From the NCBI GenBank assembly GCA_003154775.1, contig PMES01000129.1:8415-61506 (forward strand): a DNA stretch of 53,092 nt, given 5' to 3'. The stretch is from Acidobacteriota bacterium. Lineage in GTDB: Bacteria > Acidobacteriota > Terriglobia > Acidiferrales > UBA7541. Each line of letters begins with the position of its first letter. Position 1 is the first letter of the stretch. Of this stretch, positions 1 to 53,092 are shown one piece after another. The position numbers and the translations under genes were made by a program. The notes under the pieces were generated by a model. It had not been told where the DNA came from, did no database searches, and saw only the letters and a list, made by a program, of their open reading frames with translations.

Positions 1-836
1 ACTCCCGCGATGGCCAGAATGTCGCCGGGCCGGCCGATGGTCTCCTCGACCCGCTTCAGCCCCTCGAACGAATACAGCTTGGTGATGCGGGTGCGCTGGA
101 GGCTGCCGTCCAGTTTCGCGATGCCCACTTCGTCGCCCAGGCGCAGCGTGCCCTCGAAGACGCGGCCGATGGCCAGCCGGCCGAGGTAGTCGCTGTAGTC
201 CAGGTTGGCTACGAGCAGTTGCAGCACGGCGTCGGGATCGCCCGCCGGAGCGGGGATGCGCGCGAGGATGGTTTCGAACAGAGGGCGCAGGTCGGTGGAG
301 GGATCCTCGAGGGACAGCTTGGCCACGCCGGCGCGGGCGTTGGTGTAAACCACCGGGAAATCGAGCAGGTCCTCGGTGGCGTCCAGGTCGATGAAGAGAT
401 CGTAGACCTCGTTGAGGACTTCCTGGATGCGCGCGTCCGGCCGGTCGATCTTGTTGATCACCAGCACCGGAGGCAAATTGGCTTCCAGGGCCTTCATGAG
501 CACGTAGCGGGTCTGGGGCAGCGGGCCCTCGCTCGCGTCCACCAGGAGCATGACGCCATCCACGAGCTTGAGCGCGCGCTCCACTTCGCCGCCGAAATCG
601 CTGTGCCCCGGCGTGTCCACGATGTTGATCTTGACGCCGCGATAGCGCACGCCGGTGTTCTTCGAGAGAATGGTGATGCCGCGCTCGCGCTCCAGGTCCA
701 TGGAATCGAGCACCTGTTCATGCATTTCGCGCTGCGTGAGGGCGCCGGTCAATTCGAGCAGGCGATCGGCAAGCGTCGATTTGCCGTGGTCAATGTGCGC
801 GATGATGCAGAAATTTCGTATGAACTTTGGGTCCAT
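1..836 (-). CDS. typA: Translational GTPase TypA/BipA, N-terminal part (runs off window edge)
   Basis: Ribosome-associated translational GTPase implicated in ribosome assembly and stress/cold adaptation. The visible 278 residues begin [20 protein letters not shown] and carry the P-loop (HIDHGKS, residues about 15-21), the switch I end (ERERGIT), G3 DTPGH, G4 NKID and then the start of domain II. The stretch [20 protein letters not shown] and the [19 protein letters not shown] region match TypA better than its relative LepA, although the very N-terminus is LepA-like. ATG at 834-836 is preceded by a GGAAG ribosome binding site. The reading frame is open to base 1, so the C-terminal half is outside the window. 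Divergent from the TPR/GAF protein. Confidence 0.9.
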
Positions 837-1246
837 TCGCTTCCGTTACCGCCAGGGTTGTGCCTGATGGTGTTCCCGTGAGATAGACGGCGGGCCCAGG
901 CGCTGGGGCGAGCACCTCTCACCCTGCTCGAAGCTTGCCGTGTAGACTCCTAGTTTGCCACAAACGTATGGGGACGTCAGCCCGCACGGCTGCGAGGTAG
1001 TGGGTCAGTTTCGGGTATTCGCGTAATCGGAAACTGAGCCAGTACCGGCTGCGAGGCGCCGCAGGAGATTCGCCGCACGGAGATACGGGAAGCGTTGACC
1101 GGAGTGCCTCTTGCCGGATTCCCCATCATGGTGCCAGTCTCGTTATGCCACTTTTCGGGGCGGGTATATAGTGAAAGGTGGGTTCGTGCCACCCGCGAAC
1201 CTGCCTTACCCAACGCCAAAGCAGCATCCAAGGGCAAATCAGACAG
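837..1246. other. Intergenic region between divergent typA and TPR/GAF gene
   Basis: 410 bases without a convincing gene. It must hold the promoters for both divergent genes. It contains the inverted repeat at 1005-1037 and a TATATA box at 1165-1170 about 80 bases before the rightward gene, with no good -35 hexamer beside it. No tRNA or riboswitch fold is recognised. Confidence 0.5.
1005..1037. repeat. Inverted repeat, 8-bp perfect arms, 17-base loop
   Basis: TCAGTTTC at 1005-1012 is exactly complementary to GAAACTGA at 1030-1037. It lies between divergent promoters, so it could be an operator or simply a hairpin. No function can be assigned. Confidence 0.4.
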
Positions 1247-3835
1247 ATGGCCTCAGACGTCAACAAACATCTGGAACGCGCGAAGAAGTTTCTGGAAAAG
1301 AACCGCGTGGAGGACGCCATCGAGGCGTACCTGGCGGTTCTGGACGAGGCGCCGCTGCACGCAGAGGCATCGCAGGCGCTGGGCGATCTCTATACGCGCG
1401 TGGACCAGCCAGACCGCGCGGCCGTTTACTATGGCCACCTGTTTGACCTGCTCGTCGAGCCCAGGGACGAAACCAAGGCACTGGCCATCTACAACCGCTT
1501 TCTGCGCCATTCCCCCGCGCCGCAGTCGCCCGAACGCATTGCGCGTTACGCCTTCCTGCAGCAGAAGCAAAACCGGCCGGAAGAAGCCATCGAGCAATAC
1601 AGCAAAGCCGCGGAACTCTTCAGCGAAGCGGGCCGGGGCGAGGACGCGTTGTTTTGCTGGGAGCGCACCGCGCAACTCGATCCGGACAATTTGAAACGTC
1701 AATTGAAGGTGGCGGAGGGAGCGGCACTACTGGGAATGAATGCGCTGGCGGCGCGGTCGTTCCTGCGTGCCGGGCAACTCGCCACGGCGAGCGGCGACCA
1801 GATAGAGGCGCTGAAATTCCTGGGCCGCGCGTACGGGCTGGCGCCGCAGGAACGCAGCGTGGCACTGCTCTATGCCGGAGCGAAATTGCGGAATGGAGAG
1901 TCGGCGGAGGCCGCGGCGCTGCTTGAACCATTTGCCGCGAGCGAAGGTGACGTGGCCTTCCTGAACACGTTTGCCGATGCGCTGCGCCAGGCGGGGCAGC
2001 TCGATCGCGCCCGGTCCATCCTGGAACGCTTGCTGCGCGAGAAAAATGAAGGCATTACGCGGCTGTTCGATCTCGCCGACGCCTATTCCGATACTGGGCA
2101 GGACAACAAATCGGTGGAAATCCTGCAGACGCTAAAGCGGCGGATGTTCGCGGACAAAAAGCATGGCGAATTCATGGTCCAGGTCGAAGAGTTAGGCGCC
2201 AAACATCCGGAGTCGCTCCCCATCCTGGAGTTTTGGGCGGCAGTCTACAACGAGCTAAACCGCGAGTCGCAATACTTTGAAGTACTCATTAAATTGTTTG
2301 ACGCCAATTTCAATTCCGGGAGTTTTCAGAAGGCCAGCGAAGTGCTCGAGCGCCTGGTGGACATTGATTCGTACGATTATCGCAACCAGCAGCGGATGGA
2401 GCAGCTCAGTGGGCACGTCGACGAGGCTTTTCTACGCCGCGTGGCCGGGCGCATGGCCAAAAGCGCAACCGTGGCCGCGTCCCCCTCTTCTCACCCAAAG
2501 GCAGTAGCGAGCCAGGAGGTTGCGGAAACCGCTCCAGTGACCGAAGAAGGCCGCAAGCTGCAGGCATTGGAAGATCTGATCGTGCAGACGGAGATCTTTT
2601 TGCAGTACTCGCTGCAAAGCAAGGCGGTGGAAAGGCTGCAGAAAATCGCGGCGATGTTTCCGGGAGAAGAAGACCATAACGAACGGTTACACAGCTTGTA
2701 TCAACTGGCGAACTGGTGGCCGAAGCCGCAAGGAAGGCCCGAAGGCTCCGGAAGAACAGCAACCGCGCCGGTTGTGGAAGCGCAACCCACCCCGCCGACC
2801 GGGCGCACGGGAAGCTACACCGCGGAGACTTTGCGCGACCTTACCAAGATTTCGGAGATCAACCAGAAGATTTTCCGGCAGCAGACGCCCCGGGCCATGC
2901 TGAATACCACGGTCAACGAGGTGGGCACTTATCTGAAGGCCGCGCGGACACTCGCGGTCATCGGTGTTCCGGGCAGGCCGCCGGAGATGGCCGCGGAATA
3001 TTGTACGTCGGGATTGAAGCCCGCACCGGGCGCGCAAGTGGTGTTCGTACTCGCGCAAATGGAAAAAGCCGTGCCCGACGAATTGGGCGGGCTGGTGGTG
3101 GACGCAAGCGAGGGATCCATCCTGAACGAACTGGGACTGCAAACGGCACTGGGTGTAACCATCACGGACAAAGAGACGCAAAGCCCGGCGGGGATGGTGA
3201 TCGTCGGCCACCAGGGGGAGCACCGCTGGAAGCCGAATGAGACCTACTTCCTGCAGGCCATCGGCGACCAAATGATGATGAGCGTCAGCCACACGCGGTT
3301 GCGCTCGCTGGTGCGCCGCATGGGCGTTTCGGATGAACGCACTGGATTACTCAGCCGCAGCTCGTACGTTGGATGCCTCCTGAATGAAGCGGACCGCGCG
3401 CGCACGCAAGGCACGCCACTTTCGCTGGCTGTTTTGCAGATTGACCGCGGAGCAGAAATGCTGCGCCAGCAGGGGGAAACACCTCTCGAGAAATTCCTGG
3501 AGCAGTTGGCGCGCTCGTTGCAGCCCATGGTCCGGCAGAATGATATGGCCGTGAAGTACACGTCGTGGGCGCTGGCATTCATTCTGCCCGATACATCGCT
3601 TTCGGGCGCGCAGAACCTGGTGGAGAAATTGCGCCGCGCCGCCGCGGGGGTTCGCCCGCCGTGGGATTCGACGCAGATCACGCTGAGCGCGGGAATTGTG
3701 GAAGCCGTGGCGAAACAGGAGTATGACAGCGAAGACATTGTGACCGACCTGATCAACCGCGCGGAATCAAGCATGGATGAAGCGCGGAAACGCGGGGGAG
3801 ATACCGTGGTCGTCGCCGAAATTCAGCGGCCGTGA
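1247..3835 (+). CDS. TPR-repeat protein with GAF domain and degenerate GGDEF domain
   Basis: 862-residue probable cytoplasmic signalling or scaffold protein. Residues 1 to about 400 are helical TPR-like repeats (for example HAEASQALGDLYTRVDQPDR). After an Ala/Pro-rich linker a GAF-like domain (about 525-690) begins with KISEINQKIFRQQTP, and the C-terminal 165 residues have the GGDEF-domain frame: DERTGLLSRSSY at the start and AFILPDTS, ITLSAGIVEA and AESSMDEARKRGGD later. The catalytic loop reads Y-TSWAL-AFILPDT where an active cyclase has Y-GGDEF-A, so diguanylate cyclase activity is not expected. A GTG start at 1178 is possible, but MASDVNKHLERAKK at 1247 is the more natural start. Monocistronic, divergent from typA. 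Confidence 0.8.
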   Translation: MASDVNKHLERAKKFLEKNRVEDAIEAYLAVLDEAPLHAEASQALGDLYTRVDQPDRAAVYYGHLFDLLVEPRDETKALAIYNRFLRHSPAPQSPERIARYAFLQQKQNRPEEAIEQYSKAAELFSEAGRGEDALFCWERTAQLDPDNLKRQLKVAEGAALLGMNALAARSFLRAGQLATASGDQIEALKFLGRAYGLAPQERSVALLYAGAKLRNGESAEAAALLEPFAASEGDVAFLNTFADALRQAGQLDRARSILERLLREKNEGITRLFDLADAYSDTGQDNKSVEILQTLKRRMFADKKHGEFMVQVEELGAKHPESLPILEFWAAVYNELNRESQYFEVLIKLFDANFNSGSFQKASEVLERLVDIDSYDYRNQQRMEQLSGHVDEAFLRRVAGRMAKSATVAASPSSHPKAVASQEVAETAPVTEEGRKLQALEDLIVQTEIFLQYSLQSKAVERLQKIAAMFPGEEDHNERLHSLYQLANWWPKPQGRPEGSGRTATAPVVEAQPTPPTGRTGSYTAETLRDLTKISEINQKIFRQQTPRAMLNTTVNEVGTYLKAARTLAVIGVPGRPPEMAAEYCTSGLKPAPGAQVVFVLAQMEKAVPDELGGLVVDASEGSILNELGLQTALGVTITDKETQSPAGMVIVGHQGEHRWKPNETYFLQAIGDQMMMSVSHTRLRSLVRRMGVSDERTGLLSRSSYVGCLLNEADRARTQGTPLSLAVLQIDRGAEMLRQQGETPLEKFLEQLARSLQPMVRQNDMAVKYTSWALAFILPDTSLSGAQNLVEKLRRAAAGVRPPWDSTQITLSAGIVEAVAKQEYDSEDIVTDLINRAESSMDEARKRGGDTVVVAEIQRP

Positions 3836-3973
3836 AGCAAGGCCTGATTGATGGCCGGCACGCAGCATGGAAATCAGCACAGGCGAAGCCAGACGTTTCC
3901 AACCTCTGATACACTTTTCCGGGGTAGTTGTTCCCGCCGCAGGCATCGGAATTCGCAGACGTGAGGAAAGAGA

Positions 3974-4855
3974 ATGGCGATCCAAAAAGTCGGCGTCGTT
4001 GGGTGTGGGCTGATGGGTTCGGGCATTGCGCAAGTGTCGGCGCAAGCCGGGTTTCAGACTGTAGTGCGGGAAGTGAGCGCGGACCTTGTTGAAAAGGGGC
4101 TCAAAGGCATTGAGAAGAATCTGGTGCGACTGGTGGAAAAGGGGACGCTGCCGGAAGCGGCAAAGAGCGAAACTCGAGGGCGGCTGAAGGGCACGACTTC
4201 CCTTGAGGACTTGAAGGATTGCGACGTAATCGTTGAAGCGATCATTGAACAATTGCCCGCAAAACGGGAGCTATTCTCGGCGCTGGATGCCATTTGCGGC
4301 CCAAACACCATTTTCGCGAGCAATACTTCTTCCCTGACGATTACGGAGATTGCCGCAGCCACGAAGCGGCCGCAGCGCTTTGTCGGCCTGCATTTTTTCA
4401 ATCCGGTGCCGGTCATGAAGCTGGTGGAAGTAGTCAGGACGATTGCGACCGACCCGGGCGTTTATGAGGAGATGTTCGGGTTCGGCGCGAAACTGGGCAA
4501 GACGCCGGTGCGGGCTCAGGACGGCGGCGGCTTCATCGTGAACCGGCTTCTGGTGCCGTACCTGTTGGACGCGATTCGCGCGCTGGAAGAGGGCGTCGGC
4601 TCCGTGCTCGATATCGACAACTCGATGAAGCTGGGCTGTGGGTATCCGATGGGGCCTTTCACGTTGCTTGATTTTGTCGGCCTCGACACGACGTACTACA
4701 TTTCTCAGATCATGTTCGACGAGTTCAAGGAAAAGCGTTTCGCTGCGCCGCCGCTCTTGAAACGCATGGTGCTGGCGGGCTGGCACGGCAAGAAGAGCGG
4801 CCGCGGATTCTACGACTACAGCGACCCCAACAATCCGAAGCCGATGCAGCTTTAA
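3974..4855 (+). CDS. 3-hydroxyacyl-CoA (3-hydroxybutyryl-CoA) dehydrogenase
   Basis: NAD-dependent oxidation of 3-hydroxyacyl-CoA to 3-ketoacyl-CoA in beta-oxidation or butanoate metabolism. 293 residues, the usual length of stand-alone Hbd/PaaH-type enzymes. The Rossmann motif GCGLMGSG is at residues 10-17, the SNTSSLTIT segment near 118, and the catalytic His is in LHFFNPVPVMKLVEVV at about 140. The C-terminal helical domain has GFIVNRLLVPYL and DFVGLDT. A GAGGAAAG ribosome binding site precedes the ATG. The stop is followed after ten bases by an enoyl-CoA hydratase, so the two consecutive beta-oxidation steps are co-transcribed. Confidence 0.92.
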   Translation: MAIQKVGVVGCGLMGSGIAQVSAQAGFQTVVREVSADLVEKGLKGIEKNLVRLVEKGTLPEAAKSETRGRLKGTTSLEDLKDCDVIVEAIIEQLPAKRELFSALDAICGPNTIFASNTSSLTITEIAAATKRPQRFVGLHFFNPVPVMKLVEVVRTIATDPGVYEEMFGFGAKLGKTPVRAQDGGGFIVNRLLVPYLLDAIRALEEGVGSVLDIDNSMKLGCGYPMGPFTLLDFVGLDTTYYISQIMFDEFKEKRFAAPPLLKRMVLAGWHGKKSGRGFYDYSDPNNPKPMQL

Positions 4856-4865
4856 GGAAGAAACG

Positions 4866-5648
4866 ATGGCCTACGAAAACCTGCTGTACGAGAAAAAGGA
4901 AGGAATCGCCTGCATCACGTTCAACCGGCCCAAGGTGTTGAACGCGCTGAACCGCAAGACCGTCGAGGAGTTGCAACAGGTGCTGCTGGACGCGCGCGAG
5001 GATTCGAGCGTGCGCGTGCTGATCCTCACCGGCTCCGGCGAAAAGGCTTTTGTTGCCGGCGCCGATATCAATGAACTGGCGCAACAAACGCCGGTGAATG
5101 GCAAGGAGTTTTCCATTTTCGGCCAGGGCGTGTTCCACCTGCTGGAGAGCATCGGCAAGCCCTCCATCTGCGCCATTAACGGGTTTGCGCTTGGCGGAGG
5201 GTGCGAGTTGGCGCTCGCCTGCTCCATTCGACTGGCCAGCAAAACCGCGAGACTCGGGCAGCCCGAGGTGAAGCTCGGCATCATTCCGGGTTACGGCGGC
5301 TCGCAACGCCTGGCGCGGCTTTGCGGCAAAGGCGTGGCCCACGAGCTTTGCCTGACCGGCGAAACGATCACTGCGGACGAAGCGCAGCGTATCGGGCTGG
5401 TGAATCACATATACGAGCCCGCGGAGTTGTTGCCCGCCGCCGAAGCCCTGGCAAAAAAGATTATCGAGAAAGCGCCGCTGGCCGTGAAATACTGCATGGA
5501 GGCCATCGAGCGCGGCGTGGAGATGCCGCAGGAGGAAGGTCTCTTCCTGGAGGCGACCCTGTTTGGGCTATGCTGTGCTACGGAAGACATGCGGGAAGGA
5601 ACAAAGGCTTTCTTGGAGAAGCGAGCAGCCGCTTTCAAAGGGAAGTAG
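4866..5648 (+). CDS. Enoyl-CoA hydratase/isomerase (crotonase family)
   Basis: Hydrates 2-enoyl-CoA to 3-hydroxyacyl-CoA, the step before the dehydrogenase encoded immediately upstream. 260 residues, typical for the family. The oxyanion-hole segment FVAGADINEL is at about 61-70, the second glycine-rich segment ALGGGCELALACS near 107-119, and the catalytic glutamate is in LGQPEVKLGIIPGYGG near 131-146. The C-terminus ends with the acyl-pocket helix AFLEKRAAAFKGK. The ribosome binding site AAGGAAG lies 5-6 bases before ATG. Substrate chain length cannot be read from sequence. Confidence 0.92.
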   Translation: MAYENLLYEKKEGIACITFNRPKVLNALNRKTVEELQQVLLDAREDSSVRVLILTGSGEKAFVAGADINELAQQTPVNGKEFSIFGQGVFHLLESIGKPSICAINGFALGGGCELALACSIRLASKTARLGQPEVKLGIIPGYGGSQRLARLCGKGVAHELCLTGETITADEAQRIGLVNHIYEPAELLPAAEALAKKIIEKAPLAVKYCMEAIERGVEMPQEEGLFLEATLFGLCCATEDMREGTKAFLEKRAAAFKGK

Positions 5649-5699
5649 TGGGAGAAACGCAGGGTCTAAGGCGCAGAGTTTCAGATTGGCGGATCGAGA

Positions 5700-6224
5700 A
5701 TGGCGGAAAACAAAAAGTTCGGAAAAATCGATGGCAGCTTGAGCGCCGAAGGTTTGCGCTTCGGGATCGTTGTCAGCCGGTTCAACAGTTTCATCACTGA
5801 AAGGCTGTTACAAGGTGCGGTAGATGCGTTGGAGCGCGCGGGCGCGAGCAGCAAGAGTATTGATGTGGCGCACGTGCCGGGTTCGTTTGAGTTGCCTCTG
5901 ACGGCCAAGAAACTCGCGACGACCGGAAAATACGATGCGCTGATTGCCATTGGGTGCATTATCCGCGGCGAAACCGCGCATTACGATTATGTCTGCTCCG
6001 AAACGGCACGGGGTTTGCAGCTCGCGCAAATGGACACCGGGGTTCCCATTATGTTTTGTGTGTTGACGTGCGATACGCTGGAGCAAGCCGTCGATCGCGC
6101 GGGCCTGAAGTGTGGCAACAAAGGCTTTGAAGCGGGGCTCGGGGCCATTGAGATGGCGCAGCTTTCGCGGAAGCTCCGCAGCGCGGCAAAGCCGGTGGCA
6201 GCGCGCAAAGGCCGGCGAACCTAA
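5700..6224 (+). CDS. ribH: 6,7-dimethyl-8-ribityllumazine synthase
   Basis: Penultimate step of riboflavin synthesis: condenses 5-amino-6-ribitylamino-uracil with 3,4-dihydroxy-2-butanone 4-phosphate. 174 residues. Family landmarks are IVVSRFN near the N-terminus, the VPGSFELP loop, the [11 protein letters not shown] segment carrying the catalytic His (about residue 93), and [17 protein letters not shown]. No other rib gene is in the window and no FMN riboswitch is visible upstream. The nusB start codon follows its stop by one base, the common ribH-nusB pairing. Confidence 0.93.
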
Positions 6225-6225
6225 C

Positions 6226-6633
6226 GTGTCCCTGCGAACCAAATCCCGCGAGTTTGCCATGCAGATGCTCTTTCAGTGGGAGATGAGCCAGCAGGAACCT
6301 GCAAAACTCGAAGCAAAATTCTGGAAGGGCGCCAAAGCCGCGGAGCAGACACGCGCGTTTGCCAATCAATTGTTTGAAGGCGCCGTGCACGATTCCAAAG
6401 CGCTTGACGAATTGATTTCAAAGCATGCCGTAAACTGGCGCCTGGAACGCCTTTCCGTCATCGACCGCGCTATCCTTCGGCTGGCACTGCACGAGATGCG
6501 CGCCACGGACACGCCGCCGAAAGTGGTGATCAATGAAGCGGTGGAGCTGGCCAAGAAATTCTCCTCGGAAGAAGCGGGCGGCTTCGTGAACGGGATTTTG
6601 GACACTTTTCGTAAGACAATGCAGGGATCGTAG
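6226..6633 (+). CDS. nusB: Transcription antitermination factor NusB
   Basis: RNA-binding helical protein of the rRNA antitermination complex (binds boxA with S10/NusE). 135 residues from a GTG start: VSLRTKSREFAMQMLFQWEM. Typical conserved parts are RLSVIDRAILRLALHEM and the C-terminal PKVVINEAVELAKKFS, followed by FVNGILDTF. The frame stays open upstream inside ribH to 6112, but only the GTG at 6226, right after the ribH stop, gives a normal NusB length and N-terminus. Probably translationally coupled to ribH. Confidence 0.92.
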   Translation: MSLRTKSREFAMQMLFQWEMSQQEPAKLEAKFWKGAKAAEQTRAFANQLFEGAVHDSKALDELISKHAVNWRLERLSVIDRAILRLALHEMRATDTPPKVVINEAVELAKKFSSEEAGGFVNGILDTFRKTMQGS

Positions 6634-6700
6634 TCGCGGGATTTTCTGGCCTCGGTGAAACCCGAAGCCCTTTTTCATTTTGAAGCGGTGAGGCGATGCT

Positions 6701-7582
6701 TCAGGTGCGAATCAGGCCTTCAAAGACTTTCACAGCCGCGCCGCTGACTCTTGGAGTGAGTTTCTTTCCGGTTTGCGAAACTTCCACCTCAATTTCGCTG
6801 GGGCGTCCCATCTCGACTCCTTGCGAGACTTGCAACGTGTGCCCCGCGCCCAGCTTCCCGCGCTTGACAAGATACGCTCCGAGCGAGCCCGCCGCCGATC
6901 CTGTGGCGGCATCTTCGTAGAGTTCCCAGGGCATCATCCCGCGGGCAAAAGCGCCCGTGCCATTGCCGAGCGCGAAGCAATACGCGAGCGCGCCCTGCTT
7001 GCCGATCAGCCGCGCCAACTCCACCATGTTCATTTTGATTTTCGCCAGAGCCGCGCGGTTACGCAGCGGCACCATTAGGTTGAAAATTCCTGTAGAAACG
7101 AACTCCGGCGGGAGATTCGGATCGAAATCCCTGGGAGTGAGGCCAAGAGCGGCGGCAAGTTTTTTCTGATCCACTTTCGAGGGTTTGAAAATGGCTTCTT
7201 TTTGCGTCATCGTCACGCGCTGTGGCCGCCCGTCCTTGAAGCGGATTTCCACCGGAAGAATGCCCGCGCCCGTTTGCTGCAGCACGTGCACGCCGCCTTC
7301 CTGCGCGGGGACGACGCCCAGCTCCGCAAGCAGAAACCAGGTCCCGATTACCGGATGGCCCGCCAGCTTGAGTTCTTCCTTGGTGGTGAAGATGCGCAAG
7401 CGCGCCAGCGCGCGATCGTCGGTGGGCTTTTGCACAAAGACCGTTTCCGAGAGGTTCATCTCGCGGGCGATGGCCAGCATCTGATCCTGCGAAAAACCAT
7501 CCCCATCGGTTATGACGGCGAGGGGATTGCCTTGAAAGCGCGTGGTGGTGAAAACGTCCATGGTGAAGAAGCGATGATCCAT
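6701..7582 (-). CDS. PhzF family isomerase/epimerase-like protein
   Basis: 293-residue member of the PhzF/diaminopimelate-epimerase fold. It opens with DVFTTTRFQGNPLAVI. The conserved acid is in MNLSETVFV (about residue 45), where PhzF has its catalytic glutamate. The second half carries AFARGMMPWELYEDAATGSAAGSLGAYLV, the second conserved active-site loop. There are no phenazine genes nearby, so the substrate is unknown and the name refers only to family. A GGAGCAC ribosome binding site lies before the ATG. Last gene of the leftward run that starts with the aminotransferase. Confidence 0.85.
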   Translation of the reverse strand: MDHRFFTMDVFTTTRFQGNPLAVITDGDGFSQDQMLAIAREMNLSETVFVQKPTDDRALARLRIFTTKEELKLAGHPVIGTWFLLAELGVVPAQEGGVHVLQQTGAGILPVEIRFKDGRPQRVTMTQKEAIFKPSKVDQKKLAAALGLTPRDFDPNLPPEFVSTGIFNLMVPLRNRAALAKIKMNMVELARLIGKQGALAYCFALGNGTGAFARGMMPWELYEDAATGSAAGSLGAYLVKRGKLGAGHTLQVSQGVEMGRPSEIEVEVSQTGKKLTPRVSGAAVKVFEGLIRT

Positions 7583-7622
7583 ATGTGCTCCGTATCTATC
7601 GCCGAGCGGGCGACGGGCTGCT

Positions 7623-7982
7623 TCAAATCCGCTCGAGTTGGCTGACGGTCCTTTCGTTGCTGATGTTCCCGGTGTTCAGTGTGCCCTTCGGCTCCAGCAG
7701 GACAATGTGCACTTCCTCGTCGGCAACGGGCAGATGCTCCACGCCATGCGGCACGATGACAAACTCTCCTTCGCGCACCACCGCCTCATGGCCGCGAAAC
7801 TTCATGCGCAAGGTTCCCTTGACCACTAGAAAGAGTTCGTCTTCCGTTTCATGGTGGTGCCACAGGAATTCGCCCTTCAGCTTCACGGCTTTCACATGGA
7901 AGTCGTTCACTTCGCCGATGAGGCGGGGTTTGCAATAATCCTGAAACTTGCTGAATTTCTCGGCCAGATTCACGGTTTGCAT
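7623..7982 (-). CDS. Small cupin-domain protein
   Basis: 119-residue single-domain cupin. Cupin motif 1 appears as WHHHETEDELFLVVKGTLRM, with metal ligands H-H-E, and motif 2 as GEFVIVPHGVEHLPVADEE with the later His. A soluble metal-binding beta barrel; substrate unknown. Starts only nine bases after the phosphohexomutase stop with an AGGGGA ribosome binding site, so it is co-transcribed with the mannose genes. It could act on a sugar derivative, but nothing in the sequence proves that. Confidence 0.82.
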   Translation of the reverse strand: MQTVNLAEKFSKFQDYCKPRLIGEVNDFHVKAVKLKGEFLWHHHETEDELFLVVKGTLRMKFRGHEAVVREGEFVIVPHGVEHLPVADEEVHIVLLEPKGTLNTGNISNERTVSQLERI

Positions 7983-7991
7983 CTTGATCCC

Positions 7992-9401
7992 CTAGAGGCT
8001 TTGAATTGCCGCAACTGTAGCCTGCAAGACTTTCTGCGTGGTTTCCGCGCTGGTTGTTTCGGAATAGATACGCAGCAGATTCTCCGTGCCGGAAGCGCGC
8101 ACCATTACCCATCCAATGTCGCCAAGATAAACCTTGATTCCATCCAGGGATTCCCGCCGCACCACCGGCCAGTCGAGCAACCGCTGCAACTGGCCATCGG
8201 AAAAGTAGACGATGGCCTTTTCTTTTTGCCGGCGGGTCACGTCCAGATCGATGCGTCCGTAGCGGTGTTCGCCGAATTCCGCGTGCAGCGCGTCAACCAA
8301 TTCTCCCAGCGATTTACCGTGCCAGGCCATCAATTCGGCAAGCAGAAGCGCGGAGACTGTCGCATCGCGTTCGGGCAAATACAGGCTGGTGCCGATGCCG
8401 CCGCTTTCTTCACCGCCGATCAGGATATTTTGTTCCAGCATGAGTTCGCAGATGTATTTGAAGCCGACGGGAACTTCATGGAGCTTGCGGCCGTATTTGG
8501 CGGCCAGCTTATCGATCAGCTTGGTTACCGAGAAGGTTTTGGCGATATCGCCGGGAAGATTTCGAGTGCCGATGAGGTGCCAAACCATCAGCACGAAGAT
8601 TTGGTGGGGGTTGATGAAGCTGCCGTCGCGATCGATGGCGCCAATGCGGTCGCCATCGCCATCCGCAGCGAAGCCCGCGTCATACTTTCCGGCAAGAACC
8701 GCTTGGCGCAACGCTTCGATGTGCGGCTCGATCGGCTCCGGATGCACGCCTCCGAAACGCGCATCGCGCGTGCCGCGAATTTCATCGCATTTCACGCCAT
8801 TCCGGGTGAACAATTCGGGCAGTAGCCCTGCCGCGGAGCCATGCATGGGATCCGAAACAAATCGAAATTTCGCGGCGCGTAACTTCTCCCAATCCACCAG
8901 TTTTTCCACCGTATCGAGATACGGCCCCCGCGGATCAAACGAGTGAATTAAGTCCCTTCGCGGCGGCAACGGCGGCACGCCGGTACGCAACACGCCGTCC
9001 AGTTCCTTCTCGATTTGGGACACGATGGATGGGAGCGCGCTGCTGCCATAACTCGCCTTGTATTTGATCCCATTCCACTCGGATGGATTGTGACTGGCAG
9101 TGACAACGATGCCCCCCGCCGCGCCGCGTTGCCGCACCAGCAGTGAAATGGCCGGCGTTGGGCAGGGCTTGTCCGCCAGCCAGACGGGTGTTCCCGTCGC
9201 GCTGAAGACGTCTGCGATTTCGGCAGCCGTGCGATCCGCAAATTGGCGGTGATCGTAGCCGATCAGCACTCCCTTTCGCGCGTCTTCGCCGCGAACCACA
9301 TAGCGCGCAATGGCATAGGCAACCAGCCGCACATTCTCCGGTGTGAAATCTTCGCCAATCACACCGCGCCAGCCATCGGTTCCAAACTTGATGTTGGTCA
9401 T
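7992..9401 (-). CDS. Phosphoglucomutase/phosphomannomutase family enzyme
   Basis: Alpha-D-phosphohexomutase, converting hexose 6-phosphate to hexose 1-phosphate. 469 residues from MTNIKFGTDGWRGVIGEDF; the frame extends upstream but this N-terminus is the canonical one. The active-site serine loop TASHNPSEWNG is near residue 100, the metal loop DGDGDRIGAI near 243, the sugar-specificity loop GGEESGGIG near 328, and the phosphate loop RASGTENLLRIY near 433. Lying downstream of manA and manC, it would supply mannose 1-phosphate for GDP-mannose synthesis. Glucose-phosphate activity cannot be excluded. Confidence 0.9.
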   Translation of the reverse strand: MTNIKFGTDGWRGVIGEDFTPENVRLVAYAIARYVVRGEDARKGVLIGYDHRQFADRTAAEIADVFSATGTPVWLADKPCPTPAISLLVRQRGAAGGIVVTASHNPSEWNGIKYKASYGSSALPSIVSQIEKELDGVLRTGVPPLPPRRDLIHSFDPRGPYLDTVEKLVDWEKLRAAKFRFVSDPMHGSAAGLLPELFTRNGVKCDEIRGTRDARFGGVHPEPIEPHIEALRQAVLAGKYDAGFAADGDGDRIGAIDRDGSFINPHQIFVLMVWHLIGTRNLPGDIAKTFSVTKLIDKLAAKYGRKLHEVPVGFKYICELMLEQNILIGGEESGGIGTSLYLPERDATVSALLLAELMAWHGKSLGELVDALHAEFGEHRYGRIDLDVTRRQKEKAIVYFSDGQLQRLLDWPVVRRESLDGIKVYLGDIGWVMVRASGTENLLRIYSETTSAETTQKVLQATVAAIQSL

Positions 9402-9469
9402 TGCTTGTGAGTATACGCGAAGCGCCGGGGAGGCCAAATACCGCAATGGACTGCCTTGGAATGAGACAG

Positions 9470-10582
9470 CTAGAGGAGCTTTTTTCGTTTCTTGTCTTCC
9501 AGCGCTTTGACGATTTTGGCGACGTCCTGGGCGCGCTCCCGGGGGCAAATGAGCAGTGCATCCGGCGTATCAACCACCACAAGGTCACGCACGCCGATGA
9601 CCGCGACGAACTTATCCGGGCTCCACAGGAAATTGCCCTGGGCGTCGATGGTATGGCCGTCACCCGCAAGGACATTCTCGCCCGGATGCTTTGCGACGAG
9701 TTCATGGACCGCAGCCCAGGAGCCGATGTCGCTCCAGCCGATGTCCGCGGGGATGACGAAGACCCGGCTGGCGCCGCCTTCGCGCGTAGCGCGCTCCAGG
9801 ATGGCGTAGTCCACCGAAATATTCTCGAGTTTCCCGTAAGTTCTTTTCAACGCGGCGTCGTAGCTGCGTTTCCCGATGTGCGGAGCCAGCGTTTCCAGTG
9901 CGTCATGTGTCTTGGGAAGATATTTCTTCAGCGCCGCCAGGAACGTCGACACACGCCAGAAAAACATTCCGGCATTCCACTGGTAATTTCCCGAGGCAAC
10001 ATATTCCTTCGCCATTTCAAGCTGCGGCTTCTCCGTGAATCGCCGGACGGCATATACAGGGTAGCCGTCCACCTGCAGCGGCTCACCCGTCTTTTCGACA
10101 TAGCCAAAGCCCGTATCGGGGCGGGTCGGCGGAATTCCCAGCACCAGCATGCGTTCCGGCTCACGCGCAAGCTGCAGCGCGACGCGCACAATTTCGCGGT
10201 AAATTTCCGGCCGCGCGATGTACTGATCCGCGGGCAAAACCGCGAGCAACGCATCACCCTCAACCGCATGGCGCACGTGAATGGCCGCCAGCGCGATGGC
10301 CGCAGCGGTATTTCTGCCAACGGGTTCCGTCAAGACGCGCCGGCGGGCCGCCGCGGGCAATTGCTTGCGCAGAGCCACAGCCTGCTCGGCGTTCGTCACG
10401 GACCAGATGTGATCTGCGGGAAGCAGCGGCCGGAGCCGCGCTACCGTCTGCTCCAGCATGGTGGTTTTACCCACAATGTTGAGCAACTGCTTTGGCGCGC
10501 GTGTACGGCTGCGCGGCCAGAAGCGCGTGCCGCGTCCCCCGGCGAGGATGATGGCGTGGGTACTCAGTTCTTGTTTGACCAT
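9470..10582 (-). CDS. manC: Mannose-1-phosphate guanylyltransferase
   Basis: Makes GDP-mannose from mannose 1-phosphate and GTP. 370 residues: the short form lacking the fused isomerase domain of long ManC proteins. Nucleotidyltransferase signature AIILAGGRGTRFWPRSR is at residues 11-27, followed by PKQLLNIVGKTTMLEQTV; VLPADQYI, FTEKPQLEMA, WNAGMFFWR and VDYAILE are further family blocks. Follows manA by six bases. The separate manA, manC and mutase genes make a complete fructose-6-phosphate to GDP-mannose route in one operon. Confidence 0.92.
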   Translation of the reverse strand: MVKQELSTHAIILAGGRGTRFWPRSRTRAPKQLLNIVGKTTMLEQTVARLRPLLPADHIWSVTNAEQAVALRKQLPAAARRRVLTEPVGRNTAAAIALAAIHVRHAVEGDALLAVLPADQYIARPEIYREIVRVALQLAREPERMLVLGIPPTRPDTGFGYVEKTGEPLQVDGYPVYAVRRFTEKPQLEMAKEYVASGNYQWNAGMFFWRVSTFLAALKKYLPKTHDALETLAPHIGKRSYDAALKRTYGKLENISVDYAILERATREGGASRVFVIPADIGWSDIGSWAAVHELVAKHPGENVLAGDGHTIDAQGNFLWSPDKFVAVIGVRDLVVVDTPDALLICPRERAQDVAKIVKALEDKKRKKLL

Positions 10583-10588
10583 GCGACG

Positions 10589-11641
10589 TTACTCAACCAG
10601 GACGCGGGCAATGGCCGCTTCCTCGAAACCCATTCTCCGCAGTTGCTGGTGCAGCGCCGCAATATCCGGCACAGTGACGCGCAAAAGCGCGGTCGCGCTC
10701 ACGGGTTGCAAAGAAAGCACCGGCAGGGAAGCCGGAAGAAACCACGCCTCGCCGGTGCGGTAATCGAGCGCTCTGTCCGCATCGTAGAACTTGCCGTGGC
10801 CTTCCAGAATGACCAGCAACTGGAATCGCTCCGAGTCGCTTTCGATGAGCGTTGTTTTGTGGCAGTCCCAGCGCTCCGTCGCGAAGAATTCGCACGCCGC
10901 CAGCAATTGTTTTTTGGCATCGGGCGAATGCAGCGCGAGCGGGGGGACCTTGCCGCCACGCGTTCCCGCAAAATTTGTCACTTCCAGCGCCTTCTCGATA
11001 TGCAAATCGCGCGGTTTGCCGGAAGCGTCGACACGGCCAAAATCGTACACCCGGTAGGTCAAATCCGAGTATTCCTGCACCTCACAAAGAACCATGCCGG
11101 GCCCGATGGCGTGTTGCGTGCCCGCCGGCAGAAAATAAGTCTCTTCGGGGCGCACCGGGTGGCGTAGGAAGAGGTCTTCAACTTTGCCTTTGGGGATGCT
11201 CTCCCGAAACACTTCTTTCGTGACCCCGGGCTTCAATCCGATCAGCAATTCCGCACCAGGTTGCGCGGAGAGGATGTGCCACATCTCGGTTTTGCCGCGG
11301 CCCCCGGCTGCCTGCTCGTGCTTCGCTGCATAGGCGTCATCGGGATGCACCTGGATCGAGAGCATGTCGCAGGGGAAGATAAACTTCACGAGCAAAGGAA
11401 AGCCGCAATAGTGGCCAAGCTGGGTACCACGCCATTCCTCGGGCATGGCTCGCCAACTCTCCCCCAAGGATTTCCCGGCAAAGGGACCGTTGGCGATGGG
11501 CCTGTCCATGCTGGTGAGCCACGCCTCGCCCAAGAGTTCCTTCAGGTTGGTTTTCTCAGCGAAATAGGGAGCCAGCGAGCGCGCACCCCACGGGCGCGGG
11601 CTGAAGAATGGTTCGATGCGCGCTGGAACGGGCTCGATCAC
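10589..11641 (-). CDS. manA: Mannose-6-phosphate isomerase, class I
   Basis: Zinc enzyme interconverting fructose 6-phosphate and mannose 6-phosphate. 350 residues. The N-terminus RPWGARSLAPYF is typical. Zinc ligands are seen in SIQVHPDD (Gln and His, about residue 95), KTEMWHIL (Glu, about 119) and AGTQHAIG (His, about 176). The C-terminal cupin-like half ends in GFEEAAIARVLVE. Starts three bases beyond the end of the aminotransferase gene and is followed by manC, so it is the first committed step of the GDP-mannose block. Confidence 0.92.
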   Translation of the reverse strand: MIEPVPARIEPFFSPRPWGARSLAPYFAEKTNLKELLGEAWLTSMDRPIANGPFAGKSLGESWRAMPEEWRGTQLGHYCGFPLLVKFIFPCDMLSIQVHPDDAYAAKHEQAAGGRGKTEMWHILSAQPGAELLIGLKPGVTKEVFRESIPKGKVEDLFLRHPVRPEETYFLPAGTQHAIGPGMVLCEVQEYSDLTYRVYDFGRVDASGKPRDLHIEKALEVTNFAGTRGGKVPPLALHSPDAKKQLLAACEFFATERWDCHKTTLIESDSERFQLLVILEGHGKFYDADRALDYRTGEAWFLPASLPVLSLQPVSATALLRVTVPDIAALHQQLRRMGFEEAAIARVLVE

Positions 11642-11644
11642 GGT

Positions 11645-12847
11645 TCAGGAGGCAGCCTCGGCGCGCGTGAAAGTTTTCCGCAACCGGCGAAGCCCTTCCT
11701 CAATGCGCTCCAAAGAAGTTGCGTACGAAAGCCGCAAAAAACCCGGTGCGCCAAAGGCCGCGCCGGGGACCAGCGCGACGTGCGCTTGCTCCAGCAGCAA
11801 CTTCGCCAGTTCCGTGCAGTTTTTCGCAATCGCATCCTTGCCTTCGCCGAGGTGCGCGGAAACATTGGGGAACGCGTAGAACGCGCCGCCCGGCCATTCG
11901 CAAGTCACGCCAGGAATGGCGCGGAGCCCTTCGACGATCCGTTTGCGCCGCGCGGCATATTCGGCGAGCATGACGGGCACCGTCTCCATCGTACCGCGCA
12001 TGGCTTCCAGCGCCGCGTATTGCGCGATGGAGGTCGGGTTTGACGTGGACTGGCTCTGTACCTTGATGATGGCCTGAATCAGCGGCTCCGGAGCAAGCGT
12101 ATAACCGATGCGCCAGCCGGTCATCGCAAATGTCTTGGAAACCGAACCAATCACGATGACGTTGCTCTTCGAATCCCTGGCACTGCCGATCGAAAACGGC
12201 TTGTGCGGCTCGTACACAAAGTGCGAATAGCACTCGTCGTCCATCAGCCAGATGTTGTGTTTCCTGCAGAGCGCCAGGATGCGCTCGTATTCTTCGGGAG
12301 TGACGACGCCGCCCGTCGGATTGCACGGGGAATTGATGATGACCATCTTCGTTTTTGGCGTGATGACTTTTTCAATGTCGGCCGCTTTGGCCCCGAATCC
12401 GTTTTCCGCGCGCGTTTGCACGATCACCGGGGTTCCGCCGGCATACTTAATGATGTCCGGGAAGCTGACCCAATACGGAGCGGGCAGGATGACTTCATCG
12501 CCGTGCTGGATCAGCACGCTCACGGTGTTGAAAATGGCGTGCTTCCCGCCGACGTTTACCACACATTCTTTCCCCGTGTAGTCGGAGCCAAGCTCGCGCT
12601 TGTGCCATGCCACAATCGCTTCGCGCAGCGGCATGATTCCGCCGGTGGGCGTGTACTTGGAGCGATTCTCTTCGATGGCCTTGATGGCGGCCTTCTTGAT
12701 GTGATCGGGCGTGGGGAAGTCGGGTTCCCCGGGGCCAAAATCGGCGATGTCCACGCCCTTGGCTTTGAGCTGCTCCGCGGCATTGATGACCGCCGCGGTG
12801 GGCGAGATCTGAATGCGGTTGATGCGGTCGGTAAGTTGCACAAGCAC
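11645..12847 (-). CDS. Class I aminotransferase (aspartate aminotransferase type)
   Basis: PLP-dependent transaminase, most like bacterial Ib aspartate aminotransferases. 400 residues beginning with the diagnostic LTDRINRIQISPTAAV. Substrate/PLP segments include GPGEPDFPTPDHI, the asparagine of NSPCNPTGG, and the PLP lysine in SVSKTFAMTGWRIGY (about residue 235). The C-terminal arginine is in FLRLSYATS. First gene of a leftward operon with manA, manC, mutase, cupin and phzF-like genes. The link to mannose metabolism is positional only; an amino-sugar transaminase role is less likely given the full AspAT signature. Confidence 0.88.
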   Translation of the reverse strand: MLVQLTDRINRIQISPTAAVINAAEQLKAKGVDIADFGPGEPDFPTPDHIKKAAIKAIEENRSKYTPTGGIMPLREAIVAWHKRELGSDYTGKECVVNVGGKHAIFNTVSVLIQHGDEVILPAPYWVSFPDIIKYAGGTPVIVQTRAENGFGAKAADIEKVITPKTKMVIINSPCNPTGGVVTPEEYERILALCRKHNIWLMDDECYSHFVYEPHKPFSIGSARDSKSNVIVIGSVSKTFAMTGWRIGYTLAPEPLIQAIIKVQSQSTSNPTSIAQYAALEAMRGTMETVPVMLAEYAARRKRIVEGLRAIPGVTCEWPGGAFYAFPNVSAHLGEGKDAIAKNCTELAKLLLEQAHVALVPGAAFGAPGFLRLSYATSLERIEEGLRRLRKTFTRAEAAS

Positions 12848-12997
12848 TCCTCGGAACCAGTTAGCAGACGTAACCCAACAGTTTTCAGGAAAACGGACAG
12901 AAATTCAATCGGGAAGAACGATGCGGCGGGACAGCCTATGTGACGCGCAACCCGGGGTCATAGCGCACCACCATGCCAACGATTGGACGCCCCTGAT

Positions 12998-13480
12998 TCA
13001 GGAGACTTTTGCGCGCAGCCGCTGCTCGACTAACGCGGGAACCAATCCCGTCAGCGGCCCGCCGAGCTGCGCCAGCTCCCGGACAATCTTGGCGCTCAGG
13101 TAACTGTATGCTTCGCCAGGCAGCATGAAGACGGTTTCCAGGCGCGGCTCCAGCTTGCGATTCATCAGCGCCATCTGAAGTTCGTACTCGTAGTCGGAAA
13201 TGGCGCGAATCCCGCGGAGAATCACACCGGCGCCGCGATGCCGGGCGTAATCCACCAGCAGCCCCTCGAAGACGTCCACCTCCACGCAATCCCATTTCTT
13301 CGTGACTTCGCGGAGCATATCCACGCGCTCGGCCACGGAAAACATCGGTTCTTTTTCCAGGTTCTTCAAAACCGCAACGATCAAGCGGTCAAACATCTTT
13401 TCGCCGCGTTCGATCAGGTCCAGGTGGCCGTTCGTCACGGGATCAAACGAGCCGGGATAGATGGCTACAGAAGTCTTCAT
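12998..13480 (-). CDS. coaD: Phosphopantetheine adenylyltransferase
   Basis: Fourth step of coenzyme A synthesis: transfers AMP to 4'-phosphopantetheine. 160 residues, exactly family length. Nucleotidyltransferase motif T16-N-G-H19 lies in YPGSFDPVTNGHLDLI. GVILRGIRAISDYEYELQMALMNRKL and the C-terminal YSYLSAKIVRELAQLGG are CoaD hallmarks. The gene stands 150 bases upstream of the aminotransferase, on the same strand, and divergent from the GH20 gene. It may have its own promoter in the 13481-13667 gap. Confidence 0.94.
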   Translation of the reverse strand: MKTSVAIYPGSFDPVTNGHLDLIERGEKMFDRLIVAVLKNLEKEPMFSVAERVDMLREVTKKWDCVEVDVFEGLLVDYARHRGAGVILRGIRAISDYEYELQMALMNRKLEPRLETVFMLPGEAYSYLSAKIVRELAQLGGPLTGLVPALVEQRLRAKVS

Positions 13481-13667
13481 TTAGTGTGCGTCCGCCGCAC
13501 ATTCTATCCTAAACATTCCGCAAAGGGCGAGGGAACTTGCAGAATAACGGACTTGGCGAAGCAAAAGCATTTCCCTTAAAGAGAGAATTATGCCAATCTC
13601 ATGTGTTTGGCAATGCCACGGATGGGTTCCGTGGTCGCGCTGGATAGGTGTTCTGGAGGTTTGCCCC

Positions 13668-15767
13668 ATGCGGAGTCTTTTTCCCGGTAAAATTGCTGTT
13701 TTACTTCCCGTATTGTCGCTGGCCTTTGCAGCAATATCGATGCGCGCGCAATCTCCCCCGTCTATGAACCTGATGCCCATGCCCGCCAAGGTGCAAACCG
13801 GCAGCGGCTTCCTGAGAGTGGACGAAACCTTCCGCCTGGCTTTTGCGGGTTACCGAGAGCCGCGGTTGGAGCGTGCGGGCCAGCGGTTCCTGGAACAACT
13901 CCATCGCCAGACGGCCCTCGTGTTTGCGAATCGAGAAAAAGTTGATCCCGCAAAAGCGACCTTGCTGGTTACCACGAATCAGGAGAGCAAAGCGGTCCAG
14001 GAACTTGGCGAAGATGAGTCGTACACGCTGGACGTTACCCCGTCTGGCGCGAAGCTGCATGCGGCGAATCCCCTGGGAGTGTTGCGCGGAATGCAGACAT
14101 TTTTGCAGTTGGTCAGCATTACACCGGACGGTTTCGGGGCGCCGGTTGTGAGCATTCAAGATCAACCGAGATTTTCCTGGCGCGGCTTGATGATTGATTC
14201 CGGCCGCCACTTTGTGCCGATCGCGGTGCTGGAGCGCAATCTGGACGGCATGGAAGCCGTCAAGCTGAACGTCTTCCATTGGCACTTGTCGGAAAATCAG
14301 GGCTTTCGCGTGGAAAGCCAAAAGTATCCGAAACTGCATGAACTCGGTTCCGACGGGCTCTACTACACGCAGGAGGAAATTCGCGGCTTGATTGCCTATG
14401 CCCGCGACCGCGGCATTCGCGTTGTGCCGGAATTCGATATGCCCGGCCACAGCACGGCCTGGTTTGTGGGCCACCCGGAACTGGCCAGCGGTTCTGGCCC
14501 CTACCAAATCGAGCGCAAATGGGGCGTTTTCGATCCGGCGATGGATCCTACCAACGAGAAAACGTACAAGTTTCTAAACGAATTCATCGCGGAAATGGCG
14601 AAAATCTTTCCGGACGCATTCTTTCATATCGGCGGCGACGAGGTGAATGGGAAAGAGTGGGACGCCAATCCGGGCATTCAGGCGTACAGGAAGGCTCACG
14701 GGCTCAAGGACAACAATGCCCTGCAAGCGTATTTCAGCCAGCGCGTGCAAGAGCTCGTGGTGAAACACGGGAAGACGCCCATCGGCTGGGATGAAATCCT
14801 GGTGCCGGGTGTGCCGAAGAGCATCGTCATCCAATCCTGGCGCGGCGCGGATTCGCTGGCGGCCGCGGCAAAACAAGGTTATCGCGGGATTCTTTCAAAC
14901 GGCTATTACGTGGATCTGGGCTGGAGCGCCGCACGGCACTATGCCGTTGATCCCTTGGGGGGCGCTGCGGCAAACCTCACGCCGGAGGAGCAGAAGTTGG
15001 TGCTGGGCGGAGAGGCCTGCATGTGGTCGGAGTACGTGGACCCGGAAAACATCGATTCACGCATCTGGCCGCGCACCGCGGCGATTGCCGAAAGACTCTG
15101 GTCGCCCGCGGATGTCCGCGATCCCGCTTCGATGTACGCCCGGCTGCCACTGATCAGCCAGCGCCTTGAGTGGGTGGGCCTGAACCATCGCGCATATCAG
15201 CGGGGAATGATCGAGCGCATGGCCGGAACCGCCTCGCCCGAAGAGATCGCGGCCATGCGGTCACTTGTCGAAGCCCTCGAGCCTGTGAAGGACTACACTC
15301 GGGAGGGAATCGGGGCGGAGCCGACCAGCCAGACGCCGTTGAATCGCGTCGCCGATGCGGTGCAGCCGGAAAGCGAAGCATCGCGCTTGTTTTCCGGCAA
15401 AGTGGATGAGTACCTCGCCAGTTCTTGCAAAGACATTGCCAAGGCATCCGAACTGCGCGCGCAGCTTGCGCAGTGGGCGGGGAACGACGCGCGCCTCCGG
15501 CCTCTTGCGGAACGATCCTTCCTTGTGAAGGAAGCCAGTCCCGCTTCATCGGCGCTTTCCCAGGCTGCGGAGGTCGCCCTGGCCGCGCTCGACCGCATCA
15601 CTCTGGGCATCCCCCTCTCACCAGACCTCAGGAAGCAGCAGTTTGATGGTCTGAATGCGCTTGAACTGCAGGCCCACAAGGCTCAGTTGACGATTCCGGA
15701 GCTGCCAGCGTTTCAGAAGTTGATTGAGGCAGCCACGGCTGGAGGGGCATGCACGATTTCACAGTAG
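13668..15767 (+). CDS. Secreted beta-N-acetylhexosaminidase (GH20)
   Basis: Exo-hydrolase removing terminal N-acetylhexosamine from chitin-like or glycan substrates. 699 residues from ATG 13668, which is preceded by a strong GGAGGT site at 13655-13660; an upstream ATG at 13590 in frame has no such site. A signal peptide (MRSLFPGKIAVLLPVLSLAFAAISMRAQ) indicates export. A chitobiase-like N-terminal domain precedes the GH20 barrel, which begins FSWRGLMIDSGRHFVPI. The catalytic Asp-Glu pair is in FHIGGDEV (about residues 324-325), and WDEIL and EACMWSEYV follow. The last 150 residues form an extra helical region. Monocistronic. Confidence 0.9.
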   Translation: MRSLFPGKIAVLLPVLSLAFAAISMRAQSPPSMNLMPMPAKVQTGSGFLRVDETFRLAFAGYREPRLERAGQRFLEQLHRQTALVFANREKVDPAKATLLVTTNQESKAVQELGEDESYTLDVTPSGAKLHAANPLGVLRGMQTFLQLVSITPDGFGAPVVSIQDQPRFSWRGLMIDSGRHFVPIAVLERNLDGMEAVKLNVFHWHLSENQGFRVESQKYPKLHELGSDGLYYTQEEIRGLIAYARDRGIRVVPEFDMPGHSTAWFVGHPELASGSGPYQIERKWGVFDPAMDPTNEKTYKFLNEFIAEMAKIFPDAFFHIGGDEVNGKEWDANPGIQAYRKAHGLKDNNALQAYFSQRVQELVVKHGKTPIGWDEILVPGVPKSIVIQSWRGADSLAAAAKQGYRGILSNGYYVDLGWSAARHYAVDPLGGAAANLTPEEQKLVLGGEACMWSEYVDPENIDSRIWPRTAAIAERLWSPADVRDPASMYARLPLISQRLEWVGLNHRAYQRGMIERMAGTASPEEIAAMRSLVEALEPVKDYTREGIGAEPTSQTPLNRVADAVQPESEASRLFSGKVDEYLASSCKDIAKASELRAQLAQWAGNDARLRPLAERSFLVKEASPASSALSQAAEVALAALDRITLGIPLSPDLRKQQFDGLNALELQAHKAQLTIPELPAFQKLIEAATAGGACTISQ

Positions 15768-15963
15768 TGGCGGGCTTGAGCCGGCTGGGTTGCGTCCAAC
15801 TTGCCAGAGCAACGGGTTATCTGGTTTCGCGCACGGAGAAGCCTCGCAATCGTGGAGCAAGCAGTAGCCGTTGAGAGGACCAAGGTTGCCATTCAGCCCT
15901 CAGAATCATCCATTTAGCGAAAAATCCTTTATATCCGACTGATTTGGTCTTACTCTAAGCTAA

Positions 15964-15982
15964 AGCAAAACAATAGTTTGCT
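15964..15982. promoter_or_regulatory. Inverted repeat upstream of isc promoter (possible operator)
   Basis: AGCAAA and TTTGCT form perfect 6-bp arms around a 7-base spacer. It lies 24 bases upstream of the -35 hexamer of the isc promoter, a position suited to an activator or upstream repressor site. Its sequence differs from the palindrome at 16043. Confidence 0.4.
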
Positions 15983-16006
15983 CAGGCTCTTGGATCCGAT
16001 GGAGAG

Positions 16007-16036
16007 TTGACAAGAGTGCCCACCAGGGGATATAGT
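16007..16036 (+). promoter_or_regulatory. Sigma70-type promoter of the isc operon
   Basis: TTGACA at 16007-16012 matches the consensus -35 hexamer. TATAGT at 16031-16036 matches the -10 hexamer in five of six bases. The spacer is 18 bases. The predicted start near 16043 coincides with the left arm of a 19-bp palindrome, which points to control by steric blocking. Confidence 0.75.
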
Positions 16037-16042
16037 CTAAAT

Positions 16043-16061
16043 TGCGACTAGAACAGTCGCA
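16043..16061. promoter_or_regulatory. 19-bp palindrome at the isc transcription start (candidate Rrf2 operator)
   Basis: TGCGACT and AGTCGCA are perfect 7-bp arms separated by AGAAC. The site begins at the predicted transcription start and lies 38 bases before the Rrf2 regulator gene. Rrf2 family regulators such as IscR commonly autoregulate from dyad sites of this size, so the regulator encoded next door is the obvious candidate. The motif is not the E. coli IscR consensus. Confidence 0.55.
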
Positions 16062-16099
16062 TATTTGCTGAGTCGTTCTGGAGGCACCGGGCAAGCGGA

Positions 16100-16561
16100 A
16101 TGTTCAAACTCTCCAAGAAGGCGGACTATGGCTTGATTGCCATGAAGCATTTGGCCAATCACCGCCAGCAGCACGCGTGCAGTGCGAGCGAAATCGCCGA
16201 GGAGTATGGGATTTCCGCCACATTGATGGCCAAGGTGCTGCAGAAATTGGCCCGGCAGAGTTTGGTTACGGCGAAGCACGGTTCCACCGGCGGATATCAA
16301 CTGGCGAAGGCGCCGGAGAAGGTATCTGCTCTGGAAGTGATCACAGCGATTGATGGGCCGGTGCTGATCACCTCCTGCGTGACGACGCATGGAAATTGTG
16401 ACGCAACGGAGCGTTGCTCCATCAAAGAACCATTGCGCCGCGTGAATGAAAGCATTTTGAGCGTGTTGAGCACGGTGACCATCGCTCAGTTGACCGAGGA
16501 GACCCCGGAGCCCGCGCTCGTGGAATTGAAGGGGATGGAACGCCTGGCCGTAACCGGCTGA
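16100..16561 (+). CDS. Rrf2 family iron-sulfur regulator (IscR/SUF-regulator type)
   Basis: 153-residue winged-helix transcription factor, first gene of the isc operon. The N-terminus MFKLSKKADYGLIAMKHLA is the Rrf2 helix. The recognition helix is in SASEIAEEYGISATLMAKVLQKL and the wing in TAKHGSTGGYQLAK. Cysteines C93, C100 and C106 (C-x6-C-x5-C) occupy the cluster position. E. coli IscR has C-x5-C-x5-C plus a His, so ligation may resemble the regulators of SUF systems more. Expected to sense [2Fe-2S] status and control its own operon through the palindrome at 16043-16061. Confidence 0.88.
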   Translation: MFKLSKKADYGLIAMKHLANHRQQHACSASEIAEEYGISATLMAKVLQKLARQSLVTAKHGSTGGYQLAKAPEKVSALEVITAIDGPVLITSCVTTHGNCDATERCSIKEPLRRVNESILSVLSTVTIAQLTEETPEPALVELKGMERLAVTG

Positions 16562-16594
16562 GCGGAATCCCGGTCTGGATAGGAGAACACGGAA

Positions 16595-17815
16595 ATGGCC
16601 GTCAAGCTGCCGATTTACATGGACAATCACGCCACCACGCCGATGGATCCGCGCGTGTTGCAGGCGATGTTGCCCTATTTCACGGAGAAGTTCGGGAACG
16701 CCGCGAGCCGCAACCACTCGTTCGGCTGGGCCGGCGAGGAAGCGGTGGAGACCGCCCGGCAGCAGATAGCTTCCCTGATCAACGCGACGCCCAAGGAGAT
16801 CATTTTCACCAGCGGCGCGACGGAATCCGACAACCTGATGCTGAAGGGCGTCGCGGAAATGTACCGCGAAAAGGGCAATCACATCATTACCCAGGCGATC
16901 GAGCATAAGGCCGTGCTGGACACCTGCAAGAATCTGGAAAAGCACGGGTTCGAGGTCACCTACCTGCCGGTGCAGAGGGACGGCCGAGTGGATCCCGAGG
17001 ATGTGCGCAAAGCCATCAGGCCGAGCACCATTCTCATCAGCATCATGTACGCCAACAATGAAATTGGCGTAATCAACCCGATTGCCGAAATCGGCAAGAT
17101 TGCCAAGGAGCACGGCATCTTCCTGGCGGTGGATGGCGTGCAAGCCGTTGGCAAAATCCCGGTGGACGTCCAGAAGGACAATATTGACCTGCTGGCGATT
17201 AGCGGGCACAAAATTTACGGGCCCAAGGGCGTCGGCGCGTTGTATGTGCGCCGCCGTAATCCCCGCGTGCAGCTCGCAGCCATTATCGATGGCGGCGGCC
17301 ACGAGCGTGGCATGCGCTCGGGCACGCTCAACGTAACCGGCATCGTCGGCCTCGGCAAAGCTTGCGAGATTTGTCAGCAGGAAATGCCGGAAGAGACGAA
17401 GAGAATGCTGGCGTTGCGCAAGAGGTTGAAGGACGGCCTGGAAGCCAAGCTCGACGAGACTTTCATCAACGGTTCGCTGGAGCATCGCCTCCCGAACAAC
17501 CTCAACATGAGCTTCGCCTATGTCGAAGGCGAATCGCTCTTGATGGGGATCAACGACGTTGCGGTTTCCAGCGGTTCCGCATGCACCTCGGCAACCCTGG
17601 AACCGAGTTACGTACTCAAAGCTCTAGGCGTGGGCGAGGACCTGGCTCATACGTCGATCCGCTTCGGCCTGGGGCGCTTTAATACCGAGGAAGAAGTCGA
17701 TTACGTGATCGACAAGATGGTGCAGGTTGTGACCAAGCTGCGCGAACTATCGCCGCTCTATGAAATGGCCAAGGAAGGGATCGACATCTCCAAGGTCAAG
17801 TGGCAGATCGCGTAA
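16595..17815 (+). CDS. iscS: Cysteine desulfurase IscS
   Basis: PLP enzyme that takes sulfur from cysteine for iron-sulfur cluster assembly. 406 residues beginning [29 protein letters not shown] holds the PLP-stacking His, [11 protein letters not shown] the PLP lysine (K206), and the long mobile loop [17 protein letters not shown] carries the sulfur-accepting cysteine (C330), as in group I NifS/IscS enzymes. The C-terminal [13 protein letters not shown] is the IscS tail. 33 bases after the regulator, ribosome binding site TAGGAGA. Confidence 0.95.
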
Positions 17816-17842
17816 TTTAAGGAAAGACAGAAGGGAAGCAAA

Positions 17843-18157
17843 ATGGCAAGCGCAATTGCAAGTGAAGGAACACTCAGGATTCACCGGTCTATCGCCGGAA
17901 CGTCGGCACCTTTCCGTGTGACGTTCCAAGCCTATCAGGACGGCGACGAACCTGCGCCCGCTGCGGAGCGCTCGTTCTATCACCTCCAGGAGGTACGGCA
18001 GTTCCTGCACGTTCTGGGACTCACCGCGGAATACATTCGCGACGCGCTGCGGGAACTCACTGCGGGCCGTTCGGCATTTCTGACCAACATCGCCCTGACC
18101 GAAAAGGCGATCAAGAATGCAGGTTTTGGCTCGCTCGTCACCGTGGCGAAGGGCTGA
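17843..18157 (+). CDS. Unknown protein encoded between iscS and iscU
   Basis: 104 residues that I do not recognise. No cysteine, no signal peptide and no membrane segment. The N-terminal 45 residues look beta-rich (GTLRIHRSIAGTSAPFRVTFQAY). The C-terminal half is predicted helical (EVRQFLHVLGLTAEYIRDAL, then NIALTEKAIKNAGFGSL). Good ribosome binding site (AGAAGGGAAG), with gaps of only 27 and 38 bases to iscS and iscU, so it is clearly co-expressed with them. The position suggests a partner of the IscS-IscU complex; that is inference. Lack of cysteine argues against cluster binding. Confidence 0.75.
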   Translation: MASAIASEGTLRIHRSIAGTSAPFRVTFQAYQDGDEPAPAAERSFYHLQEVRQFLHVLGLTAEYIRDALRELTAGRSAFLTNIALTEKAIKNAGFGSLVTVAKG

Positions 18158-18195
18158 AGTTTGAAGACGGAAAAACCAGAAGGAGCAAGCGGTCC

Positions 18196-18612
18196 ATGGC
18201 ATACAGCGAAAAAGTAGTAGATCATTACAACAACCCGCGCAACGTCGGCAGCCTGTCCAAGGAAGATCCCAACGTCGGGACCGGCCTGGTGGGCGCGCCG
18301 GAGTGCGGCGACGTGATGAAGCTGCAGATGCGCATCAATCCGGAGACGCAGGTCATTGAAGAAGCCAAGTTCAAGACCTTCGGCTGCGGCTCGGCCATCG
18401 CCAGCTCTTCGCTCGCCACGGAATGGGTGAAGGGCAAGACCGTGGAAGAAGCGCTCGCCATCAAGAATACGGACATTGTCCGCGAGCTCTCTCTGCCTCC
18501 GGTAAAGATTCACTGCTCCGTGCTCGCCGAGGATGCCATCAAGGCCGCCATCGGCAACTGGAAGAAGAAGCACGGAGTGGAAGTTCCCGAGCACGAGAAG
18601 GCTTCGCACTAA
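18196..18612 (+). CDS. iscU: Iron-sulfur cluster scaffold IscU
   Basis: Scaffold on which [2Fe-2S]/[4Fe-4S] clusters are built before transfer by HscA/HscB. 138 residues opening AYSEKVVDHYNNPRNVGS. Cluster ligands are C37 (PECGD), C64 (TFGCGSAIASSS) and H106-C107 (KIHCSVLAEDA). The LPPVK motif recognised by HscA is present just before the His-Cys pair, which supports the functional link with the hscA gene downstream. Ribosome binding site AGAAGGAG. Confidence 0.95.
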   Translation: MAYSEKVVDHYNNPRNVGSLSKEDPNVGTGLVGAPECGDVMKLQMRINPETQVIEEAKFKTFGCGSAIASSSLATEWVKGKTVEEALAIKNTDIVRELSLPPVKIHCSVLAEDAIKAAIGNWKKKHGVEVPEHEKASH

Positions 18613-18711
18613 TTCTCGGCTCGGCGTTAGTGGCGTCTTCCGGCGGTGAGGGTTGGCCGTCGGAGGATGCTGTCCAGTTGTTGTCCTGTGAGGTTTGTTA
18701 GGATTGGAATT

Positions 18712-19086
18712 ATGGCGACGGAAGTTAGTACCGAGGTTACTCAGAAGGTCGGGCCGGTGATTCGCATGACCGAGCACGCCGCGAAGAAGATCCTCGCGCT
18801 GCTCGCCAAGGAAGGCGTGTCTCCGCAAACTGGCGGCCTGCGCGTCGGTGTGCAGGGCGGCGGTTGCTCCGGGTTGTCTTACGCCATGCGGCTGGATACG
18901 CAGGCGCGTGACCGCGACAAAGTCTTCGAGGAATTCGGCGCGAGGATTTTTGTCGATCCCAAGAGCCTGCTGTATCTCAATGGCACCACCCTGGAGTATG
19001 AGGAGACGCTCATGCGGCAGGGATTTGTTTTTCAGAATCCGAATGCCGCGCGGAGTTGCGGCTGCGGCAGTTCGTTTACGGCTTAG
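18712..19086 (+). CDS. iscA: A-type iron-sulfur carrier IscA
   Basis: A-type cluster carrier/iron donor. 124 residues from ATG 18712; the frame extends upstream to 18646 but the extra 22 residues are unlike the family. HESB/IscA features are VIRMTEHAAKKIL, the first cysteine in QGGGCSGLSY (C52), and the paired SCGCGSSF (C116 and C118) at the end. 99 bases after iscU, the widest gap in the operon's first half, with no promoter or terminator seen there. Confidence 0.93.
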   Translation: MATEVSTEVTQKVGPVIRMTEHAAKKILALLAKEGVSPQTGGLRVGVQGGGCSGLSYAMRLDTQARDRDKVFEEFGARIFVDPKSLLYLNGTTLEYEETLMRQGFVFQNPNAARSCGCGSSFTA

Positions 19087-19203
19087 CGGTAGCACGGATT
19101 TCAGTCTGTGCCCGGGCGGTTACTGACTCGGTCTGACCAGTGGTTGGCCACCGCAAATGCCAGCCACTTTTTTTATGTTTGCGGAGCGGTAAGGAAAAAT
19201 TTC

Positions 19204-19890
19204 ATGTCCACGCAACTTCCCGTCACGAACCCTCCTCTCGTCTGCTGGAATTGCCACGAGCGCACCATCGGCACGCACTTCTGTCCGGGGTGCGGCAAAT
19301 TGCTGCAACTTCCGCTGGGAAGCGACTACTTCGCGATGTTCGAGCTGCCGCGCAAGCTGTGGATCGAAATGGGCGCGCTCGAACAAAAGTTCCTGCAACT
19401 TAGCTGGAAGCTGCACCCCGACAATTTTGTCAGCGCGACCGAGCAGGAACGCGAAATTTCACTCAAGCGCAGCTCGGAACTGAATGACGCCTATCGCACG
19501 CTGCGCGACCCCATCGCGCGGGTGGAATACCTGCTGGCGATCGAGGGCACGCGCAAGAACGGCGAGAACAAGCAGCAGGCGCCTCCGGAGTTGCTCGAGG
19601 AAGTGTTCGAGCTGAACGAATCGCTCGACGAACTCCGCGAAGCCAAGGCTGAAGGAAGCGACACTGCTTCGCTCCGGCAGCGTCTGGAAGCCGCGGAAAA
19701 GAATTTTGGAGAGAAGCTGAAGGATGTTGATGGCGCGCTGCAGTCCAAAGCGCGGGAATGGGACGGAGCCATCGACGCGGGCGCGGAGGTGCCAGATCGA
19801 GGGAAGATCATGGCGCAACTCAACGATCTTTTGAATCGCCGCTCGTACATCCGCAACCTGGTGGTCAACGTTCAAAAGGAATTACTGTAG
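19204..19890 (+). CDS. hscB: Fe-S co-chaperone HscB with N-terminal zinc-finger-like motif
   Basis: J-domain protein that delivers IscU to HscA. 228 residues from ATG 19204. Residues 14-30 form CxxC-x9-CxxC (CWNC...CPGC), a metal-binding knuckle absent from E. coli HscB but known in eukaryotic HSC20. The J domain follows (DYFAMFELPRKLW) with the HPD motif at 71-73 (KLHPDNF). The C-terminal three-helix IscU-binding domain contains LLEEVFELNESLDEL. The long helix region at 140-175 is slightly extended. Confidence 0.92.
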   Translation: MSTQLPVTNPPLVCWNCHERTIGTHFCPGCGKLLQLPLGSDYFAMFELPRKLWIEMGALEQKFLQLSWKLHPDNFVSATEQEREISLKRSSELNDAYRTLRDPIARVEYLLAIEGTRKNGENKQQAPPELLEEVFELNESLDELREAKAEGSDTASLRQRLEAAEKNFGEKLKDVDGALQSKAREWDGAIDAGAEVPDRGKIMAQLNDLLNRRSYIRNLVVNVQKELL

Positions 19891-19941
19891 CGTGGTCGTC
19901 GGCCGGGGTTCTGACTGAAAACGGATAACTGGTAACTGCTC

Positions 19942-21783
19942 ATGGGAAAGATCGTCGGCATCGATCTGGGAACAACGAACAGCCTGGTCGCGTACGTTGA
20001 TGCGCAGACCGGTGAGCCGAGGTGTATTCCGGGGCCGTCCGGGAGCACGCTGTGCCCGTCCGTCGTTAGCATTGATCCGGACGGCGGCATCATTGTTGGG
20101 GAACCGGCGCGCCGCCGCTTGCTCACCCAGCCCGAGCGCTCCATCTATTCCGTGAAGCGCCTGATGGGCCGCGGGCCTTCCGACGTGCAGAGCGAACTGA
20201 AGCTCTTTCCGTTCCGCATCGATCCCGCAAGCAGGAATGTGATCCGCGTGCAGCTCGGCGATAAGGTGTTCACGCCGCCGGAAATTTCGTCGTTTATTTT
20301 GCGCGAGCTGAAAAATTGGGCGGAATCCTACTTCGGCGAAACTGTAGATCGCGCTGTCATCACGGTGCCCGCTTATTTCAACGATGCGCAACGCCAGGCC
20401 ACCAAGGATGCCGGCAAACTCGCCGCCCTTGAGGTGCTGCGCCTGGTTAACGAACCGACGGCCGCGGCCCTGGCATATGGCATGCACGAAAAGCAGCGGG
20501 GCAAAGTCGCTGTTTACGATCTGGGTGGCGGCACGTTTGATATTTCCGTGCTCAAGCTGATTTTCACGGGCGAAGGCGACATTTATCAAGTGCTTTCCAC
20601 GAACGGCGATACGCACCTCGGCGGCGACGACATCGACAATCTGTTGCAGGCCTTCGTCCACGAGCAGATTCTGCAGCACGATCAGATTGATTTCTCGCCC
20701 CATGGCGAACTGGCGCAGGAACTCCGCAAGGCGCTGATTGACATCAAGCACCAGCTCTCCGAAACAACCACGGCCACGCTGCGTTTTCCGCTGCCCAACG
20801 GCAATGTTTTCGTGCGCGAATTCACACGTGGCGCACTGGAGGCGTTGATTCGCCCGGTGGTGGATCGCACGATGGCGCCAGTGAAGCAGGCGCTGGCCGA
20901 CGCGCAACTGAAGCCCAGCGAATTGGATGAAGTCGTCCTGGTTGGCGGCACTACGCGCACGCCGTTGATTCGCCGCACCGTGCAGGAATTTTTCGACCGC
21001 AAACCGCACACGGAGCTGAATCCGGACGAAGTGGTGGCGCTGGGCGCGGCGGTGCAGGCCAATATCATGGATAAAGGCGTGAAGAACATGCTGCTGCTGG
21101 ACGTCACGCCGCTTTCCCTCGGCATCGAGACCTATGGCGGCGCCGTGGCCAAGGTCATTCCGCGCAATTCCACGATTCCCGCGAGCGCCCAGGAACTCTA
21201 TACCACCGGCGTGGACAATCAGACCGGGATTGACATTCATGTTTTACAGGGCGAGCGCGAATTGGCGAAAGACTGCCGTTCGCTGGCTCGTTTCACTTTG
21301 CGTGTTCCCCCGGCACCGGCGGGTCTACCCCGCATAGAAGTGAAATTCCTTATTGACGCTAACGGCATTCTGCAGGTGGCCGCGAAAGATTTGCGTACCG
21401 GCGAGCAGCACACCGTTGAAGTGCAGCCCAGCTATGGCCTGAACGACGCGGACATCGAGCGCATGCTCGAGGAATCCATCGAATATGCGGAGCAGGATTT
21501 CGCGGAGCGCCAGGTGATCGAAGCGCACACCGAGGCGGAATCGATTTTGTCAGCCACAGCAAAGGCTTTGGCGAATCCGCAAGCGGCGCAATTGCCCGCG
21601 ACGGAGCGGCAGAAGGTGGATGCCAGTGTTTTCGCGCTGCAAGAAGCGGTGAAGGGCAGCGACTACAAGCTGATCCGGCGGCAGATCGATGAATTGAATC
21701 GCACCACGGAGCATTTGGCCGAATTGCTGATGACTTCGGCGGTGCAAACGGCGCTCGAAGGCAAAAAGCTGGCCGAAGTGTAG
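19942..21783 (+). CDS. hscA: Hsp70-type chaperone HscA
   Basis: Specialised Hsp70 that extracts clusters from IscU. 613 residues, the length of E. coli HscA. Nucleotide-binding motifs are [15 protein letters not shown] at the start, [29 protein letters not shown] and [10 protein letters not shown]; the linker [17 protein letters not shown] leads to the substrate-binding domain. It lacks the Gly/Asn-rich tail of DnaK. Placement after hscB and before fdx agrees with an ISC-dedicated role. Confidence 0.93.
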
Positions 21784-21800
21784 CATTTGAAGCTTTTGGT

Positions 21801-21828
21801 GTAGGGGCGCAGCATGCTGCGCCCCTAC
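21801..21828. repeat. 28-bp perfect palindrome (GTAGGGGCGCAGCA family)
   Basis: GTAGGGGCGCAGCA followed directly by its exact complement, between hscA and fdx. A close relative with 11-bp arms occurs at 31589-31611, so this is a dispersed REP-like element rather than an operon-specific signal. As RNA it would fold into a very stable hairpin inside the isc transcript and could lower fdx-iscX expression or protect the upstream message. Confidence 0.7.
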
Positions 21829-21865
21829 AAGCCACCAAATTTCGTGACTTGGCTGGAGAAAAACT

Positions 21866-22276
21866 ATGAGCGGCAGCAATCCGTATATCGAGGAAGTGAA
21901 ATACAAGAAGGCGACCAAGAAGTTCAAGGTCACCTTTCTTCCGAGCGGCAAAACCGTTGAGGTCGATCCGGAAAGGTTTCCCTACGGCCACAACGGCCTG
22001 CCCGGCAGCATCTTGGATATTTCCGAAGGCTTCCAGATGGGTCTGGACCATGCCTGCGGCGGAGTTTGTGCCTGCTCCACCTGCCATGTGGTCGTGAAGG
22101 AAGGCCTGGAATCCTGCAACGAAGCCACCGATGCAGAGCTCGATGAACTCGACGAAGCGCCGGGCATCACGCCGAAGTCGCGCCTGGGTTGCCAGACCGT
22201 GCCCGACGGCACCACGGACATCGTGGTGGAAATCCCGGATTGGAACAAGAATTACGCCAAGGAACTGGACCACTGA
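21866..22276 (+). CDS. fdx: ISC-type [2Fe-2S] ferredoxin
   Basis: Electron donor for cluster assembly. 136 residues, longer than E. coli Fdx (about 111) because of an N-terminal lead MSGSNPYIEEVKYKKATKKF. Ligand cysteines are arranged as CGGVCACSTCHVVV, with the fourth in SRLGCQTV, the vertebrate-type adrenodoxin spacing. The acidic helix DAELDELDEAPGITPKS is as expected. Good site TGGAGAA before ATG. Preceded by the 28-bp palindrome. Confidence 0.93.
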   Translation: MSGSNPYIEEVKYKKATKKFKVTFLPSGKTVEVDPERFPYGHNGLPGSILDISEGFQMGLDHACGGVCACSTCHVVVKEGLESCNEATDAELDELDEAPGITPKSRLGCQTVPDGTTDIVVEIPDWNKNYAKELDH

Positions 22277-22331
22277 GGGGAACTACCCTCTGACGCTTCT
22301 CTTGGTTTTTGTAGCGGCCGCCTGGCGTATA

Positions 22332-22348
22332 CCCCGACCTGGTCGGGG
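22332..22348. repeat. CCCCGACC-T-GGTCGGGG hairpin repeat, copy 1
   Basis: Perfect 8-bp arms around a single base, between fdx and iscX. An identical 17-mer lies at 26333-26349 in the same flanking context (a GCGT.TA lead). A dispersed repeat; possible effect on iscX expression unknown. Confidence 0.65.
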
Positions 22349-22383
22349 AGGCGGGCGCCTTTGATCTTTCAGGAGAGCATTTC

Positions 22384-22599
22384 ATGCCACATATGTTCGA
22401 TTGGGACAGCCTCGATGATATTGCCATCGGCTTGACGGACAAGTATCCCGACGTCGATCCGCTGACGGTCCGTTTTACGGACTTGCACAAATGGATCACG
22501 GAATTGCCGGGGTTTGCGGGTGATCCGCTGCAGTCCAACGAGAGCAAGCTCGAAGCCATTCAGATGGCCTGGCACGAAGAGTGGCAGGACAGGAAGTGA
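22384..22599 (+). CDS. iscX: Fe-S assembly protein IscX
   Basis: Small acidic protein that binds iron and IscS and modulates cluster assembly. 71 residues, matching the family length: FDWDSLDDIAIGLTDKYPDVDPLTVRFTDLH in two halves is typical, with the DWxDxxDIA and YPDxDP segments, and the end WHEEWQDR. Ribosome binding site AGGAGAG. Last gene of the isc operon. Confidence 0.93.
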   Translation: MPHMFDWDSLDDIAIGLTDKYPDVDPLTVRFTDLHKWITELPGFAGDPLQSNESKLEAIQMAWHEEWQDRK

Positions 22600-22603
22600 G
22601 AGA

Positions 22604-22719
22604 AGTTTTCAGTTCTCAGTTTTAAGTTTTAAGTAGAACCCGAATGCGGGCGCATGGTTTACCTACCCACGGGCCGTTCTTCCGAAACTTAAAACTTACA
22701 ACTTAGAACTTATAACTTT
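22604..22719. repeat. AACTTAAA-type simple repeat, inverted halves, copy 1
   Basis: AT-rich 7-8-base reiterations of AAGTTTTAAG/AACTTAAAAC in opposite orientation at 22604-22634 and 22685-22719, separated by 50 bases. ACTTAAAACTTAAAACTGA (minus strand of the left half) recurs exactly at 34521-34539. Such tracts read like a dispersed intergenic repeat; here they could form a long imperfect hairpin after the isc operon. Confidence 0.5.
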
Positions 22720-22785
22720 CTGCCCCCGCGTGGCGCACAAAGGGGCTTTCTCGTATACTTGAAAGGTTGTAACTTCCTCAACTGT

Positions 22786-22860
22786 GGCGCTATGGTGCAA
22801 CGGTTAGCACGCGGCCCTTTCAAGGCCGAAATACGGGTTCGATTCCCGTTAGCGCTACCA
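22786..22860 (+). tRNA. tRNA-Glu (anticodon TTC)
   Basis: 75 bases including an encoded CCA. The acceptor stem GGCGCTA pairs with TAGCGCT (first pair G-U) with discriminator A. Anticodon stem CGGCC/GGCCG (22812-22816 and 22824-22828) encloses the loop CTTTCAA with TTC at 22819-22821. The T arm has the canonical GGTTCGATTCC. A TATACT box at 22754-22759 fits a promoter -10. Confidence 0.96.
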
Positions 22861-22986
22861 AGTTCTTTCCAGTTTCAGGCTGTGTAAACCTTGCCTCGTC
22901 CCGGCAACTTCCCTCGATTCTATGCGCTTCGAGCCGTGGTGTTATCCTTATAGATGCGTCCCATTTGCGGGCTGGAGGATATTTCG

Positions 22987-23733
22987 ATGGCAGAGCTGTT
23001 TCGCTCCAATAATCCTGTGCTGAAGGAAAAGGCGTTTGCCGGGCCGATTGCCGCCGGCGAAACGATGACCATCCAAGGCACAGTCAACAAGACCGGCCTG
23101 CTGCTCTTTCTTGTGGTGATTGCGGCGGCATGGACTTGGGGTCTGAGCCATTCTCCCACTCCGGGATCTGCTCTTCCGTGGATGATCGGCGGTGCGCTTG
23201 GCGGATTCGTTCTCGCTCTGGTGACGGTGTTCAAGAACACATGGTCGCCGATCACCGCGCCCATCTATGCGCTGCTCGAAGGGCTTTTTCTTGGCGGCAT
23301 TTCCGCCGTGTTTGAGAAGTCTTATCCGGGTATCGCGGTTCAAGCGGTGGGCCTGACCTTTGCCGTGCTGTTTGTCTTGCTCCTTGCGTACAAGACCGGG
23401 ATCGTGCGCGCCACGCGGGGATTCAAGCTTGGGGTGATCGCCGCGACCGGCGCCGTCATGCTTGTTTACGCGGCGAATCTGATCATGGGCTTGTTCTTCC
23501 ACTCGCAAATTTCCGTTCTCTACAGCAGCTCGCCCCTGGGCATCGGCATCAGCGTGGTAGTGGTGATTATCGCAGCATTGAACCTGGTTCTCGATTTCGA
23601 CATGATCGAAACCGGCTCGCGCATGGGCGCTCCCAAATACATGGAGTGGTACGGCGCGTTCGCCATGATGGTGACGCTGGTCTGGTTGTACCTGGAAATT
23701 CTGCGCCTGCTCAGTAAGACGCGGCGCCGGTGA
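22987..23733 (+). CDS. Bax inhibitor-1/YccA family membrane protein
   Basis: 248-residue inner-membrane protein with about seven hydrophobic segments (for example LLLFLVVIAAAWTWG, WMIGGALGGFVLALVTV, FAVLFVLLLAY, VVVVIIAALNLVLDFDMIE). The conserved PIYALLEGLFLGGIS and the C-terminal LNLVLDFDMIETG are hallmarks of the YccA-like branch. GGAGG at 22974-22978 fixes the start at 22987 over an in-frame upstream codon at 22954. Function of bacterial members is poorly defined. Its stop overlaps the GTG start of the next gene. Confidence 0.85.
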   Translation: MAELFRSNNPVLKEKAFAGPIAAGETMTIQGTVNKTGLLLFLVVIAAAWTWGLSHSPTPGSALPWMIGGALGGFVLALVTVFKNTWSPITAPIYALLEGLFLGGISAVFEKSYPGIAVQAVGLTFAVLFVLLLAYKTGIVRATRGFKLGVIAATGAVMLVYAANLIMGLFFHSQISVLYSSSPLGIGISVVVVIIAALNLVLDFDMIETGSRMGAPKYMEWYGAFAMMVTLVWLYLEILRLLSKTRRR

Positions 23734-24353
23734 AACTCAAGAAAACCAAAACTGCTCGCAAAACTGAGTCGAAGCCTGCGCTCTCTGGCAATTTCACTGC
23801 CGCACTGACTTATGCGGCGCGGCTTCACGCCAGGCAAATCCGCAAGCGCACGGAGCGGCCGTACATCGGCCACCTGCTGGGAGTCGCGTCCATCGTCATC
23901 GAATACGGCGGCGATGAGGAGATGGCCATCGCCGCGCTTTTGCACGACGCGGTGGAGGATCAGGGCGGCCTGCCGCGGCTGCGCGAAATTCGACGGAAAT
24001 TCGGCAAGCGCGTGGCGGAGATCGTGGACGGCTGTACGGACGCGTACAGCGAACCCAAGCCGCCGTGGCTCCGGCGCAAGAAGGATTACATCGCGCGCGT
24101 TGCCCGCGAAGCAGCCGACGTCCGACTGGTTTCCGCCGCCGACAAGCTCTCCAACACGCGGGAAATCCTGCACGACGTGCGCATGCAGGGCATAGGTGTG
24201 TACGAGCGTTTTACGGGGAAGCAGGACGGCACACTATGGTATTACCGCGCACTGATCGCGGCCTTTCGCGCGGCGGGCAACAATCCTTTGATTGACGAAC
24301 TCGATCGCGTGGTCAGCGACTTGGAAGCCATTTCCAGCAAAGAGTCATCCTAA
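23730..24353 (+). CDS. HD-domain phosphohydrolase (SpoT/Mesh1-like hydrolase fold)
   Basis: 207 residues from a GTG overlapping the preceding TGA by four bases. HD-type metal motifs: H of TYAARLHARQIRK, PYIGHLLGVASIV, the HD pair in AALLHDAVEDQGG, and the later D in LVSAADKLSNTREIL. This set and order match stand-alone (p)ppGpp-hydrolase-like HD proteins. No synthetase or TGS domain is present. (p)ppGpp as substrate is an inference from the family. Confidence 0.78.
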   Translation: MKLKKTKTARKTESKPALSGNFTAALTYAARLHARQIRKRTERPYIGHLLGVASIVIEYGGDEEMAIAALLHDAVEDQGGLPRLREIRRKFGKRVAEIVDGCTDAYSEPKPPWLRRKKDYIARVAREAADVRLVSAADKLSNTREILHDVRMQGIGVYERFTGKQDGTLWYYRALIAAFRAAGNNPLIDELDRVVSDLEAISSKESS

Positions 24354-24474
24354 GGAAAACGCGAAAACGCCCTCGAGCTGACCGGCTCGAGACGTTAGAA
24401 CGCAAAGTGGGGCCGGGCAGATCAACGCCCAGCGGGGCAGAACGCGTTACACTTCCAAGGAACAGAATTCGCTC

Positions 24475-25110
24475 ATGACTGCAACGGCCGCCAAGCAACC
24501 AAAGCTGTTTACCCTGGGGCACTCCAATCTGGAGATGTCCGATCTGCTCGGCACGCTTCTGCGGCACGAGATTAAAGTGCTTTGCGATGTACGCAGCCGG
24601 CCCGGGAGCTTTCGGTATCCGCAATTCAACCGCCAACCGCTGGAAGCGCGGCTGACCGCGGCGAAAATACGTTACGAATTTTTTGGCGAGCAGCTTGGCG
24701 GGCGCCCCCTGGATCCGCGCTTTTACCTGCCAAAGGGCCTGGTGGATTATGCCGGCCGGCGCAAAGCTCCTGATTTTCTGGAGGCAGTGGACCGCGCCAT
24801 CACGCGTGCCCGCGAAGCGCCTACAGCAATCCTCTGCGCCGAAGAAGATCCGCTGCACTGCCACCGTTTTCTACTCATTTGCCCGACGCTGGTGCAAAAG
24901 GGCGCTGTGCCGCTGCACCTGAGGCGCGGTGGAGTGATTGAGTCGCAACGCGATGCCGAAGACCGGCTCCTTCAATTGCACGGGTTTGCCGACGTCACCA
25001 GCGATTCGCTGTTCGCCCAGGGCCGCGAGGCTGCGCTCGAAGATGCGCTCAAGCTTCAGGCGGAGCAATACGCCTTCCGGACTTCCCCAGAGGCCATCGA
25101 GTATTTCTGA
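24475..25110 (+). CDS. DUF488 family protein
   Basis: 211 residues. The N-terminal FTLGHSNLEMSDLLGTL, DVRSRPGSFRYPQFN and the cysteine-containing LCAEEDPLHCHRFLL are the conserved DUF488 blocks. The CxxxxxxxCHR segment resembles a metal or nucleic-acid-binding site; biochemical role unknown. The last 50 residues (GREAALEDALKLQAEQYAF) are an additional helical tail. Own promoter presumably in the preceding 121-base gap, which holds a CTCGAG hairpin. Confidence 0.8.
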   Translation: MTATAAKQPKLFTLGHSNLEMSDLLGTLLRHEIKVLCDVRSRPGSFRYPQFNRQPLEARLTAAKIRYEFFGEQLGGRPLDPRFYLPKGLVDYAGRRKAPDFLEAVDRAITRAREAPTAILCAEEDPLHCHRFLLICPTLVQKGAVPLHLRRGGVIESQRDAEDRLLQLHGFADVTSDSLFAQGREAALEDALKLQAEQYAFRTSPEAIEYF

Positions 25111-25254
25111 GCAAGAGAAACCACGGGCGGGTTTACGATCCGCACTGGAAATAGAAGCGCGTCTGCCGGATGATAGAGTCCTCATCGCTGGACGATAAAC
25201 CTCAGCCGTTACTGCAGAGTTTTGCATCCGCTGAGAAACGTAAGGGGCCCGGGT

Positions 25255-26247
25255 TTGAAATCATCGAAAGTCTTCGTCATCGGATCCAACAGCGCTTTTG
25301 GCTCGCGGGTGGTTCCATCCGAGCAGGTTGATCACGCCTTCGGAATGCCTGCCGGCAAATTGCGCCACCGCGCCGGGATTGTGTCGCTGGCCTATGCGGC
25401 GAAAGAGGAAAATGAGGGCACGCTGGGCGCGCAAGCGGCAGCTCCCCTGATGCCGGGCGGCAAGGAAAAAGGGCACGGCATCGATTGGATTGTGGCGGCC
25501 AGTGAAACGCACCACGCTTACCCCTCGCTTTCCGCGATTCTGCATGCGCGGCTCGGCTTGCCGGAAACTTGCAGCGCGCTCGATGTCGGCAGTGGCTGCC
25601 TGGCAATCGTGCAGGCGCTGGCCGTGGCCCAGGCGTTGCTGGCGTCTGGCCGTGGCACGAGAATCCTCGTGGCGAGCGCGGATGTACACAGCAGGTCCCT
25701 GCGTCCCGGGCGCGCCGATGGGGAGTTCGGCGGCCTGTTCGGCGATGGCGCAAGCGCATTCCTGCTGTCGAGCGTGAAGCCGGAAGGGAATCGTCCGGCG
25801 TACCGGCTGGGAGAATTCTTTTTCGGGTGCGCCGCACAGTATGCCGAAGCGATTTCCGTGAGCGATACCGGTGGCGGATGCCTGACCGTGCAATTCAACG
25901 GGGGAGCACTCTCTCGTGCCGCGGTGCACCGCATGGTGAAAGTGCTGCATGAAGTGGAGCGCCGGAGCGGACTTTCGCGCAAGGAAGCCGGCGCGTTTGC
26001 CACGCACCAGCCCAATCCGCGGCTGGTCACTCTGCTGGCGAAGCAGTTGAAGGTGCCGGCAAGCTCATTTCCACCGATCGCAGCCACCAGCGGGAATTTG
26101 GGCGCTTCGACCTGCGGCGCTGCTCTGCATGCTGCGCTGCAACATGCCGCGCAACAGCCCGCGGCTCAGCGCAAGCCGATCTTCCTGGCGTCTCTGGGGC
26201 CGGGGCTGCTGTTTGGCGGAGGCTGGATGGTACCGGCGCACGGCTAG
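25255..26247 (+). CDS. 3-oxoacyl-ACP synthase III-like enzyme (thiolase fold), orphan
   Basis: About 330 residues from a TTG at 25255 (preceded by AAGGGG); an upstream TTG at 25222 is in frame, so the start is uncertain. A FabH-like catalytic triad can be traced: Cys115 in DVGSGCLAIVQAL, His about 251 in ATHQPNPRLV and Asn about 282 in ATSGNLGAST. The LFGDGASAFLLS and C-terminal LGPGLLFGGGWM blocks are also conserved. The Cys context differs from the FabH AACSGF, and there are no other fatty-acid genes nearby, so it is probably a specialised ketosynthase rather than the housekeeping FabH. Confidence 0.75.
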   Translation: MKSSKVFVIGSNSAFGSRVVPSEQVDHAFGMPAGKLRHRAGIVSLAYAAKEENEGTLGAQAAAPLMPGGKEKGHGIDWIVAASETHHAYPSLSAILHARLGLPETCSALDVGSGCLAIVQALAVAQALLASGRGTRILVASADVHSRSLRPGRADGEFGGLFGDGASAFLLSSVKPEGNRPAYRLGEFFFGCAAQYAEAISVSDTGGGCLTVQFNGGALSRAAVHRMVKVLHEVERRSGLSRKEAGAFATHQPNPRLVTLLAKQLKVPASSFPPIAATSGNLGASTCGAALHAALQHAAQQPAAQRKPIFLASLGPGLLFGGGWMVPAHG

Positions 26248-26332
26248 GCTGGACGCTTTCACGAGCTAGAATTCTTATGTCATGCAAACCGCGCAGCAGC
26301 CTGTCATCTTGAGGGGGCGCGCCGGGCGTTTA

Positions 26333-26349
26333 CCCCGACCTGGTCGGGG
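26333..26349. repeat. CCCCGACC-T-GGTCGGGG hairpin repeat, copy 2
   Basis: Identical 17-mer to 22332-22348, preceded again by GCGT.TA. Here it is embedded in a longer composite repeat with outer pairing GGGCGC...GCGCCCC. Confidence 0.65.
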
Positions 26350-26405
26350 CGCCCCGAAAGATCTCAATTGACAGACGATGCAAAATTTTGATGTTGAGGT
26401 CCTTC

Positions 26406-26426
26406 GGCGATCCTCATCGGATCGCC
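26406..26426. repeat. GGCGATCC hairpin within composite repeat
   Basis: GGCGATCC and GGATCGCC pair perfectly around TCATC, immediately before CTCAGGATGACC. Part of the composite intergenic repeat at 26301-26440. Confidence 0.55.
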
Positions 26427-26564
26427 TCAGGATGACCATGTCTTGCTGAACCGAAACAACGGATGAATTGTAGTTTGTGGGAATCCAGGCTAGGCGGCCG
26501 TCCTGGAAATTGATGGTCTGCAGTTAGTTCCTTATGTCTGTATAACAAGATTCTTCTGGTCGGT

Positions 26565-27782
26565 CTAAGGCGAAGGACGCGTGCGCGTGGTGAAGGTGGT
26601 ATTTGCCGGCGGCACCACGCAGCCCTGCAGCGGCGGCCAGCCTGGATCCGTGGTGGAATTGCGGCAGAGGGAAACGAGCGCATTACTTACATCGCTTGGT
26701 GCGACAGCGCCATCCAGGGGTTCCGCGTAAATCTTGTAGCTTTGGCCTACGGGCAACTGATCGATCTCATAGTTGCCGTCGAATTGCACCGGGCCGGGCG
26801 CCGTGCAGCTCCAGCCGCCCAGGGTGCCTGCGATGACCGCGCCGCTCGACGCATCAATGGCCACGACGTGTGCGCCGAATACTCCGGTGACTCCCGGCGG
26901 CGCCGATGGCAGCGAAATGGGATTCGCGGGAATGATGTGCCCCTGGATCGAGCCCACATAGAGCGTGTCATTCGGATCGTGATAGAGGACGCGCAAGCCG
27001 GTGCGATCGTCGTCCGCCAGCGGCGCGTCCGGCTGCTGCGTCGTCGGCCGCTGCCCGGCAAAAGTGCCGGGCGCTGGCGCGAATGGGAACATCATGGCGC
27101 TCCAAACCGCGGAATGACTGAATCCGAGCGTGTGGCCCAGTTCGTGGGTGAGGATCGATTCCAGGTCGTAGGAGCCCGGATTTGCGCTCAGCGCCTGGGG
27201 AGTGGCGAAGGAGGTTAGAGAATCGCTGGGATTGAAATAGATATCAGCGTCAAGGATCTGGCCAAGTTCCGTGGAAACGGGGCCGCTGCCAACCTGAATG
27301 CCAATGGTGTCGGCGGTGACGACGCGGGTAAACGCCAGCACGCCGGGAGTGAAGGCCATGTCCGGCTGGTCAAAGCAGATGGAGTTGATCCCGTCGACGC
27401 TACATACATTCGCGGAGGAGATGCGCGTCAGCGGAGCCAGTGAAGCGGGTGTGAGCGTCGTGCCGCTCACATTTGTCCATACAGAGAGCGACTGCTGGAC
27501 GGTTTGCTCGATTTCATTCAGGCTGCCAGTGGGAGTCTGGTTTTGCGTCAGAATGGTCGTTGGATTGCTGCCAAGCACCGTGCTCCAGCGAAAAGACAGG
27601 CTGCCGGCGCCGGTCAGTTGGTGCGCGTGCACCGGGCAGGCCGAGCCTCCCGAAACGCTGACCGGTTGGCGGACATCGGGCACGATCTCGTTGAAGGCAT
27701 ACCCGTGGGCGGCGACAACGGACCAGAGTCCGTAAAGAGCGGCGACGCCAATGGCACCAAGTTTTCGGACCGTCACTCTCAT
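26565..27782 (-). CDS. Secreted metzincin-type metalloprotease
   Basis: 405 residues from ATG 27782 with an export signal (VRKLGAIGVAALYGLWSVVAAHGYA). A matrixin-like domain contains the zinc motif HELGHTLGFSHS (HExxHxxGxxH, near residue 209) and a Met-turn candidate WSAMMFPF shortly after. The C-terminal 150 residues include a beta-sandwich-like stretch (VTGVFGAHVVAIDASSGAVIAGTLGG) similar to carboxypeptidase regulatory-like domains. Last gene of a leftward cluster with a small secreted protein and an Ig-domain lipoprotein. A longer upstream frame exists but would remove the signal peptide from the N-terminus. Confidence 0.83.
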   Translation of the reverse strand: MRVTVRKLGAIGVAALYGLWSVVAAHGYAFNEIVPDVRQPVSVSGGSACPVHAHQLTGAGSLSFRWSTVLGSNPTTILTQNQTPTGSLNEIEQTVQQSLSVWTNVSGTTLTPASLAPLTRISSANVCSVDGINSICFDQPDMAFTPGVLAFTRVVTADTIGIQVGSGPVSTELGQILDADIYFNPSDSLTSFATPQALSANPGSYDLESILTHELGHTLGFSHSAVWSAMMFPFAPAPGTFAGQRPTTQQPDAPLADDDRTGLRVLYHDPNDTLYVGSIQGHIIPANPISLPSAPPGVTGVFGAHVVAIDASSGAVIAGTLGGWSCTAPGPVQFDGNYEIDQLPVGQSYKIYAEPLDGAVAPSDVSNALVSLCRNSTTDPGWPPLQGCVVPPANTTFTTRTRPSP

Positions 27783-27879
27783 GGTCTGCTTCTGCCTTGC
27801 CTTTCGCCCGTCTCTTTCATTGACTTCCGATCCGTAACCCAACTCATGTATGAAACTCTTCGTCCGCCAAGAAAGCTCT

Positions 27880-28446
27880 CTAGGGCAGCGTGCGCAAAAC
27901 TTCGCGGCGTATACGCTCCTGAAACACATCGAGCCGGAGGTTTTTGACACCCATCTTCGTGAAGGCATGCGCCTCGGGATCAAAGACGGGCATTTCGGCG
28001 GAATCCTGCGTGACGGTTTCCTTGCCGGAGAGCGCGTCGCGGTGCACGCGAAACGTTCCCTGCGACCAGCCCAGCACATAGAACTGCCTTCCCGGGCGCC
28101 CCCAGAGAAACAGGTAGACTTCCTCTCCGATGCGGAATTCCGGGGCGCCTTCCACGTGCGAATATAGGTGCTGGAATTTCCCGCCCGGCTGGCGCACCAC
28201 GATGGAAGCCGGCAAACGCCCTTTTTCGCTTTCCAGCACGTGGAAACGCGTGTCGGTGAAGATTTCGCCGTTCTCGACTCGAGTGTCGGCGCCGACGCAG
28301 CGCACCCGCGCGATGGCCGAAGCGTAATGCACCAAGTCCGGGAAGCGCAGACGCACGAGCGTCGTGGCGCGTGCCGTCATGGCAATCAGGAGCAGACCCG
28401 CCAGGAACAGGAGCCACGGGAAGCGGCGGCGTTGTGCGTAGCTCAT
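27880..28446 (-). CDS. Small secreted protein of unknown function
   Basis: 188 residues with an N-terminal signal (RRRFPWLLFLAGLLLIAMTARATTL). The mature part has TDTRFHVLESEKGRLPASIVVRQPGG and EEVYLFLWGRPGRQFYVLG, which looks like a small beta-barrel (OB- or SH3-like). I recognise no catalytic motif. It lies 97 bases upstream of the metalloprotease and 16 bases downstream of the Ig-like lipoprotein, so all three are probably one operon. It may assist secretion or inhibition of the protease, which is positional inference. Confidence 0.75.
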   Translation of the reverse strand: MSYAQRRRFPWLLFLAGLLLIAMTARATTLVRLRFPDLVHYASAIARVRCVGADTRVENGEIFTDTRFHVLESEKGRLPASIVVRQPGGKFQHLYSHVEGAPEFRIGEEVYLFLWGRPGRQFYVLGWSQGTFRVHRDALSGKETVTQDSAEMPVFDPEAHAFTKMGVKNLRLDVFQERIRREVLRTLP

Positions 28447-28462
28447 CGTGGTCTCCCGAAGC

Positions 28463-30772
28463 TCATCGGATCTCCAAGGCCCCGGAGGCAGCGGTGCGAT
28501 CCAGGTTGGCGTTCTGAATGAAAAGAGTTCGCGCGCCCGCCGTTGCGCTCGCCGGAACCTGCAAGGTGAGGTGAATGATGCCGAGGCCGGCAGGCTGCTT
28601 GGCGATCACGGCAACGTCACCGGAGCCGGAGACCGTATAGCTCATGCTGGTGTCGAAACCGGCCTCCGAGGAAAGGCAGATGTCCGCGGCGACGGTGCCC
28701 GAGGAAGGCCGCACCAGCGGAATCGGATTTCCAGCGAGAGTGCAGGTATTCGTGGAAGTGGTGAACAGACCGATCGCGGCCACTTCGAGATCCAGATTGC
28801 CATCGGTGGTATCCAGTCCGGCGGTGGTGGGCTCGACGACGGTAATGTCGTTGCCGGTCGCGGCGGGGGAACTGCTGGTCAGCGTGACAACGTCTTCGCC
28901 GTTGCCGGGCGTCACGATGACGAGGTCCACGACGTTCGACTTGCTGGCATCGGGATTCACGATTTGCACGCTGAGATTTCCGGCCAGAGCCACATCCGTG
29001 CTGCTCACCGGCGCGGAGCAGGAATTAGCGGTGTCACAAGTCGTAACGCGCGCGGTGCCGCCAATTTGCAGCACGGAGCCAGGGCCCGGTTGTGAAGGCG
29101 CGAAGTCACTGCCGTCCACGCTCACCGTGAAGCCATCGGCCCCGCCGGCATAGACGCTTGCGGGATGCAGCGACAGTATGTTTGGGCCGCTGGAGATGGT
29201 GACGTTGGCGCTGCCCGACTGCGAGGTATCATCCTGGCTGATGGCAACGACGGTCAGAGCATCGGGCGTGGGAGCGGCGGCAGGAGCCGTGTAGGTGCCA
29301 GCCGGTGTGATTGAGCCGCACAAGCCGCTCGAGGTGCAGCCAGTGCCCTGGATTTGCCAGACGACGTTTTGATTGTCCGTACCCAAGACCGAAGCGGTGA
29401 AACCTTGCACGCCCAGTGGCGGCAGGTTCACGGTGCTAGGTAGCACGCTGACCAGCACATGGTTGATCACCGTGATTTGCGCTGAAGCAGTGAGGCTGGG
29501 ATTGCTGGCACTGATCACGGTTACGGACACCGGATTCGGCGCAGGGATTGCGCCGGGTGCGAGATAATCCGCTTGTGTGGCATCGCCGCTCGTGAGGCTC
29601 TGGCATGGATTCGAGCCCACAACGCAGATTTGTCCCAGCGTGGCGTTGCCGCCGGAAACGCCGTTGACGCTCCAGGCCAAGCCATTGTTAGCGGCGCCAT
29701 TCAGGGATGCGGTGAGCGTGATGCGCTGATTGCCGGCCAGCGTCGCCGTTGCCGGAGAGATGCTGAGGCCGGCGCCCTGCACGATGGTGATGTTGGCCTG
29801 CGCCTTTTTCGTGGGATCGGCTTGCGGCGTGACGGTTACGGTCACGGTGTCCGGTTGCGGCGCGGCAGCAGGCGCGGTGTAATTCGCCGTATCGGCGAGC
29901 GAATTTCCACCGGCGGATTGCGTAGTTGTGACCGTCAAGATTCCGCAGGCGCTGCCGCTGCAGCCCGTGCCGGAGAGTGACCACGATAAAGAGCTGCTGG
30001 GATTCGAGCCCGGAACCGGGGTCATGGTGGCTACCAGCGCCGCCGTAACGCCGGGTTGCACGGTCGCGGGTGCGCTGAGCTGCATGGAGAAATCGCTGGT
30101 GATCAGGACGTTTGCCGAGTTTTGTTTGGCAGGATCGGCGGCGCTCGTCGCCGTCAAGGTGACGCTGGCATTTCCCGGCAGAATCTGCGGCGCCGTGTAA
30201 TTTCCGTTTGCATCCACACTGCCGCATGAATTGGGGCAGGATGAGCCGGAGAGGCTCCAGCGAATTGCGGGATCGGGCTTGCCGTTACTGGAAATGGAGG
30301 CGTGAAAGGCTTGCGCGGCACCCAGTTCCACGCTCGCTGTTCCCGGCGAAATCGAGACGCTGATGTCGCTGAAAACGGTGACACTGACGGAAGCGAACTT
30401 CGAGGAGTCCGCGTGGCTCGTGGCAATCACTTGCACCGTCCCGCCCTGGGGAAGATCCGCAGGTGCCGTATACACTCCATCGGCGGAAATCGTGCCGGCT
30501 TGAGGAGAACCACCGGTGATGCCGTTGACACTCCAGATCACAGTGGTGTCCGTGGAGTTGGAGACGCTTGCCGTGAACGCGAGTGTTTCACCGAGCAACA
30601 CTGTGCCCGAATTGGGAGTCACGATGACCTGGATGGAGGGAGGTGGGGACGACGGGGGCGTTACGGAGCCTGCGCCTCCCCCACCGCAGCTCAGAGTCCA
30701 CGCACCCATCGCGAGGAGAACGCAGGCCAAGGCAAATCGGCGCATTTCTGGCGTAGTTTTCTTTTGGGCCAT
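28463..30772 (-). CDS. Lipoprotein with bacterial Ig-like (BIG2-type) repeats
   Basis: 769 residues. Lipobox WTLSC puts the lipidated cysteine at residue 29, followed by a Gly/Pro/Ser linker (GGGGAGSV, PPSSPPPS). The rest is six or so Ig-like repeats of about 90-100 residues, recognisable by recurring elements such as TVLLGETLAFTASVS, ISADGVYTAPADLP and VTVTPQADPTKKAQANITI, and by variants of the DGxYTAP strand. Surface adhesin or structural role likely. First gene of the lipoprotein, secreted protein, metalloprotease cluster. The ATG at 30772 is chosen over 30820 because it gives a normal signal peptide. Confidence 0.82.
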   Translation of the reverse strand: MAQKKTTPEMRRFALACVLLAMGAWTLSCGGGGAGSVTPPSSPPPSIQVIVTPNSGTVLLGETLAFTASVSNSTDTTVIWSVNGITGGSPQAGTISADGVYTAPADLPQGGTVQVIATSHADSSKFASVSVTVFSDISVSISPGTASVELGAAQAFHASISSNGKPDPAIRWSLSGSSCPNSCGSVDANGNYTAPQILPGNASVTLTATSAADPAKQNSANVLITSDFSMQLSAPATVQPGVTAALVATMTPVPGSNPSSSLSWSLSGTGCSGSACGILTVTTTQSAGGNSLADTANYTAPAAAPQPDTVTVTVTPQADPTKKAQANITIVQGAGLSISPATATLAGNQRITLTASLNGAANNGLAWSVNGVSGGNATLGQICVVGSNPCQSLTSGDATQADYLAPGAIPAPNPVSVTVISASNPSLTASAQITVINHVLVSVLPSTVNLPPLGVQGFTASVLGTDNQNVVWQIQGTGCTSSGLCGSITPAGTYTAPAAAPTPDALTVVAISQDDTSQSGSANVTISSGPNILSLHPASVYAGGADGFTVSVDGSDFAPSQPGPGSVLQIGGTARVTTCDTANSCSAPVSSTDVALAGNLSVQIVNPDASKSNVVDLVIVTPGNGEDVVTLTSSSPAATGNDITVVEPTTAGLDTTDGNLDLEVAAIGLFTTSTNTCTLAGNPIPLVRPSSGTVAADICLSSEAGFDTSMSYTVSGSGDVAVIAKQPAGLGIIHLTLQVPASATAGARTLFIQNANLDRTAASGALEIR

Positions 30773-31099
30773 GTTCTTCACGGATGTTCTTGCTTCTCGA
30801 GTTTGCGGAAGGGGCCGCATGCTTTCTGCAATTGCAGGCGAAGGACCAGCGAAATCGCGCTGTACCAGTTTTCTCGCGCAGTCCGCAAGCGGGCCGCGAA
30901 ACGCCTGCTAACGCCTTTGTATCGATGTATTTGGAATTCCTAATGAAATTTGGCTGTGGCGCATGGAGCAGACCCAGTGTCACGCCATGAATGACTTCCG
31001 CGTGCCGAACTGAAATCCTCATCGCAGCCAAAATCCCGAAGTGGGAATGCAGCCTGCGCCTTTATTGACATTCCCGCAAGCCGCTTCAATAATTCGCCC
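30773..31099. other. Gap between divergent lipoprotein and small unknown gene
   Basis: 327 bases. The right end holds the strong promoter at 31065-31093; the promoter for the leftward lipoprotein operon must also be here but no good hexamer pair is evident. A 68-codon open frame at 30784-30990 has no family resemblance and no ribosome binding site. Confidence 0.5.
31065..31093 (+). promoter_or_regulatory. Sigma70 promoter giving a leaderless transcript
   Basis: TTGACA at 31065-31070 and AATAAT at 31088-31093 with a 17-base spacer. The predicted start, seven bases after the -10, is the A of the ATG at 31100. No Shine-Dalgarno sequence could fit, so the mRNA should be leaderless. Confidence 0.7.
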
Positions 31100-31477
31100 A
31101 TGACGCGACCAGACGCGGTGCGGCGAGTGAAGAGCTACTCGGCTTCCAACGGCTACGTCTACCAGTATTGCTTCTATGAAGTGAACCGCATCACCTACGA
31201 GGGCGGGCCCGCGGGCGAATTCATTTACGCCATTTCCGCGGATCGCAAGGCGACGTTTCCGCTGCGCATCGTGGTCGTGCAAACGGCGCTGGAGGCTTGG
31301 GCGCAGGCGAATGGCCGCGCGCTGACCAGCAGCGAAGAATACGCCGTGGCCAAAATGCGGTTGTTCCAGGCCTTCGACGAAGGCGAGGTTCCGGTCACGG
31401 CCCCGGCTGCGGAAGAGCAGCGCCTGCTGGTGGACGAATCCAGGCTGGAAGATCTACTCCAGATGCTCAACATTTGA
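31100..31477 (+). CDS. Conserved-looking small protein of unknown function
   Basis: 125 residues, cytoplasmic: VKSYSASNGYVYQYCFYEVN then EFIYAISADRKATFPLRIVVVQ, followed by helices (LEAWAQANGRALTSSEEYAVAKMRLF) and an acidic tail EDLLQMLNI. No recognised motif. The promoter is immediately adjacent and no 5' leader is available. Codon usage is like its neighbours, which supports a real gene. Confidence 0.65.
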   Translation: MTRPDAVRRVKSYSASNGYVYQYCFYEVNRITYEGGPAGEFIYAISADRKATFPLRIVVVQTALEAWAQANGRALTSSEEYAVAKMRLFQAFDEGEVPVTAPAAEEQRLLVDESRLEDLLQMLNI

Positions 31478-31588
31478 CCGCAGAGCTTTGCCCTGGATGA
31501 ATCGAAAGGCAGACTGCGGCGTCTAGTTCATGTTGCAGTGAAGTGGGTGATTCCTGCTGAGCGCGAACTCTCAGAAGTTTCCGTTGTA

Positions 31589-31611
31589 GGGGCGCAGGAC
31601 TCCTGCGCCCC
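31589..31611. repeat. GGGGCGCAGGA palindrome, relative of 21801-21828
   Basis: Perfect 11-bp arms around one base, preceded by TGTA as in the 21801 copy. Between the unknown 125-residue protein and the convergent epimerase gene, where it could act as a terminator for both. Confidence 0.65.
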
Positions 31612-31638
31612 ATTCGCCCGCACTTCCAATCCACCGCA

Positions 31639-32556
31639 CTATGCCACCGCTAAAACCGCAGCGAGTGCGCCGGCCAGATCCGGATGCAGAAAGCGATAGC
31701 CCAGCTTTTCGAGTTGGGTGGGCATGACGCGCTGGCTTGAGAGGAGCAGTTCATTCGCCATCTCGCCGAGCAGTAGCCGCAGCGCAAACGCCGGGGCAGG
31801 GAAGAGCGCCGGGCGGTGCAAAGTCTTGGCCAGCATCTTGGTGAACTGGGCGTTGCGCACCGGTTGCCGTGAAACCACATTTATCGGCCCGCGCGCCGCG
31901 CCGTTCTCCAGCGCAAATCGCAGGATGCCGACGACATCCTGAAGCGTTACCCAGCTCATCCACTGTTCGCCGGAACCGATTTTCCCGCCGGCGCCCCACA
32001 AAAACGGGCGAGCCATGCGCGGCAAGGCGCCGCCGTGTTTTGCCAAAATGACTCCAAATCGCGCGCGAACGACGCGTATGCCTATTGCCTCTGCCTTGGC
32101 CGCTTCGGCCTCCCATTCCTGTCCCAGGCGGCTCAGAAAATCATGGCCGAGCGGACTCTCTTCCGTGAGCACTTGATCGCCACAGCTCCCGTAGTAGCCG
32201 ATGCCGGACGCGGACACGAGCGCGCGCGGCCGCGCCGCCATCTTGGAGAGTGCCTGGACGAGCGCGCGCGTGGTATCCACGCGGCTGGCAAGCAGCAGTC
32301 GCTTGCGCTCGGCTGTCCAACGACCATCCGCAATCGAGGCCCCGGCAAGATTCACAACCGCATCTGCGCCCACCGCTGCGCCGCCGAGTTCTCCGGTTGC
32401 GGGATTCCAGTTCACATCGAAACAGCCGGCACCTCGCGTCTTTTCCGCGGCCGTCCCTGGCCGCACGAGCCGGCAGACTGTGTGCCTGGCGCGCTGTAAG
32501 TCCTGGCATAGCGCCGTGCCAACGAATCCCGTCGAACCTGTCATCAGAATTTTCAT
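31639..32556 (-). CDS. TIGR01777 family NAD-dependent epimerase-like protein (YfcH type)
   Basis: 305 residues from MKILMTGSTGFVGTAL, which bears the Rossmann motif GSTGFVG. ADAVVNLAGASIADGRWTAERK, the SASGIGYYG active-site segment (Tyr of an SDR-like YxxxK shifted as in this family), and the C-terminal DUF1731-like domain (PVRNAQFTKMLAKTLHRPALFPAPAFALRLLLG) identify TIGR01777. Substrate unknown. Divergent from moaD with only 82 bases between them. Confidence 0.85.
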   Translation of the reverse strand: MKILMTGSTGFVGTALCQDLQRARHTVCRLVRPGTAAEKTRGAGCFDVNWNPATGELGGAAVGADAVVNLAGASIADGRWTAERKRLLLASRVDTTRALVQALSKMAARPRALVSASGIGYYGSCGDQVLTEESPLGHDFLSRLGQEWEAEAAKAEAIGIRVVRARFGVILAKHGGALPRMARPFLWGAGGKIGSGEQWMSWVTLQDVVGILRFALENGAARGPINVVSRQPVRNAQFTKMLAKTLHRPALFPAPAFALRLLLGEMANELLLSSQRVMPTQLEKLGYRFLHPDLAGALAAVLAVA

Positions 32557-32626
32557 CGCCGCATCTCGCTGCAAACCCTTGGCATCTCCGCCGTGCCTTT
32601 CGCTGGAAGGCCGCTCCTGCTCAGGT

Positions 32627-32632
32627 TACAAT
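32627..32632 (+). promoter_or_regulatory. -10 element for moaD, probable leaderless start
   Basis: TACAAT ends seven bases before the A of the moaD ATG at 32639. The corresponding -35 (TGGAAG, 32604-32609, 17-base spacing) is weak. The transcript would begin at or next to the start codon. Confidence 0.5.
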
Positions 32633-32638
32633 TTTCCT

Positions 32639-32905
32639 ATGCCATCCGTCTTCCCCAGCGTACGTGTGAAGATCCTTTTCTTCGGCCGCGTCCGTGAACT
32701 CACCGGCCTCACGGAAGAGAATGGAGAGATCAGCGAGGGGGCGACGCTCGCTGACCTTCTGGAGCGTTACATCCAACGCTACCCGCAACTCGCGGGATTT
32801 CGCGCCTCGCTGGTGGCCTCGCGCAATCAGGAATTCGCCGCCTGGGACACGCGGATTGCAGGCGGCGATGAGATTGCCTTCCTGCCACCCGTGAGCGGAG
32901 GCTGA
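32639..32905 (+). CDS. moaD: Molybdopterin synthase sulfur carrier subunit
   Basis: Ubiquitin-fold small subunit whose C-terminal Gly-Gly, once thiocarboxylated, provides sulfur to form molybdopterin. 88 residues: VKILFFGRVRELTG at the start, EISEGATLADLLERYI, and the obligatory PPVSGG end. The frame is open upstream to 32201 through the antisense epimerase region, but only ATG 32639 gives a normal MoaD. Thirteen bases from moaE. Confidence 0.93.
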   Translation: MPSVFPSVRVKILFFGRVRELTGLTEENGEISEGATLADLLERYIQRYPQLAGFRASLVASRNQEFAAWDTRIAGGDEIAFLPPVSGG

Positions 32906-32917
32906 GCCCCAGCACCA

Positions 32918-33385
32918 ATGCCCACGACGCCCGAAAGCGACCTGTACGAACTGGTGCGACCAGCCATTGATCCTGCAACGCTGGTCCGGCACGTGCGCGC
33001 GGGGCAGGATGGCGCCATCGTCACGTTCGATGGTTTCGTCCGCGACGAATCGCATGGCCGGGCCACGAAATACCTTGAATATGAAGCCTACGAATCCATG
33101 GCGCTGGCCAAAATGCGCGAGATTGGCGCGCAGATCCACGAGAAATTTGCCATCCACCGCGTCGCCATGGTGCACCGCCTCGGACGGCTGGAAATCGGCG
33201 AAACGAGCGTCTTTGTTGCGGTCAGTGCCCCTCACCGGGCCGCGGCTTTCGATGCCTGCCGGTTTGCCATTGATTTGCTGAAGCGCACCGTTCCTATCTG
33301 GAAAAAGGAGTATTTTCAGGATGGAGCCATTTGGGCGGACGGGGAAATCCCCCCGGCGGCACCAAAGACAAAACCTGCATCTTAA
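32918..33385 (+). CDS. moaE: Molybdopterin synthase catalytic subunit
   Basis: Large subunit that inserts sulfur into precursor Z. 155 residues: GAIVTFDGFVRDESHGRATKYLEYEAYESMA is the conserved block, then VAMVHRLGRLEIGETSVFVAVSAPHRAAAF and the catalytic lysine segment VPIWKKEYFQDG. The C-terminus is Pro/Ala/Lys-rich. Pairs with moaD; no other moa genes are in the window. Confidence 0.93.
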   Translation: MPTTPESDLYELVRPAIDPATLVRHVRAGQDGAIVTFDGFVRDESHGRATKYLEYEAYESMALAKMREIGAQIHEKFAIHRVAMVHRLGRLEIGETSVFVAVSAPHRAAAFDACRFAIDLLKRTVPIWKKEYFQDGAIWADGEIPPAAPKTKPAS

Positions 33386-33392
33386 CAAATAG

Positions 33393-34409
33393 ATGATCTT
33401 CCAGGCCAAGAGCAGATGCCACGCGCTAGTTGCAGGAGTCCTCCTGCTCATTTCTGCATGCGGTCTTGCGGCACAGGAGAAACCCGACCGGCCACCATGG
33501 GCGCAGCCTACCAACAGCGGGCAGGGAAAGCCGAGTGACGCGCAGGCCAAGGAAAAGGACCAGGAGCCGGCGTCGCCGCGCGGCACGATTAAAGTACACG
33601 TCAACCTTGTGAACGTGCTGGTCAGCGTCCTCGACGAGCACAACCGCCCCGCGCCAGACCTGCCGGTGGAAGCGTTTCAGGTCTTCGAGGAAGGCGTACA
33701 GCAGAAGATTGACATCTTTGAATCGGAGACCAAGCAGCCCCTGGACCTTGCGCTGATGATTGATGCCAGCCTCAGCGCGCACAAGGAGATGCCGTTTGAG
33801 CGCGATGCGGCCTCGCATTTCATCAAGCAAATACTGCGGCCGGAAGATCGCATGAGCGTCTTCTATTTCGACGAAACCGTGACACAGCTGGCTGGTTTTT
33901 CGGACAGTGTGGCAACGCTCCAGGACGCGGTTCGCAGGATTCCCGATGGAGGGGGGACGTCGATTTATGATGCGATTCTACTCGGTTCGCGCGCCATGGA
34001 GAAGCGTCCCAACGAACGGCGCCGCGTGCTCGTGTTGCTGACCGACGCCGGCGAGACCACGAGCCGCGCCGATTTCGATACGGCGCGCAAGGCCGCGCTG
34101 CGCGCGGAAGTCTTGCTGTACACGATTGTGGTACGCCCGGTGAAGAATGAGAACGGCCGCAACACCGCCGGCGAACACGCGCTGCAAACCATCACGGAAA
34201 CCACCGGCGGAGCGATGTTTTTTCCCGATTCCGCGCAGGAGCTCCCGGTGATCTTCGACCGCATCGACCAGGAACTGCGCACGCAATACCGCCTGGCGTA
34301 CTACCCCAATCCCCACGGCCCTGCGAACACTTATCGGACCATCGACGTGAAAGTCCTGCCGGGCTATACCGCGCGGCATCGCACAACGTACCTGACCGGC
34401 CCGCAGTAG
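33393..34409 (+). CDS. Secreted VWA-domain protein (VWFA-related acidobacterial type)
   Basis: 338 residues with a signal peptide (HALVAGVLLLISACGLAAQ). After a short charged linker a VWA domain opens IKVHVNLVNVLVSVLDEHNRPAPDL, then the metal-ion adhesion motif MIDASLS (DxSxS, about residue 123) and TDAGETTSR. The C-terminal ELRTQYRLAYYPN motif is characteristic of the VWFA-related domain expanded in acidobacteria. Starts seven bases after moaE and may share its transcript; the association is positional. Confidence 0.82.
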   Translation: MIFQAKSRCHALVAGVLLLISACGLAAQEKPDRPPWAQPTNSGQGKPSDAQAKEKDQEPASPRGTIKVHVNLVNVLVSVLDEHNRPAPDLPVEAFQVFEEGVQQKIDIFESETKQPLDLALMIDASLSAHKEMPFERDAASHFIKQILRPEDRMSVFYFDETVTQLAGFSDSVATLQDAVRRIPDGGGTSIYDAILLGSRAMEKRPNERRRVLVLLTDAGETTSRADFDTARKAALRAEVLLYTIVVRPVKNENGRNTAGEHALQTITETTGGAMFFPDSAQELPVIFDRIDQELRTQYRLAYYPNPHGPANTYRTIDVKVLPGYTARHRTTYLTGPQ

Positions 34410-34496
34410 GGTCGCCATAGGTGATTCCCATTCAGAACGGCAAGCTGATAACCTGTAACGTTGCACTTTGCCATTACAACCTGGGGCTCGGAAGCC

Positions 34497-34545
34497 GAAA
34501 CTTGAAACAAAAAACTTGGAACTTAAAACTTAAAACTGACCACTA
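34497..34545. repeat. AACTTAAA-type simple repeat, copy 2
   Basis: GAAACTTGAAAC followed by reiterated ACTTAAAAC units, ending ACTGACCACTAAC just before the monophosphatase ATG. Shares ACTTAAAACTTAAAACTGA with the minus strand of the element at 22604. Confidence 0.5.
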
Positions 34546-34550
34546 ACCCC

Positions 34551-35348
34551 ATGACCAAGACATTTCTGCAGGCCGCCGTAGAAATTGCCAAAGGAGCTGG
34601 CGCTATCTTGCGCGAAGAGCTGGAACGCCCTCCGGACATCGCCTACAAAGGCGACTTTGACCTGGTGACTCAGGCCGACCGGCGCTCCGAAGAATGGATT
34701 GTGCGTCGCTTGCAGGAGTTATTCCCGGAGCACGCCATCGCCGCGGAAGAAGGCACGGCAAAGGATAAGGAATCGGAGTACCGCTGGCACGTGGATCCAC
34801 TCGACGGCACAACGAATTTTGCACACGGCTATCCCTGCTTCTGCGTCTCGATGGGGCTGGCCCGCGAAAATGAACTCGTTCTTGGAGTCGTTTACAGCCC
34901 CGTGTTCGACGAGTTGTTCACGGCGCAACGCGGCGAAGGCGCCCACTTTAACGGGAAAAGGATTCGCTGCTCCAGGATCGATACGCTGAAGAACAGCCTG
35001 TTGTGTACCGGCTTTCCGAATCACAAGCGCCACTCGCATCCGAATATTTATTACTACTGGGATTTCACATTGAAATCGCACGGTGTGCGCCGCGACGGCT
35101 CGGCGGCGCTGGACCTGGCCTACGTCGCCGCCGGGCGGTTCGACGGCTTCTGGGAATTCGGGCTCAAGCCTTGGGACTCTGCCGCAGGCGTCTTGCTGGT
35201 CGAAGAAGCAGGCGGCACAATAAGCGACCTTGAGGGCCAGCCGTATACCCTTGGCGGCAAGTCCATCCTGGCGTCAAATGGGCTGATCCACGCTGAAATG
35301 AAGCAAGTAGCTGCCGAGATCGCCAAGCGCCCCATGCCGCCACTGTAG
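34551..35348 (+). CDS. Inositol monophosphatase family protein
   Basis: Mg-dependent phosphomonoesterase, 265 residues. Metal motifs are AAEEGT (E), DPLDGTTNFAHGYPCFCVS (about residue 82-100) and the C-terminal GLKPWDSAAGVLLVEEAGG. The same fold covers inositol monophosphatase (SuhB), fructose-1,6-bisphosphatase-like and histidinol-phosphatase enzymes. The GTTNFAHGYPCF motif fits inositol-1-phosphatase best, but the in vivo substrate is open. Monocistronic. Confidence 0.87.
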   Translation: MTKTFLQAAVEIAKGAGAILREELERPPDIAYKGDFDLVTQADRRSEEWIVRRLQELFPEHAIAAEEGTAKDKESEYRWHVDPLDGTTNFAHGYPCFCVSMGLARENELVLGVVYSPVFDELFTAQRGEGAHFNGKRIRCSRIDTLKNSLLCTGFPNHKRHSHPNIYYYWDFTLKSHGVRRDGSAALDLAYVAAGRFDGFWEFGLKPWDSAAGVLLVEEAGGTISDLEGQPYTLGGKSILASNGLIHAEMKQVAAEIAKRPMPPL

Positions 35349-35396
35349 GATCCCACGAGGTTTCCCCATCCGCCCGCGCGTGGGTCCGTGTTGTTT

Positions 35397-35567
35397 TCAG
35401 CAGGAGGGAGTTGTAAAACCTACCCCCCCTGTTTTTGCGCAAGAGTGCGGAAGTTGTTGAAGGGAAAAGAGATATTGGGATTGCAACTCTCCAAGTGTCC
35501 GCAAGAATATCAAAACTAAGAGCTTACGTGTGCCCACGGAATTAGGAAAAACCTCCATGAGGCTCAT
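35397..35567 (-). CDS. Possible small protein downstream of the consensus promoter
   Basis: 56 codons from ATG 35567 (an in-frame TTG at 35585 would add six). Sequence includes VGTRKLLVLIFLRTLGELQ and ends GGVGFTTPSC. It has one mildly hydrophobic stretch and no Shine-Dalgarno sequence. Its only support is position, about 87 bases after the predicted start of a consensus promoter. The transcript could equally be non-coding. Confidence 0.3.
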   Translation of the reverse strand: MSLMEVFPNSVGTRKLLVLIFLRTLGELQSQYLFSLQQLPHSCAKTGGVGFTTPSC

Positions 35568-35660
35568 GGTGCAGAGCGACTCCAATCTGAATCAATGAAA
35601 AGGGTATCTTCTAGAGGAACTGCTCGGGAAAAGGACGAGACGCAAATTAACTCATCGAGA

Positions 35661-35688
35661 ATTATACATCAAAGTAATTATTTGTCAA
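35661..35688 (-). promoter_or_regulatory. Perfect-consensus sigma70 promoter on the minus strand
   Basis: On the minus strand TTGACA (35688-35683) and TATAAT (35666-35661) are both exact consensus hexamers with a 16-base spacer. Predicted transcription start near 35654, running leftwards toward the 3' end of the monophosphatase gene, opposite to both neighbours. Confidence 0.7.
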
Positions 35689-36001
35689 GGAGAGTTTTCC
35701 CTGCGGAACAGAGTTGTCAGATGGTTCCCGGGCGTGAGGTTGGAGTGACGTAGAAAACCCCGGTCAAACATCACAATGAAGAGTGATTAAGCTCACACAG
35801 TTTTGTGGGAAATGACCCAGTGCGGGCTTCATTCTGAAACTCAGGCGCGCCCTATCGAATTTCGACACCCAAAATAAACGATTCATTTTGTTGGTTTTGC
35901 AGGGAATCGACCAAAACGACCGGATTACTCCAGTTAGGCCTTCGAGTTGCCTTTCTGCTAAGGCGAAGCGAAACGGAGAGCGGAGAAAAAGGAAAGGCCA
36001 T

Positions 36002-36793
36002 ATGCCAAATTCAATGGTCGCGGAAAGACCGGAAGTCTCCAGCCCGCGGCAAAGCACGGAACTGCGGAGCAGCAGGACGCGCACTCCGTACGGCTTGCCG
36101 ATCGAGGATGATTGCAGGAGTTGCAGGGTCCGCAGCACCGAGTTCTTCTGCGGCTTTTCCGAGCCATCGCGAGCCGCCTTGCGCCCGATCATGCACGTGA
36201 GCACGTACCCGGAAGGCGCGTTGATCGTGATGGAGGGGGAAGCGGCGCGGGGCATCCACCTGCTGTGCCAGGGCCGCGCGAAGCTGCTGACCACAAACAG
36301 CGACGGCAAGACTTTCATCCTGAAGATCGCTAATGCCGGGGAAGTGATCGGCCTGAACCCGATCCTGACGGGAATGCCGTATGACATCACGGTGGAAACG
36401 CTGCAGCCGTGCCAACTGGCGTTCATTCCGCGCGACGAGTTTTTGAAGTTCATCAAGGAACACAGCGACGCCTCATTTCAGGTAGCGCAACACCTGGGCC
36501 GCGACTGCCAGATGGCCTATGACGTCATACGCTCGATCGGGTTGAGCAATTCGGCCGCGGAAAAGCTGGCAAGGTTTTTGGTGGAGTGGGCCGGCGATGG
36601 GCGTCCCAGCGACGGGGTGGTGCGCGTGAAACTGGCACTGACGCATGAAGAAATGGCGCAATTGATCGGCTGTTCGCGCGAAACCGTAAGCCGCACGCTG
36701 AGCGAATTCAAACGGCAGCGCCTGGTGGAAGTGAATGGCGCGACACTCGTGGTGCGCGACCTTGAAGCGCTGGAAGATCTCGCGGCCAACTAG
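36002..36793 (+). CDS. Crp/Fnr family regulator, FNR-like with four candidate Fe-S cysteines
   Basis: 263 residues from ATG 36002 (GGAAAGG site). The N-terminal extension carries C38, C41 and C50 (C-x2-C-x8-C). C137, in TLQPCQLAFIPRDEF, aligns with the fourth ligand of E. coli FNR just before the IPFETL segment. The cyclic-nucleotide-fold barrel follows (YPEGALIVMEGEAARGIHLLCQGRAKLL). The HTH is HEEMAQLIGCSRETVSRTLSEF, with the E-x-x-S-R signature that reads TTGAT half-sites in FNR. An oxygen-sensing role is likely but unproven. Monocistronic; precedes a convergent radical SAM gene. Confidence 0.85.
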   Translation: MPNSMVAERPEVSSPRQSTELRSSRTRTPYGLPIEDDCRSCRVRSTEFFCGFSEPSRAALRPIMHVSTYPEGALIVMEGEAARGIHLLCQGRAKLLTTNSDGKTFILKIANAGEVIGLNPILTGMPYDITVETLQPCQLAFIPRDEFLKFIKEHSDASFQVAQHLGRDCQMAYDVIRSIGLSNSAAEKLARFLVEWAGDGRPSDGVVRVKLALTHEEMAQLIGCSRETVSRTLSEFKRQRLVEVNGATLVVRDLEALEDLAAN

Positions 36794-36977
36794 CGAGTAT
36801 CGCAGGTAGCCTGGCCCGCCAGCGCAAAAAATAGCGCGATCCTGCCTCCACCCGCTGTGCGTTCAGCGCTTTTCCAGTTCTCACACAGACTCTTCAGCCC
36901 TGAAGAATGTTTTCCGGCAGATTTTCAGCAAGCTGCCAGGAAAGAGGCGGGGTCACGCCACAAATGACAACAGAGTG

Positions 36978-38651
36978 TCAGGTAGAGGAGGCCCAGTTGG
37001 TGCGTTCGAGGAACGTGGGCGGTTCGTAGGTCTTGCCCTTGGCCAGGCGGCGTTCTTCGCGGCGCGTGGTCCACAAAAGCAGCGGGCCAAGCGCGCGCGA
37101 ACTGAGCCGGGCGACGATGCCAGATTCGCTCTCAACATCCTTGCGTAAGGCCTTCATCTTTTCGCTGACGCTGCGATTCACCGACCTGAATTGGTGTTCC
37201 ATTGCCCAAAGCGCGGCGCTATAGCCGGTGCGCAGCTTCTGCATTTCGCGGGCAAAGCGCTCGCGAACGCGCGGATCGGGATAATCGCGGTAGCGCCGCC
37301 AGCCCTGCAGCATGGTCTGGCACATGCGGTACAGGCTGGGCCCGTTGCACTCGAAGTCGTGTAAGAAGGCCCAGTCGAGAAAACGTTTGGAGTCTTCGCG
37401 GGAAATAGCAGCGTGCTGGAAGTTAAACTTGAACTGGCCGTGGATGTCGGCAAGATCCACGAAGTCCAGCATGCGGCCCTGTTCTTTCATTTCGCGGTAG
37501 AGCGGCGTGCCCGGCACAGGCGTGTACAGCATGAACTGGTGGAAATCGGTCTCGTGGCTGCAGGCGTGCTCGATCTCCTCGGTGATATTGGCGGGTGTGT
37601 GGTGCTCCAGCCCAATAATCGTGGAGCCCTGCACGCGGATGCCGTGGCTGCGCAGCTCGTGGGTCAATTCGCGCGTGTCCGTGCCTTTCAGCTTGGTGTA
37701 CACCGAGTGCGGGGACTCCAAGCCCATCCACACCCAGGAGATGCCGAGTTCCACGAGTTCCTGCATTGTGTAGAGCTTGATGGCATTCGCGGAGGCGAAC
37801 ACCGCCATGCCCCAGCTTTTGCCTGCGGCCTTCATGCGCGCCAGAAGCTGCAGGGCGCGCTTGCGGTGCAGCAGGAAATTCTCGTCCATGATGAAAAAGG
37901 TCTGCACGCCGAGGGTAGTTTCAAAGCCCTCCATGATGTCAAAGAGCTCGTCGCCGGTTTCGTAGAAATTGTAGAAATTGCCCTTGCCACCGAAGAACGA
38001 GGATGTGGCGCAGAAGCTGCAACCCAAGGGACAACCGACCGAGGGAATGATCGTGGCGGCGGTGGAACCGCGGCGCTCGGGAAGGCGCATGCCCATGGCG
38101 CGCGTCTGAATCCCGGAAACGATGGCGGGATGCTTGATGGGCGCGGTTTCGTCTTGGCCCAGATAGCGCCGCATCCAGGAGATGCCTTCGCCGCGAACGT
38201 AATGATCGGCGTCCACCACATGCTCGATGTCGGGAGTCGCGGTGACGTGGCCGCCAACGATGATCGTGGAGTGCGGCGAGAGTTCCCGCACCATGCGGCA
38301 CATTTCGCGGACCTTGCCGACGTTGACGATGATCGAAGAGATGCCCACGACCTCGTATTCGTGCGAGGTCAGCTCGCGGGCGAAGCCTTCGCGCGTGGGG
38401 AAATCGAGGACCGTGCAGGGCGCGGAGATGTTGGCTTGGATCAGCATGATGCCCCAGGAGCGATGGAACATTCGCAGGGAGAAAGCGCCTTGAGCGCGAG
38501 TCACCTGATTATGGTACAGCTCCATGGGATTGATGGCGCGGCTGCCAAATTCGTCGTCCTGCGCATACGGCCCAAAAACGGAGCTCAGAAGCACACGCGC
38601 ACGCGTACCTCTAGGATGGGTCACGCTACAACTCGAAAGCTGCGGATTCAT
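36978..38651 (-). CDS. B12-binding-domain radical SAM protein
   Basis: 557 residues from ATG 38651. The N-terminal domain (about 30-190) has the cobalamin-binding Rossmann pattern (SHEYEVVGISSIIVNVGKV, STIIVGGHVTATPD). The radical SAM core has CPLGCSFC near 208-215 (CxxxCxxC), then FFIMDENFLL and the C-terminal VPGTPLYREMKEQGRM. This architecture covers methyltransferases and ring-forming enzymes such as those for hopanoid or bacteriochlorophyll modification; no partner gene narrows it. A methylase acting on lipid is possible, but that is inference. Confidence 0.85.
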   Translation of the reverse strand: MNPQLSSCSVTHPRGTRARVLLSSVFGPYAQDDEFGSRAINPMELYHNQVTRAQGAFSLRMFHRSWGIMLIQANISAPCTVLDFPTREGFARELTSHEYEVVGISSIIVNVGKVREMCRMVRELSPHSTIIVGGHVTATPDIEHVVDADHYVRGEGISWMRRYLGQDETAPIKHPAIVSGIQTRAMGMRLPERRGSTAATIIPSVGCPLGCSFCATSSFFGGKGNFYNFYETGDELFDIMEGFETTLGVQTFFIMDENFLLHRKRALQLLARMKAAGKSWGMAVFASANAIKLYTMQELVELGISWVWMGLESPHSVYTKLKGTDTRELTHELRSHGIRVQGSTIIGLEHHTPANITEEIEHACSHETDFHQFMLYTPVPGTPLYREMKEQGRMLDFVDLADIHGQFKFNFQHAAISREDSKRFLDWAFLHDFECNGPSLYRMCQTMLQGWRRYRDYPDPRVRERFAREMQKLRTGYSAALWAMEHQFRSVNRSVSEKMKALRKDVESESGIVARLSSRALGPLLLWTTRREERRLAKGKTYEPPTFLERTNWASST

Positions 38652-39044
38652 AGACAAGAAATAAAGTTTAGCACGAGGGCCCCGATATCCTTTGTGACGG
38701 GTGAACATGAAGGCGCGGGAGGGAGTGTTCTATTTGAACATCCCAGGTGTTGCAATAATTCCGCCGTGAGCTGCTTGATTCTGGCTGTGCTGTTCGCCAT
38801 CACACAAACACCTTCCGCAGTCCCACTGGGGCAACCGATAGCGCATCTGGCACCCGCCATCGCGTCACAAGGAATGCCAACGATAATAAGGCTCCAACCA
38901 CTTCCTCTCCATCCGCTGTCAATCCTGTCGCAACCAATCCAAATCAGGACAATACGCACGGGAGGATTGCTTGCGAAGGGCCAACGGGGCGTGCGAAAAT
39001 GAAAAGCTGGGGCTGAGCCGTCCCAAATGGCGGTTGGCTGCAAT
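38652..39044. other. Gap between radical SAM gene and tRNA-Glu
   Basis: 393 bases. Promoter for the leftward radical SAM gene is expected in the left part. A GTG-started frame 38766-39002 with a hydrophobic N-terminus (SCLILAVLFAITQTPSAV) is the only notable open frame and is weak. Nothing else is recognised. Confidence 0.4.
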
Positions 39045-39120
39045 GGCGATATCGTCTAGGGGTCCAGGACGCCGCCCTCTCACGGCGGAAACCCGGGTTC
39101 GAATCCCGGTATCGCTACCA
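39045..39120 (+). tRNA. tRNA-Glu (anticodon CTC)
   Basis: 76 bases including encoded CCA. Acceptor GGCGATA pairs with TATCGCT (first pair G-U), discriminator A. Anticodon stem CCGCC/GGCGG encloses CTCTCAC with CTC at 39079-39081. T arm GGGTTCGAATCCC. Integrase begins 112 bases downstream, so the 3' end of this tRNA is the probable attachment site. Confidence 0.96.
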
Positions 39121-39232
39121 ACCCTTTCCAAGCCATTCATTTCATAACGGTTGATAGCCTGCCTTAGGGCTTGTCCCAAATTTGTCCCAAAGAATCGTGG
39201 TTTCGCCCTGAAAGTGAGTATTGGAACAGGGT
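39121..39232 (+). other. Candidate attachment-site region beside tRNA-Glu
   Basis: Between the tRNA 3' end and the integrase. Contains a tandem TTGTCCCAAA (CTTGTCCCAAATTTGTCCCAAAG, split here as two copies at 39173-39183 and 39183-39192), a type of direct repeat often bound by integrase arms. The exact crossover sequence cannot be defined without the other att copy. Confidence 0.45.
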
Positions 39233-40042
39233 ATGGCGAACACGACGGTAAGCATTCGAGAACGAATAAAAAATCCTGACGGGCGCTGGTGTTGGGCTCC
39301 CAAGCTTCCGGTCCCCGAGGGCAAACTGAAACCCACCGAAGCTCAGCGCCGGGGGAAGTACTACTTGGTCTGGACTGAGCGCGGGAAGAAACGCGAGCAG
39401 AAGATCAATGGCAATACATTTGAGGACGCCGTGAAGGCCGCACGGTCAAAAGAGAGGCATCTGGAAGATGCTGCTGATGGCTTCGAACGACCTGATCCAC
39501 TAAAGAAGAAGCCTGAACGGATCACCATTGTGGATGCCATCGAGAGTCGGCTGCACAGCATAGAGGTTTCATTTGATCCGGCCACCTTGAAATCGCACAG
39601 GCAGGCTCTTCGGCAATTTGAAAAATGGACAATGCGACACTTCGTAGATGAAATCAATCACGACCATTTGATGGAGTTCCGCAATTGGCTAATGACACAT
39701 GGCAACGAGCACAGGTTCATGAAGAACAGCGGCAACGCCATGCGCACTGCAAACCGGAAAGCTTCCCATGTCAACCAACTCGTTAGGATCACGCTCGGCC
39801 TGCCTGACGGGAAAGGCCCAATCAGGAAATCAGAACTGGGTAAGACAAAACGAAATGGGTTCGTAAAAATCTACTCGGAGGCACAAAAGAAAGCGTTCTT
39901 TAGGAATTGCAAGCCTTACGAAGACTTGCGTTTCAAGACGCTATATGAACCCGCGTTTCGAAAGAAAGAGCTGGTGTATTTGGAGAAAGAAGACGTGCTT
40001 AGCTGCTTGCCTGGTGGCGAGCCTGCAAAGTTCGATATCTGA
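39233..40042 (+). pseudogene. Tyrosine recombinase (phage-type integrase), truncated
   Basis: 269 residues from MANTTVSIRERIKNPDGRW. An arm-type DNA-binding domain and a SAM-like core-binding domain (ATLKSHRQALRQFEKWTMRHF, NHDHLMEFRNWLMTHGNEHR) are complete. The catalytic domain starts (LRFKTLYEPAFRKKELVYLEKEDVL), which includes the box I arginine, but stops 18 residues later with SCLPGGEPAKFDI. The box II H-x-x-R and the catalytic tyrosine are missing, and no continuation is seen in other frames up to 40260. Deletion or recombination after insertion at tRNA-Glu is the simplest explanation. Confidence 0.8.
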
Positions 40043-40259
40043 AATAGGGGACACGGTGGGCCAATTCTGAAGCAGAATTTATCACGAAATGCCCGATAAG
40101 GCGTGCGGGCGATTCGACAGGTAGTTTTGCGAGGCCTTCTCCGGTTACCGCGTTAGAACGAAACCGCCCGGCTGCGGACGCCACGCGTGGAACGAAAAGA
40201 TAGAGACTTTCAAGCAAGAGATGAAGAGCCGACCCGAAGAAACTTGCCGAATCGTGTGA

Positions 40260-40361
40260 TCACGGCGACTTCGGCTGTGCGCACGGTGAAAAGCTTCCCA
40301 TAATCAGGTACAGCACGATGAAAGCCGCGACCCCCAACGGAATCCAGTACAGTTCATTCAT
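40260..40361 (-). CDS. 33-residue single-span membrane peptide
   Basis: MNELYWIPLGVAAFIVLYLI followed by MGSFSPCAQPKSP. One transmembrane helix (about 6-23) and a short polar tail. A strong GGAGG sits eight bases before ATG 40361. It lies 83 bases downstream of the SDR gene on the same strand, so they are probably co-transcribed. Small size precludes family assignment. Confidence 0.6.
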   Translation of the reverse strand: MNELYWIPLGVAAFIVLYLIMGSFSPCAQPKSP

Positions 40362-40444
40362 TTGGTTTCCTCCGCTGCTCCTTCTTGAAACCAGCTACCA
40401 CGACAATGCCGCGCGTCTGCTCGGTCTTCCTGTGCTGTGATCGC

Positions 40445-41218
40445 TTACAGCGTGCGCTGGTGAAAACCGCCGTCCACGTTGAGCACCTGGCCGGAGCAAT
40501 AATCGAGGAGCCCGTCGGCGATGGCGCGCACCGAGCGGGCCACGTCGGACGGTTCGCCCATGCGGCGTTGCGGCAGCAGGCCGGAGGCGATCTTCTCTTC
40601 GTACTCGGCCTCCACCGCCGCGATCATGTCCGTGCGGATGATGCCGGGGCGGATTTCGAAGACCTTGATATCCGCAGGCGCGAGCCGGGCGGCAAACAGA
40701 GCGGCGGACATACTCAGGCCCGCCTTGGAGATACAGTAGTCGCCGCGATTGACGCTGGCGGCATAGGCGGAGATGGAAGTGATGAAAACGATCCGGCCAC
40801 CTTCGCCCTGGCGGATCATCCAGCGCGCCGCCCTCTGGGTGAGAAAGTGCGGACCCTTCAGGTTTGTCGCGATGAGGCGGTCGAAGCCGTCCTCGTCCGC
40901 TTCCAGCATGTCCAGGCGATGCGCGGGGCCAACGCCAGCGTTGTTGACCAGCAGGTCGAGGCGGCCGAGCCGTCCGCGTGTGAACTCGAGGAGGGCAGCT
41001 CGGTCGGCGGCCGAGGAGATATCACTCCGGACGGCCATGGCGCCGGTTTCCCGTTCGAGCGATTCCGCCAGATCCTGCCGGCCGCGCCAGGTGGCGACAA
41101 CATTGTGGGTGCGCGCCAGTTCGACAGCGATGGCGCGGCCGATGCCGCGGGTGGCGCCCGTCACGATGGCAACACGGCGTACTGGTAGCGTGGGCCCTCC
41201 AGTCACAAACGCGATCAT
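40445..41218 (-). CDS. Short-chain dehydrogenase/reductase (SDR A)
   Basis: 257 residues, NAD(P)-dependent classical SDR. Cofactor motif TGATRGIGRAIAVEL, NNAG (LLVNNAGVGPAH), catalytic Ser in VFITSISAYAAS, and YxxxK as DYCISK. The C-terminus DGLLDYCSGQVLNVDGG is FabG-like. Clearly related to the SDR at 50277-51092 (shared RGxYCISKA, GxxRT-type PG(I/L)I.T(D/E)M). A ketoacyl or sugar-keto reductase role is possible. Divergent from the GH88 gene. Confidence 0.85.
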   Translation of the reverse strand: MIAFVTGGPTLPVRRVAIVTGATRGIGRAIAVELARTHNVVATWRGRQDLAESLERETGAMAVRSDISSAADRAALLEFTRGRLGRLDLLVNNAGVGPAHRLDMLEADEDGFDRLIATNLKGPHFLTQRAARWMIRQGEGGRIVFITSISAYAASVNRGDYCISKAGLSMSAALFAARLAPADIKVFEIRPGIIRTDMIAAVEAEYEEKIASGLLPQRRMGEPSDVARSVRAIADGLLDYCSGQVLNVDGGFHQRTL

Positions 41219-41310
41219 AGTCTTTCACCTTTCCTTTTCCAATCGTTCATTGTGTTTTCGCTTTTTTTCGTGTAACAAGTGGTTTTGTTTGCTATTTTCG
41301 ATCCTGCCAC

Positions 41311-41349
41311 ATGAAACCGATACACAGCAAACCTACTGCACGTATCTGA
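41311..41349 (+). CDS. 12-codon leader ORF, start of a stop-start chain
   Basis: ATGAAACCGATACACAGC... encodes MKPIHSKPTARI and ends TGATG, where the stop shares its A with the ATG of the next tiny ORF. No Shine-Dalgarno sequence. Listed because three ORFs in a row overlap by 1 or 4 bases; it may be a translational-coupling leader. Confidence 0.25.
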   Translation: MKPIHSKPTARI

Positions 41350-41456
41350 TGAGACAGAAGAACCACCCCCTCGGCCAGTTTCCCACCGGCTGCCCGCCCT
41401 TCGACAAGAAAGGCTATGGCGCGATCATGCGGGCCGCGCGTCAGGGGAATCGATGA
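41349..41456 (+). CDS. 35-codon ORF overlapping the GH88 start
   Basis: MRQKNHPLGQFPTGCPPFDK continuing to AARQGNR. Its ATG overlaps the stop of the preceding 12-codon ORF (TGATG), and its TGA overlaps the GH88 ATG (ATGA, 41453-41456). Basic peptide, no known family. The overlap arrangement would couple GH88 translation to it. Confidence 0.35.
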   Translation: MRQKNHPLGQFPTGCPPFDKKGYGAIMRAARQGNR

Positions 41457-42481
41457 CTTACTCGGAAGCACTCGACTTCGCCGCCGGCCAGGTGCGTTCG
41501 CTGATCGAGCGCCACCCCGGCTTCTACCCGATGTACACGCATCAGGGCCGCTGGAAGCACGATCTGCCCGCCTGGACGCACTGGTGCGACGGCTTCCTGC
41601 CCGGCATCATGTGGATTCTCCTCGCGCGCGGAGACCATTCCTGGCGCGAGCCAGCCATCCGCTACACCAGGCCGCTGGAGCCGCGCCAGTTCGACCGCGA
41701 CGTCCACGACCTCGGCTTCATCTTCATGTCCACGTACCGCCGCTGGCTGGACCTCGAGCCCGATCCCGCCCTTGATGCCGTGCTCGTCCAGGCCGGCCGC
41801 ACCCTGGCTCTGCGATTCCGCGAAAAGGGCCGCTACCTGTGCTCCTTCGCTGCCGAGGACTCCCTGTTCATCGACATCATGATGAATGTTGGGATCGTTT
41901 TCCACGCCGCCCGCCGCGCCGGCGACCAGCGGCTGCACGACATCGCCATCCAGCACTGCCTCACCACCCGGCGCGTCCTGGTTCGCGCGGACGGCTCCAC
42001 GGCGCACGAAGGCATCTTCGATCCCGAGACGGGCGAGTTCATCCGCCAAACCTCGCAGCAGGGCTTTCGGGGCGATTCCTGTTGGTCGCGCGGCCTCGCC
42101 TGGGCGCTTTACGGCTTCCACACCGCGTATCGGTACACCAACGATCCGCGCTTCCTCAGGACCGCCGAGGCCTGCGCTGATTTCTACATGGAGCAGAGCT
42201 GCCCGGTGCCGCCCTGGGACTACGACGCGCCGCTCGAAAGCCGCCGTCAGGTGGATACCTCGGCCGCGGCGATTGCCGCCTCGGGTCTCCTGCAACTCGG
42301 TTACACCAATTACGCCCGCACTATCCTCGACGCCCTCTGCCGCGACCATGTGGGCGGCACCGAGGGCATCCTGAACCATGGCGTGTACCACATCCACAAA
42401 GGGCTCGGGGTGAACGAATCGGTCATGTGGGGCGACTACTTTTTCGTGGAGGCTCTGGCCCTGGCCGAAGCCGCAAAATGA
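41453..42481 (+). CDS. Glycoside hydrolase family 88 (unsaturated glucuronyl hydrolase)
   Basis: Releases unsaturated uronic acid from oligosaccharides left by polysaccharide lyases, by hydration of the double bond. 342 residues. Candidate catalytic aspartates: D86 in DRDVHDLGFIF and D141 in AEDSLFIDIMMN, matching the two aspartates of Bacillus unsaturated glucuronyl hydrolase. The FRGDSCWSRGLAWALYGF substrate-binding segment and the final ESVMWGDYFFVEALA are typical. No signal peptide, so it acts on imported fragments. No lyase or transporter is in the window. Confidence 0.88.
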   Translation: MTYSEALDFAAGQVRSLIERHPGFYPMYTHQGRWKHDLPAWTHWCDGFLPGIMWILLARGDHSWREPAIRYTRPLEPRQFDRDVHDLGFIFMSTYRRWLDLEPDPALDAVLVQAGRTLALRFREKGRYLCSFAAEDSLFIDIMMNVGIVFHAARRAGDQRLHDIAIQHCLTTRRVLVRADGSTAHEGIFDPETGEFIRQTSQQGFRGDSCWSRGLAWALYGFHTAYRYTNDPRFLRTAEACADFYMEQSCPVPPWDYDAPLESRRQVDTSAAAIAASGLLQLGYTNYARTILDALCRDHVGGTEGILNHGVYHIHKGLGVNESVMWGDYFFVEALALAEAAK

Positions 42482-42491
42482 AAAGCGCAAA

Positions 42492-42507
42492 GGCCGCGAG
42501 CGCGGCC
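42492..42507. terminator. Hairpin after GH88 (GGCCGCG-AG-CGCGGCC)
   Basis: Perfect 7-bp GC arms around two bases, eleven bases after the GH88 stop. No T-run follows, so it is at best a weak or Rho-assisted terminator, or an mRNA-stabilising hairpin. Confidence 0.4.
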
Positions 42508-42558
42508 TGTCGTGCCCGTTGCCGGGTCTCTAACGCCCATCGGTGCTTGGGGGTTTAC

Positions 42559-42578
42559 GCCGGGGCTGAAGCCCCGGC
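42559..42578. repeat. GCCGGGGCT hairpin (REP-like) between convergent genes
   Basis: Perfect 9-bp arms with a two-base loop, between the convergent GH88 and aldo/keto reductase genes. Looks like a dispersed repeat unit; could also serve as a bidirectional terminator. Confidence 0.55.
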
Positions 42579-42651
42579 CTCCTAAAGAAAAAGACTTTTT
42601 CAGCAGCCTATTACGACGCGAGCTTTTCAGTGCGTCTCCGCTTCTTAGCGA

Positions 42652-43695
42652 CTACTGCGCAAACGACGGCGGCAGGGGATTGCGCTTCACAAACTGCCGC
42701 TGGTGCCAATACGGATACGGCACTACTCGCTCGCTGGCGCTGTCCAAATGCTTTACCTGCTCTTCCGTCAGCTTGAAGTCCGCCGCCTTCAGGTTCTGCT
42801 TGAGCTGCTCCTCATTACGTGCGCCGATGATCACGGAGGATACCGTCGGCTTGCGCAGCAGCCAGTTCAGCGCAATCTGCGGAACGCTCCTGCCGTTCTC
42901 CTTTGCCACCACGTCGATGGCGTCGACCACGCGGTAGACATACTCGTCCTCTACGGGTGGTCCCAGGTCAGCGGTCGCTTTCAGGCGGCTAACCTCCGGC
43001 AGCGGTTGGCCCCGGCGGATCTTGCCGGTCAACCGGCCCCACCCAAGCGGACTCCAGATCAGCGCACTCACTTTCTGGTCAACGCCGAGCGGCATCAGCT
43101 CCGTTTCGTAATCGCGGCCGATCAGCGAGTAATACACCTGATGCACCACATACTTCGCCCAGCCATATCGCTCGGAAATTGCTAGGGATTTCATCAGGTG
43201 CCAACCCGAGAAGTTTGAGCACGCGATATAGCGCACTTTGCCGCTTTGCACCAGGTCGTCCAGGGTGGAGAGCAGCTCTTCCACCGGCGTGAGCGCATCA
43301 AAGCCGTGCATATGGTAGACGTCGATGTGGTCCGTGGCCAGGCGCCGCAGGCTCTTCTCGCAGGCCGTGATCAGGTGATACCGCGACGATCCTAGATCGT
43401 TCGGCCCCTTGCCGGTGGCGAAGGTTGCCTTCGTCGAAATCAGCAGATCGTTGCGCCTGCCCTCGATCGCTTTTCCCAGGATTTCTTCCGCCAGACCGTC
43501 GGAATAGATATCGGCCGTGTCGAACAAGTTGATGCCCGCATCGAGGCTGATGCCGATCAATCGTTTTGCTTCCGCCACCTGTGTTGAGCCCCACGCCTTG
43601 AACAACTCATTGCCGCCGCCAAAAGTGCCTGTGCCGAAGCACAGCTCCGATACCTTAAGACCCGAGTTTCCAAGAAGCCTGAATTCCACCTGCAT
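42652..43695 (-). CDS. Aldo/keto reductase
   Basis: 347 residues, NADPH-dependent TIM-barrel oxidoreductase. MQVEFRLLGNSGLKVSELCFGTGTFGGG at the start; the catalytic set is Asp and Tyr in NLFDTADIYSDG, Lys in LISTKATF and His in YHMHGFD. The cofactor-binding end is SSVIIGARNEEQLKQNLKA. Resembles the KCNAB/YajO-like branch. Last gene of the five-gene leftward operon; 140 bases separate it from the cupin gene. Confidence 0.88.
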   Translation of the reverse strand: MQVEFRLLGNSGLKVSELCFGTGTFGGGNELFKAWGSTQVAEAKRLIGISLDAGINLFDTADIYSDGLAEEILGKAIEGRRNDLLISTKATFATGKGPNDLGSSRYHLITACEKSLRRLATDHIDVYHMHGFDALTPVEELLSTLDDLVQSGKVRYIACSNFSGWHLMKSLAISERYGWAKYVVHQVYYSLIGRDYETELMPLGVDQKVSALIWSPLGWGRLTGKIRRGQPLPEVSRLKATADLGPPVEDEYVYRVVDAIDVVAKENGRSVPQIALNWLLRKPTVSSVIIGARNEEQLKQNLKAADFKLTEEQVKHLDSASERVVPYPYWHQRQFVKRNPLPPSFAQ

Positions 43696-43835
43696 CTCCT
43701 CTCTTTGTGTTCGCTCTTGCTTGAGTGCACTGGCAAGCCCATCGCCCTTCCGAAAGATGATCGCAAAATCGAGCGGTTCTCACCCGGGTAGAAAGGTCTT
43801 TGGTCCATGGGGGCATGAACGGAAGCCGTGCTTCT

Positions 43836-44291
43836 CTATGAGCCGAGTATCTCCGGGCCATAATACTGCGGTCGAGAACCCTCAGGCAGCCGCGGAGCCT
43901 CGACGCCCGCGCGCGGCAGCGTGCCATCCAGTTCCTGCCGCCAGTGTGCGACGTCGCCGGCCGGGCCAAAGCAGTACAGCATACGGCACGGAGTTTCCTC
44001 GATGTTGGTCAACTGGTGAAACACCCGCGAGGGAACGTACACGGCCTGCCCCGCCGAGAGCACCCGCCGCTCCTCGCCGAGGCACATCTCGGCCTGCCCT
44101 TCCAGGACGAAGTACACTTCCTCCTGGTCGTGATTGTGCCAGGGCACCTGTCCGCCGTCCGCATCGAGCGTGACGTTTCCGATACAGAAATGCTGAGCCT
44201 GTATCGGGCTGACGCCTCCCACCAAGTTCTGCGTGGTGCGCCGCGCCGGATAGCGACGGCCGGCGATCTGCTTGAGGTCTGCGACAATCAT
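43836..44291 (-). CDS. Cupin-domain protein
   Basis: 151 residues. Metal motif HNHDQEEVYFVLEGQAEMCLG (two His, Glu) and AGQAVYVPSRVFHQLTNIE with the final His. GVSPIQAQHFCIGNVTL precedes the barrel. Overlaps the MaoC gene by four bases (ATGA-type junction), so it is tightly coupled to it. Possibly an isomerase or dioxygenase-like enzyme acting on an intermediate of the pathway. Confidence 0.82.
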   Translation of the reverse strand: MIVADLKQIAGRRYPARRTTQNLVGGVSPIQAQHFCIGNVTLDADGGQVPWHNHDQEEVYFVLEGQAEMCLGEERRVLSAGQAVYVPSRVFHQLTNIEETPCRMLYCFGPAGDVAHWRQELDGTLPRAGVEAPRLPEGSRPQYYGPEILGS

Positions 44292-44746
44292 TGCGAATCA
44301 CCCGCGGCGCGGCTACGCACCATCAGCAGGTTCGTGCCGTCCTGCAGAATCTGGTCCTTGCCGTTGCGCAACTCCAAACTGAGGGTCAGGATGCCGCGAT
44401 CCCCGCGCTTGGTCAGCCGCCTGTCCGTCACGCTCACCCGTCCGTGGATTCGATCCCCCGGGTACAGCGGCCGCCGGAAGTTCCATTGCCAAGATAGAGA
44501 CGCAACGGCCGCGAAGCGCTGGGCCGCTCGATTCTTGAGGCCGTCCATCAGAATCAGCCCAAGCAACCCATGTGCGACCCGCCCCGAAAATCCCAGCGAT
44601 CGCGCAAACTCGTCGTCCATGTGCAGATCGAAGAGATCACCCGACAGGCCGGCGAACTGCACGATGTGACTCTCGGTGACTACCATCCCCCCCGTCTCGA
44701 ATGACAGTCCGATCGGCGCATCTTCATAGAACAGCAAATCACTCAT
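44288..44746 (-). CDS. MaoC-like hydratase/dehydratase (hot-dog fold)
   Basis: 152 residues. Starts FYEDAPIGLSFETGGMVVTESHIVQFAGLSGD, then the hydratase motif DLFDLHMDDEFARSLGFSGRVAHGLL, with the Asp and His used by (R)-specific enoyl-CoA hydratases. Probable substrate is an enoyl- or hydroxyacyl-CoA-like thioester. Sits between GMC oxidoreductase (overlap eight bases) and cupin, in the five-gene operon. Confidence 0.85.
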   Translation of the reverse strand: MSDLLFYEDAPIGLSFETGGMVVTESHIVQFAGLSGDLFDLHMDDEFARSLGFSGRVAHGLLGLILMDGLKNRAAQRFAAVASLSWQWNFRRPLYPGDRIHGRVSVTDRRLTKRGDRGILTLSLELRNGKDQILQDGTNLLMVRSRAAGDSQ

Positions 44747-46340
44747 GCTTGGGCTCCTTGGCCGCGATCATTTCCGCACCCTTCTCCGCGATCATCACAG
44801 TCGGCGCAAATGTGTTCGAGCTGGTCAGCATCGGCATAATCGAAGAGTCGACGACGCGTAACCCGTCAACACCGCGCACGCGCAATTGCGGGTCCACCAC
44901 GGAACTGTTGTCGATCCCCATCCTGCACGTGCCCACCGGATGATACGAGGTGCGTCCGTACTGGCGCGCAAATTCTTCGCATTGCGCCTGCGTGCGAACT
45001 TCAGGGCCCGGCAGATGCTCGCACCGAATGTAACGGCGAAGTGCACTCTGGGCCATGATCTCGCGCGAGGTTTTCAGCCCTTCCACCGAGAGTTTGAGAT
45101 CGTAGGGATCAGCGAGATAGTTCGGGTCGATTACCGGCGCCTCGGCGGGATCGGCGCTGCGCAACGTCACCGTGCCGCGGCTGCGAGGGCGCAGAAAGTA
45201 CGAATTCATCGTGCACCCCGACCCGGACGGCACGGGCGCGATGCCCGCCTCCACGCCCGCTCCAACCAGGAAGTGGAACTGCAAGTCCGGAGTCGGCGAA
45301 CCGCGGTCTCCGTACCAAAACGCCCCGGCCTCAACCACGTTCGACGTCACTGGCCCTTTGTTGAATAACTTGTATTCGAGCCCGGCCCACAGCATCCAGT
45401 GCGGCTTTTTGTACTTGTCCAGGCTGTACGGGCCGTTCAAATCGTAGATGACGTCGATGTCGTAATGGTCATGCAGGTTGCGGCCCACGCCGGCCAGATC
45501 CTGCTCGACGGGGATTCCGAGTCGCTTCAGCTCATCGCCCGGGCCTATGCCCGACAGCATCAGTAGCTTCGGCGAACCGATCGCGCCGCTGGCCACGATG
45601 GTCTCTCGCTCTGCCCGCGCGAACTCCGTCCGGTTCGAGTTCCCACGCCGATACTCCACCCCCACGGCGCGATGGTTTTCGATGCGGATCCTGGTGGCCA
45701 GGCAACCCGTGTGAACTGTGAGATTGGGGCGCCCCCGCGCCTGCCGCAGATACTCTACCGCGCTGCTGCGACGCCCATTTCGCTGGCTCACTTGGTACAG
45801 CCCGCAGCCGGCCTGTTCGCGGCCGTTGAAATCCGGGTTGTATGGGATGCCCATCTCCTGGCACGCCAGAACGAAGGCGCGGGCGAGATTGGTCGGGCTG
45901 ATCAGGTCCGAGACGCCCAGCGGCCCGCCGTTGCCGTGATAGGCGCCGGCCAGGCGGTTATTGTCTTCGGACTTCCGGTAGTACGGCAGAATATCCTCGA
46001 ACGACCATCCGGCGCACCCGAACTCTTTGGCCCAGCGGTCGAAATCCTGCGCCTGTCCGCGGGTGAACACCATGGCGTTGATCGAACTTCCGCCGCCTAA
46101 CACCCGGCCCTGTGCGTACGGGATTTCGCGGTCTGCGGCATGACGCTGTGGAGCCAGCCGGTACGACCAGATCAGTGGCCCGGAGGTCATCTTATAGAAG
46201 CCCACCGGCATATGGATATATGGGTCCTTATCCACCGGCCCGGCCTCGAGGAGTAACACGCGCACATCCGGCGAATTGCTCAACCGCGCCGCCAGCACAC
46301 AGCCCGCCGCCCCGCCCCCCACGACTACGTAGTCGTACAT
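44739..46340 (-). CDS. GMC family alcohol oxidoreductase (choline-dehydrogenase-like)
   Basis: 533-residue FAD flavoprotein. FAD motif YDYVVVGGGAAGCVLAARL at residues 3-21, GMC signature 1 around GRVLGGGSSINAMVFTRG, signature 2 GAIGSPKLLMLSGIGP. C-terminal catalytic His in YHPVGTCRMG (about 466) and Asn in SSNTFAPTVMIAEKG (about 509). Expected to oxidise an alcohol to an aldehyde; the aldehyde dehydrogenase gene is directly upstream, as in choline (bet) and polyethylene-glycol operons. Neither substrate is proven. Confidence 0.9.
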   Translation of the reverse strand: MYDYVVVGGGAAGCVLAARLSNSPDVRVLLLEAGPVDKDPYIHMPVGFYKMTSGPLIWSYRLAPQRHAADREIPYAQGRVLGGGSSINAMVFTRGQAQDFDRWAKEFGCAGWSFEDILPYYRKSEDNNRLAGAYHGNGGPLGVSDLISPTNLARAFVLACQEMGIPYNPDFNGREQAGCGLYQVSQRNGRRSSAVEYLRQARGRPNLTVHTGCLATRIRIENHRAVGVEYRRGNSNRTEFARAERETIVASGAIGSPKLLMLSGIGPGDELKRLGIPVEQDLAGVGRNLHDHYDIDVIYDLNGPYSLDKYKKPHWMLWAGLEYKLFNKGPVTSNVVEAGAFWYGDRGSPTPDLQFHFLVGAGVEAGIAPVPSGSGCTMNSYFLRPRSRGTVTLRSADPAEAPVIDPNYLADPYDLKLSVEGLKTSREIMAQSALRRYIRCEHLPGPEVRTQAQCEEFARQYGRTSYHPVGTCRMGIDNSSVVDPQLRVRGVDGLRVVDSSIMPMLTSSNTFAPTVMIAEKGAEMIAAKEPKHE

Positions 46341-46352
46341 GCTTCCCTTCCT

Positions 46353-47837
46353 CTACTCCCGAACCCAGCGCTGGCGACCGCCAAGCTGGATCTGCACCGA
46401 CTTGATCTCGGTGTATTCGTCCACGCCATAGAGCCCCGTCTCACGGCCGATTCCCGACTGCTTGAATCCGCCGATTGGCATTTCCGGCCCGCCCGTGATC
46501 GTCGTATTCACCCATACGCGGCCAGCCTTTACCTCGCGCGACGCGCGGATGGCCGTATCTAGGTTGCTCGTCCACACGGTGGCGGAAAGCCCGTACTGGG
46601 TGCGGTTTGCCAGGGCCAGCCCCTCCTCGAACGTGTCGAACGGCTGGATGCACAGTACCGGACCGAAGATTTCGTCCGTGGCGATGGACATGCCTTCCTC
46701 CACGCCGCTGAATACCGTCGGTTCGACGAACAGTCCGGTTCCCGGCCGGCGAGCGCCGCCGCACAGCAATCGAGCGCCCGCCTGCTGGCCCTGTTCGATG
46801 TAGCCGAGAATCCGGCCCATCTGTTTCTCGTTCACGATGGCGCCCACCTGCGTGTTCTCCTCGAGAGGATCTCCAACTCTGACCTTTCGGGCGAGCTCGA
46901 CGATCCGGTCCGCCAGCGGCCCGGCGATGCTCCTCTCCGCCAGCAGGCGGCTGCCGCTTACGCAGCATTGTCCGGCGTTGAAACATACGCCGAACAGAAC
47001 CCCGTCGGCCGCCGCGTCCAGATCCGCATCGGCGAAAACGAGTTGCGGGTTCTTCCCCCCTAATTCCAAGCCGACCTTCTTGATGTTTCGCGCCGAAGCG
47101 ATCAACGTGGACCGGCCCACCGCCGTCGACCCGGTGAACGACACCATGTCAACGTCCCTGTGTTCGGTGATCGCCTGCCCGGCCGGATCGCCGTATCCGG
47201 TGACCACGTTCACGACCCCATCCGGAAGGCCGGCTGTCTTCAGCAGGCCGGCCATCATCACCGTCGTGCCGGAGGTAAACTCGCTCGGTTTCAGCACCGC
47301 TGTGCAGCCCGCCGCCAGCACGAACGGCAGGCGTTCGGCCAGGATGAAGAACGGAAAATTCCAGGGCGTGATGATGCCCACCACGCCAATCGGCTCACGC
47401 ACGACGATGCCGAACAGGCCGCCATCCAGGTTGTTGAAGCTGTCGCCGTGCAGCACGCGCGCCACCCCGGCGGCGTATTCCCACATGCCCGCCGCGTTCT
47501 CTACCTCCCCGCGCGATTGCGTGATCGGTTTGCCGCTTTCAAGCGTCTCCACGATGGCTAGTTCTTCGCGATGTTCGCGGATCAATGTGGCCGCCCGTAG
47601 CAATACTGCGGCGCGCCCGGCTCCGCCCACGCGCGGCCAGTCTCCATGGTCGAACGCCCGGCGAGCCGCGGCAACCGCGGCGTCCACCTCTCGCGCAGTG
47701 CCCGACTGATAAACACTCACCGGCACGCCGTGTGCGGGGCTCTGACGCACGATATCGGCACTGGACGGCCCGGATACCGAGCACCCATCAATGAACATTT
47801 CGAAGCGACGGGGAGTGGCGGGTAGGTGCAATTCCAT
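46353..47837 (-). CDS. NAD(P)-dependent aldehyde dehydrogenase
   Basis: 494 residues. PWNFPFFILAERLPFVLAAG cofactor site, LELGGKNPQLVFADADLD with the general-base glutamate (about 255), and FNAGQCCVSGSRLL with the catalytic cysteine (about 288). EIFGPVLCIQPF completes the family. First gene of the leftward operon; its promoter and a palindromic TetR-type site are at 47877-47905. Takes the product of the GMC enzyme to an acid, in the most economical reading. Confidence 0.9.
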   Translation of the reverse strand: MELHLPATPRRFEMFIDGCSVSGPSSADIVRQSPAHGVPVSVYQSGTAREVDAAVAAARRAFDHGDWPRVGGAGRAAVLLRAATLIREHREELAIVETLESGKPITQSRGEVENAAGMWEYAAGVARVLHGDSFNNLDGGLFGIVVREPIGVVGIITPWNFPFFILAERLPFVLAAGCTAVLKPSEFTSGTTVMMAGLLKTAGLPDGVVNVVTGYGDPAGQAITEHRDVDMVSFTGSTAVGRSTLIASARNIKKVGLELGGKNPQLVFADADLDAAADGVLFGVCFNAGQCCVSGSRLLAERSIAGPLADRIVELARKVRVGDPLEENTQVGAIVNEKQMGRILGYIEQGQQAGARLLCGGARRPGTGLFVEPTVFSGVEEGMSIATDEIFGPVLCIQPFDTFEEGLALANRTQYGLSATVWTSNLDTAIRASREVKAGRVWVNTTITGGPEMPIGGFKQSGIGRETGLYGVDEYTEIKSVQIQLGGRQRWVRE

Positions 47838-47876
47838 TAGAGGTTCCCCCCTTCGTGGGAGTGATGCGACAAGATG

Positions 47877-47905
47877 ACATTAAACTAACCGGATAGTTAT
47901 TTCAA
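47877..47905 (-). promoter_or_regulatory. Promoter of ALDH-GMC operon with TetR-type operator in its spacer
   Basis: On the minus strand TTGAAA (47905-47900) and TAATGT (47882-47877) are spaced 17 bases. The spacer contains AACTATCCGGTTAGTT (47898-47883), a 16-bp dyad with seven of eight pairs matching. A bound repressor would cover both hexamers. The TetR regulator gene starts 100 bases away on the other strand. Confidence 0.65.
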
Positions 47906-47999
47906 GTACCAGCGAAGGCGCCCTCCGATGATGCAATTGACACCCAGGACTGCTACACTAGACCGCCACGAACCAATGGGAACCCGAGGTGGAGCAGCC

Positions 48000-48653
48000 A
48001 TGGCGCGGAGCAATAGCGCGCTCGTGAAGACCGCGCGGGTCCACAACCCCGATGCGACACGGCAGCGCGTACTAGGTGCGGCAACAGTCGAATTCGCGCG
48101 CCTCGGATTCGCCGGCGCCAGGGTGGATGCCATCGCCGAACGCGCGAAAGCCAACAAGCGGATGATCTATCACTATTTCGGCAGCAAGCAGGCCCTGTTT
48201 CTGGCCGCGCTTGAAGATGCCTATGGGGACATCCGCTCCGCCGAACGGCGGCTCAACCTCCAACATGTCGATCCGGTAGAGGCAATCAAGATTCTGGTCA
48301 CCTTCACCTGGGACTATTACGTCAAGCATCCCGAGTTCCTGACGCTGGTCAACAACGAGAATCTCCACAAGGCCCGGCATCTCAAACAGTCCGAGGTCAT
48401 CGGCCAGAGGCGCGGTGCTTTCCGTGCTCTGGTGGCCGATATCCTCAAGCGCGGCGTTCAAAGCGGCGTCTTCCGTCCTGGCGTCGATGCGGATCAACTC
48501 AACCTGACCATCGCCGCCATCGGGTATTACTATCTCACCAACCGCTTCACGAACTCCATCATCTACGGCCACGACCTGATGGTGCCCGCTGCTCTCAAAC
48601 AGCGCCTCGCCTTCAACCTCGAAACGATTTTGCGCATGATTGAAGCGAGGTGA
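48000..48653 (+). CDS. TetR family transcriptional regulator
   Basis: 217 residues from ATG 48000 (GGTGGAG site); an upstream in-frame ATG at 47928 is less likely. HTH in VDAIAERAKANKRMIYHYFGSKQALF (residues about 42-67), the C-terminal ligand domain has DYYVKHPEFLTLVNNENLHKA as in RutR/AcrR-like TetR proteins. Divergent from the ALDH operon, whose promoter carries the matching palindrome; convergent to the CoA-transferase. Likely represses the operon until an intermediate binds. Confidence 0.88.
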   Translation: MARSNSALVKTARVHNPDATRQRVLGAATVEFARLGFAGARVDAIAERAKANKRMIYHYFGSKQALFLAALEDAYGDIRSAERRLNLQHVDPVEAIKILVTFTWDYYVKHPEFLTLVNNENLHKARHLKQSEVIGQRRGAFRALVADILKRGVQSGVFRPGVDADQLNLTIAAIGYYYLTNRFTNSIIYGHDLMVPAALKQRLAFNLETILRMIEAR

Positions 48654-48671
48654 TCCGACGGACGGGAACCG

Positions 48672-50186
48672 CTACTCGAGCGCCATCTTCCGCACCTCGC
48701 GGACGATCGGCTGAAACCCCATCCGTTCGATGATGTCCGTCCGCGGATCCACCCCGTCGGCCACTTCGATCAGTTCGATACCGTCCGGCGCCAGCCGGAA
48801 AACCGCGCGCTCGGTGACGTATAACACCTCCTGCCGCTGGTCCCTGGCTCGGCTGCCGCTGAAGGAAATGTGGCGCACCGCTCTCACCAGCTTCGGCACC
48901 TTCCCCGCCGATCGGATCATCAGCCGCCCGCCTGAAGTTTCCACTTGGAGCCCTTTGGCCTCGAAGCTCCCGCAAAACACCACCTTCTTGGCGCCCTGCG
49001 TGATGTCGATGAAGCCTCCGGGACCCACCACCACTTCCCCCAATTGCGACACGTTCACGTTGCCGCTGCCGTCCATCTCACCCATCCCCAGAAAAGCGAT
49101 GTCCACTCCGCCGCCGCTGTAGAAATCGAACTGGTCCACCGACGAAATGATCGATTCCGGATAGCGCGCGGCTCCGAACATGGCCCCGTCCATCAGCTCG
49201 CCGTTGTGGATGCCTTGCTCCACCGAGCCCCAGTACGTGCCGGCGCGGCCTTGCTCCGCCAGAAGGGCGGGAATGCCGCCCGGAATCCCGAACCCGAAAT
49301 TCACCGACGCTCCGTCGAACAGCTCGATCGCGGCTCTGAGCCCGATGATCCGCCGCAGACCGCTCGGGACGTCAGGTTCCACTCGCGTCTCCTGGGGCAA
49401 TTGTTCGCCGGAGATCGCCGGATCGAATTCGCTGGCATAGCACTGGCGCTGGTCGCCCTTCACCACGATATCGTCCACCAGCACGCCGGGAACCCGGGCC
49501 AGGCGCGCGGGGGCGAACTGTGCTGGACTGAGTTCCTTCACCTGCGCAATCACCCGGCCTCCGCAATTATGCGCCGCCAGGCACACCGCGAACGTGTCCA
49601 GATCAGCGGGCTCGTGCGCGAGCGTGAGATTCCCGTGTGGGTCCGCCATCGACCCTCGCACGATCCCCACGTCGACCCGAAAAGGCTTGTATCGCAAATA
49701 AGTCTTCCCATCCAGCATCATCCGTTCCACGAGATCATCCACCGCCGCCGCATTGCACTTTCCCCCTCCATGCTGCGGATCGGCGAACGTGCCCAAGCCG
49801 ATGTGCGTGATCACTCCAGGCCGCCCCGCGCCGACTTCCCGGAACAGGGTGGAGATGACGCCAGCCGGAAGACAGTACGCCTCGATCCGGTTTTCGTGTG
49901 CCATGGCCTGAAGCAGCGGCGCCCAGCTCCAGTGGCCCCCGATCACCCGCTTCACCAGTCCCTCATGCGCCATGTGATTCAACCCGCGGCTGCGCGCGTC
50001 ACCGATTCCCATCGCGTGCACGATGGTCAGCCCCCGTGGATGGCCGTGCTCGAGGAAACTCTCCTCAATGGCGGCCAGCATCGTGTCGGACTCGAGCAAC
50101 CCCCCGCCCGAGCCCGTTAACCCTATCGTCGCTCCATCCGGGATGCCCGCCACCGCTTCACGCGCCGTGACCACTCTGCTTCTCAT
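48672..50186 (-). CDS. Fused CoA-transferase (3-oxoacid/propionate type)
   Basis: 504 residues, both CoA-transferase halves in one chain. N-terminal half IGLTGSGGGLLE and CNAAAVDDLVER; C-terminal half VNFGFGIPGGIPALLAEQ, and the catalytic glutamate in GSVEQGIHNG (about 320), DFYSGGGVDIAFLGMGE. Makes a CoA thioester of a carboxylic acid using acyl-CoA as donor. Next to the aldehyde dehydrogenase locus, it would activate the acid. Transcribed leftward from near 50190. Confidence 0.88.
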   Translation of the reverse strand: MRSRVVTAREAVAGIPDGATIGLTGSGGGLLESDTMLAAIEESFLEHGHPRGLTIVHAMGIGDARSRGLNHMAHEGLVKRVIGGHWSWAPLLQAMAHENRIEAYCLPAGVISTLFREVGAGRPGVITHIGLGTFADPQHGGGKCNAAAVDDLVERMMLDGKTYLRYKPFRVDVGIVRGSMADPHGNLTLAHEPADLDTFAVCLAAHNCGGRVIAQVKELSPAQFAPARLARVPGVLVDDIVVKGDQRQCYASEFDPAISGEQLPQETRVEPDVPSGLRRIIGLRAAIELFDGASVNFGFGIPGGIPALLAEQGRAGTYWGSVEQGIHNGELMDGAMFGAARYPESIISSVDQFDFYSGGGVDIAFLGMGEMDGSGNVNVSQLGEVVVGPGGFIDITQGAKKVVFCGSFEAKGLQVETSGGRLMIRSAGKVPKLVRAVRHISFSGSRARDQRQEVLYVTERAVFRLAPDGIELIEVADGVDPRTDIIERMGFQPIVREVRKMALE

Positions 50187-50217
50187 GTTCGGTTCCGCCT
50201 TCGTCGGGGCGCCCAGC

Positions 50218-50247
50218 TTGACTGGTTCGCCATCTCTCTTCTATATT
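50218..50247 (+). promoter_or_regulatory. Promoter of SDR B
   Basis: TTGACT at 50218-50223 and TATATT at 50242-50247, spacer 18 bases. The predicted start is near 50254, 23 bases before the ATG at 50277. The gap to the divergent CoA-transferase is only 90 bases, so the promoters overlap; GGTTC (50224) and GAACC (50250) form a loose dyad here. Confidence 0.55.
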
Positions 50248-50276
50248 GAGGAACCAGATAGATACTTACAAGCACT

Positions 50277-51092
50277 ATGAACACAATGCCCGTTCTCCCG
50301 CCGTTCCGTTCGGCTGGCGATTCCCATCCCTCCTCCGCGCTGGTCACCGGAGCACGACGCGGCATCGGCAAAGCCATTGCCCTGGCCTTGGCCCGGCGCG
50401 GACTCGACGTCGCAGTCTTAGACCGTGTCGTGACCGGGGAGCTCCGCGCCGTCGCGGGCGACATCCGGAGCCTGGGCCGCCGATCGGTGGCCATCAGTGC
50501 CGATATCGCACGGATCGAAGGCCACCCCGCGGCTATCGATGAAGCCGAGGCGGCGGTTGGCCCCCTCGACTATCTCGTCAACGTCGCCGGCGTTTCGGTC
50601 CAGGCTCGAGGCGACCTGCTCGACGTCACACCCGAAAGCTACGATCACTGCCTGGATATCAATACGCGCGGCACCTTCTTTCTCATGCAGGCATTTGCGC
50701 GACGTGCGGTGGCTCGCCCGGCCGCTACCGGCCGGCGCTGTGCCATTGTTACGATCACGTCCTCGAACGCGGTCGCCGCTTCCATTACCCGCGGTGAGTA
50801 CTGTATCTCCAAAGCCGCTCTGTCCATGGCCTGCACGCTATTCGCGCTGCGCCTAGCCGGGCAGGGCATCGAGGTTTACGAGGTCCAGCCCGGTCTGATC
50901 GCAACGGAGATGACCGCTCCCTCCAAGCCCCGCTACGATCGAATGATTGAGGAGGGACTCACCGCCATCCCGCGCTGGGGACTGCCGGAAGATGTCGCCG
51001 GCGTCGTCGCCACGCTCGTCTTTGAGGGGCTTCCATACACGGTCGGCCAGCCGATTCGCGTCGATGGAGGCCTGTTGATCAGGAAATTCTAG
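50277..51092 (+). CDS. Short-chain dehydrogenase/reductase (SDR B)
   Basis: 271 residues. Cofactor motif TGARRGIGKAIALAL, NVAG in YLVNVAGVSVQA (Asn then Val-Ala-Gly, usual variation), Ser in TITSSNAVAAS, YxxxK as EYCISK, and the C-terminal GQPIRVDGG. Paralogous to SDR A at 40445-41218. Divergent from the CoA-transferase with a shared promoter region, so functional linkage to the catabolic locus is likely. 3-hydroxyacyl-CoA oxidation or sugar-ketone reduction are possible roles. Confidence 0.85.
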   Translation: MNTMPVLPPFRSAGDSHPSSALVTGARRGIGKAIALALARRGLDVAVLDRVVTGELRAVAGDIRSLGRRSVAISADIARIEGHPAAIDEAEAAVGPLDYLVNVAGVSVQARGDLLDVTPESYDHCLDINTRGTFFLMQAFARRAVARPAATGRRCAIVTITSSNAVAASITRGEYCISKAALSMACTLFALRLAGQGIEVYEVQPGLIATEMTAPSKPRYDRMIEEGLTAIPRWGLPEDVAGVVATLVFEGLPYTVGQPIRVDGGLLIRKF

Positions 51093-51094
51093 CG

Positions 51095-51286
51095 TCAGCT
51101 GTTGCTTTTTTCGCTCGTTCCCACTGGGCCGCTGTCATCCCCGACAACGTCCAATATGAGCATCCCCTCTTCGTGCGTCAGGGCTAGATTCCGATGACCG
51201 GAGCCGTAGGCACCATTGGGCTTGGGGCGGGTATAAACCCACAAACTCAGGAACAAAACTAGAAGGATCGTAATTAGCTATTTCAT
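51095..51286 (-). pseudogene. Small membrane-protein frame with an in-frame amber at codon 3
   Basis: Reading ATG AAA TAG (51286-51278) and then 60 sense codons: LITILLVLFLSLWVYTRP then KPNGAYGSGHRNLALTHEEG and a polar acidic end, TGA at 51095-51097. A clear N-terminal hydrophobic helix and a coding-like tail are unusual for chance. The third codon stop could be a mutation, or translation may start at a TTG after it. It follows the isoprenoid enzyme gene by 43 bases on the same strand. Another frame here (51135-51317) is less protein-like. Confidence 0.3.
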
Positions 51287-51329
51287 TCTGGATTTTCCGC
51301 TTTAGCTCGCAACGCACGAGCGTTTGGTT

Positions 51330-52793
51330 TCAAGAGACGGACATAAGCGCACCACCAGGTAGCGGGAACACAGCTTGGTCCTTCTCGTCCTCCAGGAACG
51401 CCCCCAACAATCGCGCCAAGGGGCCAGTCAATTTGGCAAGTTGTTTTCGCCGCTCGGCAACGGACGCAAATCGGAACGGTGAGTGAGTTTCCAGTTCAGC
51501 CAGATAGTCCCTGGTGTACAGCTCGCCACATTCTCCTGCAGACCAGATCAGCAAAGTGATGTAGCTCTTCTGAATCATTTCTTTTAGGGCCTGGCAACGG
51601 ATAGGCATCTGGTCCATGCGGCGCATGACCTTCTGCCCGAAACTCAGGGTATGTGTCGTCAACTCATTCAGTGGAACGCGCCCGGCAGCCTGGGTGAAGA
51701 TCGTGAGAGCACCTTCACGGCGGTCTTGTCTTATGTCCTGGAGATCGTCCACCAGTTGCAAGAGCGCGCCCCAACCAAACAGAAACTGCGCTTCCTCGCG
51801 GGAGAGTGCTCCCGCAGCCAGATACCCGTCTGCGAGGACCGAGGCTCCGCCCTTCTCGAAGCTGAGTTTAATGACGTCGGGTCCGTACACGGACGGCGGT
51901 GATCCGCGCTGGCGCATGCTGTTTTCCTGAGCTTGATGAATTGCCAGCAGGCTCGCGTACGCCTGAGGCCAGTCGGCGCGATAGTACTGCCCTTCAATCA
52001 GCTCGAATAGCTGCCACAGGGCGGCTTCCCCTTCACGGATGGGCGCAATCAATTCCCCGGACAAACGCCGCCTGATTCGAGCGTTGAACTTAAGCTTCTC
52101 CTCCGAAGGCACCCCCGCGTCGTCGAGATAGTTATCCGTGTAGGGGTAGAGCATGCTGTAGGCAAAGATTGCTGGCGTCAGGCGCATTTCTCGGCCCAGC
52201 AGCACTTGGAGACCGCCTGCGGTCCATGCGTTCCGGGTGGCCCGAAATACGTCGGCGGGGCTTATGGATGGATCGAACCGGCGTGCCCCGCGGGCCATTT
52301 GAGTGCCGATCGCCGAAAAGCCGCCGTTCAGAAGCAAGCCAAGATGCTCGTCCTCCAGGTCTAGTCTCGCTTTGGCAAAGCGTTCAAAAGCTAAAGTCAC
52401 CCGTTCCCGCAAGGCTTTCCGGCCAGATTTGCTGCGCGGCGGACGACGCAAATCGCCTTCGACGCTCTTAAGAAACTCTTCCAGGCGAGCTTCCCTGGCT
52501 GCTTGCTCGGCGACGGTGAACGTTTCTTTAAACGGTGGCAGGCAGACCGCGCACTCTTCCCATTCGGCGAGCGCCTCCTGAACGAGATCTTCCCAACCTT
52601 CAAAACTCCATTCTTTCCTCTCCGTCGCCGTTTTACAGTGCATCTGAACACCCGGCTCGAAACCCTGCCAAGCAATCTCCCGCATCCCTACAAAATGTAC
52701 GAAGGTGTCCGATGATAAGTTCCCTGCTCTTTTCGGCGCGATTTGACACTGCCATGACGGAGGTTTCGCGTATCGTAGTCGCTTCTTTGCCAT
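51330..52793 (-). CDS. Class I isoprenoid-synthase-like protein (terpenoid/polyprenyl fold)
   Basis: 487 residues, largely helical. Two aspartate-rich motifs in the right order: YTDNYLDD near 218-224 and LLQLVDDLQDIRQD near 345-355, both consistent with Mg-diphosphate binding in the trans-isoprenyl/terpene-synthase fold. The N-terminal 110 residues are an extra acidic region with four cysteines. The first motif (DNYLDD) is not the classic DDxxD, so the reaction (prenyl transfer, terpene cyclisation or other) is undetermined. Start is uncertain: in-frame ATGs at 52685 and 52643 are alternatives. Confidence 0.65.
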   Translation of the reverse strand: MAKKRLRYAKPPSWQCQIAPKRAGNLSSDTFVHFVGMREIAWQGFEPGVQMHCKTATERKEWSFEGWEDLVQEALAEWEECAVCLPPFKETFTVAEQAAREARLEEFLKSVEGDLRRPPRSKSGRKALRERVTLAFERFAKARLDLEDEHLGLLLNGGFSAIGTQMARGARRFDPSISPADVFRATRNAWTAGGLQVLLGREMRLTPAIFAYSMLYPYTDNYLDDAGVPSEEKLKFNARIRRRLSGELIAPIREGEAALWQLFELIEGQYYRADWPQAYASLLAIHQAQENSMRQRGSPPSVYGPDVIKLSFEKGGASVLADGYLAAGALSREEAQFLFGWGALLQLVDDLQDIRQDRREGALTIFTQAAGRVPLNELTTHTLSFGQKVMRRMDQMPIRCQALKEMIQKSYITLLIWSAGECGELYTRDYLAELETHSPFRFASVAERRKQLAKLTGPLARLLGAFLEDEKDQAVFPLPGGALMSVS

Positions 52794-52805
52794 ATGCGGG
52801 GAGCC

Positions 52806-52994
52806 TCAAAGCTGTTTGCTCGGCTCGGGGTTCAGGGTCAGACGAGAGACCAGAGCGACCAACGGGAGCGCAATTCCGACCAGACAGGAAACGTGGACAC
52901 ACTTATGGTGAGTGCTCTCCTCGTAGCAATTGCTACAAGGTTCCCGCACTAACCGTAGATTATCGATCCCGCGCCCTAGGATTTTCTTGGACAC
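52806..52994 (-). CDS. 62-codon cysteine-rich, single-span small protein (tentative)
   Basis: GTG start at 52994; ends 12 bases before the isoprenoid enzyme ATG on the same strand. The middle has CSNC and HHKCVHVSC, a possible zinc-knuckle, followed by a hydrophobic stretch LVGIALPLVALVSRL. No Shine-Dalgarno sequence. Close coupling to the enzyme and the motif/TM arrangement are the only support. Confidence 0.3.
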   Translation of the reverse strand: MSKKILGRGIDNLRLVREPCSNCYEESTHHKCVHVSCLVGIALPLVALVSRLTLNPEPSKQL

Positions 52995-53037
52995 CGAATT
53001 GTGATGAAAATGAATCAGAGATCACGAGGAGGTGTGT

Positions 53038-53082
53038 ATGAGCGAGGAGAGAGAACCAGCTTCGGGAGCCCCTGTCGAGTAG
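53038..53082 (+). CDS. 14-codon ORF with strong Shine-Dalgarno (tentative)
   Basis: AGGAGG at 53027-53032 is five bases before ATG 53038. The peptide is MSEEREPASGAPVE then TAG. An alternative frame from 53004 (MKMNQRSRGGVYERGERTS) is open to the window edge. The ribosome binding site favours the short frame, but the window ends 10 bases later. Confidence 0.3.
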   Translation: MSEEREPASGAPVE

Positions 53083-53092
53083 GCGCAGCGGG

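Follow-up and report, generated by a model that had tools for sequence, protein, structure and literature searches.

The exact sigma-70 consensus promoter on the minus strand at 35661-35688 of the window, by which we mean the whole stretch of DNA analysed (53,092 bases), reads as the promoter-bearing head of one divergent member of an extragenic repeat family whose dispersed copies carry promoters and occur chiefly in a single genus of subdivision-2 Acidobacteria; we assign this reading a probability of about 0.68. On the best reading, these are promoter-carrying interspersed repeats of a new family, Correia-like in effect and without demonstrated terminal repeats. The element runs from a consensus or near-consensus sigma-70 promoter through a leader (approximately 140 nt in the window) and units of approximately 25–30 nt to a short G-rich tail. 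RNA polymerase would be expected to start near 35654 and to read through the array in the direction of the neighboring monophosphatase gene's 3' end, yielding a non-coding transcript. Since the promoter heads a repeated gene-less element scattered through genomes, non-coding RNA probably does start here; a coincidental match, or a regulator dedicated to the neighboring gene, is less probable. The features are listed in Table 1.

Table 1. Features of the element in the window, with the basis for each assignment
Feature	Position	Strand	Basis
-35 hexamer TTGACA	35683..35688	-	exact match; same in G035; first four bases agree in 59/59 heads (head model seeded on exact sites)
-10 hexamer TATAAT, 16-nt spacer	35661..35666	-	exact match; same in G035
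expected transcription start	35654	-	predicted from usual spacing, ~7 nt past the -10 box
candidate small hairpin CTCG-9nt-CGAG in leader	35623..35639	-	read from sequence; G035 keeps both arms
two-unit repeat array with G tail	35419..35517	-	match to model R3 and to profiles independent of the window array
array unit 1, TTTTGATATTCTTGCGGACACTT	35493..35515	-	alignment A8
array unit 2, CTCTTTTCCCTTCAACAACTTCCGCACTCTT	35441..35471	-	alignment A8
tail, GCGCAAAAACAGGGGGGG	35423..35440	-	alignment A8

Pattern scanning of the window confirmed the exact minus-strand promoter reported in the preliminary description. TTGACA-N16-TATAAT matched at 12 of 12 bases with a spacer of 16, was the sole match to TTGACA/TATAAT at N15–19 in the 53,092 bases, and appeared in none of 100 dinucleotide shuffles of the window. 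The genome from which the window derives (G000; 4.63 Mb, 150 contigs) contained seven exact promoters, and the reversed-pattern control gave none. The gap is flanked by the monophosphatase gene (34551-35348, plus strand; PF00459) and a Crp/Fnr-type regulator gene (36002-36793, plus strand; PF00027 and PF13545). No gene was recognised in 35349-36001, and searching Pfam and NCBIfam at E 0.001 with a minus-strand frame of 62 amino acids gave no match. Together with the lack of an Rfam match, this supported the earlier statement that the promoter fires into a gene-less gap. We regard 35661-35688 as likely to be a real promoter, and its product, initiated in a gene-less gap, would be a non-coding RNA. 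The same description had placed the promoter upstream of an FNR-like regulator: the adjacency held, but transcription would run away from the Crp/Fnr gene, so that the promoter is divergent from it, not upstream in the usual sense.

A search of 101 genomes with the whole gap gave a nearly full-length match only in the nearest relative, G035, at 82% identity; at 18 further loci the matches covered just 26–106 bases, all within window positions of approximately 35419-35530. In G035, which carries the one known ortholog of the window copy, both hexamers were identical while the spacer and flanks had changed. Loss of the hexamers in close relatives had been named beforehand as an outcome that would speak against the site, and they are kept in this 82%-identical gap, although this is weak evidence alone: the chance of twelve bases staying unchanged at that identity is approximately 0.09 (0.82^12), which is not significant by itself. 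Among 30 loci with monophosphatase orthologs, the downstream scan covered 28 (all but L056 and L057; L038 was read with a misplaced end), and a site of at least 11/12 was found only in G000, G035, and G020. The G020 site precedes a different gene, and its homology with the window element was not established.

Across 36 genomes of the genus, the exact pattern TTGACA-N16-18-TATAAT occurred at 100 sites in 27 genomes, compared with two sites for the reversed pattern. Many of the exact sites shared conserved sequence upstream of the promoter as well as a spacer resembling wAyrgTACCnATATGc. Head model R1, with 110 candidates scored per genome, matched in at least 23 of the 36 genomes and at least 24 times in G000, whereas the 13 genomes without a head match contained 13 of the 100 exact sites, a contrast that is partly by construction because R1 was built on exact sites. 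The exact promoters matched the head model in 12 of 12 cases in G028 and in seven of seven in G013, again partly by construction of the model. In 14 aligned G000 copies, the -35 hexamer TTGACA was present in all 14, and within the -10 hexamer T1, A2, A5, and T6 were invariant, with only positions 3 and 4 varying. Over 59 heads, the numbers of matches per position were 59, 59, 59, 59, 58, and 49 for the -35 hexamer and 55, 59, 55, 47, 57, and 58 for the -10 hexamer, figures inflated by the seeding of the head model on exact sites. None of the 59 heads lay inside a gene called by a crude gene caller. Dispersed intergenic copies with an internal promoter, a trait of Correia-type miniature elements, were found.

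When 200 genomes of the class were searched with stricter filters, head matches were obtained in 13 genomes of the same genus, with one weak match each in two others; the tail model was searched within the genus. A scan of named species returned 27 stretches with the spacer-bearing promoter, comprising 21 from Acidobacteria (13 of them gp2 and one gp1) and six from other phyla, and those six showed no flanking head sequence by eye over 60 nt before and 120 nt after. The genus carrying the repeat is placed in the subdivision-2 (gp2) Acidobacteria. Locus L012 (G048:C39), from another genus of the family, contained a window-like array near 1501-1551 with a 10/12 promoter 192 nt upstream and no head-model match; because of this array, the repeat family is mainly, not strictly, that of one genus. 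BLASTn of the element against plasmids or phages gave no match.

The array in the window begins approximately 145 nt downstream of the promoter on the same strand, and it was recognised in an alignment of 30 sequences as two units ending in a G run. Model R3, built from 28 arrays with the window locus and its G035 ortholog left out, gave a single match at E 1 or better in the window, at 35517-35419 on the minus strand (53.1 bits, E 7e-16). As 14 of the 28 sequences had originally been obtained by likeness to the window array, the test was repeated with the other 14, whose profile recovered the window array at E 2.7e-11; a profile of nine of these, with own-genome copies removed, recovered it at E 1e-10. 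Neither the 14- nor the 9-sequence profile found a second place in the window below E 1. In the genus, with 109 candidates scored per genome, R3 matched in at least 30 of the 36 genomes and at least 18 times in G000.

Tail arrays without a listed head match were observed at G000:C17:53461-53542 and G000:C97:18732-18810, and tails far outnumbered heads in G003 (at least 42 versus at least 2), G007 (at least 36 versus at least 5), and G010 (at least 37 versus at least 3). At L227, L228, and L204, several different array modules followed one head in series, each with its own G tract. Tail modules of sister species, such as L094:1215-1354 and L204:2275-2414, contained an inverted unit between two direct ones, and a C-rich loop faced the G tail; these modules could form alternative hairpins, for which no covariation was seen.

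The order of promoter, leader, array, and G tail recurred in G000 and its genus. Of 16 G000 stretches, 14 aligned along the element, from a point ahead of the promoter as far as the G tail, the two left out being divergent. Of the 15 listed G000 tail matches (from at least 18), 13 followed a listed same-strand head at 172–194 nt, 5' end to 5' end, in a hand comparison that included some loci used to train the models. An array lay behind six of the seven exact G000 promoters by alignment and behind four of the seven by the strict tail pattern; across the genus, the latter lay behind the exact promoter at 9 of 28 loci, compared with 1 of 28 on the other side. Among the 59 heads, 46 had the strict tail pattern, the tail ending 168–520 nt past the start of the head model.

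The comparison was also made from the tail. Among 17 arrays found via the window tail (one of 18 loci was dropped for want of upstream sequence), five had a site of at least 10/12 on the same strand within 400 nt upstream, compared with none on the opposite strand. Four of these five sites lay 170–216 nt upstream of the array, and two of the loci, L015 and L018, looked orthologous. When five array loci with a promoter site or a near-qualifying one (L012, L015, L018, L019, and L020) were compared with the head model, only L020 gave a match, partial and of 13.7 bits, which indicates that many arrays have heads unlike the model. Head model R2, built without the window and G035, missed the window head at default filters, and with filters off its score was 11.4 bits (window-wide E 0.008), the alignment covering nothing beyond the promoter. 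Because the window head resembles other heads only weakly outside the hexamers, the membership of the window copy rests on its tail and on order, strand, and spacing.

At other loci the element faces a downstream gene, for which it would act as promoter and leader. A tentative alternative, compatible with the repeat-family reading and somewhat less probable than even odds, is that the element is a portable promoter and 5' leader for neighboring genes and that the window copy is stranded. Orientation in six sister species is in keeping with this idea: the next gene lay on the strand of the head for 34 of 41 heads (41 examined of at least 78 matches, with a crude gene caller), and between gene pairs of the same direction the head ran with the genes in 21 cases and against them in two (sign test, p = 7e-5), or in approximately 17 and two cases (p = 7e-4) when recognised orthologs (xseA and the L196/L221 pair) were counted once. 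However, G000 and G035 showed the opposite trend, with one head with and eight against (p = 0.04), or one to seven (p = 0.07) when the window copy and its ortholog were counted once. No one leader role accounts for every copy, and the window copy itself faces no gene.

Individual genes gave a similarly divided picture of the portable promoter. A head was located approximately 385–575 nt upstream of fumC on the same strand at 9 of 30 loci, with TTGACA intact in eight of the nine, and heads preceded xseA in five genomes by eye; the identity of fumC and xseA comes from one protein each named by NCBIfam. The fumC orthologs were gathered by protein, 36 genomes being matched and 30 loci examined. 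The gene was, however, selected because heads had already been noticed upstream of it in five genomes; of the nine with a fumC head, four (G023, G009, G010, and G007) lay outside those five. The other 21 of the 30 fumC loci, two of which had hardly any upstream sequence and one of which was that of the window's own genome, had no head match, and G035 fumC likewise had none. With no downstream gene for the window copy, its local effect is probably small and antisense at most; such an RNA could act antisense to the monophosphatase 3' end.

We consider it unlikely that the family consists of miniature transposons or REP-type elements moved by a tyrosine (Y1) transposase, although one genome holds many alike copies and Y1_Tnp genes were present in 29 of the 36 genomes. 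Five Y1 genes lay within approximately 1.2 kb of heads in a hand tally, against approximately 0.6 expected by a rough hand estimate; these were at G035:C121, G035:C167, G023:C20, G009:C117, and G000:C33, the heads at G035:C167 and G000:C33 being weak. Terminal inverted repeats were not supported at the ends of the own-genome consensus, since 67 of 200 shuffles were as good, and the copy ends were ragged in the G000 alignment. Tails also showed no clear excess at transposase loci, being present at 2 of 30 (the best-scoring loci, several of them IS200-like) versus 2 of 46 loci of the monophosphatase and regulator genes once the window and G035 were excluded. At E 0.1, tails occurred at 16 of 80 control loci in total, but four of these were the window element and its G035 ortholog seen twice and ten were fumC, so the comparison was limited to the other 46 loci.

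Correia repeat enclosed elements of Neisseria are short dispersed repeats with sigma-70-like promoters; most are located upstream of genes, and they can drive expression of adjacent ones (PMC10969869). Compared by description, they share with the present element the character of dispersed repeats carrying promoters, whereas here no terminal inverted repeats were found and the tail is built from modular units with G tracts. Tyrosine transposases with flanking repeats, and other palindromic repeats, are reported from Acidobacteria, including Koribacter (PMC3733652). REP/BIME sequences are similar to our element in being short extragenic units, in some relatives as inverted pairs; the element differs in being headed by a consensus promoter and in that a transposase link was not established. 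Many short repeats are reported from Solibacter (PMC3174227), with no matching description in the part of that paper available. The literature search found no description of the element; most subscription papers were outside it, so this is weak evidence of absence.

That the promoter serves a dedicated regulatory RNA of this locus, either antisense or redox-linked, appears doubtful, below the transposon reading in probability. In its favor, G035 retains the promoter and downstream sequence at 82% identity, transcription would be directed toward the monophosphatase 3' end, and a Crp/Fnr-type regulator adjoins. Like intergenic sRNA genes with their own promoter, the element has a promoter, a length of a few hundred nucleotides, and no constrained frame, but it differs from them in being multi-copy, with no supported fold and no Rfam match, and the same architecture stands at many unrelated loci. 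The redox link suggested in the preliminary description was not supported: other copies lie at unrelated genes, and none of 18 other regulator loci had a site of at least 11/12 within 900 nt upstream, two having 10/12. Nothing ties the promoter to the Crp/Fnr gene.

Folding analysis gave no better values than shuffles for the leader (z 0.81) or the full transcript (z 0.21). A folded sRNA was rejected on these grounds, and the inverted-unit hairpins of relatives were without covariation. Three single inverted-unit sequences of relatives gave z values of -2.25, -2.79, and -1.30, the first two folding better than their shuffles. Covariation analysis of 19 tail modules of relatives, which are not window-type arrays, with two drawn structures gave no excess over shuffles, and the RNAalifold covariation term was 0.22. 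Rfam searches gave no match for the element region to E 5 or for ten related loci to E 1, and the whole window at gathering scores contained tRNAs only. An intrinsic terminator listed by the scan at 35569-35555 on the minus strand was likewise set aside: terminator-like sites occurred at chance frequency (8 found, 7.0 expected), and its stem was just partly kept in G035 by eye.

The alternative that the transcript encodes a peptide of 56–62 residues, also raised earlier, was rejected on the codon changes between G000 and G035, which fell at all positions and were alike in three frames. Over 54 codons of the 62-aa frame, five differences were synonymous and 18 non-synonymous, and the changes by codon position numbered 11, 7, and 9, with similar counts in the other frames, revealing no coding constraint.

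A chance consensus match is very improbable: although 35400-35899 is AT-rich (41.5–48% GC in 200-base windows), the shuffles gave no exact promoter, the sites of the genus far outnumber their reversed-pattern controls, and G035 keeps the hexamers with a changed spacer.

These soil bacteria are known mostly from assembled metagenomes. If the promoters are functional, a single repeat family would account for almost every perfect-consensus promoter in several of the genomes, and would be a clear example among bacteria of promoters being provided genus-wide by an interspersed repeat. Many array units contain CUCCUU, which we take to resemble the anti-Shine-Dalgarno end of 16S rRNA. We offer as a long shot that the repeats are mobile transcription modules, largely private to one genus, that bring a full-consensus promoter and a transcribed array, that their CUCCUU RNAs could act in trans on translation starts, and that some insertions have become standing promoters of housekeeping genes, fumC and xseA among them. 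The locus also carries a caution: a strong promoter facing nothing can be a repeat and not a private sRNA gene.

The regulator gene has a conserved upstream palindrome of its own, separate from the exact promoter. This palindrome, AGTGATTAAGCTCACA, at 35782-35797 (region 35770-35820, plus strand), is of the Crp/Fnr type GTGA-N6-TCAC and lies approximately 205 nt before the gene. It is likely to be an autoregulatory site of the regulator gene. By eye, the palindrome and its flanks were kept upstream of related regulators in G035, G020, G018, and G019, and were degenerate in G031.
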